Below are positions 1 through 64,000 of a stretch of 64,000 nt of DNA, piece by piece; the stretch's first letter is position 1, and each line of letters opens with the position of its first letter. The DNA comes from an uncultured Pelagibacteraceae bacterium. Lineage in GTDB: Bacteria; Pseudomonadota; Alphaproteobacteria; Pelagibacterales; Pelagibacteraceae. The notes under the pieces were generated by a model. It was not told the DNA's origin and did not search any database. It was given only the letters and a program-made list of their open reading frames with translations. Position numbers and translations under genes: made by a program. The stretch is taken from the NCBI GenBank assembly GCA_902592655.1, contig CACJFE010000004.1:17501-81500 (forward strand), given 5' to 3'.

Positions 1-303
<303 letters not shown>

Positions 304-344
304 TGCACTGAAAAAAATTTTATTATATTTCAAATAAATTCTTA

Positions 345-1175
345 ATGAATATTAGAATAATACCAAAACTTGATATTAAAAATCAAAACCTTGTAAAAGG
401 TATAAATTTAGAAGGTTTAAGAGTTTTAGGCGATCCAAGAAAATTCGCTGAAACGTATTATAAAGAGGGTGCTGACGAGATAATTTACCACGACGTAGTA
501 GCTAGTTTATACCAAAGAAACAATTTAACTTCTTTAATTAAAAATACCTCAGAGAATATTTTTCTTCCTATGTTGGCTGGCGGGGGTATTAAAGATATCA
601 ATGAGGTAGAAGCTATTCTTAAATCTGGTGCTGACAGAATATTTTTAAACACAGCAGCTATCGATAATCCCAATATAATTGACGATATAGTGAAAAAATT
701 TGGATCTTCAACTCTTGTAGTATCGCTTGAAGTAATTAAATCCGATAACAAATTTATTTGTAGAAAGGATTTTGGCAGAGAGGAAACTGCAAAAGAATTA
801 GTTTCTTGGATAATGGAAGTTGAAATGAGGGGAGCGGGTGAAATTATTGTTACTTCTATTGATAAAGATGGAACAGGTCTTGGATTTGATTTAACTTTGG
901 CAGAAAAACTCTCTAAAAACCTCAAGGTTCCTTACATTTTAAACGGAGGAATTTCATCAATTAAACAAATAGATGACTTACTTAATTGTTCTAACCCTTC
1001 TGGTATAGCCATTGGTTCAGCATTACATTATAGTTATATAGATCAAAGCTTTAAAAAAAAAGATTTTATGGATGGAAACATAGATTTTTTAAAAAAAAAT
1101 AAGAATTATAGAAATTTCGGTAAACTAAAAATAAGTAATATAAAAAATTATCTTAAAAAAAAATTTAAAAAATGA
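345..1175 (+). CDS. HisF-like imidazole glycerol phosphate synthase paralog (surface sugar amidation, HisF2 type)
   Basis: MNIRIIPKLDIKNQNLVKGINLEGLRVLGDP... HisF TIM barrel; sits with HisH-like and WbpG-like genes and not in a his operon. Confidence 0.88.
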   Translation: MNIRIIPKLDIKNQNLVKGINLEGLRVLGDPRKFAETYYKEGADEIIYHDVVASLYQRNNLTSLIKNTSENIFLPMLAGGGIKDINEVEAILKSGADRIFLNTAAIDNPNIIDDIVKKFGSSTLVVSLEVIKSDNKFICRKDFGREETAKELVSWIMEVEMRGAGEIIVTSIDKDGTGLGFDLTLAEKLSKNLKVPYILNGGISSIKQIDDLLNCSNPSGIAIGSALHYSYIDQSFKKKDFMDGNIDFLKKNKNYRNFGKLKISNIKNYLKKKFKK

Positions 1176-1828
1176 ACGATATAGCCATACTAGATTATAA
1201 AATGGGAAACTTATTTAGCGTGCAATGCGCTTTAAATTTTGTTGGGATCAAGTCTATTATTACTGATGATATTGAAATTATTAAAAATTCAAAAAGCATA
1301 ATAATTCCAGGTGTAGGTGCCTATCCTGAGGCTATGAAACGAATTAAAGAAAAAAAATTTGATAAAATTATTTATGAGTTTAACGAAAAAAAAAAATTGA
1401 TAATTGGTATTTGTTTGGGTATGCAATTGTTATTTAGCGAGAGTTACGAAATAAAGAAAACCAAAGGTCTCGGCTTGTTAAAAGGTGATGTAAAAAAATT
1501 TGATGAAAAAAAACAAAACGGAAGTAATACATCTTTTAATGTGGGATGGAATGAAATTTTATTAAATTCAAAAAAAAATATTAAAAATAATTATTTAAAT
1601 AGTCTAAATAAAAAAAAAATGTATTTCATTCATTCTTATCATATAAATACATTTGAAAAATCAATAGATACTTCTTCATCCTTTTTTTACAAGAAAAAAT
1701 TTGTTTCTTCAGTAGAAAAAAATAATATTTGTGGGTTTCAATTCCACCCCGAAAAAAGTGGTCCTGACGGTTTAAAGATTTATAAAAACTTAAAAAAAAA
1801 TTTATTAAATTATGAAAGCGCTATTTAA
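1172..1828 (+). CDS. HisH-like glutamine amidotransferase (HisH2 type)
   Basis: GVGAYPEAM, GICLGMQLLF nucleophile motif, GFQFHPEKSG; overlaps the HisF-like gene by 4 nt. Confidence 0.9.
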   Translation: MNDIAILDYKMGNLFSVQCALNFVGIKSIITDDIEIIKNSKSIIIPGVGAYPEAMKRIKEKKFDKIIYEFNEKKKLIIGICLGMQLLFSESYEIKKTKGLGLLKGDVKKFDEKKQNGSNTSFNVGWNEILLNSKKNIKNNYLNSLNKKKMYFIHSYHINTFEKSIDTSSSFFYKKKFVSSVEKNNICGFQFHPEKSGPDGLKIYKNLKKNLLNYESAI

Positions 1829-3026
1829 TTTACCAAAAAAAGTTGTATTTTGCTCAAAATGCGTGATTTCAAATCAAAGGCCATCGTCTATTCCTGAATT
1901 TTTACATAAACCCTCGAGAGAAGGAGCTAAATATATAAAAATGAACAAAATTTCAGAAAACAAATATATTTGTGATGCTTGTGTTGTTTCAAATATGAAA
2001 GAGAAAACTAATTGGAAAATGAGAGAAAAGGAATTACTCAAACTTTTAGATAAGCATAGAAGTAAAAGTGGAGACTATGACTGTATCGTTCCTGGTAGCG
2101 GTGGAAAAGATAGTGTTTATACCTCGCATATTTTAAAATATAGATATGGAATGAACCCTTTAACTGTAACTTGGCCACCTATTTTATATACAAGTTACGG
2201 TCAAGAAAATTTTAAGAATTGGATTGAAATAGGGGGATTTGACAATGTTACATTTAAGCAGAATGGCAAAGTTATTAGACTTTTAACTAAACTTTCAATA
2301 GAAAATCTTCTACATCCTTTTCAAACTTTTATACTTGGGCAGAAAAATATCGGACCTAGAATGGCAGCTAAGTATAATATACCCCTGGTCTTTTATGGCG
2401 AATCTGAAGCAGAGTATGGAAATCCTGTACAAGAATTAACCTCTAAAAGAGATACATCTTATTGGCTAAAAAATAATATTAAAAATTTATATTTGGCAGG
2501 TGTGCCCATTAACAAACTAATAAAAAGATATAAATTGACTTTAGGAGACTTAAAACCTTATTTGCCACTTGATAAATCTGAAATTGGTAAAAATAAAATT
2601 CAAGTAAATTATTTGGGCTACTATCTAAAATGGATACCTCAGGAGTCATTTTATTATTCAGTTGAACACTCTAAGTTTAAAGCTAGGCCATTTAGGACAC
2701 AGGGCACATACAGTAAATATAGTGGTATTGACGACAAAATTGATGATCTCCATTTTTATACAACTTTTATTAAGTTTGGTATAGGTAGAGCTACATATGA
2801 TGCTGCCCAAGAAGTTAGAAACAAACATTTAACCAGAGATGAAGCAATTAAGCTAGTAGCGAGATATGACGGTGAATTTCCAGACAAATATATTAATGAT
2901 GTATTAGATTATGTAGGTATTAAGACTTCTGATTTTCAAAAACTTTGTGACAAGTTCAGATCACCACATTTATGGAAAAAGACTGGTAATGGCTGGAAAT
3001 TAAGACATACTGTCTACGAGACTTGA
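1812..3026 (+). CDS. N-acetyl sugar amidotransferase (WbpG/PseA family)
   Basis: CSKCVISNQRPS, PGSGGKDS PP-loop motif, zinc-binding cysteines; third gene of the HisF/HisH/WbpG trio. Confidence 0.9.
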   Translation: MKALFNLPKKVVFCSKCVISNQRPSSIPEFLHKPSREGAKYIKMNKISENKYICDACVVSNMKEKTNWKMREKELLKLLDKHRSKSGDYDCIVPGSGGKDSVYTSHILKYRYGMNPLTVTWPPILYTSYGQENFKNWIEIGGFDNVTFKQNGKVIRLLTKLSIENLLHPFQTFILGQKNIGPRMAAKYNIPLVFYGESEAEYGNPVQELTSKRDTSYWLKNNIKNLYLAGVPINKLIKRYKLTLGDLKPYLPLDKSEIGKNKIQVNYLGYYLKWIPQESFYYSVEHSKFKARPFRTQGTYSKYSGIDDKIDDLHFYTTFIKFGIGRATYDAAQEVRNKHLTRDEAIKLVARYDGEFPDKYINDVLDYVGIKTSDFQKLCDKFRSPHLWKKTGNGWKLRHTVYET

Positions 3027-3066
3027 TTTATGCACCGAAAATAATTTTTAATTAATAGAAATTTAT

Positions 3067-4185
3067 TTATTTTCCAAGAATTTTATTAAGACATTCGCGA
3101 AAAATTTTATTATCTTTGTCTCTCACTACAACTTTATCTATGTATTTATTCCAGCTTTTTCTTTTACTTTTAATTAAATAATCTAATACTTTTTTAAATT
3201 GAATAGTATTATTTTCTCTAGTCCAAAAAGGACCATTTTTTTTTAAGCTTTCAGTAAAACCAAACTTTCTAGTAGTTAAAGGAAATTTATTAGGAGCATT
3301 ACTTACAAAACCAGTCTTCCCACCCCTTGCTAGATTTTCAATACCTAAAGTTGAGTCATTCGTTATTACATATTCGTAATTATCTAAATATTTGTAAGGA
3401 TTATTATCTTCAAAAATTACATTTGGTGAAGAAAAAAATTGTTCAAAATATTTTTTTTCAATTAAAAAATTTTTATTATTCCATGATCTTGCGAGAATAT
3501 TTATTTTAAGATTATTTTGCAAACAATAATTATCTAGCCATTTAAAAAAAAAAGGGTCATTAGAAAAAAAATCTCCATAAGTCACATTTTTATAGATTTG
3601 CTGACTCTTTTTATAATTCCTAAAAACCGAAATATACAATATTTCTTTCTTCTTTTTTTTTTTTGAAATTTCTACCATATTATTTCTAAAATATCCTATA
3701 GGAATAGTTTGCCCATCTATAAAAGAAGAGTATTTTTTGCATATTGTTTTATTTGCTAAAAACATTTTATCGACTTTGTTGTCTTTTTTTTTTAATTTAC
3801 TTTTTAACGCGAAAATATCATTAAAAGAGGACCTAATTCCGTACTGAACAAAAATAGTTTTAAAATTACTATTTTCTTTTTTTAATTTATAAAATCTTGG
3901 ATTGTTATCCATATAAGTTAAGATTAACTTAGGGTTTACACAACTAATATAGTTTTTTAAATATGATTGATAATCAAACTTAAATTGGAAAAAAGTTTTC
4001 AAAAAAATTGGAATATTTAATTCCTCATACCTCGTTTTTAAAATAGAATAATTATATTTTTTTATATATTTAAAAAAATTATGACTTCCAGTCTGATCGA
4101 AAATTAAAATTTCTTTTCTTTCTGGCAGTAAAAAAACTTTTTTGGAGAAAAGTACAAAATTTATGTAATTTATTATTATCTTCAT
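3067..4185 (-). CDS. putative surface carbohydrate biosynthesis protein (GT-B-like; family uncertain)
   Basis: YVITNDSTLGIENLARGGKTGFVSNAPNKFP resembles C-terminal motifs of surface polysaccharide transferase-like proteins; opposite strand to the rest of the island. Confidence 0.5.
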   Translation of the reverse strand: MKIIINYINFVLFSKKVFLLPERKEILIFDQTGSHNFFKYIKKYNYSILKTRYEELNIPIFLKTFFQFKFDYQSYLKNYISCVNPKLILTYMDNNPRFYKLKKENSNFKTIFVQYGIRSSFNDIFALKSKLKKKDNKVDKMFLANKTICKKYSSFIDGQTIPIGYFRNNMVEISKKKKKKEILYISVFRNYKKSQQIYKNVTYGDFFSNDPFFFKWLDNYCLQNNLKINILARSWNNKNFLIEKKYFEQFFSSPNVIFEDNNPYKYLDNYEYVITNDSTLGIENLARGGKTGFVSNAPNKFPLTTRKFGFTESLKKNGPFWTRENNTIQFKKVLDYLIKSKRKSWNKYIDKVVVRDKDNKIFRECLNKILGK

Positions 4186-4317
4186 TGTAAATTTTTTATT
4201 AAATCAAAATTCGTTAAAGAAAATAACATTTTACAAGGTTTTTTGAGCAATATTTCGATTATATAGATTGGTTCTTTTGTCATAAATTACTTGCAATTCT
4301 AGCAAAATTATTTAGAT

Positions 4318-4334
4318 TGTTCAATTATTGAACA
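4318..4334. promoter_or_regulatory. perfect 17-nt palindrome TGTTCAATTATTGAACA, candidate operator upstream of the MarR-EPS gene
   Basis: TGTTCAAT-T-ATTGAACA, two 8-nt arms around one central base, 12 nt upstream of the ATG at 4347; a further TTCAAAAC half-site follows. Confidence 0.55.
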
Positions 4335-4346
4335 GGCGTTCAAAAC

Positions 4347-4673
4347 ATGAACATGAAAAATGATAATACAGACCAGTTTGAATTATTGAGAAAAATACAA
4401 AAAAATCCTAATTTTTCTCAACGAGAGTTAGCAAATGAACTTGGAGTCAGTTTAGGGAAACTTAATTACTGTTTAAAAGCTTTAAAAAACAAAGGTTTAA
4501 TTAAAATTCAAAATTTTACAAAAAATCCAAACAAACTTAATTATATTTACGTGATAACACCTAAAGGAATAGCAGAAAAGGCTAAGCTGACAATAAATTT
4601 TATGAAGAGGAAAATGCAAGAGTACGAAGATTTAAAAGAAGAATTAGAAAAGATTAATAATAAAGAGAACTAA
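4347..4673 (+). CDS. MarR family EPS-associated transcriptional regulator
   Basis: FELLRKIQKNPNFSQRELANELGVSLGKLNYCLKALKNKGLIKIQNF winged helix typical of the MarR_EPS family. Confidence 0.85.
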   Translation: MNMKNDNTDQFELLRKIQKNPNFSQRELANELGVSLGKLNYCLKALKNKGLIKIQNFTKNPNKLNYIYVITPKGIAEKAKLTINFMKRKMQEYEDLKEELEKINNKEN

Positions 4674-4678
4674 TAAAA

Positions 4679-5164
4679 ATGTGGATAGTAGCAAAGTATA
4701 ATAGTGGACAATCACAAACACTTAAGGAAAATTTAAGTAAAATTTTAGGAAGTGAAATAGAATTTTATCAGCCAAAAATTATGATTGAACTAAGAAAAAA
4801 AAAATTTTTTAAAAATATATTAGGAAATTATGTATTTTGTAGACACTCTAGATTTTCAGAAGACAAAATTTTGAATAACTTAAAATTTGTAAAAGGTTTA
4901 AATTACTTTTTATCTAATTGTAAATTAGAGCAAAAGCAAATTCTAGAATTTATTTATAAGTGTAAAAACCATGAGGAAAAAAATAATATTTTAAGCCAAT
5001 CATTTTTTGATGAATTAGTTAATTTGAAAGCAAAATTTATATCCGGTCCATTTAAAAGTTTTGCTTTTGAGATTATTAATAAAAATAAAAATTATTTTAT
5101 TACTAAAATAAATAATTTTAAAATAAGGGTAAAAAAGAAAAATAAATATTTTTTACCATTGTAA
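4679..5164 (+). CDS. NusG/RfaH-like transcription antitermination protein
   Basis: MWIVAKYNSGQSQTLKENL...EFYQPKI...GNYVFCR NGN-domain pattern; ISGPFKSFAFEIINKNKNY KOW-like C-terminus; between MarR-EPS and a long polysaccharide gene run. Confidence 0.75.
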   Translation: MWIVAKYNSGQSQTLKENLSKILGSEIEFYQPKIMIELRKKKFFKNILGNYVFCRHSRFSEDKILNNLKFVKGLNYFLSNCKLEQKQILEFIYKCKNHEEKNNILSQSFFDELVNLKAKFISGPFKSFAFEIINKNKNYFITKINNFKIRVKKKNKYFLPL

Positions 5165-5218
5165 TTTGGAAAAAAAAGCAAAAATATCGTCTTTTGTTAT
5201 AGTGCGGAGCTTTGCCAA

Positions 5219-5953
5219 ATGAAAATAGCGTTTGTTATTCCTGCAAGGTTTAAATCAAAAAGATTTCCCGGAAAACCACTAAAAAATATTATGGGTGTTC
5301 CAATGTTAATAAGAACTGCTAATCAATGTTTAAAGGTAATTAGTAGAAAAGATCTTTTTGTGGCTACGGACGATTCAAGAATAAGTAATTTATGTAAAAA
5401 AAATAATATAAATTCCATAATTATTAAAAAAAGGTGTTTAACAGGAACAGATCGAGTAGCTTTTTTTTCAAATATAAAAAAAGAATATACAAACTTTATT
5501 AATATTCAAGGTGACGAGCCTATTTTTAATCCCAAGGATTTAAATAAGATAATTTCATACACGAAAAGAAATCCAAATCAAATTTATGGTGGTTATTGCA
5601 AGATCGTGGATCAAAAAGATTTTCTTAATCCATCAATTCCAAAAGTAGTTTTGAGCAAAAAAAAAGATTTACTTTATATGTCTAGAGCTGGAATACCATC
5701 TAATAAAAAAAAAAAATTCACGAAAGCTTTAAGGCAGGTATGTATTTATTCATTTCCCAAAAATTGTTTGAACAAATTTCTATTATTTAAAAATAAGACA
5801 TTATTAGAAAATATAGAAGATTTAGAACTTTTAAGATTCTTAGAGAATGGTATTAGTGTTAAAATGATAAGTATGAGCAATTTGTCGATATCGGTTGATT
5901 TACCCATAGATTTAAAAAAAGTAGAGAAAAGAATTAGATTAAAACTAAGATGA
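5219..5953 (+). CDS. CMP-Kdo synthetase-like cytidylyltransferase (KdsB family, copy 1)
   Basis: VIPARFKSKRFPGKPL, NIQGDEP motif, CMP-Kdo synthetase family. Confidence 0.88.
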   Translation: MKIAFVIPARFKSKRFPGKPLKNIMGVPMLIRTANQCLKVISRKDLFVATDDSRISNLCKKNNINSIIIKKRCLTGTDRVAFFSNIKKEYTNFINIQGDEPIFNPKDLNKIISYTKRNPNQIYGGYCKIVDQKDFLNPSIPKVVLSKKKDLLYMSRAGIPSNKKKKFTKALRQVCIYSFPKNCLNKFLLFKNKTLLENIEDLELLRFLENGISVKMISMSNLSISVDLPIDLKKVEKRIRLKLR

Positions 5954-6924
5954 AAGTTTTTGTTACAGGTGCTGATGGATTTATAGGGTCTCATTTAGTT
6001 GAGTTATTGCTTTCTAAAAAATGTAAAGTCATTGCTCTTTGCTATTATAATTCTCACGGGTCTGTTGGATGGTTAGAGGATATAAAGGTGAAAAATAAAG
6101 CAAATCTTAAAATATTAACGGGTGATATCAATGACGATATTTTTTGTATGGAGGCTTTGAAAGGCATTGATGTTTTGATTAACCTAGCATCTTTAATTTC
6201 AATACCTCACTCATATAAAAGTCCTAGAGCTCACTTTCAAACAAACATTCATGGAACAATGAATTTAGCTTACAGCTCTATTAAGAATAAGTTAAAAAAG
6301 ATTATTCATATTTCTACAAGTGAGGTATACGGTACTGCAAAATACACACCAATAGATGAAAACCATCCATTGCAGCCACAATCTCCCTATAGTGCATCAA
6401 AAATCTCAGCAGAAACTATAATGAGAAGTTTTTATTATTCTTATAAATTACCAGTAACAATTCTTCGATTATTTAATACATTTGGACCCAGACAATCAAT
6501 TAGAGCAGTAATTCCAAGAATAATTACTCAAATTTTTGGCAAAGAAAGTAAGATTGTATTAGGAGATCTTTCACCAACCAGAGATTTTAATTACGTAGAT
6601 GATAGTTGTTTAGCAATTTATAAATCGATAAAAAAAACTAATACTGGAGAAATTTATAATATTGGCTCAGGAAATGAAATTTCAATTAAAAATCTTGTAA
6701 ATAGGATATCAACTATTTCGAAGATTAGAAAAAAAATTGTAACTGATAAAAAATTTGTTAGACCAAAGAATTCAGAGGTATTTCAATTAGTTTGTAATAA
6801 CAAAAAATTTCAAAAAACCACTAAATTCAGGTCAAACTATTCATTAAATGAGGGATTAATAAAAACAATTGATTGGTACAAACAAAATACCAACAGATTT
6901 AAAAATAGTAAGTTTTTTGAATAA
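5950..6924 (+). CDS. legB: NAD-dependent 4,6-dehydratase, LegB-like
   Basis: GADGFIGSHLVE Rossmann motif, STSEVYGTA..SPYSASK; followed by LegC/NeuD/NeuB/NeuC-like genes. Confidence 0.8.
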   Translation: MKVFVTGADGFIGSHLVELLLSKKCKVIALCYYNSHGSVGWLEDIKVKNKANLKILTGDINDDIFCMEALKGIDVLINLASLISIPHSYKSPRAHFQTNIHGTMNLAYSSIKNKLKKIIHISTSEVYGTAKYTPIDENHPLQPQSPYSASKISAETIMRSFYYSYKLPVTILRLFNTFGPRQSIRAVIPRIITQIFGKESKIVLGDLSPTRDFNYVDDSCLAIYKSIKKTNTGEIYNIGSGNEISIKNLVNRISTISKIRKKIVTDKKFVRPKNSEVFQLVCNNKKFQKTTKFRSNYSLNEGLIKTIDWYKQNTNRFKNSKFFE

Positions 6925-6986
6925 AATAATATTTGTAATTAATATTAAGTTAAGATTTTGGTTAATATAGAGCCATTTAAACAATT

Positions 6987-7697
6987 ATGGTAAGGAAAAA
7001 TATTTTAATAGTAGGTTCCGAAGGTTTGGTAGGCAAATATTTAATTTCAAATTTACAAAAAAAATATAATTGCATTAGTATAGATATAAAAAAAAGAAAT
7101 AATATAAAAAATTACTTTTGTTGTGATTTAAATGATGGGAGAAAATTTAAAAAACTATTATCAAAAATATATAAAAGAAATAAAATTTTTGCTGCAATAA
7201 ATTTAATTTACCCTTTAAAAAGTAGTACTTTTCTTCAAGAAAATATTTCAAAATTTACGAAATTCGTTAATAATCACATTATAGCTTACTATAATTTCAA
7301 TAAATGTCTTTATGACTTATTTAAAAAAGAAAATAAAAGGAAAATTATTATAAATTTTTCATCTATTTATGGCACTAAAATACCAAATTTTAATATTTAC
7401 AAAGGAACTAATACAAAAATGCCAATAGAGTATTCTATTTCTAAGTCTGCGTTGATTATAATGACCAAATACTTTCGAGAATGGTCACGATATAAAAACA
7501 AAAAAATTGAATTTTTTTCTATTAGTCCTGCAGGAATAGAGTCGAATCAATCAATTAGATTTAAAAAAAACTATCTTAAATTTTATAAAAAAAAGATGAT
7601 CCCACTTAAATTAATTTATACCTCTGTAAACAAACTATTAAGTAAATATAAAAATAAATCTAAGGATCTAGTTATTACTGGTGGAGCTAAAATTTAG
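6987..7697 (+). CDS. short-chain dehydrogenase/reductase (PtmA-like)
   Basis: VGSEGLVGKYL, INFSSIYG..EYSISKSAL SDR motifs. Confidence 0.7.
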   Translation: MVRKNILIVGSEGLVGKYLISNLQKKYNCISIDIKKRNNIKNYFCCDLNDGRKFKKLLSKIYKRNKIFAAINLIYPLKSSTFLQENISKFTKFVNNHIIAYYNFNKCLYDLFKKENKRKIIINFSSIYGTKIPNFNIYKGTNTKMPIEYSISKSALIIMTKYFREWSRYKNKKIEFFSISPAGIESNQSIRFKKNYLKFYKKKMIPLKLIYTSVNKLLSKYKNKSKDLVITGGAKI

Positions 7698-7699
7698 CA

Positions 7700-8860
7700 A
7701 TGTTATTTTTTAAATCAATTTCAAATCAAATTCTAAAAAAATTTAATTCAAAAAAACTTCAATTACATGAACCAGTTTTTTCGAAAGTAGAAAAAAAAAA
7801 TTTAAAAGATTGTATAGACAGTGGTTTTGTATCAACTTCTTCTAATGGTTTCTTTATAAAAAAACTTGAAAAGCAAATAAAACGATTTACTAAATCGCGA
7901 TATGCCATATGTACAATAAATGGAGTTTCAGGAATTCATGCAAGTCTTTTAGCACTTGATATTAAAAAAGATCAGGAAATTTTAGTACCATCTTTGACTT
8001 TTGTAGCAACTGTGCATCCAATTTTGTATTTAGGTGCAATACCTCATTTTGTAGAGGTTGAAGAAAAAAATTTTGGTATTTGTCCAAATAAATTAGAAAA
8101 ATATTTAAAGTCAAATACTTATAAAAAAGGTCAAAATCTTTACAATAAAAAAACTAATAGGAGAATCAATGGTATTATAGCAGTTCATGTTTTTGGCAAT
8201 CCCTGCGATATAATAAAAATTAGGGCAATAGCAAAAAAATATAATTTAAAATTAGTTGAAGATTCAACAGAGGCTCTTGGTAGTTTTTATAGAAAGAGAC
8301 ATCTCGGTACTTTTGGTGATACGGGCGTATTCAGTTTTAATGGAAATAAAATCATAACTTCAGGTGGAGGTGGGGTAGTAATAACTAATAGTAAAAAAAT
8401 TTATAAAAAAGTTTTCTCCTTAGTTTCAAATTCTAAAGTACCTCATAATTGGGAATATATCCACAATCAAGTGGGTTTTAATTATAGAATGCCCAATCTA
8501 AATGCTGCTTTAGCTTCTGCACAATTTGATAAATTGAAAAAGATATTAAAAATAAAAAAAAATATTTTTAAAAATTATAAAAAAATATTTGCAAATTATA
8601 CAGAGGTGACATTATTAAACACAGCTAAAGATAGCACAAGCAATAACTGGCTTAATACTATTATTATTAAAGATAATAAAATTAAGAAAGATAATTTTAT
8701 TAAATATTTATATAATAAAAAAATTTTTGTAAGACCCATTTGGAAACCTCTTCACACTCTAAAGCATCTTAAAAAATTTCCAAAAATGAACTTGAAGATT
8801 ACGAATAAAATTTACGAAACTTCTATTAGTTTGCCAAGCGGTCCAGGAATTATTAGATGA
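7700..8860 (+). CDS. legC: DegT/DnrJ/EryC1 family aminotransferase (LegC-like)
   Basis: VPSLTFVATVHPILYLGAIPHFVEVE, VEDSTEALGS, GVFSFNGNKIITSGGGG PLP-lysine motif. Confidence 0.85.
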   Translation: MLFFKSISNQILKKFNSKKLQLHEPVFSKVEKKNLKDCIDSGFVSTSSNGFFIKKLEKQIKRFTKSRYAICTINGVSGIHASLLALDIKKDQEILVPSLTFVATVHPILYLGAIPHFVEVEEKNFGICPNKLEKYLKSNTYKKGQNLYNKKTNRRINGIIAVHVFGNPCDIIKIRAIAKKYNLKLVEDSTEALGSFYRKRHLGTFGDTGVFSFNGNKIITSGGGGVVITNSKKIYKKVFSLVSNSKVPHNWEYIHNQVGFNYRMPNLNAALASAQFDKLKKILKIKKNIFKNYKKIFANYTEVTLLNTAKDSTSNNWLNTIIIKDNKIKKDNFIKYLYNKKIFVRPIWKPLHTLKHLKKFPKMNLKITNKIYETSISLPSGPGIIR

Positions 8861-9444
8861 AAAAAATAAAATTAGCTTTAATAGGGGCAGGTGGGCACGC
8901 AGTATCCTGCATCGATGTTATAGAAAAAACGAATAAATACAAAATCGTTGGACTAGTTGATAATAAATCAAAAAGCTCATTTAGTATTGGCAATAAAACA
9001 TACAAAGTTATAAATGAAAAAGATTTTTTGAGAAGACCAGAAACAAAAAATATCTTGATTGCTATTGGTTCGCATAGATTTTTAAAAAAAAGGTCATCAT
9101 TATTTAAAAAATACACAAAACTCTGCTTCAAATTTCCGATAGTAATTTCTCCCTTAGCTTATGTATCTAAATTCTCAACAATAAATGAGGGAACAATCGT
9201 GATGCACGAAGCAATAATTAATGCTAATACCAAAATTGGCTCTAATTGCATATTAAACTCAAAAAGTTTAATTGAACATGATTGTAACGTTGGCAATAAT
9301 ACTCATATTGCAACATCTGCTATAGTAAATGGTCACACAAAAATTCATGATGATTGCTTCATTGGATCTAACTCTACTTTGTTACCATCATCAACTATTA
9401 AAAAAGGATCTTTAATAAAAGCAAACCAATTAATAAAAAAATAA
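8857..9444 (+). CDS. NeuD/PglD-type sugar acetyltransferase (LegH-like)
   Basis: LIGAGGHAVSCIDVIE N-terminus and left-handed beta-helix hexapeptide repeats. Confidence 0.85.
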   Translation: MKKIKLALIGAGGHAVSCIDVIEKTNKYKIVGLVDNKSKSSFSIGNKTYKVINEKDFLRRPETKNILIAIGSHRFLKKRSSLFKKYTKLCFKFPIVISPLAYVSKFSTINEGTIVMHEAIINANTKIGSNCILNSKSLIEHDCNVGNNTHIATSAIVNGHTKIHDDCFIGSNSTLLPSSTIKKGSLIKANQLIKK

Positions 9445-9446
9445 AT

Positions 9447-10448
9447 ATGAATAATCTTATTGTAATTGCAGAAGCAGGAGTAAATCATAATGGTGATTTA
9501 AAAAAAGCTCTTAAATTAGTTGACTTGGCAGCAAAAGCTAAAGCAGACTATATAAAATTCCAAACTTATTTTACAGAAGATTTAGTTCAAAAAGATTTTT
9601 CTTGTGCAAATTATCAAAAATCAAACTCAAATTTTAGAAATCAATATAAAATGTTAAAAAAATATGAATTAAGTGAATCGGATTTTAAAAAAATTTTTCA
9701 AAGATGCAAAATAAAGAAAATAAAATTTTTATCTAGTCCTTTTGACTTAAAAAGCATATCTTTTTTAAAAAGACTAAAAGTAAAAACAATAAAAATACCC
9801 TCAGGTGAGATTACCAATATCCCTTATCTTTCAAAAATTGGAAGTCTAAACCTCAAAATTATCCTTTCTACAGGAATGTCCAATCTTAAAGAAATTAAAA
9901 ATGCTTTAAAATTATTGATTAACAGCGGAACGAAAAGAAAAAATATTTCACTATTACATTGTAACACTGAGTACCCAGTTAAATTAGAGGAAACTAATTT
10001 AAAATCTATTAACTTTTTAAAAAGAAAATTTAATCTTAAAACTGGTTTCTCGGACCATACTACTGGATTTGAAGCATCTTTAACTTCAATTGGCTTGGGT
10101 GCAGAAATAATTGAGAAACATTTTACTTTAAATAAATCTTTGGCAGGACCTGATCATAAAGCTAGTTTAGATCAAAAAGAATTAGTTGATTTTGTTACAA
10201 AATTGAAAAAAGCTTATAAAAGTTTAGGGCAAAATAGAAAATTTGCCTCTAATAAAGAATTACAAAATTTAAAATTTATTAGAAAAAATATAGTAGCAAA
10301 AAAAAATATTTATAAAGGTCAAAAATTTACTGAAAATAATATAACCACTAAAAGATCGAGACCAGGAATTGCCTCTGAGAAATGGAAAAAAGTTTTAAAA
10401 AAAACCTCAAAATTTAATTTTAAAAAAGATCAAAACATAAAAATCTAG
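9447..10448 (+). CDS. neuB: N-acetylneuraminate/legionaminate synthase (NeuB/LegI family)
   Basis: IAEAGVNHNGDLKKA, KFQTY, GFSDHTTG, C-terminal SAF/antifreeze-like domain. Confidence 0.92.
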   Translation: MNNLIVIAEAGVNHNGDLKKALKLVDLAAKAKADYIKFQTYFTEDLVQKDFSCANYQKSNSNFRNQYKMLKKYELSESDFKKIFQRCKIKKIKFLSSPFDLKSISFLKRLKVKTIKIPSGEITNIPYLSKIGSLNLKIILSTGMSNLKEIKNALKLLINSGTKRKNISLLHCNTEYPVKLEETNLKSINFLKRKFNLKTGFSDHTTGFEASLTSIGLGAEIIEKHFTLNKSLAGPDHKASLDQKELVDFVTKLKKAYKSLGQNRKFASNKELQNLKFIRKNIVAKKNIYKGQKFTENNITTKRSRPGIASEKWKKVLKKTSKFNFKKDQNIKI

Positions 10449-10450
10449 AT

Positions 10451-11620
10451 ATGAGAAAAATTTCTTTAATATCAAGTTCAAGAGCTGACTACGGAATAAT
10501 GAAAAATTTAATAATCAAACTTCAAAATGATAAGGATATTAAATTTAATTTTTATCCAACTGGCAGCCTATTACAAAAAAAATTTGGGAATAATCTTAAT
10601 CAGATAAAAAGGGATAAAATAAAGATTACCAAAAAAATTAATATTGACCTTTTAAACGATAAAAACTTAAATGTAAGTTATGCCGTATCATCAGGTATAA
10701 AAAAATTTACTAAAGAGTTCAAAAAAAATAAACCAGATATTCTTGTAATCTTAGGAGATAGATATGAAATTTTTTCTGTAGCTATAGCCGCGATGATTAA
10801 TCAAATTCCTATTGCACATATTCACGGCGGAGAGTCAACCGAAGGGGTTATTGATGAAGCTATAAGACACTCAATTACAAAAATGTCTCATTTGCATTTT
10901 GTATCGACAAATAAGTATTTTAATAGGGTTCTACAGTTAGGTGAAAAAAAAGAAAATATTTATAATGTTGGCTCCCTAGGAGTAGAGAATGTAAAAAAAC
11001 AGAAATTTTTTTTAAATACTAAATCATTAAAAAAATTTAATTTAAGTAATAAAAAACAAATTTTTGTGATCACATTACATCCAGAAACACTAGATAACAG
11101 TAATACTAAAAAAAATATAATTATTTTACTAAATGCCTTGAAAAAATTTAAAAATACAAATTTTATATTCACTATGCCCAATGCAGAGGCAGGCTATAAG
11201 GAAATTAATAATCAAATAATAAGGTTTTGCAGAATTAACAAAGACTCGATTTATTTTAAATCCCTCGGCCAAGATGATTACTTTGAGATTTGCAAACATG
11301 CTCATTGTATAATAGGAAATTCATCAAGCGGGATAATTGAAGCACCGTCGTTACTTACACCATCAGTTGATATTGGAAATAGGCAATTAGGTAGAGTAAG
11401 AGCAGAGTCTGTAATAAATTCAAAATACAATGTAAAATCTATAATTAAGTCAATAAAAAAATGTCTCAAATTAAAAAATACAAAGATAAAGTTTTCAAAA
11501 TTTAAAAATCCTTATGAGAAAAAGAAAACTACTGATCAGATTATTAGAGCACTGAAGACAAAAAAACTTGAAAATATCTTATTTAAAAATTTCAAAGATT
11601 TTCACAAAAAACTTTCATGA
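10451..11620 (+). CDS. neuC: UDP-GlcNAc 2-epimerase, hydrolysing (NeuC/LegG)
   Basis: SSSRADYGIM, GDRYEIFSVAIAAMINQIPIAHIHGGE, GNSSSGIIEAP. Confidence 0.92.
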   Translation: MRKISLISSSRADYGIMKNLIIKLQNDKDIKFNFYPTGSLLQKKFGNNLNQIKRDKIKITKKINIDLLNDKNLNVSYAVSSGIKKFTKEFKKNKPDILVILGDRYEIFSVAIAAMINQIPIAHIHGGESTEGVIDEAIRHSITKMSHLHFVSTNKYFNRVLQLGEKKENIYNVGSLGVENVKKQKFFLNTKSLKKFNLSNKKQIFVITLHPETLDNSNTKKNIIILLNALKKFKNTNFIFTMPNAEAGYKEINNQIIRFCRINKDSIYFKSLGQDDYFEICKHAHCIIGNSSSGIIEAPSLLTPSVDIGNRQLGRVRAESVINSKYNVKSIIKSIKKCLKLKNTKIKFSKFKNPYEKKKTTDQIIRALKTKKLENILFKNFKDFHKKLS

Positions 11621-11641
11621 GAATAATCTTTCTATAAAAAA

Positions 11642-12706
11642 ATGGTTAAATTACTGAAGAAAAATAACAAAAAAAAAAATATTATACTAAGTAGTTCAAA
11701 AATTAAGATTGCTCTTAAAATTCTTAATAATCCTAAATTTAATACATTATTTATAATAAAAAAAAATAAAGAACTTCTTGGAACAATTACGGATGGAGAT
11801 TTAAGGAGAGGTTTTTTAAAAGGGTTTGGTTTAAATGATCCCGTTGATCTAGTGATGAAGAGAAAGTTCAAGTTTGTTACAAAAAATCAAATTAAAGATA
11901 GAGACTTCATTAAAAAATTTTTTTTCAAGAATTTAATCTACCAGATCCCTGTAATTGATAAACAGAGAAAAATTTTAGATATTTTGCACAGTGAAACATA
12001 TAAAACTAATCATACGGTTCAAAAAAACGATTTTATAATAATGGCGGGAGGTTTTGGAAAGAGACTGAAACCACTCACTAACCGTGTACCTAAAGTGATG
12101 ATTAAAGTTTTTGATAAACCAATGATTAAGCATATTATTGATAGTGCAATATCAGACGGATTTAGAAATTTTTTTATTTCAGTCAATTACCTTAAAGATA
12201 AGATAGAAAATTATTTAGGTGACGGATCAAAGTTTGGAATAAAAATAAATTATATTAGAGAAAAAAAACCTTTAGGAACTGCAGGTTCATTATCTTTGCA
12301 AAAGAGCACTAACAATTTACCAGCTATTGTTGTTAATGGTGATGCTTTTACTGATTTGAACTATAACAATTTAATTAAATATCACAATAAAATTAAATCT
12401 CAATTTACAATAGTGACCAGTTTGCAAAGAGACAAAGAAGAAAGCGGTGTCTTGATCACAAAATCCAATAAAGTAACTGATCTAAAAGAAAAGCCTATAG
12501 TAATTAAAAAAATTAATTCGGGGATTTATGTGATTAATAAATCGATTTTAAAATTAATAAAAAAAAACAGACATTTAAATATGACAGATTTTATTAAATT
12601 CTTGATAAGAAAAAAAAAGAGAGTTGTAAGTTTTCCAATCTATGAAAAATGGCAAGACTTAGGTACAAAAAGTAGTTTATCTCAGTTACTAAAAACTAGT
12701 GATTAA
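11642..12706 (+). CDS. CBS-domain sugar nucleotidyltransferase (PtmE-like)
   Basis: N-terminal CBS-like region (GTITDGDLRRG) followed by MAGGFGKRLKPLTNRVPKVMIKV nucleotidyltransferase signature. Confidence 0.82.
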   Translation: MVKLLKKNNKKKNIILSSSKIKIALKILNNPKFNTLFIIKKNKELLGTITDGDLRRGFLKGFGLNDPVDLVMKRKFKFVTKNQIKDRDFIKKFFFKNLIYQIPVIDKQRKILDILHSETYKTNHTVQKNDFIIMAGGFGKRLKPLTNRVPKVMIKVFDKPMIKHIIDSAISDGFRNFFISVNYLKDKIENYLGDGSKFGIKINYIREKKPLGTAGSLSLQKSTNNLPAIVVNGDAFTDLNYNNLIKYHNKIKSQFTIVTSLQRDKEESGVLITKSNKVTDLKEKPIVIKKINSGIYVINKSILKLIKKNRHLNMTDFIKFLIRKKKRVVSFPIYEKWQDLGTKSSLSQLLKTSD

Positions 12707-14411
12707 TTTATTAACTAATACTTATCTTATATTGAATCTCAAGCAAAAGCTGAGATTATTGTTTGTTTCAATTTCAAGTATTTTAACAGGTTTGTTAGAA
12801 ATGATAAGCATAGCCCTTTTTATTCCCTTGGTTGGATTAGTAATAAATAAGAATTATTTGAATGAATTTAGTCTCTTTAAATTGATTTTAGAAAATTTTT
12901 CCCACTTTACAAATTTGGATATTTTTTACATTTTAATTATTTTATTAGTAATAATCTTCTTAATAAAAAATTCTATAATTCTATTTCTAAATTATTATTC
13001 CGATAAAAGTGCCTATAATACGAGGAAAGAGATAGGAAACACTATAATGAAAAACTACTTACAAACTAATTATGAAATGTACCTTAATAAGAACTCATCA
13101 ATTATATTATATATGCTTTCCGAAGAGATATCTAGATTTGGACACATGTTACTATCAATAATTAGGCTGTTTACAAATATCTTGATTACTTTATTCATTT
13201 TCATTTTTGTTTTTTATAATTATCCAAATCAGTTGATGATATTAGTTTTTTCTGCTTTCGTTGGTGGTGGAATCTATTTTTTATCTACAAAAAACTTCAT
13301 TTCTAAGTTTGGAAAAAGAAGATTACTTGGTGAAGCTGATTATCACAAAAATTTGAGAGAAACTCTTGATTTTTTAAAAGAAGTTAAGATTTATTTTAAA
13401 GAGAGTTTCTTTATTGATTTATTCAAAAGCAAAAATCAAGTTATAATTAAGAATAGCTATATATGGTCATTTTTTCAATCTTTGCCTAAGGTCTGGTTTG
13501 AATTAGTGGCAGTTTTTAGTTTGTTCGCTATTCTGTCATTCAATTATAGTAAGTCTCTTGATACTCAAGAAATTGCAATTTCTTTAAGTGTAATGATCTA
13601 TGCAATAGCTAGAATTTTACCATCAATAAATATAATAATAGCCTCACTTCAGAATTTAAAATTTTCAGAATATGGTTTTCATCAAATAAAAGAACTAATA
13701 AATTTAGAAAATACGAATATTGAAAAAGTACAGACTCAGAATATGAGTTTAGGAAAATTTCAAAATTTAGAGATTAAGAACTTTTCATTTAATTACCCTA
13801 ATAAAGAAAAAGTTATAGAAGATATGAATTTTAATATTAATCAAGGAGATATTATTGGAATAACTGGTGAGAGTGGAATAGGGAAATCTACGTTGGTTAA
13901 TATAATTACAGGACTTTTAAAACCTAAGACTGGATCATTTATTTTAAATGGTCACAAAATTGAAAACATAAGAGAAAATTCGCTTAATTTGTTCGGTTAT
14001 ATACCTCAAAAACTAAATCTACTAGACGAGAGTATAAAACATAACATTTCACTCGATACAAAAAATGTTAATCAAGATATGATTAAAGACTGTATAAAAA
14101 AAGCTGGTTTGAAAGAGTTTATTTCTAAGCTAGAAAAAAAAGAAGACACGATTATAGGAGAAAAAGGTTCATTTCTTTCTGGAGGCCAAGCTCAAAGAGT
14201 AGCTATAGCAAGAGCTTTGTATAATAATCCTGAAATATTAATTTTGGATGAGGCGACTAATTCTTTAGACTTAGATCTAGAAAAAAATATTCTGAACACA
14301 TTAAAAAAATTGAACAAAACTCTTTTAATAATATCTCATAATTCAACAGCATTAACAATTTGTAACAAGATCTATAAATTAGAAAATAAAAAACTTCAAA
14401 AAATACAATAA
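12699..14411 (+). CDS. ABC transporter, fused permease/ATPase (PglK/MsbA-like exporter or flippase)
   Basis: Multiple N-terminal TM segments, GESGIGKST Walker A, LSGGQAQRVAIARAL signature, ILDEATNSLD Walker B. Confidence 0.88.
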   Translation: MINLLTNTYLILNLKQKLRLLFVSISSILTGLLEMISIALFIPLVGLVINKNYLNEFSLFKLILENFSHFTNLDIFYILIILLVIIFLIKNSIILFLNYYSDKSAYNTRKEIGNTIMKNYLQTNYEMYLNKNSSIILYMLSEEISRFGHMLLSIIRLFTNILITLFIFIFVFYNYPNQLMILVFSAFVGGGIYFLSTKNFISKFGKRRLLGEADYHKNLRETLDFLKEVKIYFKESFFIDLFKSKNQVIIKNSYIWSFFQSLPKVWFELVAVFSLFAILSFNYSKSLDTQEIAISLSVMIYAIARILPSINIIIASLQNLKFSEYGFHQIKELINLENTNIEKVQTQNMSLGKFQNLEIKNFSFNYPNKEKVIEDMNFNINQGDIIGITGESGIGKSTLVNIITGLLKPKTGSFILNGHKIENIRENSLNLFGYIPQKLNLLDESIKHNISLDTKNVNQDMIKDCIKKAGLKEFISKLEKKEDTIIGEKGSFLSGGQAQRVAIARALYNNPEILILDEATNSLDLDLEKNILNTLKKLNKTLLIISHNSTALTICNKIYKLENKKLQKIQ

Positions 14412-14442
14412 ATATTTCTTAAACTAATTATATTTTAAAAAA

Positions 14443-15651
14443 ATGATAAAAAAAAATCTTTTTCTTATTTTATGGAGTTGGAGATGGCGCCCGCATGATG
14501 ATTTAAGATATGAGATATCTCAAATTAAAAATAGAAAAATAAAAGTTCTTGTTTTTGAGTTTATAGAATTTTTATATCCTCATTTTACTCCTGCTTATAA
14601 AAATTATAGTACATCAAAAAATGTGATAAAAATTCGTAGATTAAAAGAACTTAAAGCTAGAATAAAAATATTAGAAAAAAAATATAATATCATTATTCTA
14701 AATAATTTAGATAGCATAAGCTTTAAAGGATTATTAATAAATTATTACTTAAAAAAAAATCAAACAAATACTGTTATTGAATTCAAAAGTGCGCAAGTGC
14801 CTTTGTCTAAAAAAAATTCCAAAATTTTTACTTATCGTAAATTTAAAAAATTTATAAACACACCATTAACAGCTTTTTATTATGCTAGATCAATTTTTTT
14901 TTCATACGTAGAAAAAAAAATGAAGCTATTTCCCGATTATTTATTTAGAGCTGGCTTAAAACATTACCCTAATTATATGTCCAATTATGGAGTTACAATT
15001 AAGGATATAAACTCTTTAGACTATTCAAATTATCTTACATATAAATCAAAACATAAAAAAAAGGGAAATAATTTAAAAAATTATATTCTATATATTGACT
15101 CGATTGGACCTAACTTTAAGGGAGATGAATTATTGTTTAAGGATAAAGATTGGTTACCAAATTTTACATCTAAAAATTGGTACCCACTTTTGACTAATTT
15201 TTTTAAAAAGTTAGAGAGAAAATTTAATAATAAAGTTATCATTGTTCCACATCCGAAAACTAAACATAAAAATAAGCCTAAATATTTTGGTTATAGACCA
15301 GTTTCAAAAAAAAAAATTTTTGAATTAATAGATAATTCAAAGTTAGTGATAACAAGAATGTCTACCGCAATTTCTTATGCAATAGTATGTAGAAAACCAA
15401 TTTTATTTATTTACTCTAATGAACTTCATTTAACTGAAAACTACATGAACGAACTAAGTTTACATATAAACGAGACAGGGTCTAAAGTTTTTAATATTAA
15501 TGAAAATTTTGATAAATTAAAACTTAATAGCGTACTGAAAATAAATAAAAAAAAATACAGTTTATATAAAAAAAATTATATAACAGTTTTAAATAAGTCG
15601 ATACCAAATTATAAGATAATACAAAAAATTTTTAACAAACATTACAGATGA
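14443..15651 (+). CDS. hypothetical GT-B-like surface polysaccharide protein
   Basis: IIVPHPKTKHKNKPKYFGYRPVSKKKIFELIDNSKLVITRMSTAISYAIVCRKPILFIYSN resembles the C-terminal half of GT-B glycan transferases. Confidence 0.5.
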   Translation: MIKKNLFLILWSWRWRPHDDLRYEISQIKNRKIKVLVFEFIEFLYPHFTPAYKNYSTSKNVIKIRRLKELKARIKILEKKYNIIILNNLDSISFKGLLINYYLKKNQTNTVIEFKSAQVPLSKKNSKIFTYRKFKKFINTPLTAFYYARSIFFSYVEKKMKLFPDYLFRAGLKHYPNYMSNYGVTIKDINSLDYSNYLTYKSKHKKKGNNLKNYILYIDSIGPNFKGDELLFKDKDWLPNFTSKNWYPLLTNFFKKLERKFNNKVIIVPHPKTKHKNKPKYFGYRPVSKKKIFELIDNSKLVITRMSTAISYAIVCRKPILFIYSNELHLTENYMNELSLHINETGSKVFNINENFDKLKLNSVLKINKKKYSLYKKNYITVLNKSIPNYKIIQKIFNKHYR

Positions 15652-17234
15652 AAAAAGCAAATCTAAAAATTTTAGACTGTACCTTAAGAGACGGAGGTTA
15701 TTACAATGACTGGAGATTCTCAAAAGATACTGTTCAAAAATATATAAAAGGTATAAATGACTCAAAAATTGATATTTTGGAAATTGGTTTCAGATTTTTA
15801 AAAAAAAATAACTTAGGAATTTTTGCAAACTCACTCGATAAAAACATTAATCGGTACAATTTTAGAAAGAATTTAAAAATTGCTGTTATGATTAATGCTA
15901 GCGATTTTGACCTATCAAAAAACTATAAAAAGCAATTATCTAAATATATTTGTAAGAAAGAAAACTCTAAGGTATCTATTATTAGAATCGCTACCCACTT
16001 AAATGAAGTAAGCAAGATTATACCTCATATTAAATTTTTGAAGAAATTAGGCTACCATATAATTTTAAACTTAATGCAAATTGATAAAGTTTCCTCAAAA
16101 AATTTAATTAAATCATTAAATCTATTAAAGAAATCAAAGTCTTTAAGTACATTTTATTTCGCCGATTCTTTTGGAAGTTTAAATCCAAGCGATGTAAAAA
16201 AAATTTCTAACATAATTAAAAGATATTGGAATAAAGAATTCGGATTTCATGCACATGATAACTGTGGTTTAGCTTTACAAAACGCACTTACGGCAATTAA
16301 ACATGGTGCTCGATGGATTGACTCAACGATACAAGGAATGGGAAGAGGAGCAGGCAATGTAACTACCGAAGATTTATTGTGCGAAATCAATGATATTTAC
16401 GATTTTAAATATAATTTATCACCCATATTTAAATTGTCTCAAGATCAATTTCAGAAGTTAAAACAAAATTACAAGTGGGGAAAATCAATTTACTACCATT
16501 TATCTGCTAAACTTCAAATACATCCTACTTACATACAAGAGTTATTGAAAGACGATAGGTATGAACATCACGAAATTTTAGAAATAATTAATTCCCTTGG
16601 AAAAATCAAATCAAGTTCATTTAATCCGTACATGCTAAACAATTTTATAAATGAAAAGATCAATTTTAAAAAATGTTGGAATTCTAAAAACTGGTGTAAA
16701 AATAGAAATATACTTATTTTAGGCCAAGGTCAGAGTATAAAACGCAATAATTCTTTTCTAGTAAAATTTATAAAAAAAAATAAATGTAAAGTTTTGTCTC
16801 TAAATATTAATAAATATTTTAATAAAAACTTAATTAATTTTTTTGTCGTTGCTCATGAGTCGAGAATGTTAGTTGATTTTGCTAAATATAAAACTATTTC
16901 AAAAAAATTAATTATTCCTATGGACAGGGTAAATAAGATTTTAGGTAAATCAATTGCGAAAAAAGCTAAAAATTACGGTTTCACAATTAAAAAAGATAAT
17001 TTCAACTATTATGATAAATACTGTATCCTACCTAATAACTTAGCAATCGGTTATGCAATAGCGGTAAGTTTATCTGGACGTTGCAGTAAAATATATTTAG
17101 CTGGTTTTGATGGGTTCAAATCTGATAGTGCTAAAAATAGAGAAATGAAAAATTACTTAAAGTTTTTGTTGAGTAAAACAAAAACAAAAATTATAAACAT
17201 TACGCCTTCAAAATATTTTAAAAATCAATTATGA
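15648..17234 (+). CDS. DRE-TIM/HMGL-like aldolase fused to a C-terminal sialyltransferase/DUF115-like domain
   Basis: N-term ILDCTLRDGGYYNDW...GFHAHDNCGLALQNALTAIKHGARWIDSTIQGMGRGAGNVTTEDLL (HMGL-like); C-term ILILGQGQSI...LPNNLAIGYAIAVSLSGRCSKIYLAGFDGF. Confidence 0.8.
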   Translation: MKKANLKILDCTLRDGGYYNDWRFSKDTVQKYIKGINDSKIDILEIGFRFLKKNNLGIFANSLDKNINRYNFRKNLKIAVMINASDFDLSKNYKKQLSKYICKKENSKVSIIRIATHLNEVSKIIPHIKFLKKLGYHIILNLMQIDKVSSKNLIKSLNLLKKSKSLSTFYFADSFGSLNPSDVKKISNIIKRYWNKEFGFHAHDNCGLALQNALTAIKHGARWIDSTIQGMGRGAGNVTTEDLLCEINDIYDFKYNLSPIFKLSQDQFQKLKQNYKWGKSIYYHLSAKLQIHPTYIQELLKDDRYEHHEILEIINSLGKIKSSSFNPYMLNNFINEKINFKKCWNSKNWCKNRNILILGQGQSIKRNNSFLVKFIKKNKCKVLSLNINKYFNKNLINFFVVAHESRMLVDFAKYKTISKKLIIPMDRVNKILGKSIAKKAKNYGFTIKKDNFNYYDKYCILPNNLAIGYAIAVSLSGRCSKIYLAGFDGFKSDSAKNREMKNYLKFLLSKTKTKIINITPSKYFKNQL

Positions 17235-17965
17235 TTTTAGGTTTAATACCTGCAAGACTAAATTCTAAAAGATTACCCGAAAAACCATTAGCGTTATTAG
17301 ACGGAGTACCATTAATAATTCATGTTTACAAAAGAGCTAAACTCTCATTAAGCTGTGATGAGATAATTGTTTGTACTGATAGTGATAAGATCTTAAATGA
17401 GGTTAAGCGCCACGGCGGTAAGGCGATAATGACTTCAAAAAAACATAAAAATGGCACAGAGAGAATAAGCGAGATTGCAAAAAACTTTAAACCTAAATTA
17501 GTCTTGGATATCCAAGGCGATGAACCATTATTGAATCCCAATGATATAGATGTAGTGGTTAATTATCATTTGGATAATAAACACTTTGAGATAATAGTAC
17601 CATCACATCCAACAAGTGAAAAAATTGAAAATCCAAATATAGTAAAAATTGTTTCAAATGATCAAGGGGAAGTAGTTTATTTTAGTAGAAGTTTAATACC
17701 AAATAATTTTAAACAAAAAAAAATACTTTTTCACCGTCATTTATCTATAGTTTCGTTTAAACCAGAAATTTTACAAAAATTTTCTAATTTAGAAATTTCA
17801 AATCTAGAAAAAATAGAAGATATCGAATTGTTAAGAGCTTTGGAAAATAAAATTAAAATAGGAACTTTATCAATTAAAGGGGACAGCTTCTCTGTAGACA
17901 CAAAAGACGATCTATTAAGAGCCAGAAAAATTATAAAAAATGATCCCATCAGAAAATTATATTAA
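17231..17965 (+). CDS. CMP-Kdo synthetase-like cytidylyltransferase (KdsB family, copy 2)
   Basis: GLIPARLNSKRLPEKPLALLDGVPLI, LDIQGDEPLLNP. Confidence 0.9.
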   Translation: MILGLIPARLNSKRLPEKPLALLDGVPLIIHVYKRAKLSLSCDEIIVCTDSDKILNEVKRHGGKAIMTSKKHKNGTERISEIAKNFKPKLVLDIQGDEPLLNPNDIDVVVNYHLDNKHFEIIVPSHPTSEKIENPNIVKIVSNDQGEVVYFSRSLIPNNFKQKKILFHRHLSIVSFKPEILQKFSNLEISNLEKIEDIELLRALENKIKIGTLSIKGDSFSVDTKDDLLRARKIIKNDPIRKLY

Positions 17966-18566
17966 TAAAAAAAAAATTTTTATATTCGATTTAGACGGAG
18001 TTTTAATCGATTCTAAAAAAAATATGAAAAAATCTTGGTCTGTTGTAAAAAAGAAATTTCTATTAAAACAAAATTTCATTGATTACGAAAAATTTATAGG
18101 ATTAAAATTCTTGAATATATTAAAAAAACTAAAAATTAGTAAAAATTTAAAAAAGATCGAAAAAGAGTATAAATTACAGTCAATTAAAAATATAAATTTA
18201 ATTACTTTAAAACCGAGAGCAAAGCACTTTTTAAAGTACTTAAGAAATAAAGGTAAGAAGATAGCACTTTTAACATCTAAAGATACTGAAAGAACTAAAA
18301 TGTTTATTAAAAAGTTTAATCTAAAATTTGATAAGATTCGCACCCCAGTGAAAAATTTTCCTGGTAAACCTAACCCAATTCAAATAAATTCGATAATAAA
18401 AGAACTCAAAATTAAAAAAGAGAATGCTGTTTATATTGGAGATATGAAATCTGATTTGTATACAGCTAAAAATGCTAAAATTGATTTTATCTTTGTTAGT
18501 ACAGGTTTTTCAAAAAAAATGAATTGCAAATATAAGATTAAAAATTTTTCAGAAATAATATATTAA
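17940..18566 (+). CDS. HAD-superfamily phosphatase
   Basis: IFDLDGVLIDSK motif I, LLTSKD motif II, KPNP and YIGDMKSDL motif IV. Confidence 0.85.
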   Translation: MIPSENYINKKKIFIFDLDGVLIDSKKNMKKSWSVVKKKFLLKQNFIDYEKFIGLKFLNILKKLKISKNLKKIEKEYKLQSIKNINLITLKPRAKHFLKYLRNKGKKIALLTSKDTERTKMFIKKFNLKFDKIRTPVKNFPGKPNPIQINSIIKELKIKKENAVYIGDMKSDLYTAKNAKIDFIFVSTGFSKKMNCKYKIKNFSEIIY

Positions 18567-18670
18567 AATAGGTTAATTACTTATTTTTACAAACAAAAAG
18601 AAATAACTTTAAAAATCATTTAAATTTCTTAAGAATAACCAATTTTTTGTAGGAAAACAGTTTATTTTAA

Positions 18671-18679
18671 TGATATAAT
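18671..18679 (+). promoter_or_regulatory. candidate extended -10 promoter element TGATATAAT
   Basis: TGN-TATAAT in the only sizeable non-coding gap (~150 nt) inside the downstream half of the island, ~38 nt before the GTG at 18717. Confidence 0.4.
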
Positions 18680-18716
18680 TGTTAATAATCTCACAAATTT
18701 TAAAATAAATTTAAAA

Positions 18717-19604
18717 GTGAAATTTTTCGATAAAAATATAAATAGAAAATCTAAAATTGTAAGTTATACCTTACAATATTTAGGAAATAGCAAAATTCCT
18801 TTACCCTCTATAATTGAAATAAGTGACTCCGGGACCTGTAACAGATCTTGTGTTTTTTGCCCTAGAAGTGATCCTGATTGGATAAGTAAATTTGATAAAA
18901 AAGAGTTTATTAAAACAGAACTACACGAAAAAATTTGCAAGGAGCTATCAGAATATGATTATAAAGGCATGGTCCTTTATTCAGGTTTTAATGAACCTAT
19001 GCTTAACAAAAAATGTTACGAAAACATTGCAAGAACTAAAAGATATTTGCCAAAGGCAAAAATTGAATTGATTACTAATGGCGATGTTTTAAATCTCAAA
19101 AATATCGCTAAATTATTTGACGCTGGATTGTCTACTCTTTTAATTAGTGTTTATGACGGACCTGAAGATATGGATAAGTTTAAAAAAATGTGCCAAGATG
19201 CAAAACTTAATCCCGATCAATATGTTATTAGAAATAGATATTTACCCCCTGAAAAAGATTATGGAATTACAATTAGCAATAGAGGTGGTTTAATGGAAAA
19301 TGCTGGTCATTCTATCAAATCTTTAAAAAAATCTCTAAATGCACCATGCTATTATCCCTCATACAATTTTTTTATTGACTACAACGGAGATGTCTTAATG
19401 TGTTCTCACGACTGGGGTAAAAAAAATATCCTAGGTAATTTAAATAAAAATACTATTAAAGAAATTTGGCTCTCCGAAAACGCTAAAAAATCTAGATATA
19501 ATTTAGCTAATTCTAATAGAGGATTTAGTCCATGTGATGTTTGCGATGTGAAAGGTACTCTAATAGGTGAGGCACATGCCAAAGCATGGGAAAATCTAAA
19601 ATAG
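18717..19604 (+). CDS. radical SAM/SPASM domain protein
   Basis: CNRSCVFC CxxxCxxC cluster motif, C-terminal SPASM-like CSHDWGKKNILGNL...CDVCDV; GTG start. Confidence 0.88.
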   Translation: MKFFDKNINRKSKIVSYTLQYLGNSKIPLPSIIEISDSGTCNRSCVFCPRSDPDWISKFDKKEFIKTELHEKICKELSEYDYKGMVLYSGFNEPMLNKKCYENIARTKRYLPKAKIELITNGDVLNLKNIAKLFDAGLSTLLISVYDGPEDMDKFKKMCQDAKLNPDQYVIRNRYLPPEKDYGITISNRGGLMENAGHSIKSLKKSLNAPCYYPSYNFFIDYNGDVLMCSHDWGKKNILGNLNKNTIKEIWLSENAKKSRYNLANSNRGFSPCDVCDVKGTLIGEAHAKAWENLK

Positions 19605-19630
19605 TCTCTGTTTAAAAGATAAAAGATTAA

Positions 19631-20902
19631 ATGCTCAACCAATCAGAAATTTTGAAAACTGCAAAAAAACAATATAAATTATTTAATAATGATCATATTT
19701 TAGGTTATGCACCATTATTTGTAGACACTCCTGGAACTTTATTTTTGAAAAGAAAATTCTTTAGATCCTCATTTAAAAATTACTTTTTAGAAAGGGTAAA
19801 AAATTTTTTATATTTTAAGCATAAATTAATAAAGACTTCAAAATTATACAATAAGATTGATTATACCAATGTTATTATAACTTTTGGTTTTAAAAAAAGT
19901 TTTAAAAATCAAAAATATTTTGACAAATTTTTTAATGAGGATAGTTACAATTCTAAAATTTTATGGATAGTTATTTATTTAGATAAGTTTTTACCTAATA
20001 AATTACCTAAAAATGTTGTCTTAGTTTACTTTAAAGAGGAGAACTTTATGAAAAAAATAACTTTTTTTACAATTAATTTTGTTGAAAATATTTTTTCTTT
20101 TAAGAAAAGTTATAATAGTCCTAATCATTTTGATGGATTATATTTTAATATAAAAACAATATTCAATAATCTGAATTTAAAAAAGATTGACTCTGTTATT
20201 TTCCCTTATGAAGGCCAACCATTTCAAAAAAAAATAATTTGCTATTTAAAACAGAATTCTAAAAGTCTAAAAATTATCGGTTACGATCATACACCACCAC
20301 AAAACTTACCTGTGAATTTATTTTATACCAAAAATTCCCCAGATAAATTATATGTTACTGGATCTTCTCAAAAGGAATTTTATTCAAAAAAACTTATGTG
20401 GCCAAAAAAAAAGATTTATCTCACTCATACATTAAGATTTTCAAAAACAAATAAAAAAGATTTTATAAATAAGATATTTTTTCCACATGATCTTAAAGAG
20501 CAAAATTTAAAACAAATAAGCGATACATGTAATAAACTTATCCAAAAAAAAGGTTTATTTTTAAAAGAAATATTGATTCACCCAAACTCCATACATAAAA
20601 AAAAAGAATTTTTAATTCAAAAAAAACTTAAAAATATGATTAATTTAAAAACAAATACAAAAAAATTAAGAAATAAAAACTCAAGTATATTCATAGGAAA
20701 AACTACAGGAATTGCTTTGTCCTTAGAGAAAGGAATAGATACTTACCACATATGTGACGATAAAGAATTTCAAATGTATGATACTAAGTTGTGGAAAAAC
20801 TTAAAACATAAGGAAATATTAAAAAATACCTTTATTTACACCCAAACTAGAAAAAAAACATTTATGTTAACTAAAAGTGAAATTAAAACTAAATTACTAT
20901 GA
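19631..20902 (+). CDS. hypothetical protein, possible glycan transferase
   Basis: IFPYEGQPFQK, KLYVTGSSQKEFY, HPNSIHKKKE, SIFIGKTTGIALSLEKGID: pattern like GT-B capsule/sialic transferases, weak. Confidence 0.4.
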   Translation: MLNQSEILKTAKKQYKLFNNDHILGYAPLFVDTPGTLFLKRKFFRSSFKNYFLERVKNFLYFKHKLIKTSKLYNKIDYTNVIITFGFKKSFKNQKYFDKFFNEDSYNSKILWIVIYLDKFLPNKLPKNVVLVYFKEENFMKKITFFTINFVENIFSFKKSYNSPNHFDGLYFNIKTIFNNLNLKKIDSVIFPYEGQPFQKKIICYLKQNSKSLKIIGYDHTPPQNLPVNLFYTKNSPDKLYVTGSSQKEFYSKKLMWPKKKIYLTHTLRFSKTNKKDFINKIFFPHDLKEQNLKQISDTCNKLIQKKGLFLKEILIHPNSIHKKKEFLIQKKLKNMINLKTNTKKLRNKNSSIFIGKTTGIALSLEKGIDTYHICDDKEFQMYDTKLWKNLKHKEILKNTFIYTQTRKKTFMLTKSEIKTKLL

Positions 20903-21612
20903 GTAAAAAAAAAATATTAATATTGGGTGCATCCTCAGATATAGGTGTAGAATTAATTAAAGTTTTGAGATCAAAAAAAAAATGGGAAATACATGCCCAC
21001 TGTAATAGCAACCTATCAAGATTAAAAAAAATGCATCTAGATAGAATTATTAAAAATAATTTTATTAACGCAGAAAAAATTCTTAAGTTCACAAGAAAAA
21101 ATAGAAAATATTTTAGAGGTTTTGACGCTTATGTAAATTTAACAGGATATTTAAAACCAAATTTAATAAAAGATTTAAATGTTAAAAATTTTTATGATCA
21201 TATTAACGCAAATTTCTTGAGCGGTTTTTTTATTTTGCGAGAAGTTATTGAAGGCATGAAAAAAAGAAAATCTGGAGGTGATGTAGTTTTGTCCTCTAGC
21301 ATAGGTACAAAATTTGGAGGTGGTTCTAGAACTTACGCGTATTCTTTATCTAAACATTTAAATGAATTCATTCCAAATGAGTATAGAAAGCTTGTAAAAA
21401 AAAATATTTATATAAATGTTCTACAAATAGGCCTTACAGATACAAAATTGAATTTAAAATTAAAAAAGAAAAAATTTCAAAAGAGAATTAATCTAATACC
21501 TTTGTCAAGGATGGCTAAACCATCAGAAGTCGTTGCTTATATAAACTTTTTCCTTAACGGTAATAATAAATTAATTTCTTGTGAAAAAATTAACATTTCA
21601 GGAGGAGAGTAA
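20899..21612 (+). CDS. short-chain dehydrogenase/reductase
   Basis: ILGASSDIGVELIK, VVLSSSIGTKFGGGSRTYAYSLSKH. Confidence 0.82.
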   Translation: MSKKKILILGASSDIGVELIKVLRSKKKWEIHAHCNSNLSRLKKMHLDRIIKNNFINAEKILKFTRKNRKYFRGFDAYVNLTGYLKPNLIKDLNVKNFYDHINANFLSGFFILREVIEGMKKRKSGGDVVLSSSIGTKFGGGSRTYAYSLSKHLNEFIPNEYRKLVKKNIYINVLQIGLTDTKLNLKLKKKKFQKRINLIPLSRMAKPSEVVAYINFFLNGNNKLISCEKINISGGE

Positions 21613-22461
21613 ATGAAGTATAAAGTCATAGAAAACTTTATAGACAAAGAAACATGTGAAGAATTGATTAATCATTCAAGAAACATAATACTTAACAACA
21701 ACTTAGATGTAATTAATACTAATAGAAAGTCTATTACTTCTTCAAGCAAACTATTTTCAAAGCTTTTAGAGACATCGGAAAATTGGCAAAAACTTTATAA
21801 AAAGATTAACTCCGAAGAATTTTTAGATTTTTGTTTAAAGAATTTGGAATGCGTTGAGCTTAAAAATAAGACTTCAGTTGTAAATTTTTATAATAATGAG
21901 AAAATTAATAAAAAATATCAAAAGCACAAAAATAAATCAAACTTGTTAATTAAAAATTTATCTATTTTATCGATTATTGAATATATTTTAAAAAGGATTC
22001 TAAGAAAAATTCATAAGTTTGGATATTTATTAAAATATACTTTAAAAAATAAATTTGCCTTAGAACTTCTTTTTGACTATTCAGTTGCCAAAAAAGGTTA
22101 TTTCAGAGAAATACACAGAGATAGCGATAATAGACTGATAGTATTTTTATTATATTTAAACTCTTTTAAGGAATCCAAGGATAATGAAGGCAACCTTATG
22201 ATTTATAAAAGAATTAAAGATGATAAAAACCTATCACAGCCTGATGAAAAATCGTGTGAACTCATTAAAAGCATTAGTCCAAAAGAAGGTAAGTTAATTA
22301 TTTTTCTAAACTCTAATGATAGTTATCACGCGGTAAAAAAAATCAAAGATGAAAATCAGGAAAGGCATTTTCTTTATGGTGCATACACAGTACTAAACAA
22401 AAGAAATCCTTTAATAGATAATAAAAGCAAATTAAAAACAAATTTTAATTTTTACGATTAA
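21613..22461 (+). CDS. 2-oxoglutarate/Fe(II)-dependent oxygenase-like protein
   Basis: REIHRDSDNRLIVFLLYLN (HxD) and SYHAVKKIKDENQERHFLYGAY (distal His plus Arg) match the 2OG-FeII oxygenase pattern. Confidence 0.72.
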   Translation: MKYKVIENFIDKETCEELINHSRNIILNNNLDVINTNRKSITSSSKLFSKLLETSENWQKLYKKINSEEFLDFCLKNLECVELKNKTSVVNFYNNEKINKKYQKHKNKSNLLIKNLSILSIIEYILKRILRKIHKFGYLLKYTLKNKFALELLFDYSVAKKGYFREIHRDSDNRLIVFLLYLNSFKESKDNEGNLMIYKRIKDDKNLSQPDEKSCELIKSISPKEGKLIIFLNSNDSYHAVKKIKDENQERHFLYGAYTVLNKRNPLIDNKSKLKTNFNFYD

Positions 22462-22466
22462 ATAAT

Positions 22467-23153
22467 ATGAAAGTTATTATTCTTGCTGGTGGTTTAGGCA
22501 CCAGGCTAGCTGAATATACTAAATCTATTCCTAAACCTATGATAAAAGTTGGAGGTCTACCAATCATTCATCATATTATACTTCATTATAAAAAATTTGG
22601 TTTAAGAAGTTTCATTATTGCTAGTGGATACAAAGCTAAGATAATCAAAAAATACTTTAAAAAGAAACTTAAAGATCTTGATATTAAAGTTATTAACACC
22701 GGATTAAAAACCATGACTGGTGGAAGAATAAAAAAACTCAAAAAATACCTAAATAATGAAACTTTTTTACTTACATATGGTGATGGAATATCAAATGTTA
22801 ATATCACTAAACTAATTAAATTTCACAAAAAAAACAAAAAATTAGCTACTCTTACAGCAGTAAGGCCTCCAGCGCGATTTGGAGCAATTAAAATTTCAAA
22901 AAATACCGTAAAAGTTTTTAAGGAGAAGTCAAAAATCGATGAAGGTTGGATAAATGGAGGATTTTTTTGTCTCGAGTCAAAAATAATAAAATTAATAAAA
23001 GATGATATGACTTATTTTGAAAAAGAACCACTGGAACAACTTAGTAAAAAAAAACAGTTAATGGCCTTTAAACACCATGGTTTTTGGCAATGCATGGATA
23101 CAAAAAGAGACAAAGTTATAATTGAAAAAATTTTAAAAAAAGGAATTAAATAA
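22467..23153 (+). CDS. rfbF: glucose-1-phosphate cytidylyltransferase-like
   Basis: ILAGGLGTRLAEYTKSIPKPMIKVGGLPIIHHI, YGDGISNVN. Confidence 0.85.
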   Translation: MKVIILAGGLGTRLAEYTKSIPKPMIKVGGLPIIHHIILHYKKFGLRSFIIASGYKAKIIKKYFKKKLKDLDIKVINTGLKTMTGGRIKKLKKYLNNETFLLTYGDGISNVNITKLIKFHKKNKKLATLTAVRPPARFGAIKISKNTVKVFKEKSKIDEGWINGGFFCLESKIIKLIKDDMTYFEKEPLEQLSKKKQLMAFKHHGFWQCMDTKRDKVIIEKILKKGIK

Positions 23154-24053
23154 GTGAAAGAAAAAATTCTAATTGCAGGTGGAACTGGCTTTATTGGATT
23201 TCACTTAACAAAAAAACTAAAAAAAAATTATGATATTACTATTTTGTCCTCACAAAAAGTTAAAGCTGAAAGAAAAGTAGAAAAAGTAAAATATGTAATT
23301 TGTGATGTTACTTTTAAAAAAAAACTTCAAAAAATTCTAAAAAAAAAAATATTTGATCATGTAATAAATTTAAGTGGTTACGTAAATCATAGTAATAAAA
23401 AAAAAACTTTTCTTAGTCACTATGTTGGATGCAAAAATCTAGCTAATATTTTTTTAAAAAAACCTCTTAAATCATTTATTCAGTTTGGAAGTGGTTTAGA
23501 ATACGGAAGGAAAAAAGTCCCACATAAGGCAAGCTTGAACGCAAGCCCCAATTCTAATTATGCTAGAGCAAAATATTTTTCATCAAAATACTTAATGTCA
23601 CTTCATAAAAATAAAAACTTTCCGGCAGTAATTTTAAGACTTTATCAAGCCTATGGCCCCAACCAAACAAAAAATAGATTAATCCCAATTATAATTACTA
23701 AGTCTTTAAAAAATAAAAAATTTAATTGTACGGATGGAAGACAAAAAAGAGATTTTTTATATATTGATGATTTAGTTCGAATGACTTTAAAGGTAATTAA
23801 ATCAAAAAAAGTTAAGGGAAAAATAATTAATGTAGGAAGCGGTAATAGGGTAAGTATTAAAGAAATAATCGAAAAAATTGTACATATTAGCAGAGGTGGA
23901 AAACCTCTATATGGAAAAATTAAAATGAGAAAAGAGGAAAATATTAATATGTTTCCTGATATCTCAATTACAAAAAAATTACTTCGATGGAAAGCTAATA
24001 TAAATCTAGATACCGGTCTTAAAAAAACGATAAATTTTTATAAATGGAATTAA
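23154..24053 (+). CDS. NAD-dependent epimerase/dehydratase (sugar nucleotide reductase/epimerase)
   Basis: IAGGTGFIGFHLTKKL; ARAKYFSSKYL; RDFLYIDDLV; GTG start. Confidence 0.83.
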   Translation: MKEKILIAGGTGFIGFHLTKKLKKNYDITILSSQKVKAERKVEKVKYVICDVTFKKKLQKILKKKIFDHVINLSGYVNHSNKKKTFLSHYVGCKNLANIFLKKPLKSFIQFGSGLEYGRKKVPHKASLNASPNSNYARAKYFSSKYLMSLHKNKNFPAVILRLYQAYGPNQTKNRLIPIIITKSLKNKKFNCTDGRQKRDFLYIDDLVRMTLKVIKSKKVKGKIINVGSGNRVSIKEIIEKIVHISRGGKPLYGKIKMRKEENINMFPDISITKKLLRWKANINLDTGLKKTINFYKWN

Positions 24054-24943
24054 ATAATCCTAAAGTCAGTATAATAATGAATTGTTTTAATGGAGCAAAA
24101 TACCTAAGACAATCAATAAATAGTGTTATTTCTCAATCTCACAAAAATTGGGAGCTTATTTTTTGGGATAATATGTCAATTGATGATTCAAGAAAAATAT
24201 TAGAAAGCTTCAATGATGATAGAATAAAGTATCATAAGGCTGATGAACATACTATTCTTTATAAAGCAAGAAATTTAGCTTTAAAAAAAACATCTGGGGA
24301 TTTTATTTGTTTTCTCGATACAGATGACTACTGGGAAAATGATAAAATAGAAAAACAACTTAAAAAATTTGAAACTGATAAAGAAATCTCAATCGTTTAT
24401 ACTAATTACTTTATATTAAATGAAAAATTAAAAATGAAAAAGAAATATACGAATAGCAAGAAGCTACCCGAGGGACTGATCACAGAAGATTTGTTTAAAT
24501 TTTATTGCACCGCAATATCTACACTTATGTTTAAAAAAAATATTTTTACAAGTAAAACATTTGATGAAAGATTTCACATTATAGGAGATTTTGATTTCGT
24601 TTTAAATGAGTCACTATTAAGTAGGTTTGCAGTAGTAAGAGAACCGTTAGTTTATTATAGAATGCACGATAAGAATGAGTCCCTTTTAAATCGTGAGAGA
24701 CACATTAGGGAATTAAAAATTTGGTTTAATGAAAATAAAAAAAATGAACTTTCAAAAATTAATGGATATGATAATTTTAAATTTAAAATTTTAGAATTAG
24801 AAATTACTAAATTTTTTCTTGAAAAAAATTACAAAGAAGCATTAAAAAGTATCAAAACTTATCCTTCGTCTCTTAAAAAGATTAAGTTTTTTATGTTCTT
24901 TTTTATTCCAAACACTCTTTTAAAAAAATTGATAAACTATTAA
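24044..24943 (+). CDS. family 2 glycosyltransferase
   Basis: VSIIMNCFNGAKYLRQSINSVISQSHKNWELIFWDNMSIDDS; FLDTDDYW. Confidence 0.92.
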   Translation: MELNNPKVSIIMNCFNGAKYLRQSINSVISQSHKNWELIFWDNMSIDDSRKILESFNDDRIKYHKADEHTILYKARNLALKKTSGDFICFLDTDDYWENDKIEKQLKKFETDKEISIVYTNYFILNEKLKMKKKYTNSKKLPEGLITEDLFKFYCTAISTLMFKKNIFTSKTFDERFHIIGDFDFVLNESLLSRFAVVREPLVYYRMHDKNESLLNRERHIRELKIWFNENKKNELSKINGYDNFKFKILELEITKFFLEKNYKEALKSIKTYPSSLKKIKFFMFFFIPNTLLKKLINY

Positions 24944-24944
24944 A

Positions 24945-26024
24945 ATGTTTAATAATTTTTATAAAAATAAAAGAATTTTGATTACTGGACATACTGGCTT
25001 TAAAGGAACATGGCTTACACTTTGGCTGTTTATATTAGGAGCTAAAATAACAGGAATATCTAATAGTTTTTATACAAAACCTTCACACTTTAAATCATTG
25101 AAATTAAAAAAAAAAATTAAACACTTAAGTTTAGATATTTCTAAAATAGGATTATTAAGTAGAGTTATCAAGAAAAGCAATCCAGACATTGTTTTCCACT
25201 TAGCAGGACAGTCTATGGTTAAAAAATCTTTTTTAAACCCTTTAGAAACTTGGAAAACTAATTCGCTAGGGACAATTAATATTTTAGAGTGCTTAAGAAA
25301 AAATAATAAAAAATGTAGTTTAATAATCATAACGAGTGATAAAAGTTATAAAAATCTTGAAATTAAAAGAGGTTACAAAGAGACAGATTTAATTGGTGGT
25401 GAAGATCCTTACAGTGCATCAAAATCTTCAGCAGAACTTGCGATCCAATCATATTTTAAGTCATTTTTAGTTAAAGATAAAAAGATTAAATTAGCAGTTG
25501 CTAGAGCTGGAAACGTAATTGGCGGAGGGGACTGGACAGCTAATAGACTCTTACCCGATGCTATTAAATCTTGGATATTAAACAAATCTTTGACGGTAAG
25601 GAATCCGGTATCCACGAGGCCATGGCAGCATGTTCTTGATGTACTCTATGGTTATTTAATTTTAGGTTACCTTCTATCGAAAAAAAAAAAGATCAATGGT
25701 GAAGTATTTAATTTTGGCCCAAATTATAAAAAGAATTATAAGGTAATAGAAGTTTTAAAAATTGTAAAAAAAATCTGGCCAGAAATCAAATGGAAAATAA
25801 AAAAAAATTACTCTTTTAACGAAAGTAAACTATTAAAGTTAAATAGTAGTAAAGCTTTAAAAAAATTAAGATGGAAAACTAGTTTAAATTTAGATATGGC
25901 ACTAAAATTTACCATTGATTGGTATAGAAAATTTTATAAAAATCCAAAAAAAGTTTTCGAAATATCTTCCGATTCAATTGAAAATTATATAAAAGAACTC
26001 AAATATTATAATTTGGACCGTTAG
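24945..26024 (+). CDS. rfbG: CDP-glucose 4,6-dehydratase
   Basis: ITGHTGFKGTWLTLWL, FHLAGQSMVKKSFLNPLETWKTNSLGT, DPYSASKSSAE; stop codon lies inside the downstream tRNA. Confidence 0.9.
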   Translation: MFNNFYKNKRILITGHTGFKGTWLTLWLFILGAKITGISNSFYTKPSHFKSLKLKKKIKHLSLDISKIGLLSRVIKKSNPDIVFHLAGQSMVKKSFLNPLETWKTNSLGTINILECLRKNNKKCSLIIITSDKSYKNLEIKRGYKETDLIGGEDPYSASKSSAELAIQSYFKSFLVKDKKIKLAVARAGNVIGGGDWTANRLLPDAIKSWILNKSLTVRNPVSTRPWQHVLDVLYGYLILGYLLSKKKKINGEVFNFGPNYKKNYKVIEVLKIVKKIWPEIKWKIKKNYSFNESKLLKLNSSKALKKLRWKTSLNLDMALKFTIDWYRKFYKNPKKVFEISSDSIENYIKELKYYNLDR

Positions 26025-26089
26025 CTCAAAAGTAGAGTACTCCCTTGACATGGGAGGGGTAGTAGGAGCGTTACCTACACGGTCCACCA
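26015..26089 (+). tRNA. tRNA-Val(GAC)-like, non-canonical D and T loops
   Basis: 7-bp acceptor GGACCGT/ACGGTCC, D stem GCTC/GAGT, anticodon stem CTCCC/GGGAG with loop TTGACAT, T stem GTAGG/CCTAC, encoded CCA; D loop AAAAGTA lacks GG and T loop AGCGTTA lacks TTCRA. Confidence 0.72.
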
Positions 26090-26099
26090 TAATTAAAAT

Positions 26100-26822
26100 A
26101 TGAGCCTTAGTAATAAAAAAATACTAGCAATTATTCCCGCACGTGAGGGGAGCAAAGGCTTAAAAGATAAGAACATAAAAAAATTTGCAGGTAAACCCTT
26201 AATTTATTGGTCTCTCAGATCTGCAAAAAAATCTAAATACATTAACAAACTTATAGTTTCCACTGATTCAAAAAAGATACAAAGTTACTGCAAATCAATG
26301 AAAATTGAAGTCCCTTTTTTAAGACCAAAAAAAATCTCAAAAGATAATTCTAAAAGTATAGAATTTATTCTACATACTTTAAAATTTTTAAAAAGAAAAA
26401 ATGAGTCATTTGATTATGTTATTCTTTTAGAACCAACATCGCCATTAACTACAAATGAAGATATTGATAAAGCTTTATTAAAATTACATAATAAAAGAGA
26501 TAAAGCCGACTCCATAGTAGGTATTTCTGAGAATATTAGTCATCATCCGTCATTTAATGTAAAAGTGAATAAATCTGGTTTTATTAAACCTTTAGAAAAA
26601 AAACTTTATAATTTACGTAGACAAAATTTAACTAAGCTTTTTTTTTATGATGGGAGTATATATATTTCAAAAACAAAAAAATTAGTGGAAAAAAAAACTT
26701 TTTATCATTCAAGAACTTTGGCTTTTATAACAGAAAAGTGGAAATCTATTGAAATAGATGACATTATAGATTTTGTTGCAGCAGAAGCTTTATTTAAAAA
26801 TAAAAAAAAATTTTATGAATAA
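26100..26822 (+). CDS. neuA: CMP-N-acetylneuraminate/legionaminate cytidylyltransferase (NeuA/LegF)
   Basis: AIIPAREGSKGLKDKNIKKFAGKPLIYWSL, LLEPTSPLTT. Confidence 0.92.
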   Translation: MSLSNKKILAIIPAREGSKGLKDKNIKKFAGKPLIYWSLRSAKKSKYINKLIVSTDSKKIQSYCKSMKIEVPFLRPKKISKDNSKSIEFILHTLKFLKRKNESFDYVILLEPTSPLTTNEDIDKALLKLHNKRDKADSIVGISENISHHPSFNVKVNKSGFIKPLEKKLYNLRRQNLTKLFFYDGSIYISKTKKLVEKKTFYHSRTLAFITEKWKSIEIDDIIDFVAAEALFKNKKKFYE

Positions 26823-28128
26823 TTTAGGACAGAAATTACTTAAAAAAGCTCAAAAAATAATTCCGGGTGGAAACCAGCTTCTTTCTAAAAGAAGTGAGAT
26901 GTTTTTACCTGGCTTATGGCCAACATATTATAGTTCTTCAGTTGGATGTTTAGTTAAAGATTTAAATAAAAAAAAGTATTATGATTTTGCAGGAATGGGG
27001 GTAACTTCATGTATTTTAGGATACGCAGACAAGGACATTAATAGAGCAGTTATTAATGGTTTAAAAAAAGGATCAATGTCAACTTTAAATGCCCCAGAAG
27101 AATTTGATTTAGCAAAAAAATTGATTGAAATTCATAAATGGGCAGATATGGTAAGGTTTTCAAAGTCAGGCGGAGAAGCTTGTTTAATTGCAATAAGAAT
27201 TGCAAGAGCATTTTCAAACAAAGAAAAGATTGCTTTTTGTGGATATCATGGATGGCATGACTGGTATATGTCAGCAAATTTAGAAAATAAAAAGAGCCTT
27301 GATAATCAATTATTACCTGGACTTGGCAACAAAGGAATTTCTAAATCATTTAAAAACTCTATTTTTGCTTTCGAATATAACAATATAGAATCTTTGAAAA
27401 AAATATTTAAAAAACAAAAAAATAAAATTGGTGTTGTTATTATGGAACCTATGAGATTTACTCGACCAAAAGATAATTTTTTAAAAAAAGTTAAGGATTT
27501 ATCGAAAAAAAACGGAGCAATTTTAATATTTGATGAAATTACATCTGGTTTCCACGAAAACTACGGTGGTTTACATCTTAAATTTAAAGTGAGTCCTGAT
27601 ATGGCAATATTTGGTAAAGCCTTAGGAAATGGATATCCAATTTCTGCAGTTATTGGAAAAAAAAATATAATGGATTTCGCTCAAAGGACATTCATAAGCT
27701 CGACGATGTGGACTGATAGACTGGGTTTTATCGCTGGTCTATCTGCATTAAAAAAAATGAAAAAATTAAAAGTGCAAAAAAAACTTGTAAATATTGGTAG
27801 AAAAATTAAAAAGGGTTGGGTACTAGCTGCAAATAAAAATAAGATCAAAATTTCTGTTGGTGGTCTAGACTCTTTACCAAATTTTAGATTTGAATATGAT
27901 AATAATAAGGAAATATCTACTTTTTTTACGCAAGAAATGTTAAAACTTGGTTTTCTAGCAAAAGAAGCACTTGCAATGACTTATGTTTATAATGATAAGA
28001 TAATTAAGAAATATTTCACAGCTGTAAATGTTGTTTTTAATAAAATTAATTTGATTAATCAAAAAAAAATTAAATTTCCACTTAAGGGGCCAATAAAACA
28101 TTCTACTCTAAAAAGAATAACTTTTTAA
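26815..28128 (+). CDS. class III aminotransferase / glutamate-1-semialdehyde aminomutase-like
   Basis: MNNLGQKLLKKAQKIIPGGNQLLSKRSEMF; MRFTRP..ILIFDEITSGF; MAIFGKALGNGYP; in-frame ATG at 26815 preferred over 26773. Confidence 0.87.
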   Translation: MNNLGQKLLKKAQKIIPGGNQLLSKRSEMFLPGLWPTYYSSSVGCLVKDLNKKKYYDFAGMGVTSCILGYADKDINRAVINGLKKGSMSTLNAPEEFDLAKKLIEIHKWADMVRFSKSGGEACLIAIRIARAFSNKEKIAFCGYHGWHDWYMSANLENKKSLDNQLLPGLGNKGISKSFKNSIFAFEYNNIESLKKIFKKQKNKIGVVIMEPMRFTRPKDNFLKKVKDLSKKNGAILIFDEITSGFHENYGGLHLKFKVSPDMAIFGKALGNGYPISAVIGKKNIMDFAQRTFISSTMWTDRLGFIAGLSALKKMKKLKVQKKLVNIGRKIKKGWVLAANKNKIKISVGGLDSLPNFRFEYDNNKEISTFFTQEMLKLGFLAKEALAMTYVYNDKIIKKYFTAVNVVFNKINLINQKKIKFPLKGPIKHSTLKRITF

Positions 28129-28131
28129 TTT

Positions 28132-29139
28132 ATGATAATTAATAACAACTTCAAAGTTGAAGATATAAAGAATATTGTAATTATAGGTTTTCACGAAAAA
28201 GTTGATGAGCTTATTAAAATAAATGACAAACTTAAGATTAACACTGAAGTGATAACTAGCTCAGACCAATCAAAAAATTTTCCAAAACACATCAAATTCA
28301 GAATTTTCGACAAAATTGATAAAGAATTTAAATCCTATTTAATTAAAAGCAAATTAGACTCAAATAATACTCTGTTTTTCTCTATTTCGGCTAGAAATAT
28401 TTTCAGGAAAGAAACAATTAAATATTTTAATAATAATCTAATTAATTTACATGGAAGTAGATTACCTTATGATGCTGGCGGAGCAGTCTATTCATGGCAA
28501 ATTTTAAAAGAAGATAGAATAGCTGCACTTACTATACACATGATCGATGAAAGTATAGACAGTGGTCCTATAATCATGCAAAAAACAATGTTGTATCCTA
28601 GTTATTGCAGAACTCCAATTGATTTACAAACATTTTGTAATGAAAAATTTGTAATAATGTACGAAGAATTTTTAAGAAAATTAAAGAATAAAGAAAAATT
28701 ACCTTTAAGTCACCAGTCAAAATATATCGGCAGATATAATCCAAGATTAAGCACCGACCAAAGTGGTTGGATTGACTGGGGTCTAGAGTCTTATGACTTG
28801 ATAAGTTTTATAAATGCATTCGATAAACCTTACGATGGAGCAAGCACTTTTATAAATAACAAAAAATATAAAAGACTATTCATAAAAAAAGCTCAATTAC
28901 ATGGAGGAGAAACTCCAAACCATCCCTATATGCAAGGTATTATTGTAAGACATGATAAAGATTGGATTATTGTGTCAACAAAAGGAAAACATATGATTGT
29001 TATAGAGGAAGTTCTTGATAAAAATAAAAAAAACATTATTTCTGATTTAAAAGTAGGTGATAGATTTTATACTCCACAAAATAAAATTGAAAAAGATAGA
29101 TCAGAAAGAGTCTTTTATAATTCTAAAGGCAGAAAATAA
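28132..29139 (+). CDS. formyltransferase family protein (Fmt/ArnA-N-like)
   Basis: NLHGSRLPYDAGGAVYSWQIL, TIHMIDESIDSGPIIMQ matches the formyltransferase N/H/D active-site pattern; C-terminal Formyl_trans_C-like region. Confidence 0.83.
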   Translation: MIINNNFKVEDIKNIVIIGFHEKVDELIKINDKLKINTEVITSSDQSKNFPKHIKFRIFDKIDKEFKSYLIKSKLDSNNTLFFSISARNIFRKETIKYFNNNLINLHGSRLPYDAGGAVYSWQILKEDRIAALTIHMIDESIDSGPIIMQKTMLYPSYCRTPIDLQTFCNEKFVIMYEEFLRKLKNKEKLPLSHQSKYIGRYNPRLSTDQSGWIDWGLESYDLISFINAFDKPYDGASTFINNKKYKRLFIKKAQLHGGETPNHPYMQGIIVRHDKDWIIVSTKGKHMIVIEEVLDKNKKNIISDLKVGDRFYTPQNKIEKDRSERVFYNSKGRK

Positions 29140-29208
29140 AATGCTAATACTTGGTGGGCATCTAGATAATACTTACTTTTAATTGCAAAATTAGCCAATA
29201 ATCTGCTA

Positions 29209-29237
29209 TTTACATGATCAACTAAAAATATTATAAA
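29209..29237 (+). promoter_or_regulatory. sigma70-type promoter for the stand-alone 5S gene: TTTACA-N17-TATAAA
   Basis: TTTACA 29209-29214, 17-nt spacer, TATAAA 29232-29237; predicted +1 at ~29243-29244, the 5S 5' end. Confidence 0.7.
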
Positions 29238-29242
29238 TCGCT

Positions 29243-29358
29243 GCCTGGTGATTATTGCGAAGGGGTTACACCCGATCCCATTCCGAACTCGGAAGTTAAG
29301 TCCTTCAGCGCCAATGGTACTTTGTCTTAAGACATGGAAGAGTAGGACATTGCCAGGC
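29243..29358 (+). rRNA. rrf: 5S ribosomal RNA
   Basis: GCCTGGTGATTATTGCGAAGGGGTTACACCCGATCCCATTCCGAACTCGGAAGTTAAG...GGAAGAGTAGGACATTGCCAGGC; terminal helix GCCTGG/CCAGGC. Confidence 0.96.
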
Positions 29359-29368
29359 TCACAAAATT

Positions 29369-29494
29369 ATGAAAATAGCTAGTTCTTTAAAGTCACTAAA
29401 AAAAAGAGATCTTAATTCTAAGTTGGTTAAGCGAAGAGGTAAGCTGTACGTTATTAATAAAAAAAACCCAAGGTTTAAAGCTCGTCAGGGTTAA
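29369..29494 (+). CDS. rpmJ: 50S ribosomal protein L36
   Basis: Translated by hand: [41 protein letters not shown]; missing from ORF track because of size. Confidence 0.93.
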
Positions 29495-29495
29495 T

Positions 29496-29606
29496 ATGAG
29501 TAAAAATGACTTCAAAAAAACTTATGATGGGTTCACTAAATTTGTATTATGGGGAACAATTGCTGTTTTAGCTATTTTAGTTATCCTTGCAATTACTTTA
29601 CTTTAA
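29496..29606 (+). CDS. small aa3-type cytochrome oxidase subunit IV-like membrane protein
   Basis: MSKNDFKKTYDGFTKFVLWGTIAVLAILVILAITLL, single TM, resembles the COX4_pro_2 family; not in ORF track. Confidence 0.6.
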   Translation: MSKNDFKKTYDGFTKFVLWGTIAVLAILVILAITLL

Positions 29607-29626
29607 AAATCAAAGAGAACAATTAA

Positions 29627-30721
29627 ATGATAGTGGGTTCAATAAAAGAAGATTTAGCATTAGAGAAAAGAATTTCAATTACTCCTGAAACAGCAAAAAA
29701 TTTGATGGGATTAGGGTTAAGAGTACACATTGAGAAAGATTATGCTAATCATTTAGGCTTAGATGACAGCAAATATAGAGATGTGGGTGTCGAAATAAAG
29801 TCTTCAGCAAATGAAGTTTCAAAAACTAGTGATTTAATTATAAAGGTGAATTGCCCGTCTGAAAATGAAATTAATATTTTGAAAGAAAATACAATATTAG
29901 TTGGAATGATGAATCCATCAAAAAATAAAAATCAAATTGATAAAATAATGAATAAAAAAATTAAAATTTTTTCACTTGAATTACTACCTCGAATAACTAG
30001 AGCTCAATCAATGGATGTATTATCATCTCAATCAAATTTAGCCGGTTATAGAGCAGTTATTGATTGTGTTGCAGAATTTGAAAAATCTATACCAATGATG
30101 ATGACAGCTGCAGGAACAGTTCCAGCTGCAAAAGTTTTAGTTATCGGAGCAGGCGTAGCAGGATTACAGGCTATTGCTACAGCAAAAAGACTAGGAGCAA
30201 TCGTTTCAGCCACAGATGTGAGAGTGGCATCAAAAGAACAGGTAGAAAGTTTAGGTGGAAAGTTTTTAATGGTTGAACAATATGAGGATATGGAAACCAA
30301 AGGAGGTTACGCTAAAGAAGTATCAGAGGACTACAAAAAAAAACAAGCAGAAATGATGAAAGAAGCACTAAAAAAAAATGATATTGTGATATGTACTGCA
30401 TTAATACCTGGTAAGCCAGCCCCAAGAATTTTAACTGAGGAATTAGTAAAATTAATGAAACCAGGTTCTATTGTTTATGATTTAGCCGCTGAACAAGGTG
30501 GTAACTCTGCCTTTTCAGAACCTGGGAAAATTAATACAATTGATGGAATAAAGATAATAGGTGTAAAAAGTTTAATGAATAGTTTGCCTCTTACTGCCTC
30601 GAGTTTATACGCTAAAAACTTATTTAGCTTCATTAGAAATTTGTATAGTAGAGAAAAGAAGATTTTCAATATTAATTTTGAAGATGAAATTATTGAAAAA
30701 TCAATGATAAAAGAGATTTAA
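29627..30721 (+). CDS. pntA: NAD(P) transhydrogenase subunit alpha part 1
   Basis: ITPETAKNLMGLGLRVHIEKDYA, VIGAGVAGLQAIATAKRLGAIVSATDVR. Confidence 0.95.
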   Translation: MIVGSIKEDLALEKRISITPETAKNLMGLGLRVHIEKDYANHLGLDDSKYRDVGVEIKSSANEVSKTSDLIIKVNCPSENEINILKENTILVGMMNPSKNKNQIDKIMNKKIKIFSLELLPRITRAQSMDVLSSQSNLAGYRAVIDCVAEFEKSIPMMMTAAGTVPAAKVLVIGAGVAGLQAIATAKRLGAIVSATDVRVASKEQVESLGGKFLMVEQYEDMETKGGYAKEVSEDYKKKQAEMMKEALKKNDIVICTALIPGKPAPRILTEELVKLMKPGSIVYDLAAEQGGNSAFSEPGKINTIDGIKIIGVKSLMNSLPLTASSLYAKNLFSFIRNLYSREKKIFNINFEDEIIEKSMIKEI

Positions 30722-30723
30722 TT

Positions 30724-31035
30724 ATGGAAATAGATCCGTTTATATTTAGATTAAGCATATTTATTTTATCAATATTTATTGGTTATTATGTAGTGTGGAG
30801 CGTAACACCGTCTCTTCACACACCTTTAATGTCCGTCACCAATGCTATTTCATCAGTTATCATTGTTGGAGCTATAATAGCAGCTCTAGCTGGATCATCG
30901 GGAGATATTTTTGATGTATCAAGTATTTTTGGATATATCGCAATTGTCTTAGCAGCAATTAATATCTTCGGAGGTTTCCTAGTAACTCAAAGAATGCTCC
31001 AAATGTATAAAAAAAAGAAAGATAAAAAGAAATGA
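30724..31035 (+). CDS. pntAB: NAD(P) transhydrogenase subunit alpha part 2
   Basis: VVWSVTPSLHTPLMSVTNAISSVIIVGA; between alpha-1 and beta subunits. Confidence 0.95.
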   Translation: MEIDPFIFRLSIFILSIFIGYYVVWSVTPSLHTPLMSVTNAISSVIIVGAIIAALAGSSGDIFDVSSIFGYIAIVLAAINIFGGFLVTQRMLQMYKKKKDKKK

Positions 31036-32435
31036 TATCCGCGAATTTGTCAGCAGTTTTTTATTTAGTATCGGGTATATTGTTTATTCTTGCACTGAGA
31101 GGCTTATCTTCACCAGATACGTCAAGAAAAGGTAATTACTTCGGTATTGCAGGAATGATAATTGCAATAGTTGTAACATTCTTATCTATAGGTAATTTTT
31201 CTACGTCTTTATCATATGTGATAATTTTTTTGTTAATTGGAGGTGCGCTGGGCGCTTTTATTGCTTTTAAAATTCCAATGACAGCAATGCCTGAATTAGT
31301 TGCGGGTTTTCACAGTTTAGTTGGATTAGCCGCTGTCTTTGTTGCAATAGCAGCTTTCTTAAATCCAGAAGCTTTTAATTTAGGAATTGTTGGAGATATA
31401 AAACTAGCGAGTTTGATAGAAATGTCAATCGGTGCTGCAGTAGGTGCAATAACTTTTTCCGGTTCTATAATAGCTTTTTTAAAATTAAGAGGGATAATGT
31501 CTGGCTCTCCAATTACTTTTGGCGGTCAGCACTTTTTAAATTTATTACTTGGTATTGGTATCTTTGTTTTAATTTTTTATTTATGTAAAACTCAATCTAC
31601 CAATATCTTTTGGATTTTAGTTTTAATTTCATTTTTAGTAGGAATTTTATTAATCATACCAATTGGTGGAGCCGATATGCCAGTAGTGATTTCAATGCTT
31701 AATTCTTATTCTGGTTGGGCAGCAGCTGGAATAGGTTTTACATTAGAAAATACAGCTTTAATTATAACTGGAGCACTTGTAGGTTCATCAGGCGCGATAC
31801 TTTCATACATAATGTGTAAGGCAATGAATAGGTCTTTTGTGAGCGTGATACTTGGCGGTTTTGGCGCTGATAATTCAACTGACAGTAAAAAAGATAAGCA
31901 AGATCAAAAACCTGTAAAAAGTGGTAATGCAGAGGATGCTGCCTTTTTAATGAAAAATGCATCATCAGTTATAATTGTTCCAGGTTATGGTATGGCCGTG
32001 GCTCAAGCTCAACACGCTCTAAGAGAGATGGTAGATAAATTAAAAAAGAATGATATCAAAGTTACATATGCTATACACCCGGTCGCCGGAAGAATGCCGG
32101 GTCACATGAATGTCTTATTAGCAGAGGCAAATGTTCCATATGATGAGGTTTTTGAATTAGAGGATATCAATAACGATTTTGCAAATTCAGATGTTGCATT
32201 TGTAATTGGTGCTAATGATGTAACAAATCCTGTTGCTAAAACAGATCCCAAAAGCCCAATATTTGGTATGCCAGTTCTTGATGTAGAGAAATGTAAATCA
32301 GTTTTATTTGTTAAAAGAAGCTTATCACCTGGATATGCTGGAATAGATAATGAACTATTTTATAAAGACAATACATTAATGTTATTCGCTGATGCGAAAA
32401 AAATGACAGAAGATATTGTAAAGAATTTGGATTGA
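31032..32435 (+). CDS. pntB: NAD(P) transhydrogenase subunit beta
   Basis: VPGYGMAVAQAQHALREMVDKL, YAIHPVAGRMPGHMNVLLAEANVPYD. Confidence 0.96.
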   Translation: MISANLSAVFYLVSGILFILALRGLSSPDTSRKGNYFGIAGMIIAIVVTFLSIGNFSTSLSYVIIFLLIGGALGAFIAFKIPMTAMPELVAGFHSLVGLAAVFVAIAAFLNPEAFNLGIVGDIKLASLIEMSIGAAVGAITFSGSIIAFLKLRGIMSGSPITFGGQHFLNLLLGIGIFVLIFYLCKTQSTNIFWILVLISFLVGILLIIPIGGADMPVVISMLNSYSGWAAAGIGFTLENTALIITGALVGSSGAILSYIMCKAMNRSFVSVILGGFGADNSTDSKKDKQDQKPVKSGNAEDAAFLMKNASSVIIVPGYGMAVAQAQHALREMVDKLKKNDIKVTYAIHPVAGRMPGHMNVLLAEANVPYDEVFELEDINNDFANSDVAFVIGANDVTNPVAKTDPKSPIFGMPVLDVEKCKSVLFVKRSLSPGYAGIDNELFYKDNTLMLFADAKKMTEDIVKNLD

Positions 32436-33133
32436 TGAAAACGAAAGTATTTTGTGACATTGCTGATTATGAAACAATTAAATTATTTAATAAAAAATCT
32501 TTGGTAGATGGTTTTACCACTAATCCAAGTCTAATGAGATTAGCTGGAGCAAAAAATTATAGAGATTATTCCCTAAAAATTCTTAAGGTTTGTAAAAAAA
32601 AACCAATTTCTTTTGAGGTGTTTGCAGATAATTCTAAAAACATGTTAAAACAAGCTTATGAGATTAATTCCTGGGGTAAAAACGTTTATGTTAAAATACC
32701 AGTAGTAAACTCCAAAGGAATATTTATGGGATCTATAATTAAAGAATTAAGCGACAAGGGAATAAAATTGAATATAACAGCAGTTTATACATTTGAGCAA
32801 ACTAAAAAAATTTATAAAAAATTGAATAAAAAAACTAAGTCGATAATTTCTATATTTGCTGGACGAATGGCAGATAAAGGAAAAGATCCTGTCCCAATAT
32901 TTAAAAAAAGTCTTTTTTTAACAAAAAAAAATAAAAATATTGAAATTTTATGGGCAAGTACTAGAGAAGCATATAATTATATTCAGGCAAAACAAATTAA
33001 ATGTAATATTATTACTATGCCACCAAAAATTATTAATCAAATCAATACTTTTGGAAAAAGTTTTAATAAAATGACCTTAGATACTGTTAAAGGTTTTCTT
33101 AAAGACAGCAAGAAATCAAAATTCTATTTATAA
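32435..33133 (+). CDS. transaldolase / fructose-6-phosphate aldolase family
   Basis: FCDIADYETIKLFNKKSLVDGFTTNPSLMR, VYVKIPVVNS, ISIFAGRMADKG; ATG at 32435 preferred over TTG at 32432. Confidence 0.85.
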   Translation: MKTKVFCDIADYETIKLFNKKSLVDGFTTNPSLMRLAGAKNYRDYSLKILKVCKKKPISFEVFADNSKNMLKQAYEINSWGKNVYVKIPVVNSKGIFMGSIIKELSDKGIKLNITAVYTFEQTKKIYKKLNKKTKSIISIFAGRMADKGKDPVPIFKKSLFLTKKNKNIEILWASTREAYNYIQAKQIKCNIITMPPKIINQINTFGKSFNKMTLDTVKGFLKDSKKSKFYL

Positions 33134-33141
33134 TAATGATT

Positions 33142-33218
<77 letters not shown>

Positions 33219-33223
33219 TTAAA

Positions 33224-33427
33224 TTACTTTTTTTTTATATTAATAGCCTGAAGTTTATTTTTTTCTTCTTTAATATCGTAAATTATTTTTTGGTCCTCTT
33301 TTAAAACTCTTAATTTCGATTCCTCTAAAGCTGAAACATGAAGAAAAATATCTTTTTTTGTTTCATCATCAGTTATAAATCCATATCCTTTTTTGGCGTT
33401 AAACCACTTAAGCTTACCTGATGGCAT
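33224..33427 (-). CDS. cold shock domain protein
   Basis: MPSGKLKWFNAKKGYGFITDDETKKDIFLHVSAL; start trimmed to the internal Met. Confidence 0.92.
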   Translation of the reverse strand: MPSGKLKWFNAKKGYGFITDDETKKDIFLHVSALEESKLRVLKEDQKIIYDIKEEKNKLQAINIKKK

Positions 33428-33449
33428 TTGTAATCCTCTCATTTTATTA

Positions 33450-33644
33450 TTAATATCTATTTTTAAGTTTTTGGAGTTTTTTTATTCTTTTTAAGTTTTC
33501 CGTCTGAACTCGTTTTTTTTTCTCAGATGGTTTTTCATAAGTGCTTTTCATCTTCATCACTTTAAAAAAACCTTCTTTTTGAAGCTTTCTTTTTAGAACT
33601 CTTATAGCTTGTTCTACGTTGTTATCTTTTACATCTATTTTAAT
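33450..33644 (-). CDS. rpsU: 30S ribosomal protein S21, apparent ATT start codon
   Basis: Hand translation (I/M)KIDVKDNNVEQAIRVLKRKLQKEGFFKVMKMKSTYEKPSEKKKRVQTENLKRIKKLQKLKNRY; SD GGAGG 5 nt upstream; in-frame TAA four sense codons (CCG GAG GTT TTT) upstream of ATT. Confidence 0.9.
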   Translation of the reverse strand: MKIDVKDNNVEQAIRVLKRKLQKEGFFKVMKMKSTYEKPSEKKKRVQTENLKRIKKLQKLKNRY

Positions 33645-33695
33645 AAAAACCTCCGGTTAATTTTACTGGTAGTTATCATTTGATATATTATTTGT

Positions 33696-34280
33696 CTATA
33701 GCGAAGCTGCTTGAGCCTTTTTTTCCTCTCTTAACTTAGCTTTTTTTTCTCTTTCAATTCTCCTTTTGGCCTTATCTAAACTTTTTTGAAAGGCTTCTTG
33801 AGTACATAAAGCTAAGATTACTGGGTCTCTTGGCTTCAAGTTTGAAAAGTTCCAATAACTTCTTTTTCTAATTAAAGAAACAGTTCCTTTAGTGCTACCA
33901 ACTAATTTTGAAATTTGTCCATCAGTCAACTCTGATGCGTTTTTACACAGCCATAATATTGCATCTGGTCTGTCTTGTCTTTTTGATAAAGGAGTATACT
34001 TTGGTTTTTTTCTCTCTTTTATCTCAACTTCCTCAATTTTTTTTAAGAGACTTAATTTTTTCGTCTTATCTTTTGAACATTTTTCAATTTCTTCTCTTGA
34101 TAGCTGTCCAGCTAAAATTGGATTATAAGCTTTTATACCTTTAGCAACATCTCCATCTGCAATACCTTTTACCTCTAGCTCATGCAAATTACAAAATTCG
34201 GCAATTTGTTTAAAAGTTAAAGTGGTGTTCTCTACAAGCCAAACAGCTGTAGCTTTTGGCATAAATGGTGCTTCACTCAT
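33696..34280 (-). CDS. trcR: DUF1013/TrcR-like cell cycle transcriptional regulator
   Basis: MPKATAVWLVENTTLTFKQIAEFCNLHELEVKGIADGDVAKGIKAYNPI typical of the alphaproteobacterial DUF1013 family. Confidence 0.85.
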   Translation of the reverse strand: MSEAPFMPKATAVWLVENTTLTFKQIAEFCNLHELEVKGIADGDVAKGIKAYNPILAGQLSREEIEKCSKDKTKKLSLLKKIEEVEIKERKKPKYTPLSKRQDRPDAILWLCKNASELTDGQISKLVGSTKGTVSLIRKRSYWNFSNLKPRDPVILALCTQEAFQKSLDKAKRRIEREKKAKLREEKKAQAASL

Positions 34281-34286
34281 AAATTA

Positions 34287-34511
34287 TTATTTTTTTGATC
34301 TTAAGTTACTAAACTTTTTATTGTATTTGCTTACTCTACCCTTATCTAAAATTTTCTGAGCCCCACCAGTCCAAGCGAAGTGAGATTTAGGATCTATATC
34401 TAATTTTAGAACATCATTTTCTTTACCCCAAGTGGAACGAGTTTCGAATTCCGTCCCGTCGGTCATTACAACTTTAATTTTGTGATACTCAGGATGTATG
34501 TTTTTTTTCAT
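34287..34511 (-). CDS. rpmE: 50S ribosomal protein L31
   Basis: [52 protein letters not shown]. Confidence 0.95.
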
Positions 34512-34539
34512 GAACGGAGTTTTATACGATTAATATTTT

Positions 34540-35340
34540 TTATTCAATATCTTTTTTATCAATTAGGTCTCTTAATTTATCATGAACATTAGAATTACTG
34601 GCAATAATATTCTTTTTTAACTGATTATTTTTATCATCTTCAAAAAAGCTCACAAAGCCTCCTGCCTCTTTAACAATTATAATACCTGCAGCGACATCCC
34701 AATAATTTAGCTCTCTTTGCCAATATCCATCAAATCTTCCTGATGCAACAAAAGCCATATCTAAAGCTGCGCTTCCAAATTTTCTTACGTTAGAAACTTT
34801 TTTCGAGACATTGATATATTCTGAGAAAATTTTATCTTTAATATTACTATTTTGTTTTGGACCACCTGTGACTAGTAATGCATCCTCTAACTTTTTTTTA
34901 TTTGAAACTCTTATTCTTGAATTATTTAAATATGCTCCATTACCTTTTTCAGCACAAAACATCTCATTTGTAATAGGATTTATAATAACTCCGCACTTTA
35001 TCTCATTGTTTTCCTCATAACCGACAGAAATAGCAAACTGGGGAACTCCATTTAAAAAATTCATGGTTCCATCAATAGGATCAATGATCCATCTATTATC
35101 TAAATTTGATCGATTTATTATTCCACTTTCTTCTGTAATTATTCCATATTCTGGATGAGCTTTTTGCAATTCTTCTATTAAAATTTTTTCGGTTCTTTTA
35201 TCTGCTGATGAAACAAAGTCTCCAGGAGCTTTTGTTGAAACTTGTAGATTCTCAATTTCTCCAAAATCTCTAATTAATGATCTTGAAGCTTTCATACAAG
35301 CTTTGATAATCACATTAGTTTGCGGAGAGTTTAACCTCAT
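34540..35340 (-). CDS. suhB: inositol-1-monophosphatase family protein
   Basis: DNRWIIDPIDGTMNFLNGVPQFAISVG, WDVAAGIIIVKEAGG. Confidence 0.93.
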   Translation of the reverse strand: MRLNSPQTNVIIKACMKASRSLIRDFGEIENLQVSTKAPGDFVSSADKRTEKILIEELQKAHPEYGIITEESGIINRSNLDNRWIIDPIDGTMNFLNGVPQFAISVGYEENNEIKCGVIINPITNEMFCAEKGNGAYLNNSRIRVSNKKKLEDALLVTGGPKQNSNIKDKIFSEYINVSKKVSNVRKFGSAALDMAFVASGRFDGYWQRELNYWDVAAGIIIVKEAGGFVSFFEDDKNNQLKKNIIASNSNVHDKLRDLIDKKDIE

Positions 35341-35903
35341 TAATTAACTCTTTTTACATACTCTAAAGTTCTAGTATCAACTATTACTTTCTCACCACTT
35401 TCAATAAAAGGTGGTACATTAATCTTTATACCACAATCTAATAGAGCTGGTTTGTATGACGAAGACGCAGTTTGATTTTTAATGGCAACATCCGTACTTT
35501 CTATAATGCATTCAATATTATTAGGTAGCTCCATAGAAATTGGCTTATCTTCCATGAAAGAAATTGTCACCTCTAGATTTTCTTTTAAAAGTTTATATTG
35601 TTCACCTGTAACCGATTTAGAAATTTCAACTTGCTCAAAACTATTATTGTCCATAAAATAACAATTATCTCCATCAACATATAAGAAATTAAATTTTCTT
35701 TCGTCGACCTCTGCTTTTTCAACCGTTTCACTTGATCTAAATCTCTCATTAAGTTTTGTGCCTTTTAAAACACTTTTTAATTCAACTTGATTGAATGCTC
35801 CACCTTTACCTGGTTTTACATGTTGAGTTTTTAAAACATTCCAATAATCATTTTTATGCTCTATTATCATTCCAGGCTTTATCTCATTCGCATTTATTTT
35901 CAT
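35340..35903 (-). CDS. efp: elongation factor P
   Basis: MKINANEIKPGMIIEHKNDYWNVLKTQHVKPGKGGAFNQVELK. Confidence 0.96.
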   Translation of the reverse strand: MKINANEIKPGMIIEHKNDYWNVLKTQHVKPGKGGAFNQVELKSVLKGTKLNERFRSSETVEKAEVDERKFNFLYVDGDNCYFMDNNSFEQVEISKSVTGEQYKLLKENLEVTISFMEDKPISMELPNNIECIIESTDVAIKNQTASSSYKPALLDCGIKINVPPFIESGEKVIVDTRTLEYVKRVN

Positions 35904-36502
35904 TTGAACATCCTTATTGCTAATTCAGGTTTAAGTTTCGGGTTATCCCAAATAAAACTTGATATTGCAATATATTTTGCCCCAGCATTTAATAATTTTT
36001 TATAGTTAACACTATTGATTCCACCAATCGCTACAATTGGCTTTTTAATGTTCTTTTTTGACCATTTTAATACTTTAAGATTTGCTTTTATTGCATTTGG
36101 CTTCAATTTTGATTTAAAAAATGATCCAAAGGCAATGTAGTTTGCTTTTAATTTTACGGCATTTTTTGCAAGATTTTTTGAATTATGACAAGTTATTCCC
36201 AAAATCTTATTTTTAAGTTTTTTTCTTGCAATTATAAAAGATCCATCAAGTTGCCCCATATGGCAACCATCTGCTTTAATCTTATTAACTAAAAGAAACT
36301 TATCATTTAATATAAATTTTACTTTATGTTTCTCTGTAATTTTTTTGATTTTCCTTGCAATTTTTAAAAGATTATTTTTTTTTTCCTTTTTTAATCTCAA
36401 TTGAAAATACTTAACGTTTTTGAATGATAAAACATTATCTAGGTCTTTATAAAAATTATGATCTATGTTTGACGGTGAAATTAGATATATAAATCTCTTC
36501 AA
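35900..36502 (-). CDS. thiE: thiamine phosphate synthase
   Basis: FQLRLKKEKKN, FILNDKFLL, DGCHMGQLDGSF, VAIGGINSVNY. Confidence 0.85.
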   Translation of the reverse strand: MKRFIYLISPSNIDHNFYKDLDNVLSFKNVKYFQLRLKKEKKNNLLKIARKIKKITEKHKVKFILNDKFLLVNKIKADGCHMGQLDGSFIIARKKLKNKILGITCHNSKNLAKNAVKLKANYIAFGSFFKSKLKPNAIKANLKVLKWSKKNIKKPIVAIGGINSVNYKKLLNAGAKYIAISSFIWDNPKLKPELAIRMFK

Positions 36503-36507
36503 TGGTT

Positions 36508-37524
36508 TTAAGCTACAGGTCCTTTCTCTAAGTCCTCAGACCATTCCCCTTTTGATGATAAACCATTCATTTTAGCTCTATGATTGAAGGCTTGCTGGAT
36601 ATTTAAAATATTATTTTGGTTTTTTCCAAATTCTTTTAAAGCGCTAGCTTGCAACCCTCTACCATAAGAAAAGGTAATTAGAAAGTTAGTATCGTTTATC
36701 TTATTTATTGCATTTAAGTTTTTACTAGCTTCTATTTCAGACTGCCCTCCTGATAAAAAAGCTATTGCAGGTACTTCGTTTGGCACGTTTTTTTTTAGAC
36801 AATCTAACGTTTTTTTTGCAATTTCATCTGAACTAGATTTATCTTTACATTTGGTACCAGGTACAATCATATTAGGTTTTAGTACGGTTCCTTTTAGATC
36901 AATTTTATGAACTTCCAGTTCATTGTAGCATTCGTTTAAAACATCAGTTGTTACTGCATAACATTTATCAATATTATGTGAGCCATCCATTAAAACTTCT
37001 GGCTCAATTATTGGAACCATTTTTGCTTCTTGGACCAATGCCGCATATCTTGCTAGCGCCTGGGCATTAGATTTGATTGACTGGATTGAGGGAAATTTTT
37101 CTGAAATTTTGTATACAGCTCTCCACTTGGTAAACCTAGCCCCTAAATTATAATATTCGTTTAATCTTTCTCTTAAACCATCTAAACCCTCTGTAATTGT
37201 TTCATCACTTGATCCTGCTAAAGGTTTAGCTCCTTTGTCAACTTTTATACCAGGAACTGCACCATGTTTAGAAATTAATTCAGGTATAGATGGTCCTAAG
37301 GTTGTTTTTTGTCTTATTGTTTCATCGAATAAAATTACACCGCCTATGAATTCTTTCATAGCTTTCGAATTAAATAGAGTTTGCCGAAAATTTAGTCTAT
37401 TTTTCTCCAAATTTTCTACATTAATACTTTTAAATCTTTTAGCGATTGTGCCAGTACTCTCATCAGCGGCAAGAATACCTTTACCTTTAGCACACATTTT
37501 TTTCGCTATTTCATTTAAATTCAT
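36508..37524 (-). CDS. fda: class I fructose-bisphosphate aldolase
   Basis: GKGILAADESTGTIAKRF, GGVILFDETIRQ, PEVLMDG, VPAIAFLSGGQSE. Confidence 0.95.
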   Translation of the reverse strand: MNLNEIAKKMCAKGKGILAADESTGTIAKRFKSINVENLEKNRLNFRQTLFNSKAMKEFIGGVILFDETIRQKTTLGPSIPELISKHGAVPGIKVDKGAKPLAGSSDETITEGLDGLRERLNEYYNLGARFTKWRAVYKISEKFPSIQSIKSNAQALARYAALVQEAKMVPIIEPEVLMDGSHNIDKCYAVTTDVLNECYNELEVHKIDLKGTVLKPNMIVPGTKCKDKSSSDEIAKKTLDCLKKNVPNEVPAIAFLSGGQSEIEASKNLNAINKINDTNFLITFSYGRGLQASALKEFGKNQNNILNIQQAFNHRAKMNGLSSKGEWSEDLEKGPVA

Positions 37525-37534
37525 AAAGAATTAT

Positions 37535-38725
37535 TTATTTTAAAACACTTAGGCCAGGCAAGTCTTTTCCTTCCAAGTACTCTAAAAACGCACCACCTGC
37601 TGTTGATAAGTGAGAAAAATAAAGTTTATTTTTGCTTTTATTGATTGCAGCTAGAGTATCTCCTCCACCTATAACTGAAATCAAAGTTTTTTTGTGAGTA
37701 TTTTCTGAAATTATTTCAGCTATAGACATTGTTCCATTAAGAAAATTTTTATTCTCAAAATAACCTGCGGGCCCATTCCATAATATAGTGTTAGATTGAT
37801 CTATTATCTTTTTAATATTTTTTAATGTATTTATTCCAACATCTAAAATAATTTCGTTATCTTCAATTTGATTTAAATTTTTATTTTTACCTTCACCATT
37901 TAAACTAGTACTAACCATACAATCCTCTGGAATTATTATTTCACAATTACTTTTTTTGGCCTTATCATAAATTTGTTTAATGATTTCTTCTTTATTTTTT
38001 TCAATTAAAGATTTCCCAACGTTAAGTTTTTTATAAATAAAAAAATTGTTAGCCATCGCACCTACAATTACCAGATTATTAATTTTCTCAATTAGGCTTA
38101 TGATTACGTCTATTTTTGAAGAAATCTTTGAACCACCGATAATACATGTAACTGGCCTTTTCTTGGTATTTATTATTAAATTTATTGCATCTAACTCTTT
38201 TTTTAACAAAGGGCCACCAAATTTTTTTTTCATAAACTTAGTAATTTTATGAATAGATGACTGTTTCCTGTGAGAGCATGAAAAAGCATCATTAATATAA
38301 ACATCTCCTAAAGATGCTAATTTTTTTGAAAAATTTTCATCGTCATTAGTTTCCTCCTTAAAATATCTTATATTTTCAATTAATATTACTTCTCCATCTT
38401 TCAAATAAGAAAATTTATTTTTTACATCGTTATCAAGATCGCCCATAAAGAAATAAACGTTAGTTTCCAGTTTTTTTTTAAGGTATTTATAAATTGGTGA
38501 TAAAGACAAATTAGGATCCCTCATTCCTTTTGGCCGACCCAGATGGCTGATAATTATTATTTTAGCTTTTTTATCAATTAATTTTTTAATAAATGGTAAG
38601 CACAAACTTATTCTAGTATCATCAGTAATTATTCTATCTTTAATTGGCACATTAAAATCTAATCTCAAAATTATTGTTTGATTTTGAACATTAAAGTTAT
38701 CAGGAAAAAAATTTATTTTATCCAT
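37535..38725 (-). CDS. pgk: phosphoglycerate kinase
   Basis: LRLDFNVPIKD, ISHLGRPKG, GGDTLAAINK, STAGGAFLEYLEG. Confidence 0.96.
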   Translation of the reverse strand: MDKINFFPDNFNVQNQTIILRLDFNVPIKDRIITDDTRISLCLPFIKKLIDKKAKIIIISHLGRPKGMRDPNLSLSPIYKYLKKKLETNVYFFMGDLDNDVKNKFSYLKDGEVILIENIRYFKEETNDDENFSKKLASLGDVYINDAFSCSHRKQSSIHKITKFMKKKFGGPLLKKELDAINLIINTKKRPVTCIIGGSKISSKIDVIISLIEKINNLVIVGAMANNFFIYKKLNVGKSLIEKNKEEIIKQIYDKAKKSNCEIIIPEDCMVSTSLNGEGKNKNLNQIEDNEIILDVGINTLKNIKKIIDQSNTILWNGPAGYFENKNFLNGTMSIAEIISENTHKKTLISVIGGGDTLAAINKSKNKLYFSHLSTAGGAFLEYLEGKDLPGLSVLK

Positions 38726-38734
38726 TAATTTAAA

Positions 38735-40717
38735 TTATTCTCTTAATTTTTTTTGAATGAAACCACTTATCTTTTCTTCTGATAATTCAAAATGATTATA
38801 AACATCTTTGTAAGGAGCACTTTCACCAAATCGGTCTATACCAAAATTCATTCCATTATTTCCAATATATTTTTGCCATGACATAATACTTCCAGCCTCT
38901 ATTGTAAAAACAAATGAATTTTCTTCTATAATGTCTTTACGAAACTCCTGTGGCTGTTTATCAAAAAGCTCCATACATGGCATTGAAACTACTTTTGAGT
39001 GAATATTACTTTGTTTTAATTTTTCTTGAACCTTAAGGGCTAGATCTACCTCAGTTCCTGAAGCAATAATGGTAACATTGCTCTCATGGGAGGTAATATT
39101 TACGACATACGCTCCTTTTTCACATTTATTTTCTTTCGTATTTTTCGGATTAATGTATGGAACTTTTTGTCTTGATAAGGCTATAGCACTAGGAGTGTTT
39201 GGATTTTTTAAAGCAATTTCCCAACACTCTAGAGTTTCATTTATATCTGCAGGTCTAAAAACATTTAAATTTGGAATAGCTCTAAGTCCAGCAAGCTGTT
39301 CTACAGGTTGGTGAGTGGGACCGTCTTCACCTAAACCAATAGAGTCATGTGAAAAAATATATATTACTCTTAAACCCATTAAAGCAGATAATCTAATAGA
39401 AGGTTTGCTATAATCAGAAAAAATTAAAAATGTACCACCATAAGGTATTAATCCCCCGTAAAGTGCCAAACCATTCATCACCGCAGACATACCGTGCTCT
39501 CTAACTCCATAATGTATATAATTTCCATCAAAATTTTTAGCATTTACAATTTTAGAATTATTAGTTTTTGTATTATTAGAACCGCTTAAATCAGCCGAAC
39601 CACCAATTAGCTGAGGAAGTATAGATGAAATACTCTCAATTGATGCCATCGAACACTGACGAGTAGCTAAACTTGGCTTAGATTCAAAATATTTAGTTTT
39701 TTCTTTTTGTATTAAACTTTCTAAATTTTTTAAATCAGAGTTTACATAGCTACTCTTAAAATTGTTTTTTATTTTATCATTTTTTTTATTAAAATTTCCT
39801 TCCCATTTTTTTTCTAATATTTCCCCTTTTTCACCAATTTTTTTCCATTCACTTAGTATTTCTTGAGGAATTTCGAATGGCTTATTAGACCATTTAAGTT
39901 TCTTTCTGACTAACGCGATCTCTTCATCTCCTAAAGGAGAACCGTGTGATGAAGCTTTTCCAGATTTATTAGGCGATCCAAAACCAATTACTGTTTTACA
40001 AGATATAATAGTAGGTTTATTGGATTTAGATGCTTTTGAAATTGCTTTTGAAATTTGTTTTTCATTATGTCCGTTAATATCCAAATAATTCCAACCATAT
40101 GCTTCAAATCTTTTTTTGTAATTATCTGAGACGCTTAAGGAAGTTGAACCATCTATTGATATTTTATTGTTATCAAAAAAAACTATCAAATTTTTTAACT
40201 TAAGATGACCCGCCAAACTCATTGCTTCATGACTGATACCTTCCATAAGGTCACCATCGCTCGCAATAACATAAGTTTTATTATTAATAATATTTGCCCC
40301 AAATTTTTTTCTGTAAATTTCCTCAGCTACCGCCATACCTACAGCGTTCCCTAAACCTTGCCCTAATGGTCCAGTTGTTGTTTCAATTCCAGTTCCTTTT
40401 TTATATTCAGGATGTCCAGCACAGATAGAATTTAGCTGTCGAAAATTTTTTATATCTTCAATGGAGATACTTTTGTAACCAGTTAAGTAAAGTAAAGAAT
40501 AAAGAAGCATCGAACCATGTCCTGCTGATAAAATAAACCTATCTCTATTTATCCAATTTGGATTCTTTGGATTAAACCTCAAGTGGTATTTGAATAAAAC
40601 TGTTGCTACGTCTGCCATTCCCATAGGCATTCCAGGATGACCCGAATTTGCTTTTTGTACAGCGTCGATCGATAAAAATCTTACTGCATTTGATAATTGA
40701 TTTATATTTACGCTCAC
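38735..40717 (-). CDS. tkt: transketolase
   Basis: [39 protein letters not shown]-like TPP motif, [20 protein letters not shown]. Confidence 0.97.
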
Positions 40718-40760
40718 TTTTAATAACCTATATAGACTTAAACTAAGTATATCAATAATA

Positions 40761-40769
40761 TGATATAAT
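40761..40769 (+). promoter_or_regulatory. extended -10 TGATATAAT immediately before the start codon at 40775
   Basis: TGN-TATAAT; predicted +1 falls on or next to the ATG at 40775; located in the tkt/zapA divergent gap. Confidence 0.45.
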
Positions 40770-40774
40770 AATTT

Positions 40775-41098
40775 ATGAGCTTGATAGAAAAAAAAGAAAA
40801 AAATCTAATCGGACTAATAGATAAGTTGAACTCATTATCCTTAACTTATTCACAGCCAAATTATGAAATTGAAAAAATTAAAACTGAAAGAGAAGAAATC
40901 TTAAGAAAAAAACTTCAGATAGAAAAAAAAAATCTAGATTTAATGAGAGAGCACAAATATTTAAAAGATAAAATTAAAAAATTACAACTAGAAGTTAAAA
41001 ATAAATTAGAAATTGAGGAAAACTTCAATAAGGAAATTGATGAATTAACCCAGGAAACTGAAAATTTAGTTTCAGATATTGAAAAATGGCAAACGTAA
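40775..41098 (+). CDS. coiled-coil hypothetical protein upstream of zapA
   Basis: Highly charged coiled coil, overlaps the zapA start; alphaproteobacterial zapA neighbourhood. Confidence 0.6.
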
Positions 41099-41532
41099 AT
41101 ATTAAATTTAATAACAAAGACTATCTTCTTTCATGTGATGACGGGCAAGAGGAGTCTTTAAAAAAATTAACAAAATTTCTTGATAAAAAATATTCAGAAT
41201 TAAAAGACAGGCTTGGTAATATTGGAGAAAATAAACTTTTACTAATTACAACGATAAAACTAATAGATGAATATTTTGATCTAAAACAAAAGATTACTAA
41301 TCAAAAACAAAGACTTAATGAAATATCCAATAAATTTCGTGAAATAAGATCTTTAGCTATTGAGTATAAAAAAGATAAAGATAAAGAAATTAAGTATCTC
41401 AATGATCAATTAGATGAGTTTAAAAAAACAATTGAAGATAACAATAATCATTACGAGGAAATGTTAGATAAGACGACCCAATCACTTGAAAAGATAATTT
41501 CTAATACAGAGTCACTGTCTAAGATACAGTAG
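41086..41532 (+). CDS. zapA: cell division protein ZapA-like
   Basis: [39 protein letters not shown]. Confidence 0.85.
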   Translation: MANVNIKFNNKDYLLSCDDGQEESLKKLTKFLDKKYSELKDRLGNIGENKLLLITTIKLIDEYFDLKQKITNQKQRLNEISNKFREIRSLAIEYKKDKDKEIKYLNDQLDEFKKTIEDNNNHYEEMLDKTTQSLEKIISNTESLSKIQ

Positions 41533-42081
41533 ATGAAAAAAAAATATTTTATTAGGAAAAAATTTTATTCAATACGAGAAAAAAAGTTCTTTAAGGTCGA
41601 TAAAAGCTTCTTCAATCCTCTTAGTAAAATAATTAAAAAATATAAATATAAAAAAAAAAATATCTCATTATATTATCCCATTTCTCATGAGCTAAATATA
41701 TTAAATATTGTTAACATTAAATTTTTTAAAAATTTTAAATTCCTTCTGCCGATTATAAAAAAAAATTATTCAATGTATTTTTGTGAATGGAGAAAAAATG
41801 ACATTTTAAGATTGAATTCTTTAGGAATACCAGAGCCTGTAAAGTCTAAAATTATTATACCAGATATTATTTTGGTTCCAATTTTAGCTTTTGATAAGAA
41901 TAAAAATAGACTTGGTTATGGAAAAGGATTTTACGATAGATATCTTAACAGTCTAAAAAGAAAAAAGAAAAGGAGCTTAGTCATTGGTATTGCATTTTAT
42001 TTTCAGAAATATAATAAACTACCAACTAATAAAAGTGATTTTAAATTAGATTATATTATTACCGAAAAAGGGGTTTTATAA
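41533..42081 (+). CDS. 5-formyltetrahydrofolate cyclo-ligase family
   Basis: PDIILVPILAFDKNKNRLGYGKGFYDRYL. Confidence 0.93.
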   Translation: MKKKYFIRKKFYSIREKKFFKVDKSFFNPLSKIIKKYKYKKKNISLYYPISHELNILNIVNIKFFKNFKFLLPIIKKNYSMYFCEWRKNDILRLNSLGIPEPVKSKIIIPDIILVPILAFDKNKNRLGYGKGFYDRYLNSLKRKKKRSLVIGIAFYFQKYNKLPTNKSDFKLDYIITEKGVL

Positions 42082-42887
42082 TGAAAATTTTAGTTTTAGG
42101 AGATGTGATGGCTCTATCTGGTAGGAATGCAATAAAAAAAAATCTTTATGAAATTTTAAAGAAAAATCAAATAAATTTCTCTATAATTAATGGTGAGAAC
42201 GCTGCTGACGACGGTAAAGGAATTACTAAAGAAATAGCAGAAGAACTTTTTTCACTAGGCATAGACGTTATCACATCTGGAAATCATATATGGGATAAAG
42301 AAGAAACTATAAAATATATAGAAAAAGAAAGTAGGCTTTTAAGACCTGCAAACTTAGCAGAGGGATCTCCAGGTAAAGGATATGGAATATTTTTATCAAA
42401 AGATAAAAAATTTAGAATTGGTGTTATAAATTTAATGGGAAATGTCTTTATGAGAAAATCCGATGATGTATTTAAAACAGCAAAAGAAATTATGAAAAAA
42501 ATTACTTTAAAAAAAGAAGTAGATTTTTCTATAGTAGACTTTCACGGTGAGATCACGAGTGAAAAAATGGCAATTGCACATTTTTTAGATGGGTCAATAA
42601 CATGTGTTGTTGGAACGCACACACATGTGCCAACTGCAGATACCAGAATACTTGAAAAAGGTACGGCTTATCAAACTGATATTGGCATGTGTGGTGATTA
42701 TAATTCTGTTATAGGGATGAACAAAGAAAACTCTTTAAAAAAATTTTTTAAAGATAAAAATTCAGTAAAACATTTTCCTTCAAATGGCGAAGGCACAATA
42801 TCTGGAGTAATAGTTGAAGCAGATGAAAACACTGGTCTTGCAATTAAAGTTTCTAGATTGATTGTTGGTGGAACTTTAAAAAAATAG
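42081..42887 (+). CDS. YmdB-like metallophosphoesterase (TIGR00282 type)
   Basis: MKILVLGDVMALSGRNAIKKNL, INGENAADDGKGIT, SGNHIWDKEE, GTHTHVPTAD. Confidence 0.93.
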   Translation: MKILVLGDVMALSGRNAIKKNLYEILKKNQINFSIINGENAADDGKGITKEIAEELFSLGIDVITSGNHIWDKEETIKYIEKESRLLRPANLAEGSPGKGYGIFLSKDKKFRIGVINLMGNVFMRKSDDVFKTAKEIMKKITLKKEVDFSIVDFHGEITSEKMAIAHFLDGSITCVVGTHTHVPTADTRILEKGTAYQTDIGMCGDYNSVIGMNKENSLKKFFKDKNSVKHFPSNGEGTISGVIVEADENTGLAIKVSRLIVGGTLKK

Positions 42888-42889
42888 TT

Positions 42890-43612
42890 ATGGCAGGACA
42901 CTCTCATTGGGCTGGAATAAAACATAAAAAGGGTAGAGTAGATAAAGAGAGATCTAGAATATTCTCAAAGCTTTCAAGGGAGATAACAGTAGCGGCTAAA
43001 CTTGGAGATAAAAGTCCTGATATGAACCCCAGATTAAGAGCAGCTGTTCAAGCAGCAAAACAAGCAAACATGCCAAAGGAGAATATTAAAAGAGCAATTA
43101 GTAAATCAGAAATATCAAACGTAAAAAATTATGAAAATTTAAGATATGAGGGTTTTGGACCTTATAATACAGCTTTAATAATTGAGACCTTAACAGATAA
43201 TAAAAATAGATCAGCATCAAGTATAAGAACAATTCTTCAAAAAAATGGAGGTATATTGGGAGAGTCGGGATCTACAACACACATGTTTAATAATTGTGGA
43301 GTTATCCACCTTGAAAAAAATAAAATTACCGAGAATGATGCATTTGAAATCGCCATAAACGCTGGAGCAAAAGATTGTAGCAAAATTGAAGAAATTTATG
43401 AGATAATCACTGAAAAGGAGGATTTCTATAAAATAAAAACAATTCTTGAAAAGAAAGTAGATAGTTTTGTTTATTCGTCTATAGAGTGGAGAGCTTTAAA
43501 TTATTTAGATTTAAATAAAGATCAAACAATAAAAATGGTAGAAGTTTTGTCCGCTTTAGAGGAATTAGATGATGTTCAAAATATTTTTACTAATGCAAAT
43601 TTAGAAAATTGA
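42890..43612 (+). CDS. yebC: YebC/PmpR family transcriptional/translational regulator
   Basis: MAGHSHWAGIKHKKGRVDKERSRIFSKLSREI. Confidence 0.97.
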   Translation: MAGHSHWAGIKHKKGRVDKERSRIFSKLSREITVAAKLGDKSPDMNPRLRAAVQAAKQANMPKENIKRAISKSEISNVKNYENLRYEGFGPYNTALIIETLTDNKNRSASSIRTILQKNGGILGESGSTTHMFNNCGVIHLEKNKITENDAFEIAINAGAKDCSKIEEIYEIITEKEDFYKIKTILEKKVDSFVYSSIEWRALNYLDLNKDQTIKMVEVLSALEELDDVQNIFTNANLEN

Positions 43613-43613
43613 A

Positions 43614-44105
43614 ATGAGAATAATAGGTATAGACCCTGGGTTAAGCGGTGCAATTGCAGTTCTCCATAATAATAAAGTTTTAAAAATATATGATATGCCA
43701 GTCATGTCAGAGGGTAAGAAAAATAAAAGACAATTAAACAGTGCTCAACTTGTAAACATTATCAAAGAAAATATTGAAAAACATGAAGAAATAAATGTAG
43801 TGGTAGAGCAAGTTAATGCAATGCCAGGCCAGGGAGTCACTAGTATGTTCAATTTTGGACAAACCTTTGGAGCTATAAAAGGCGTTTGTGCTGCTCTAAA
43901 TTTACCTATCTTTTTTATAAGGCCTTCAAAATGGAAAAAATATTTTGAATTAATTAATTCATCTAAAGACTCCAGCAGAACTAAAGCTATAGAGATGTAC
44001 CCATCAATTGCAAATCAATTATCAAAAAAAAAAGACGTAAATAAATCTGACGCTATTTTAATAGCTAGATTTTTTAGTGACACACGATTAAAAGATAGCA
44101 ATTAA
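43614..44105 (+). CDS. ruvC: Holliday junction resolvase RuvC-like
   Basis: MRIIGIDPGLSGAIAVL, VVEQVNAMPGQGVTSMFNFGQTFG, KSDAILIARF; some divergence from canonical RuvC. Confidence 0.75.
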   Translation: MRIIGIDPGLSGAIAVLHNNKVLKIYDMPVMSEGKKNKRQLNSAQLVNIIKENIEKHEEINVVVEQVNAMPGQGVTSMFNFGQTFGAIKGVCAALNLPIFFIRPSKWKKYFELINSSKDSSRTKAIEMYPSIANQLSKKKDVNKSDAILIARFFSDTRLKDSN

Positions 44106-44163
44106 GTATTAAATTATCAAAAAGCGCCAAATTCATGACACAATCTAAAAGTAATCAAACTCA

Positions 44164-44844
44164 ATGGAACAAGATATTGCAGCCCAAGTTGTAGGTTTAG
44201 GTGGATCATCGGACTTTTCACTATGGAGCCTTTTTTTGCGAGCTGATTTTGTAGTAAAATTTGTAATTATTTTATTAATCGCTTGCTCTATTTTTTCATG
44301 GGCATTAATTTTCGATAAATTTAAATTATTTAAAAGTATAAATAAATCAACGGAAGATTTTGAAAAAAAATTTTGGAAAGCTAAGTCTGCAGAGAGTTTT
44401 AATAGTAACCTTCCTGTAAGCACTAAGGATCCAGCAACTTTAATTTTTAAAGCTGCAATGACAGAGCTGCTTAAAACAAAAAGACAGTCGTCTGCTGTTC
44501 AGGCTGCAAGAGTTGAAAGAATCTTAGAAATTGCAACTGATAACGAAGTTAAAAAAGTTGAGAAAAATTTTACATTTTTAGCAACCATCGGATCAACAGC
44601 ACCATTTATTGGTTTATTTGGAACAGTTTGGGGAATTATGAACTCATTCCAATCTATAGCTATTTCGAGAAATACAAGTTTGGCTATAGTAGCTCCCGGC
44701 ATAGCCGAGGCGTTATTTGCTACTGCTTTAGGATTATTAGCTGCAATACCCGCAGTTGTTGCATATAATAAATTTAATAGCGACTCTAGAAGATATTTTT
44801 CAAAAATAGATAATTTTTCAAAAAGATTTTTATCAATAATTTAA
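44164..44844 (+). CDS. tolQ: Tol-Pal proton channel subunit TolQ
   Basis: TIGSTAPFIGLFGTVWGIMNSFQSI, PGIAEALFATALGLLAAIPAVVAYN. Confidence 0.96.
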   Translation: MEQDIAAQVVGLGGSSDFSLWSLFLRADFVVKFVIILLIACSIFSWALIFDKFKLFKSINKSTEDFEKKFWKAKSAESFNSNLPVSTKDPATLIFKAAMTELLKTKRQSSAVQAARVERILEIATDNEVKKVEKNFTFLATIGSTAPFIGLFGTVWGIMNSFQSIAISRNTSLAIVAPGIAEALFATALGLLAAIPAVVAYNKFNSDSRRYFSKIDNFSKRFLSII

Positions 44845-44846
44845 TA

Positions 44847-45260
44847 ATGGCTTTCAAAATTAATCGCTCAAGAAACGAACCAATGAGTGAAATTAATGTT
44901 ACACCATTTGTAGATGTGATGTTAGTTCTTTTAATTATTTTTATGGTTACAGCACCTTTATTGACCGTAGGCGTTCAAGTTGATTTACCAGAATCTGCAG
45001 CAGACTCTCTACCCGACGATCAGGAACCTCTAACAATAAGTATTAACGCAAAGGGTGAAATATATATTCAAGAACATCAAGTTTCTTATCAAAAAATGGT
45101 TCCAAAACTTTTAGCTATAGCTAAGAATAGAACTGATACAAGAATTTATGTAAGGGGGGATAAAAATATTAACTATGGTAGAGTTCTTGAAGTAATGGGT
45201 ACATTATCTGGTGCAGGATTTTCCAAAGTGGCTTTAATTTCAGAACCATATAAAAATTAG
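44847..45260 (+). CDS. tolR: TolR
   Basis: MSEINVTPFVDVMLVLLIIFMVTAPLL. Confidence 0.96.
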   Translation: MAFKINRSRNEPMSEINVTPFVDVMLVLLIIFMVTAPLLTVGVQVDLPESAADSLPDDQEPLTISINAKGEIYIQEHQVSYQKMVPKLLAIAKNRTDTRIYVRGDKNINYGRVLEVMGTLSGAGFSKVALISEPYKN

Positions 45261-45268
45261 GATGGAAT

Positions 45269-46075
45269 ATGATAAAAAGTTTATTTTACTCAATTACCTT
45301 TCATACTATAATGATTATAGTAACAATATTAAGCTTTCCTTTCATGCTTAGAGAACCTGTAGATCTACCTCCGATAGTTTCAGTAGAATTAATTCAAATT
45401 TCAGATAAAACGAATATCCCTTACGCTCCAAAAGCAAGAAAAATAATAGAGGAAACTAAAAAAAAAGAGGAAAGAATAGTCTCAGAGCAGGCGCCACCTG
45501 CTGCTAAAGAAAAAGAAAAGCCAGATAGGATACCTCTACCTGACGAAAAAGATGAACAAAAAAAAATAGTGAAAAAAAAGCAAAACCCAGAAGAAGTTAA
45601 GCCTCAAATCAGACAGTCTTCAGAATTTGAAAAAAAAGAGATAATTGATACAAATCAAATTGCAGCTTTAATAGATAAAGCAAAAGAAGTTGAGGCAGTT
45701 AAGAAAAAGGATAGCAATAAAATTACTCAAAGTAATAAGAAAAACTCCTTTGCTACTGCACTTACTTTGTCAGAAGAAGATGCTTTAAGAGCTCAAATAT
45801 TTGGTTGTTGGAGTGTTCCTTTAGGTTTACCTTATGATCAAGATTTATTAGTAAGAGTAAAGCTGCAATTAAAAAAAGATGGGACGATAATGAAATCCGA
45901 AATATTAGACCATGAAAGGATGAATAAACCAGGTCAAAAATTTTATAAAGTTTTAGCAGAAAGCGCTTTAAGAGCTGTTAGATTATGTCAACCACTTAAA
46001 GTGCCACCAACTGGATATGAAAAATGGAAAGATCTTCAACTAAATTTTAATCCAATGGAAATGTTGAAAGGCTAA
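45269..46075 (+). CDS. tolA: TolA-like protein
   Basis: N-terminal TM, charged linker, C-terminal [26 protein letters not shown]; between tolR and tolB. Confidence 0.85.
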
Positions 46076-46076
46076 T

Positions 46077-47414
46077 ATGATCAGATTATTCTTATTGAAC
46101 TTTTTTTTCATCTTAAGCTTTTCAAAATTATTTGCTTTAATAGAGGTAGACATAACTAGAGGAAACTTAGATCCATTGCCAATAGCAGTTTCTCCACTAC
46201 ATGTTGATATTAAGTCAGAGGAAACTAAAAATCTTAAAACAAAAGAATTAGGAGCGAAAATTTCAGAGATCATAGAGAATAATTTCAAAAATACTGGTCT
46301 TTTTAATCCGCTTAAAAAAGATGCATTTGTACAAAAACCTGATATCGCTCACCTAAAGCCTCGATTTGAGGATTGGAGACTTATTAAAGCTCAGGCATTA
46401 GTTACTGGAAAACTTTTAATAACTGGTGGAAAATTAAAAGTTGAATTTAGATTATGGGATTTAGCAGCAGCCCAGGAAATGACCGCTTTAGCTTTTACTA
46501 CTACACCCTCTAACTGGAGAAGAGTTGCACATATAATATCAGATAAAATTTACGAGCGATTAACCGGTGAAGAAGGATACTTTGACACAAGAATAATTTA
46601 TGTTTCGGAAACTGGTCCAAAAAACCAGAGAGTTAAAAAATTAGCAATTATGGATCAAGATGGAGAAAACACAAAATATCTAACTTTAGGGAACGAATTA
46701 GTATTGACCCCAAGATTCAATCCAACCAGTCAAATGGTAACGTACATGTCATATTTTAGGAATATGCCAAGAGTATATCTTTTAGATATCGAAACAGGCA
46801 CTCAAGAGATAGTGGGTAATTTTCCAGGCATGACTTTTGCTCCAAGATTTTCACCTGATGGAAAAAAAATAATAATGAGTTTTGCAAAGGATGGAAATTC
46901 AGATATTTACACAATGAATCTAGATACAAGAGTTGTTGAGAGAATTACCGACCACTCTTCTATTGATACATCTCCGTCATTTTCTCCTGATGGTAAATTC
47001 ATCGCATTTAATTCAGATAGAAGTGGGTTGCAACAAATTTATGTAATGAGAAGTGATGGTAGTAATGTTAAAAGAATTACCTTTGGAAAAGGAATTTACG
47101 GGACACCTGTTTGGTCACCAAGGGGTGATTTAATTGCATTTACAAAAATGCATAAAGGTAAATTTTATATAGGGGTCATGAGGATAGACGGGACTGGTGA
47201 GAGGTTGCTTACGGAAAACTATTATCAAGAGGCTCCTTCATGGTCGCCTAATGGAAGAGTTTTAGTTTTTTACAGAGAAACTAAAGCCGGAGATAAAGGT
47301 AAAGGATTTTCTGCAAAATTATGGTCTATAGATATTACAGGCTATAATGAGAGAAGGCTTTTAACGAAAACAGACGCCTCAGACCCATCTTGGTCCTCTT
47401 TATTATCAAAGTGA
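46077..47414 (+). CDS. tolB: TolB
   Basis: Signal peptide, beta-propeller repeats ([39 protein letters not shown]). Confidence 0.96.
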
Positions 47415-47471
47415 CCATAATTTTTATGCAAAATAAGCTTGAATAATTTCAAATAATTTGAAATAAATTCA

Positions 47472-47966
47472 TTGAACCTAGGGGAAAAAATGACATTAAA
47501 CACGAATTTAAAAAACATATTACTTGTAGTTTTCACGACTTTAATATTAAGCGCGTGTTCTACGGCAAAAAAATCTGGAATTATAGAGGGTGACGTTTAT
47601 ACAGGCTCAGAGACAGTTGAGTATTTAGCTGCAGGTGTTCCAGACAGAGTATTCTTTGCAACAAACAAATCATCATTGACGACAGCATCTAGAGCAACTT
47701 TAAGAAAACAAGCTACTTTTCTAAGAAAAAATAAAAATCTTAATGTAGTTATTGAAGGACATGCTGATGAAAGAGGTACTAGAGAATATAACTTGGCATT
47801 AGGCGAAAGAAGAGCGAATGCTGCAAGAGATTATTTGATGACCTATGGGATATCTGGGAAGAGAATTTCTGTAATAAGCTACGGAAAAGAGAAACCTGTT
47901 AATCCTAAATCTTCACCAGTTGCTTGGTCTCAAAATAGAAGATCTGTTACTGTTAAAGTAAATTAA
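47472..47966 (+). CDS. pal: peptidoglycan-associated lipoprotein Pal
   Basis: Lipobox LSAC, VIEGHADERGTREYNLALGERRANAARDYL. Confidence 0.96.
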   Translation: MNLGEKMTLNTNLKNILLVVFTTLILSACSTAKKSGIIEGDVYTGSETVEYLAAGVPDRVFFATNKSSLTTASRATLRKQATFLRKNKNLNVVIEGHADERGTREYNLALGERRANAARDYLMTYGISGKRISVISYGKEKPVNPKSSPVAWSQNRRSVTVKVN

Positions 47967-47980
47967 TAAATTAAATTTAT

Positions 47981-48019
47981 AAGACCCTTTAATACTAAAT
48001 ATTAAAGGGTCTTTTTTTT
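47981..48019 (+). terminator. rho-independent terminator after pal
   Basis: AAGACCCTTTAATA-ctaaa-TATTAAAGGGTCTTTTTTTT perfect stem plus T tract. Confidence 0.93.
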
Positions 48020-48046
48020 GCCATTTTGTATCAATAAATAATTAGC

Positions 48047-49006
48047 ATGAGTGTTTATAGAAAATTTATAAATATTTTATTATCAACTGCTTTTATTTTT
48101 TCTACTCAATCGATGCTACAAGCCGAAGAAGAGGAAATTTATTTAAAGTCCATCTCTGATCAAATTCAAGTAATTACTAAAGATCTAAAAACTTTAGAAA
48201 AGGCGGTTTATCAAAAATCAGATGTTGCTTCAATATCTACAAATATTTCTTCTGATGGTTTAAACGAGGATATCTTAACTAAACATTTGCTGAAATTAAA
48301 TGAAATTGAGAACCAATTTAGAGAGCTCACAAACAAATTTGAAGAAGTAAATTTTAAATTAGACAAATTATCTACAAGAGTTACTAAAATTCAATCAGAT
48401 ACACAATTACGATTTTCTGACTTAGAAACCGGAAATACATTAGTAAAAAAAGATGAGAAATTAGTTTTACCTGGTTCAAGCAAACCACAAGATTTTGGTG
48501 CAAGCCCAGCTTACCAAACTTCTAGCCTACCAAAACAACAATCAATTAATTCAGTAGAGGGAGCCCAAACTGTAATTTCAGAACAACCAGAAAATCAAAA
48601 ATCTTTACTACCAAATAAAAGTCCTAAAGAGCAATACGAGTTTGCTGTAAGCTTTATGAAAATTGGAGATTATGAAACTGCTGAAGCAGCTTTAAAAGAG
48701 TTTATTGATAAAAATAAAGATCACGATTTAGCAGGTAGTGCACAGTATTGGTATGGCGAAACTTTTCGTATAAGACAATTATATTCAGATGCAGCAACAG
48801 CATATTTAGATGGATATCAAAATTATCCTAAAAGCAAAAAAGCACCGGATAACCTACTTAAACTTGGCATCACTATGGTGCAACTAGGAGAAAAAGACCA
48901 AGGTTGTAAAATGATAATCGGTTTAAAAAAAGAATACCCAAAAGCAAGCAAGTCTGTGTTACAAAAAGCTCAGTATGAGCAAAAAAAATTCAAGTGTAAG
49001 TCTTAA
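48047..49006 (+). CDS. cpoB: Tol-Pal system coordinator CpoB/YbgF
   Basis: Signal peptide, coiled coil, TPR region YEFAVSFMKIGDYETAEAALKEFIDKN. Confidence 0.9.
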   Translation: MSVYRKFINILLSTAFIFSTQSMLQAEEEEIYLKSISDQIQVITKDLKTLEKAVYQKSDVASISTNISSDGLNEDILTKHLLKLNEIENQFRELTNKFEEVNFKLDKLSTRVTKIQSDTQLRFSDLETGNTLVKKDEKLVLPGSSKPQDFGASPAYQTSSLPKQQSINSVEGAQTVISEQPENQKSLLPNKSPKEQYEFAVSFMKIGDYETAEAALKEFIDKNKDHDLAGSAQYWYGETFRIRQLYSDAATAYLDGYQNYPKSKKAPDNLLKLGITMVQLGEKDQGCKMIIGLKKEYPKASKSVLQKAQYEQKKFKCKS

Positions 49007-50015
49007 GGTTAAATTTAAAGAGCACAAAGAGCTTTCAAAAATTTACTTAAAATTTAAAGGACAAATAAAAAATATTTATAAAGAGCGTATAGCAATAGCT
49101 ATATCTGGTGGACCTGATAGCTTAGCTTTAGCTGCTCTTGCTAAAAATTATAGTTTAGAAAAAAAAACAAAATTTTATTATGTGTTAGTTGATCACAGAA
49201 TAAGAAAAAACTCTTCCAAAGAAGCTTTAAAAGTAAAAAAAATTTTAAGAAAATTTAATATTAAACTGGATATTTTGATAAATTACCTAAAAATTGAGAA
49301 AAACGTTCAAAGTACCGCTAGAATTATTAGATATAAGTTACTCTCTAAATTTTGTGAAAAAAAAAAAATTGCAACAATATTAACAGCTCACAATTTAGAG
49401 GATCAAGTTGAAACATTTTTTATCAGACTGTCAAGAGGAAGTGGTCTAAGGGGATTATCAGCGATGCAATCTTCAACCAAAATACACAAATATTTAAGAT
49501 TATACCGACCTTTATTAGAGATTAAAAAGAGAGATTTAACGAAAATTTCAAAAAAAATATTTGGTGAATACATAAGAGATCCTTCAAACAGAAATACAAA
49601 ATACCTAAGAGTCAAAATTAGAAAGTTAAAGAAGCCATTAATGAATAGTGGAATAAGTTATGATCAAATAATTAAATCGATTAATAACCTAGCATCTAGC
49701 AAAGTCACTTTAGAGAATTTCATGATTAAAAAATCAAAAGAATTTATTAAAAAAAAAAAAAATGGTAGCATTTACTTAGATTTAAAAAAATTCAATAGAT
49801 TAAATGAAGAAATCCGAATTAGAGTAATAAATGATGTAATAAGAAAATTACATAATAACTATTACAACCCAAGATCAAAGAAAGTTGTAAATTTGATTAA
49901 AAATATTAAAGATAGAGCGTTTAAAAAAGGGACCCTAAGCAAGTGTGTTTTTGAGAGACAAAAAGATCAATTATCAATAAAAAAAGAGAAAAAACGTTAT
50001 TTTAAGGAGATTTAG
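48975..50015 (+). CDS. tilS: tRNA(Ile)-lysidine synthase
   Basis: IAISGGPDSLALAALA PP-loop, VDHRIRKNSSKEA, AHNLEDQVETFFIRL. Confidence 0.95.
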   Translation: MSKKNSSVSLKVKFKEHKELSKIYLKFKGQIKNIYKERIAIAISGGPDSLALAALAKNYSLEKKTKFYYVLVDHRIRKNSSKEALKVKKILRKFNIKLDILINYLKIEKNVQSTARIIRYKLLSKFCEKKKIATILTAHNLEDQVETFFIRLSRGSGLRGLSAMQSSTKIHKYLRLYRPLLEIKKRDLTKISKKIFGEYIRDPSNRNTKYLRVKIRKLKKPLMNSGISYDQIIKSINNLASSKVTLENFMIKKSKEFIKKKKNGSIYLDLKKFNRLNEEIRIRVINDVIRKLHNNYYNPRSKKVVNLIKNIKDRAFKKGTLSKCVFERQKDQLSIKKEKKRYFKEI

Positions 50016-50093
50016 TTATAATTTGTCTTATTTACAACTGAATTAAACTTAAATAATACTTGTTTAATAAGATTTAGTAATTATCTAGAAACT

Positions 50094-51989
50094 ATGAATA
50101 TTAAAAATTTAATAATGTGGGTCATAATAGTCTTACTTTCAGTAGGACTGTTTAATATGTTTCAGGATCCAAATAAGATTAACTCTGAAAAAAACAATTT
50201 AGCTTTTTCTAATTTTTTAGACGAGGTTGAAGCAGGAAGAGTTGTTGAAGTTCAAATTCAAGGGAACAATATAAATGGCACGCTAGCTGATGGAAGCTCT
50301 TTTAAAACTTACTCGCCAAACTATCCTGAACTTGTTGAAAAACTTTCAAGCAACGGTGTAAGCATTGTAGCTTCACCACAAGAAGATAAGATGCCGTCAC
50401 TTTTGGGCATACTACTTTCTTGGTTCCCAATGCTTTTACTTATAGGTGTGTGGATATTCTTTATGCGTCAAATGCAAGGTGGTAAAGGTGGTGCTATGGG
50501 ATTTGGCAGATCTAAAGCTAAACTTCTAAACGAGGCGCAAGGCAAAGTTACATTTAACGATGTTGCTGGGGTTGAGGAGGCTAAAGAGGAAGTAGAAGAA
50601 ATTGTTGAATTCTTAAAAGATCCAAAAAAATTTAGCAGATTAGGAGGTAAAATTCCAAAAGGAGCTTTACTAATTGGACCTCCTGGTACTGGAAAAACTT
50701 TATTAGCTAAGGCTATAGCTGGAGAAGCAAACGTTCCTTTCTTTTCAATTTCGGGTTCAGATTTTGTTGAAATGTTTGTAGGAGTGGGAGCTTCAAGAGT
50801 ACGAGATATGTTTGAACAAGGTAAAAAACATTCTCCATGCATAATTTTTATTGATGAAATTGACGCCGTTGGAAGAAGTAGAGGCGCAGGTTTGGGAGGT
50901 GGGAATGATGAAAGAGAACAAACCCTAAATCAATTACTTGTAGAAATGGACGGTTTTGATACGAATGAGGGAATAATTTTAATTGCAGCTACTAATAGAC
51001 CTGATGTGCTTGACCCAGCACTCTTAAGACCTGGTAGATTTGATAGACAAGTAGTTGTTGGGAACCCTGATATTATTGGCAGAGAACAAATTTTAAAAGT
51101 TCATGTGAAAAAAATTAATACTGGCCCAGATGTAAAACTAAGGACTATTGCTAGAGGTACGCCAGGATTCTCAGGTGCAGATTTAGCAAATTTAATTAAC
51201 GAGTCAGCTTTGTTAGCTGCAAGAAAAAATAAAAGAGTTGTTACAATGTCTGACATTGAAGAGGCAAAAGATAAAGTAATGATGGGCGCAGAGAGAAGAT
51301 CTATGGTAATGTCCGAAGACGAGAAAAAATTAACTGCATATCACGAAGGCGGTCATGCAATAGTTGCATTAAATGAAGAAGCTTCTGACCCTATACATAA
51401 AGCTACTATTATTCCTAGAGGTAGAGCTCTTGGAATGGTTATGAGGCTTCCAGAAAGAGACCAATTGTCAGTAACAAGAGAAAAAATGCATGCAGACATA
51501 GCTGTAGCGATGGGAGGAAGAATAGCAGAGGAGATTATATTTGGTCATGATAAAGTTACATCTGGAGCTTCTTCCGACATTGAGATGGTAACTAAAATGG
51601 CAAAAAATATGGTTACGAAATATGGAATGACTACTGAATTAGGTACGATTGCTTACGGCGAGAACGAAGAAGAAGTATTTTTAGGAAGATCAGTGACAAA
51701 ACAACAAAATATGTCAGAAGAAACTGCTAAAAAAATTGATGCTGAAGTTAAAAAGATTGTTGATAAAGGTTACGAGAGAGCAAAAAAAGTTCTTAATGAA
51801 AAGATAGATGATTTACATAAAATTGCTAAGGCTTTACTCATTTATGAAACTTTATCAGGAGACGAAATTAGAGATTTAATACTTAAAGACATAAAACCTA
51901 CTAGATCTTTTAAAGAGGAAGAAGATAATGACGGTAAATCTTCATCCGCTCTAGGTTCGCTGGGATTGAAACCAAAACCAGCAATTTAA
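50094..51989 (+). CDS. ftsH: ATP-dependent zinc metalloprotease FtsH
   Basis: [40 protein letters not shown]. Confidence 0.98.
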
Positions 51990-51991
51990 AA

Positions 51992-53053
51992 ATGAATAAA
52001 TATTACACTAGAGCGTGTAATTTTTATTACGGAACTCAAGCAAAAACTCTAATTAAAAAAAAACAAGCACTACCACTTTGCGGCGAAAATAAAATTGCTT
52101 TTGATAAAATAGAGATATTTACTCGAAAAAAAAACAAAATTAAGAGTAACTTCGTAAATATAAAAGACGTAAAAAAATTTAATAAAAAAAAACAAAAAAT
52201 AATTAAAAGTCATTTAAAAAATATTACATCTAAAAGGAAGAATTTTTTAAAAAATATTAATTTTAAAAGACCTTCTATAATGGGGATTTTAAATTTGACA
52301 CCCGATAGTTTTTCTGACGGTGGAAAATATAACAGTTATACAAAATCTCTAAAACACATAATGGATATGATAAATGCTGGAGCCAACATAATTGATGTAG
52401 GCGGTGAGTCAACTAGGCCAGGCTCAAATACAGTAGATCCAAAAATCGAGTGGAAAAGAATTGAAAAAGTAATTAAAAATTTTAAAAAAAGGTTTAATAA
52501 AATTTGCTTGTCTGTAGATACACGAAAATCTGAATTAATGATTAAAAGTATTAAATACGGTACAAATCTAATAAACGATGTATCAGGATTTGATTACGAT
52601 AAAAATTCGATACCTATAATAAAAAAGTCGAATATTTCAAAAGTATTACACCATATGAAGGGTACACCTCAAACAATGCAAAATAATCCGAATTATAAAA
52701 ATGTTTTGCTAGACATTTACGATTTTTTTGAAAAAAAAATCAAAGACAATAAATTTAAAAGTAAAGTAATTATTGATCCGGGTATTGGGTTTGGTAAAAC
52801 TTTGAAACATAATTTGACTTTAATTTCTAAGATTTCTTTGTTTCATAGTTTAGGATTGCCAATTTTGGTTGGAACATCGAGAAAAAAGTTTATAAATCAA
52901 ATATCAGGTAAATATGATAGCATAGATAGGACCGGTGGAACAGTTGCATCAATTCTTTTTTTATTATCGCAGGGAGTGCAAATATTTAGAGTTCACAACG
53001 TTATCGATGTTAAACAAGGAATTTTGGTTTTCGATAAAATTATTAATAGTTAA
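51992..53053 (+). CDS. folP: dihydropteroate synthase
   Basis: IMGILNLTPDSFSDGGKY, IDVGGESTRPGS, DPGIGFGKT; alphaproteobacterial-type N-terminal extension. Confidence 0.95.
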   Translation: MNKYYTRACNFYYGTQAKTLIKKKQALPLCGENKIAFDKIEIFTRKKNKIKSNFVNIKDVKKFNKKKQKIIKSHLKNITSKRKNFLKNINFKRPSIMGILNLTPDSFSDGGKYNSYTKSLKHIMDMINAGANIIDVGGESTRPGSNTVDPKIEWKRIEKVIKNFKKRFNKICLSVDTRKSELMIKSIKYGTNLINDVSGFDYDKNSIPIIKKSNISKVLHHMKGTPQTMQNNPNYKNVLLDIYDFFEKKIKDNKFKSKVIIDPGIGFGKTLKHNLTLISKISLFHSLGLPILVGTSRKKFINQISGKYDSIDRTGGTVASILFLLSQGVQIFRVHNVIDVKQGILVFDKIINS

Positions 53054-54384
53054 TGAGAAATAAATATTTTGGAACTGATGGAATAAGAGGCACTGTAAAC
53101 AAAGGTAATATTACTGGAGAAAAATTTTTTAAATTTGGGCTTGCTTCAGGAACATATTTCAAAAATCAAAAAAAAAGAAAACAAATTGCAATTATAGCTA
53201 AAGATACTAGATTATCAGGTTATACTCTTGAACCTGCTCTTGTTTCAGGTTTGGTTTCAGGTGGTATGCATGTTTTTACTCTTGGACCATTACCTACTAA
53301 TGGTCTTGCGATGTTAACTAAGTCTATGAAAGCGAATATGGGTATAATGATTACGGCATCTCATAATCCATATTATGACAATGGTTTAAAACTATTTGGA
53401 CCAGATGGACTAAAACTATCAGATAAAATTGAAAAAAAAATAGAGAGATTAATAGATGCAAAAAATACTAAACAATTAACTAACCCTAAATCTTTAGGAA
53501 GAGTTAAAAGATTAGAAGATGGTAATGATAAATATATAAATATTCTTAAAGAAAATTTTCCTAAAAACTTTAATTTAAAAGGTTTGAAAATAGTCTTAGA
53601 TTGCGCTCATGGTGCTTGCTACAAAGCAGCTCCTAAGCTGCTTAAGGATCTCGGCGCAAAGGTTATAGCTATTGGTGTAAACCCCAATGGTTTGAATATC
53701 AATTATAAATGTGGCTCGACCCAACCCAAAAAAATGAAATTAGCAGTTAAAAAGCATAAAGCGCACCTTGGAATTTCATTTGATGGAGACGCAGACAGAA
53801 TAATAATGTCAGATGAAAACGGAAAAATCGTAAATGGTGATCAAATTATAGCAATGATAGCTAAAAGATGGAAACTGAAAAAGATTTTAAAAGGAGGTGT
53901 AATTGGCACACTAATGTCTAACTATGGATTAGAAAAATTTCTTAAAAATAGAAAAATTAGGTTTTATAGATCTAAAGTCGGAGACAGATATGTTAAAGAA
54001 AAAATGAAAAAAATGAACTTTAATTTAGGAGGAGAACAATCAGGGCACATTATTCTTGGTAAATTTGCCACAACTGGAGATGGCTTACTAGTTGCCTTAG
54101 AAGTATTGTTTTCTCTAAGAAAGATAAAAAAGGCAAGTAAGCTTTTAAACGTTTTTAAACCTTTACCACAGGTTCTTGAGAATATTGTTGTAAAAGACAA
54201 AGAGATAATAAATAAAACTAAATGCAAAGAAGCAATTATAAAATCTAAAAGATTAATGGGCAGTAATGGAAGAATACTTGTTAGAAAATCTGGGACTGAA
54301 CCAAAAATAAGAGTAATGGCCGAGTCACATGATAGAATTTTAATTACCAAATGTATTAAATTAATTAAAAGATCAATAAAATAA
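53053..54384 (+). CDS. glmM: phosphoglucosamine mutase
   Basis: MRNKYFGTDGIRGTVN, ITASHNPYYDNG, SFDGDADRI, VRKSGTEPKIRVM. Confidence 0.97.
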   Translation: MRNKYFGTDGIRGTVNKGNITGEKFFKFGLASGTYFKNQKKRKQIAIIAKDTRLSGYTLEPALVSGLVSGGMHVFTLGPLPTNGLAMLTKSMKANMGIMITASHNPYYDNGLKLFGPDGLKLSDKIEKKIERLIDAKNTKQLTNPKSLGRVKRLEDGNDKYINILKENFPKNFNLKGLKIVLDCAHGACYKAAPKLLKDLGAKVIAIGVNPNGLNINYKCGSTQPKKMKLAVKKHKAHLGISFDGDADRIIMSDENGKIVNGDQIIAMIAKRWKLKKILKGGVIGTLMSNYGLEKFLKNRKIRFYRSKVGDRYVKEKMKKMNFNLGGEQSGHIILGKFATTGDGLLVALEVLFSLRKIKKASKLLNVFKPLPQVLENIVVKDKEIINKTKCKEAIIKSKRLMGSNGRILVRKSGTEPKIRVMAESHDRILITKCIKLIKRSIK

Positions 54385-54385
54385 A

Positions 54386-55198
54386 TTGAAACCAAGATCT
54401 AAAATTTTGATTATTGCAGGTTCGGACTCATCTGGAGGAGCAGGTATTCAAGCTGATATAAAAACTGTGACTGCTTTAGGCAGTTATGCAATGACCGCAG
54501 TTACTGCTATAACATCTCAAAACACAGAAGGTGTTAAATCTGTAATTCCTTTAAATCCAAATGACATAGCAAAACAGATTTTATTTACGTGTGAAGATAT
54601 TAAGCCCGATGCAGTAAAAATAGGCATGCTACATTCATCTGATGTTATCTCTTCAGTAGTTAATTCATTGAAAAAAATTTCAACAAAATATCTTATAGTA
54701 GATCCTGTTATGGTTGCCAAAAGTGGAGCTAGACTTATAAATACAAAAGCTATATCAACCTTAAAAAAAAAATTACTGGTTAAAACTTTCTTGGTGACCC
54801 CAAACATACCTGAGGCAGAAGTTTTAACAAAAATAAAGATTAAAAATTTAAGCGATGTTTTAAAAGCTGGCAAAATCCTATTAGAACTTGGTGTTAAAAA
54901 TGTTTTAATAAAAGGAGGTCATAGTAAATCTAATTACATTCAGGATATTTTTTTAAGTCAAAAAAAATATAAAATATTCAATCATAAAAGAATTAATACA
55001 AAAAATACTCATGGCACAGGGTGTACATTATCTAGTGCTATAGCAACTTATTTATCGTGTGGAAAACCCATAAACAAATCCTGTGAGTTGGGAATTAAAT
55101 ATGTTAATCATGCAATAAGATCAAATCTAAATTATGGAAAAGGGCATGGTCCAATAAATCACTTAAATTCATTTAATTTAAAAAAAAAATTTTTATAA
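54386..55198 (+). CDS. thiD: hydroxymethylpyrimidine(-phosphate) kinase
   Basis: [54 protein letters not shown] start. Confidence 0.95.
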
Positions 55199-56490
55199 TG
55201 AAAAATGTAGTAGTTGTAGGTTCACAGTGGGGAGATGAAGGTAAAGGAAAAATTGTTGACTGGTTGTCAAGCGAAGCAGATGTTGTAGTCCGCTTTCAAG
55301 GAGGACATAATGCTGGACACACACTTGTGATCGACAAAAAAGTATTTAAATTGAGGTTGCTTCCCTCAGGTATAGTTAGAAGTGGAAAAATTTCAATTCT
55401 TGGTAATGGAGTTGTTATAGATCCCTGGTCTCTTTTGGATGAAATTTCTGAAATTAAAAAAAAAGGCATTAATGTAGATTCTAAAAATTTTATGATTTCT
55501 GAAACAGCTTCTCTAATACTTCCTTTTCACCAAGAAATGGATGAAATTAGAGAGGACGCAGCTGGAAAAGAAAAAATTGGCACTACAAGAAGAGGTATTG
55601 GGCCATGTTATGAGGACAAAGTTGGAAGAAGATCTATAAGAGTAATGGACCTTAGATCAGAGAGTAACCTTGATAGTAGACTCGAAAATGTTTTGCTACA
55701 CCATAATACAATTAGAAGAGGATTAAAAAAAAAAGTTTATAAAAAAATTGATATTAAAAAAAAACTTATGAAAATTGCACCTGAAATTCTTAAATATGCT
55801 AAACCTATATGGTTAAAATTAGAGGAATTTAAAAAAGATAGAAAAAAAATCCTTTTTGAAGGAGCTCAAGGAATTCTTTTAGATGTTGACCATGGCACAT
55901 ATCCTTATGTCACATCATCAAATACTGTTCCAGCTATGGCAGCAACAGGATCTGGATTAAGTCCAGATAAAATAGGATATATTTTGGGAATTACTAAGGC
56001 CTATACAACTAGAGTTGGTAGTGGACCATTCCCAACAGAATTAAAAAATAAGATTGGCGATACCCTTGGACGTAGAGGAAAAGAATTTGGAACGGTAACT
56101 GCTAGAAAAAGGAGGTGTGGTTGGTTTGATGGAGTTTTAGTGAGGCAAACTATAAAAATTTCTGGTATTAATGGTATAGCCCTTACAAAACTTGATGTTT
56201 TAGATGAACTTGATGAAATTAAAATGTGTATCAAATACGATCTTAACGGAAAAAAACTAGACTATCTACCCGCTGCAACAGAAGATCAATTTAAAATTAA
56301 ACCAGTTTATAAAACCTTTTCAGGTTGGAAAAGCAATACCAAAGGAGTAAGAAATATCAGAGATTTACCAGAAAATGCGAAAAAATATATATTTGCTTTA
56401 GAAGACTTTATTGGTGCTAAAATTTCTAGTATTTCGACCAGTCCTGAACGAGCTGATACAATTTTAATTGAAGATCCTTTTAAAGTTTAG
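55198..56490 (+). CDS. purA: adenylosuccinate synthetase
   Basis: [41 protein letters not shown]. Confidence 0.98.
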
Positions 56491-57383
56491 TTTACTGGTA
56501 ATAAATTCTTTGATTTGCTTGCGGAGATCATAGATTTTTGTAATTTTTCAAAAGCTTTTGTTTCAATTTGTCTAATTCTTTCTCTACTAATTTTATACTT
56601 TTTACTTAACTCCTCAAGAGTAGTGGGATTTTCTTTTAATCTCCTGTGATTAATAATTTCTTTTTCTCTATCGTTTAAAATTTCCATTGCACTTTTTAAA
56701 AGTTCTTTTTTATCGTCGTATTCCTGTTTTTGCGAGATTACTAATTCTTGATCTAAACTATCATCTACCAACCAGTCCTGCCATTCGTCTTTTTCACCGC
56801 TTTTAATAGGATCGTTAAGCGATTTTTCTTGTCCCATCATTCTTCTATTCATATTAATAACTTCAGTAGAGTCCACGTCTAATCTTTTTGAAATTTCTTT
56901 TACATGTTCATCTTTAAGGTCACCATCCTGCTCTGGTGCAATTTGATTTTTAATCTTTTTTAGATTAAAAAAAAGTTTTTTTTGAGCTGTGGTAGTGCCC
57001 ATTTTCACTAAGCTCCAAGATCTTAAAACATATTCTTGAATAGCTGCTTTGATCCACCACATAGCGTATGTTGCCAATCTAAATCCTTTATCTGGGTCAA
57101 ACTTTTTAACAGCTTGCATTAATCCCAAGTTTCCTTCTGAAATTAGTTCATTAACTGGAAGCCCATATCCTCTGTATCCCATAGCAATTTTTGCAACTAA
57201 TCTTAAATGACTTGTAACTAATTTATGAGCTGACTGTAAGTTGCCATTTTCTCTCCAATTTTTTGCAAGCATATATTCCTCTTCAGCATCTAACATTGGA
57301 AATTTTTTAATCTGAGTTAAGTAAACAGATAAACCACCAGCTGATGGGGTTGGTAAATTACTAATATTTCTATTTTTGCTCAT
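56487..57383 (-). CDS. rpoH: RNA polymerase sigma-32 factor
   Basis: [45 protein letters not shown]. Confidence 0.97.
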
Positions 57384-57410
57384 TTAAAAATATATATTAA
57401 ATTTTTTTTT

Positions 57411-58391
57411 TTAATTTTCAAGATTTTTTAGAAAATCTAGCATTTTTTTGAAGTCTCTCGGTAAATCACTCTTGAAATGTAACCGTTTATTATTTTTTGG
57501 ATGTGTAAATTCAAGAGTTTGAGCATGTAAAGCCTGACCTTTAATATCATTTAGTTTTTTTAAAAAAATTTGATTAATTTTTTTAAATTTATTTTTTTTT
57601 TTTCCATATTTAGCATCTCCAAGAATAGAGGTGTCTTTATATTTTAAGTGGACTCTGATTTGGTGAGTTCTTCCAGTTTCTAATTCACATTCTACAAAAC
57701 TTATTTTTGGTATATCTTTTAGATTAAAAGTTTTAATTGTTTTGTAATTTGTTATTGCTTTTTTACCCTTGAAATCTGAAACAGTCATTATTTGCCTGTT
57801 TTTTTTATCTCGTGTTATTAACGTTTCAATACGACCCCTAAGTGGTCTTATTACGCCCCATATTAAACACTGGTATCTCCTTTTTATAGTATGATCGCTA
57901 AATTGTTTACTTAAATTTGAGTGAGCAAAATTATTTTTTGCAACTACTAATAAACCACTAGTTTCTTTATCAATTCTGTGAACTATACCTGGACGAAGAG
58001 AGCCATTAATGTCTGATAAATTTTTCTGATATTTATAAACTAAGCCATTTGCTAAGGTATTTTTATAATTTCCTGCGCCCGGATGTACTACTAATCCTTT
58101 TGGCTTGTTAATTACAAGTAAGTCATTATCTTCGTGTATTATATCTAGTTCAATTTTATTTGAAGATATATTGTTTTTATTGACCTCAGATATATTAAAT
58201 TGAATTTTATCATCGGCTTTAATCTTTGTTGAAGATTTAAATATGTATTCACCATTAATTTTAAGTTTTCTTTTGTCGATAAGTCTTTTAATATGAGATC
58301 TAGTGTATAAATTTAAATTATCGGATAAAAAAATGTCAATCCTTTTACCATCATTAGATTTGTTTACTAAGAATTTTATTGTTTTATTCAT
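57411..58391 (-). CDS. rluD: 23S rRNA pseudouridine synthase RluD family
   Basis: S4 domain; VHPGAGNYKNTLANGL, PGIVHRIDKETSGLLVVAK. Confidence 0.94.
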   Translation of the reverse strand: MNKTIKFLVNKSNDGKRIDIFLSDNLNLYTRSHIKRLIDKRKLKINGEYIFKSSTKIKADDKIQFNISEVNKNNISSNKIELDIIHEDNDLLVINKPKGLVVHPGAGNYKNTLANGLVYKYQKNLSDINGSLRPGIVHRIDKETSGLLVVAKNNFAHSNLSKQFSDHTIKRRYQCLIWGVIRPLRGRIETLITRDKKNRQIMTVSDFKGKKAITNYKTIKTFNLKDIPKISFVECELETGRTHQIRVHLKYKDTSILGDAKYGKKKNKFKKINQIFLKKLNDIKGQALHAQTLEFTHPKNNKRLHFKSDLPRDFKKMLDFLKNLEN

Positions 58392-58415
58392 AAATTAATT
58401 TAAAATAAAATTATT

Positions 58416-58493
58416 GCGCCGGTAGCTTCAACTGGATAGAGCGCCGGATTTCGGCTCCGGAGGTTATGGGTTCGACTCCTATCCGGCGCACCA
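58416..58493 (+). tRNA. tRNA-Arg(TCG)
   Basis: GCGCCGGTAGCTTCAACTGGATAGAGCGCCGGATTTCGGCTCCGGAGGTTATGGGTTCGACTCCTATCCGGCGCACCA, canonical D and T loops. Confidence 0.96.
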
Positions 58494-58497
58494 TCAA

Positions 58498-59313
58498 TCA
58501 TGCAATCCAGTTTTTAAATTTATTTTTGTTATTTATTATATAATTTGGGAAACTATTATCTAAATCTATAACTTTGTAATTAATATTTCTCTCAAATAAA
58601 TCTTCTCCTTTGGCTATTTTTTTTTCTATTTCTTTAATATTATTAAATTTTGGTATGTTAAATTCTTGATGGGCAAAAGAATTAATTTTCCTTTTTATTG
58701 ACTCTGGGTTTTTTAAAAAACTGAAATGCCATCCCCCGTTCTTTATAAGTTGAGGCTGTTTTTCAGAAAATATCTTCCAAAAAGGTTGCTTTTTAATCTT
58801 GATATTTCTAAGCCATTGAGGAGATTTTAAGTATCTTTTTTGACATATTTTTGTACCAACCCAATACTCATTAGTTATATTTAGTAGATTTATTTTTGAT
58901 TGAAAGTTTCTTTGCAAAAAACAAGCATATTTATTTTTAATATCAAATTCTTTAATTTTTTGTGGATCTGGAATTTCATCAATATCAGATATCATTATCA
59001 AATCTTCAGGATCGTATTTAGCTATTCCTCTTTGTAAGGCGTTTCTTTGAAATTGATCCCTAATATGACTTTCATGCCAATTTTTTTTCAAAGACTTAAC
59101 GTTTGATGGCATATCATTAACTACTATATACTCAATTTTGTTTTTAAAATCTGGAAAATAATCCTTATTAAATTTCAATTCTTTTTCATTTCCAGCGTGA
59201 TCTTTTGTGGCTTCACATAATATAAATTTGTCGACAAATTTATTTAAAGTATTTAACCTAATTTCTAAAATTAGATCTTCATCAAAATACATAAAACAAT
59301 CTATTATTTTCAT
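58498..59313 (-). CDS. family 17 glycosyltransferase-like protein
   Basis: MKIIDCFMYFDEDLILEIRLNTLNKFVDKFILCEATKDHAGNEKEL; ISDIDEIPDP. Confidence 0.85.
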   Translation of the reverse strand: MKIIDCFMYFDEDLILEIRLNTLNKFVDKFILCEATKDHAGNEKELKFNKDYFPDFKNKIEYIVVNDMPSNVKSLKKNWHESHIRDQFQRNALQRGIAKYDPEDLIMISDIDEIPDPQKIKEFDIKNKYACFLQRNFQSKINLLNITNEYWVGTKICQKRYLKSPQWLRNIKIKKQPFWKIFSEKQPQLIKNGGWHFSFLKNPESIKRKINSFAHQEFNIPKFNNIKEIEKKIAKGEDLFERNINYKVIDLDNSFPNYIINNKNKFKNWIA

Positions 59314-59318
59314 TTTAA

Positions 59319-60110
59319 TTATTCTCCCATATTTATGAGAGTACCCCTTTTTTTTGCACCATAATATGAAGCATAAAAAACTATTACACCTAAAACAAAA
59401 TATACTAAGGAAATTAATATAGATTTATAAATATTATAATAGTTAACTTGTTCATTAATCAGCATATTCCTCATTTCTTCAAAAATATGAACTAAAGGCA
59501 GCCCTTTTGCAAAAATTTGTAGGATATGAGGTAAAATTTCAATTGGGTAATATATACATCCCAAAGGTGCTAAAAAAAATAAGCTTGCCCAAGCGATATT
59601 TTCAAATGATGGTCCAAATCTAAGCAATCCTGAGGTAACAAATAAACCTAAGCTAATTCCAAATAAATATAATGAAATTAATAGAAAGATTAAAGGGAAG
59701 CCTAGCTTCAAAATAGAAACACCGAATAAGGGTATAGATATTAATACTGCAGGAACTAATCCTATTAAAGTTCTTAAAATAGCTGTCAAAGTTAGCGAAG
59801 CGATAATTTCTCTAATCTTAATAGGAGCAATAAATAAATTCGTAAAATTTCTACTCCAAATTTCCTCAAGAAACATCATATTAAAACTAATGCTAGCTCT
59901 AAATAAAAAATCGTACAAAATTGCTGCAGTTAGAATAATACCAACTGTATTACTGTAATAATCTGAACTTAAAGTAAAGAATTTTGAGATAAAACCCCAT
60001 AAAAATATCTGAACAGTTGGCCAATAAATCAAGTCAAGAACTCTGGGAAATGAATTCATTATTAAGTAAAGATGTCTTAAACCTAATGCGTATATCTTAT
60101 TGAAATTCAT
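59319..60110 (-). CDS. ABC-2 type transporter permease
   Basis: Six TM segments; LGCIYYPIEILPHILQIFAKGLPLVHIFEEMR. Confidence 0.88.
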   Translation of the reverse strand: MNFNKIYALGLRHLYLIMNSFPRVLDLIYWPTVQIFLWGFISKFFTLSSDYYSNTVGIILTAAILYDFLFRASISFNMMFLEEIWSRNFTNLFIAPIKIREIIASLTLTAILRTLIGLVPAVLISIPLFGVSILKLGFPLIFLLISLYLFGISLGLFVTSGLLRFGPSFENIAWASLFFLAPLGCIYYPIEILPHILQIFAKGLPLVHIFEEMRNMLINEQVNYYNIYKSILISLVYFVLGVIVFYASYYGAKKRGTLINMGE

Positions 60111-60831
60111 CTGAACCTCTTACCAATTTCAAGAAAGTCTCTTCTAAATTATTTCTTCCGTGTTTTTTTGTTAGTTGCTCGCAAGTCCCTCGATCAACAA
60201 TTTTTCCACTCTTCATCATAATGATGGAGTCGCAAAGTCTTTCAACTTCATTCATATTATGTGAGGCTAATAAAATAGTAACTTCATTTTTAGATTTATA
60301 TTCTTGTAAATAACTTCTTATAAAATCGCCTATATCAGGATCCAAACTTGCAGTAGGCTCATCTAATAAAAGTATTTTAGGTTTATTTATTAAAGATTTT
60401 GCTAATGCGACTCTATTTTTTTGACCAGAAGAAAGCTCACCTGTTTTTCTCTCAAAAAACTTTTTTATGTCTAAATCACAAGAAACTTCGTTTATACATT
60501 TATCTAAATTTTTTACTCCGTACAATCTTCCGTAAATCTGAAGATTTTGTTTTACTGTAAGTTTTTTTGGAAGTTCAACGTAAGGGGAGGCAAAATTTAA
60601 TTGAGATAGAATATCGTCTCTTTTATAATCATTAAGATTTTTGTTATTTATTAAAATTTTACCCTCTGTTGGTGTTATTAGCCCTAAAAGCATTCCAATC
60701 GAGGTGGTCTTCCCACATCCATTAGGACCCAATAAACCAATTGTTTTATTTTTTTCAATTTTAAAATTCACTTTGTTGACAGCTACATAGTTATTGTAAA
60801 TTTTAGTAAGGTTATTAACTTCAATAAGCAT
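60097..60831 (-). CDS. ABC transporter ATP-binding protein
   Basis: GLLGPNGCGKTTSIGMLLGL, LSSGQKNRVALAKSL, LLLDEPTASLDP. Confidence 0.95.
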   Translation of the reverse strand: MLIEVNNLTKIYNNYVAVNKVNFKIEKNKTIGLLGPNGCGKTTSIGMLLGLITPTEGKILINNKNLNDYKRDDILSQLNFASPYVELPKKLTVKQNLQIYGRLYGVKNLDKCINEVSCDLDIKKFFERKTGELSSGQKNRVALAKSLINKPKILLLDEPTASLDPDIGDFIRSYLQEYKSKNEVTILLASHNMNEVERLCDSIIMMKSGKIVDRGTCEQLTKKHGRNNLEETFLKLVRGSDEFQ

Positions 60832-61778
60832 TATTTAGCTGCCTTTCGAAGCCTGTCATTGATTGCGGTTCCTGCTCCTGTATTTGGTATTTTTGATACA
60901 TAAATTTTTTTATATCCTTTATTTTTTATATCTCTTAATGTCTTATATAAATTAGATGCAGCTTCATTCAAGTTAGCTTTTTTGCTTAAATTAAATTTAT
61001 TTTTTTTTCCTTTAAATTTATTACCGAATATGACGTGTGCGTCACTTTTATTTTTTGGATTTTTATTTAAAATAATAGGTATACCTGGAGAATAGTGTTT
61101 TTCTAGCATACCTGGAGATTTTATTAATTTACTTTTTTTAAAAGAATTAACCTTTAAAATCTTTTTAAAGTCGTGATACCCAAGTACTCCAGGTCTAAGA
61201 ATTTTTGGTTTTCCTGTTAAGTCAATTACCGTTGACTCAATCCCAATTTTAGATTTACCGCCATCTATAATTATATTTATTTTTTTTCCGAAGTCTTCAA
61301 ATACATCAATAGCATTAACCGGGCTTAGCCTAGTTGAAATATTTGCACTTGGCATGGCAAGCGGAAAATTAGAATATTTTAGTATTGACCTTATTATTTT
61401 ATGACTTGGAAATCTAATAGCTATAGTTTTTAATCCCGCTGTTGCCTTCTTTACAATTTTAGAGTTTTTACTCTTTTTTAAAATAAAAGTAAGCGGACCT
61501 GGACAAAACTTTTTATATAGTTTAACAAAATTTTTACTTATTATTACGTCTTTCTTTATTGAATTAATGTTATAGTAATGAATTATCAAAGGGTTTTTTT
61601 TTGGTCTTTTTTTAAGACCAAAAATTTTTTTAACGGCTTTTGAAGAATAAGCATTTCCAGCTAATCCATATACTGTTTCTGTAGGTAAACCTGCTATTTC
61701 TCCTTTATTAAGATACCTTAAAGTCTTTGTTAACGTCTTCTTATTAAAAGAATATATGTTTGAATAGTCACTTTTCAT
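60831..61778 (-). CDS. tsaC: L-threonylcarbamoyladenylate synthase (Sua5/YwlC type)
   Basis: GEIAGLPTETVYGLAGNAYSSKAVKKIFGLKKRPKKNPLIIH; C-terminal Sua5 domain (SPGMLEKHYSP). Confidence 0.95.
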   Translation of the reverse strand: MKSDYSNIYSFNKKTLTKTLRYLNKGEIAGLPTETVYGLAGNAYSSKAVKKIFGLKKRPKKNPLIIHYYNINSIKKDVIISKNFVKLYKKFCPGPLTFILKKSKNSKIVKKATAGLKTIAIRFPSHKIIRSILKYSNFPLAMPSANISTRLSPVNAIDVFEDFGKKINIIIDGGKSKIGIESTVIDLTGKPKILRPGVLGYHDFKKILKVNSFKKSKLIKSPGMLEKHYSPGIPIILNKNPKNKSDAHVIFGNKFKGKKNKFNLSKKANLNEAASNLYKTLRDIKNKGYKKIYVSKIPNTGAGTAINDRLRKAAK

Positions 61779-61796
61779 AATATAATTATTATTTTA

Positions 61797-62027
61797 ATGA
61801 AATTTGAAAATATTCCAGCTGATATTAAAAGTAAATCTTTAAAAGAAGCTAAAAATGAAATCGAGCTTATTTTGGCTAGACTTGAGGATAAAAATCTAAA
61901 TTTAAATGATAATCAAGATGATTATAAAAGATTAATATATTTGAATAAACATATGGAAAATCTCTTTAAAAAAAAATTCAAAGATATTTCAAGTCAACAA
62001 ACGATTAAAAAAGATGATAAAAACTAG
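61797..62027 (+). CDS. xseB: exodeoxyribonuclease VII small subunit
   Basis: Short helical protein, LKEAKNEIELILARLEDKNLNLND; immediately upstream of ispA/dxs. Confidence 0.8.
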   Translation: MKFENIPADIKSKSLKEAKNEIELILARLEDKNLNLNDNQDDYKRLIYLNKHMENLFKKKFKDISSQQTIKKDDKN

Positions 62028-62889
62028 ATTATCAAAAAATGCAAAAAAGATTGATCGATTTTTGTTGACCTTTCTTAACAAGCAGGAAAAATCATTACTC
62101 TTATATCCAATGAAATACGGAGTTATCTCTGGTGGAAAAAAAATAAGATCAACAATTATTTTAAACGCTGGAAAATTGTTTAATGTTAAAGAAAAAAAAT
62201 TAATTAATGTTTGTGCCGCTGTAGAGTGTATCCACTCTTACTCTTTAATTCACGATGATTTACCATGCATGGATAATGATAATATTAGAAGAGGAAAATT
62301 GGCAACACATAAAAAGTTTGGTGAAGCTACAGCAGTTTTAGCAGGAAACTCTTTGTTAACTTTAGCGTTTGAGCTAATCACAGATAAAAATTATCAGATA
62401 AAAACTTCCCAAAAAAATGAATTAATTAAATCACTAGCTGAATGTTCTGGTCATACAGGAATAGCTGGGGGGCAACAACTTGATCTTAAATTTGAGAATA
62501 AAAGAAAAAATATTAACCAAATCATAGATATGCAAAAGAAAAAAACAGGTAAATTATTTAATTTTTGTTTAACAGCAGTAGCAATAGTTTCAGAGAGAGA
62601 TGAAAAAGACAAATTTTTTCTGGGTAATCTTGGAGAGGATATTGGTTTATTATTTCAATTGGCGGATGATTTTTTAGACGTAAAAGGAGCAAAAGAAGTT
62701 GTAGGAAAACCTCTAAAAAAAGACAAAAAAAAAGGAAAATCTACACTAATAAACCTAATGGGTTATGGCAAAGCTTTTCTATTCGCTAACAGTTTAAAGA
62801 GAAAAATATTGCTTAAATTAAAAAAACATGGAACAAATGCAAATGATTTAATTGAAACTATAGAATTTATATTAGGAAGAAATTTTTAA
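62014..62889 (+). CDS. ispA: polyprenyl (farnesyl) diphosphate synthase
   Basis: [21 protein letters not shown] first Asp-rich motif, QLADDFLD second motif. Confidence 0.95.
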
Positions 62890-64000
62890 TGAAAATAATA
62901 AAACAAATAAATTTTCCATCGGATTTAAGGAAATTTAAAAAAAAAGATTTAAAACAAATATCAGATGAATTAAGAGAGGAGCTCATTGACGTAGTTTCTG
63001 AAACAGGAGGACATTTAGGAGCAGGTTTAGGCGTAGTTGAGCTTACTGTAGCTTTGCATTATGTTTTTGATACGCCAAAAGATAAACTTGTTTGGGATGT
63101 AAGTCATCAATGTTACCCTCATAAAATTATAACAGGTAGAAGAGATAGGATTAAAACTTTGAGAAAAGGAGGAGGTCTATCTGGATTTACCAAAAGATCT
63201 GAAAGCGAGTATGATCCTTTTGGTGCAGCCCATAGTTCAACCTCCATTTCCTCAACATTAGGTATGGCTGTTGCAAAAAAACTTTCTAATAATAATAACA
63301 ATGTTATTGCAGTTATTGGAGATGGTGCAATGAGCGCCGGTATGGCTTATGAAGCAATGAATAATGCAGGAGCTCTTAAATCAAACTTAATTGTTATTTT
63401 GAATGATAACGACATGTCTATTGCTAGACCAGTAGGCGCAATGAGCAAATATTTAGCAAAGCTGCTCTCAGGAAAATTATACTTCAGTTTAAGAGAGACA
63501 ATAAAGATGATAATTTCATCTTTTTCAAAAAGATTTAGTCAAAAAGCCGGCAAAGCAGAGGATTTATTGAGAAACATTGTAACTGGCGGTACTCTTTTTA
63601 ATGAATTAGGATTTTATTATGTAGGACCCATTGATGGCCATGATGTCGAAAATCTAGTAGAAATTCTTGAAAATGTTAAAAATTCTAATCATAATGGTCC
63701 AGTTTTAATTCATGTCAGAACTCAAAAAGGTAAAGGCTATAGACCTGCAGAGGAGTCTGGTGACAAATATCATGGTGTTTCAAAATTTAATGTATCAACT
63801 GGAGAACAGTCTAAATCTAAGTCAAGCGCACCATCATATACAAAGGTTTTTGCAGAAACATTAATAAAACACGCTGAACAAGATACTAAAATTATAGGCA
63901 TTACTGGTGCAATGCCGTCTGGAACAGGGCTTAATATTTTTGAAAAAAAATTTCCAGATCGAACATTCGACGTAGGAATAGCCGAGCAACATGCTGTAAC
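62889..64000 (+). CDS. dxs: 1-deoxy-D-xylulose-5-phosphate synthase (truncated by window end)
   Basis: ATG at 62889; translation includes [60 protein letters not shown]. Confidence 0.95.

Follow-up and report, generated by a model that had tools for sequence, protein, structure and literature searches.

A SAR11 tRNA-Val(GAC) gene whose altered D and T loops probably dock through a substituted set of elbow pairs

The gene at positions 26015-26089 on the forward strand of the window, i.e. the whole stretch of 64,000 nucleotides of Pelagibacteraceae (SAR11) DNA analysed here, very probably encodes a functional elongator tRNA-Val(GAC) whose elbow docks normally via a substituted set of pairs. This reading is based on the intact cloverleaf, on covariation of the stems and, pair by pair, of the loops, on the finding that this form and the canonical isoacceptor exclude each other, and on the same elbow in apparently sole tRNA-His genes. 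Such a tRNA would decode the codons GUU and GUC. Docking of the D and T loops would follow the usual elbow geometry, with A18-G55 in place of G18-Psi55 and A54-U58 in place of T54-A58, and the exposed Watson-Crick pair G19-C56 would be kept as the contact surface for the ribosome, RNase P and other partners. From sequence comparison we infer the three-dimensional docking, the charging by ValRS, the binding of EF-Tu and the use on the ribosome.

Exactly this span was called as tRNA-Val(gac) by ARAGORN, with a 7-bp acceptor stem, A73 and an encoded CCA (26087-26089). Searched alone, it scored 49.5 bits against RF00005 with Infernal (cut-off 29) with zero broken pairs, and RNA folding gave a cloverleaf (z = -2.9); a default Rfam scan over the whole window did not list it. 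All four stems are paired, with no unpaired stem mutation. The D loop (26028-26034) consists of the 7 nt AAAAGTA. It was numbered by alignment to canonical D loops of 7 nt (e.g. AGTGGTA), giving A14 A15 A16 A18 G19 U20 A21, so that A18 lies at 26031 and the sole G of the loop is position 19 (26032). The T loop (26067-26073) is AGCGTTA, i.e. A54 G55 C56 G57 U58 U59 A60, in which C56 and R57 are retained. ARAGORN, Infernal and folding thus confirm the paired stems, the encoded CCA and both loop sequences described in the first-pass annotation. The anticodon GAC (26047-26049, from ARAGORN) reads GUC and GUU, and the valine identity bases A35, C36 and A73 are all present. Counting against an ordinary decoding tRNA, A48 faces A15, which is no standard Levitt pair. 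A promoter scan around the gene gave nothing above chance.

By textbook accounts, the GG/T-Psi-C elbow hardly varies among cytosolic tRNAs. Its pairs G18-Psi55 and T54-A58 are absent from this gene, where A18, G55, A54 and U58 are found instead. The predicted replacements are a tertiary pair A18-G55 (26031 with 26068) and a T-loop pair A54-U58 (26067 with 26071), and the tertiary pair G19-C56 (26032 with 26069) is retained, as in every intact SAR11 copy read. The coupling of these positions was analysed in a control set of 1293 distinct ARAGORN tRNAs from 343 loci, mostly tRNA-rich viral contigs and SAR11 and Microgenomates genomes, that leaves out every tRNA fitting the selection motif. Among its 7-nt D loops, positions 18-19 and 55-56 read GG/UC in 273 cases, AG/GC in 16, GA/UU in 6 and otherwise in 6. 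A18 and G55 occurred together 16 times, neither occurred 285 times, and one alone never (p 7e-27, a value that overstates the effect since related sequences are not independent; the cases do span many isoacceptors). For A19 and U56, neither occurred 295 times, both 6 times and one alone never, and U58 was accompanied by A54 in 36 of 36 tRNAs, with 12 A54 retaining A58. Because these counts co-vary pairwise, position 18 is coupled to 55, 19 to 56 and 54 to 58, each pair being exchangeable. The known elbow has these same contacts (PMC4810234; PMC7912444), with G19-C56 as the exposed pair contacted by the ribosome, RNase P and T boxes (PMC4810234). The pairing pattern is unlikely to originate from ARAGORN itself, since its bias towards canonical loops should count more heavily against two changes than against one. 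The present gene has two of the three exchanges, namely 18-55 and 54-58. The third, A19-U56 for G19-C56, was seen as a compensated exchange in viral contigs (e.g. L182, L213 and L233; T loop TTTGANN, D loop ..GA..). The initial description of both docking loops as altered therefore stands in that they changed together, but docking is not wholly lost, with G19-C56 possible and the changes pairwise compensated.

A working tRNA could also dock via an inter-loop double helix (16-59, 17-58 and 19-56) and not via substitutions in the normal fold. A possible pair of A with U at 16-59 (26030 with 26072) is found here, these two positions covary as A-U or U-A in SAR11, an interloop pair of A with U58 is possible, and the paper of Kotlova et al. 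2007 on synthetic suppressors (cited in PMC4191394) shows by its title that a tRNA with a helix between D and T loop can be active. Outside SAR11, however, 16-59 is also U-U or C-C, as in phages, and so is not strictly Watson-Crick. Moreover, A18/G55 and A54/T58 are exchanged independently of one another, as would be expected if single pairs are substituted in a normal fold: the intermediate elbow states all occur, with A18/G55 alone in a SAR11 tRNA-Val (L317) and in tRNA-Phe, and A54/T58 with GG retained in phages. Because the 18-55 and 54-58 swaps are separable, the three-pair kissing helix (16-59, 17-58 and G-C56) was demoted, and we consider an inter-loop helix unlikely.

Covariation of the stems likewise supports a functional tRNA docked by substituted pairs. 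Using blastn, the tRNA-Val(GAC) gene was found in 154 of 397 family genomes, in a single copy each. In the SAR11 copies, compensating changes occur in the acceptor, anticodon and T stems (e.g. CTCCC/GGGAG, CTCGC/GCGAG, CTGCA/TGCAG; GTAGG/CCTAC, GTTGG/CCAAC, GATGG/CCATC), and position 26-44 exchanges A-G and G-A; the SAR11 pair count holds only for column pairs 16-58 and 17-57 and for the acceptor helix. The loops of the swapped form are invariant over many SAR11 species (D loop AA[A/T]AGTA, T loop AGCRT[T/A]A). Exact motif matches among 296 sampled Alphaproteobacteria came only from two SAR11 genomes already known as carriers. On this comparative record, the stems of the swapped tRNA-Val(GAC) are under purifying selection. 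The earlier judgement that random decay does not account for the gene was thus borne out, as it is a real conserved gene with invariant loops and variable, covarying stems.

The missing textbook loop motifs could still point to a pseudogene or an assembly artefact, the more so as one swapped copy, in genome G158, is decaying, with mismatched stems and U56. Unpaired stem mutations occur in the G158 copy only, however, and the identical 75-nt sequence was recovered from the independent genomes G354, G320 and G027. Pseudogene status is excluded because the stems covary across SAR11, and for the copy studied here it is ruled out by the compensatory changes in relatives together with its own intact stems. 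Of the two signs of a pseudogene named in the first-pass annotation, relatives with canonical loops at the locus do exist, but this copy lacks the other, unpaired stem mutations. Altogether, a pseudogene or artefact is extremely improbable.

The source genome (950 kb, 80% complete), whose contig C4 holds the window at 17501-81500, has a canonical tRNA-Val(TAC), and no second tRNA-Val(GAC), canonical or otherwise, was found in it besides 26015-26089. A pattern accepting both forms, applied to 141 genomes of the genus, detected the swapped gene only in 10, the canonical gene only in 82 and both in 1 (G158), with 48 lacking a GAC gene by this pattern (incomplete genomes or other forms). In a hand calculation with 63% recovery of the canonical gene, the chance of so little overlap is about 4e-4. 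Judging by gene content, the swapped gene is a replacement for the canonical tRNA-Val(GAC) and not an addition beside it. tRNA-Val(TAC) may read all four GUN codons, so that the swapped gene need not be essential. INTERMEDIATES exist: the SAR11 tRNA-Val(GAC) is canonical, has A18/G55 alone (L317, ATTAGTA/TGCAATC) or has the full swap. The tRNA-Val(GAC) of the sister family is canonical. In genus g4 the majority of the about 270 genomes (roughly 230 by hand count) carry the swapped form, and canonical and swapped forms are found at one locus, with 1-kb upstream flanks that are about 84-88% identical. Apart from one acceptor pair, position 18 and the T loop, the canonical gene of G468 (L311) is identical to the common swapped g4 gene. 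Well-supported branches of the g4 flank tree force at least 3 state changes, which would reflect either change in place or recombination.

The window's fMet and Arg tRNAs had been taken as an internal control. Their loops are canonical as described, but they are not a whole control, as the sole tRNA-Phe found in the source genome (G000:C9:15575-15646, L013) is also without GG and TTC. Its loops (D AGTAGTA, T TGCGATT) carry the A18-G55 swap, which was additionally seen in tRNA-Phe of several SAR11 genomes. In the complete SAR11 genome G003, the sole tRNA-Phe found has A18/G55 and the sole tRNA-His detected (G003:C1:205065-205138; L356 5065-5138) has the full swap, AATAGTA/AGCGTAA; the latter was not called by ARAGORN. 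Another SAR11 tRNA-His (L327) has the A18-G55 swap alone (AACAGTTA / TGCGATT). On the Daviesbacteria chromosome CP066688.1 (G572), the 44 called tRNAs include a single tRNA-His, which has the full swap and retains G-1 and C73; tRNA-Asn was not found on this chromosome, so that its tRNA survey is not exhaustive. Other tRNAs of the same chromosome deviate as well: tRNA-Arg(CCT) at 537027 has A18-G55 (AGTAGATA / TGCAACT), and TCC T loops together with an intact GG occur in Thr(GGT), Phe and Gly(TCC). One scan of genome contigs gave 8 full-swap tRNA-His genes from Microgenomates. The swapped elbow is thus apparently carried by sole, and hence presumably essential, tRNA-His genes.

In viral contigs, the loop motif was matched in 108 stretches, and 109 of 110 matches were complete cloverleaves. 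Of these, 65 are distinct, and nine anticodons are represented: GAT, TAT, TAC, GTG, GTT, TTT, GGT, GAA and CAT. ARAGORN missed 44 of these 109. A cultured example is the tRNA-Met of Acinetobacter phage Ac42. As regards a phage origin, no tRNA-Val(GAC) of the SAR11 type was among the viral-contig matches, though the motif is common there.

The window begins in the 23S rRNA, and sugar-nucleotide, NeuB, aminotransferase and glycosyltransferase genes lie between it and the 5S rRNA (29244-29358, forward strand). This island fits the SAR11 hypervariable region, which we take to be inserted between the 23S and 5S rRNA. In relatives, tRNA-Val(GAC), either canonical (L278, L268) or swapped (L067, L316), lies directly upstream of the 5S rRNA at about 70-105 nt, and in the source genome three genes intervene. 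Upstream of the tRNA on the same strand is a sugar-nucleotide dehydratase-like ORF (24945-26024; Pfam GDP_Man_Dehyd and Epimerase), whose last codons and TAG stop (26022-26024) are inside the tRNA. Because this ORF ends within the tRNA, processing of a joint transcript by RNase P would cut off the stop codon of the ORF.

On account of this setting, the first-pass annotation had proposed a non-proteinogenic or regulatory tRNA, i.e. one that donates aminoacyl groups for making surface glycan or cell envelope, or that acts as a decoy. The gene does sit among sugar-nucleotide and glycosyltransferase genes, and its loops are off consensus as in the precedent cited there, the staphylococcal tRNA-Gly. 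However, it is mutually exclusive with the canonical tRNA-Val(GAC) instead of additional, relatives hold canonical copies at the same locus, its elbow is shared with apparently sole tRNA-His genes, and no FemAB-type aminoacyl-tRNA transferase domain was found among the 20 island ORFs scanned. The proposal thus found no support, and a role as donor or decoy is very unlikely. The association of the tRNA with the glycan island is positional, the tRNA marking the 5S edge of the hypervariable region.

To our knowledge, TruB, the Psi55 synthase, is otherwise near-universal. Its TruB_N domain was not found in 13 genomes of the genus (source included, up to 94% complete) and was present in 8 of 8 sister-family genomes and in all 14 controls. 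A tblastn search with sister-family TruB gave nothing significant in the complete genome G003 (best E 0.11), and nothing significant on the Daviesbacteria chromosome, where it is a weak test across phyla. This suggests that the absence of Psi55 allowed G55. A wider scenario, which we put forward tentatively and regard as rather doubtful, is that loss of TruB in the SAR11 family lifted the constraint on U55, after which an elbow that needs no modification, first A18-G55 and later A54-U58, extended to essential tRNAs (Phe, His) and to Val. Microgenomates and tRNA-rich phages would have come to this elbow separately, by independent origin or by spread. If true, phage tRNAs could do without host T-loop modification.

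For a functional tRNA with substituted elbow pairs, the implications go beyond this gene. A compensated alternative elbow would be present in SAR11, the most numerous bacteria of the ocean, apparently also in their essential tRNA-His and tRNA-Phe, and would recur in candidate-phyla bacteria and phages. These tRNAs could serve as natural test cases for the requirements of the elbow (its constant part seems to be G19-C56), for the universality of Psi55 and T54 elsewhere, and for engineered orthogonal tRNAs. There is also an annotation blind spot, with ARAGORN missing viral tRNAs and the G003 tRNA-His, and the default Rfam scan missing 26015-26089.

The closest known system is the canonical bacterial tRNA-Val(GAC), including SAR11 genes L266, L278 and L311, with the same cloverleaf, anticodon, A73, single gene and loci; the canonical form has GG and TTCRA, whereas the swapped form has A18-G19 and AGCRU. 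The staphylococcal non-proteinogenic tRNA-Gly also lacks G18G19 and T-loop identity, but exists as extra copies beside the proteinogenic tRNA-Gly, whereas the swapped tRNA-Val is encoded once per genome and takes the place of the canonical form. Active suppressor tRNAs with altered D and T loops were reportedly selected in vivo by Zagryadskaya, Kotlova and Steinberg (NAR 2003, JMB 2004, JMB 2007). Judging by the titles of these papers, they share non-standard elbow pairs with the swapped tRNA, but are artificial. A literature search, with the laboratory suppressor papers outside its reach, gave no description of A18-G55 or of a swapped SAR11 tRNA; as far as this literature shows, and judged without those papers, the molecule is of a known kind and its elbow is new. 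The natural tRNA-Pyl of Methanosarcina is likewise without G18G19 and U54-Psi55-C56, and has a 5-nt D loop and no G19-C56 (PMC7609411), whereas the swapped tRNA-Val retains G19-C56 and its swaps are compensated. In the case of tRNA-Sec, a 16-59 interloop contact is found, as C16-C59 in E. coli and U16-U59 in eukaryotes (PMC7609411); such a contact is possible in the swapped tRNA-Val too, but tRNA-Sec has canonical D/T interactions and a long acceptor domain. Finally, Type II mitochondrial tRNAs have lost the GG and T-Psi-C motifs together with the D/T docking (PMC7609411), so that motif loss is common to both, but in the swapped tRNA-Val this loss appears to be compensated.
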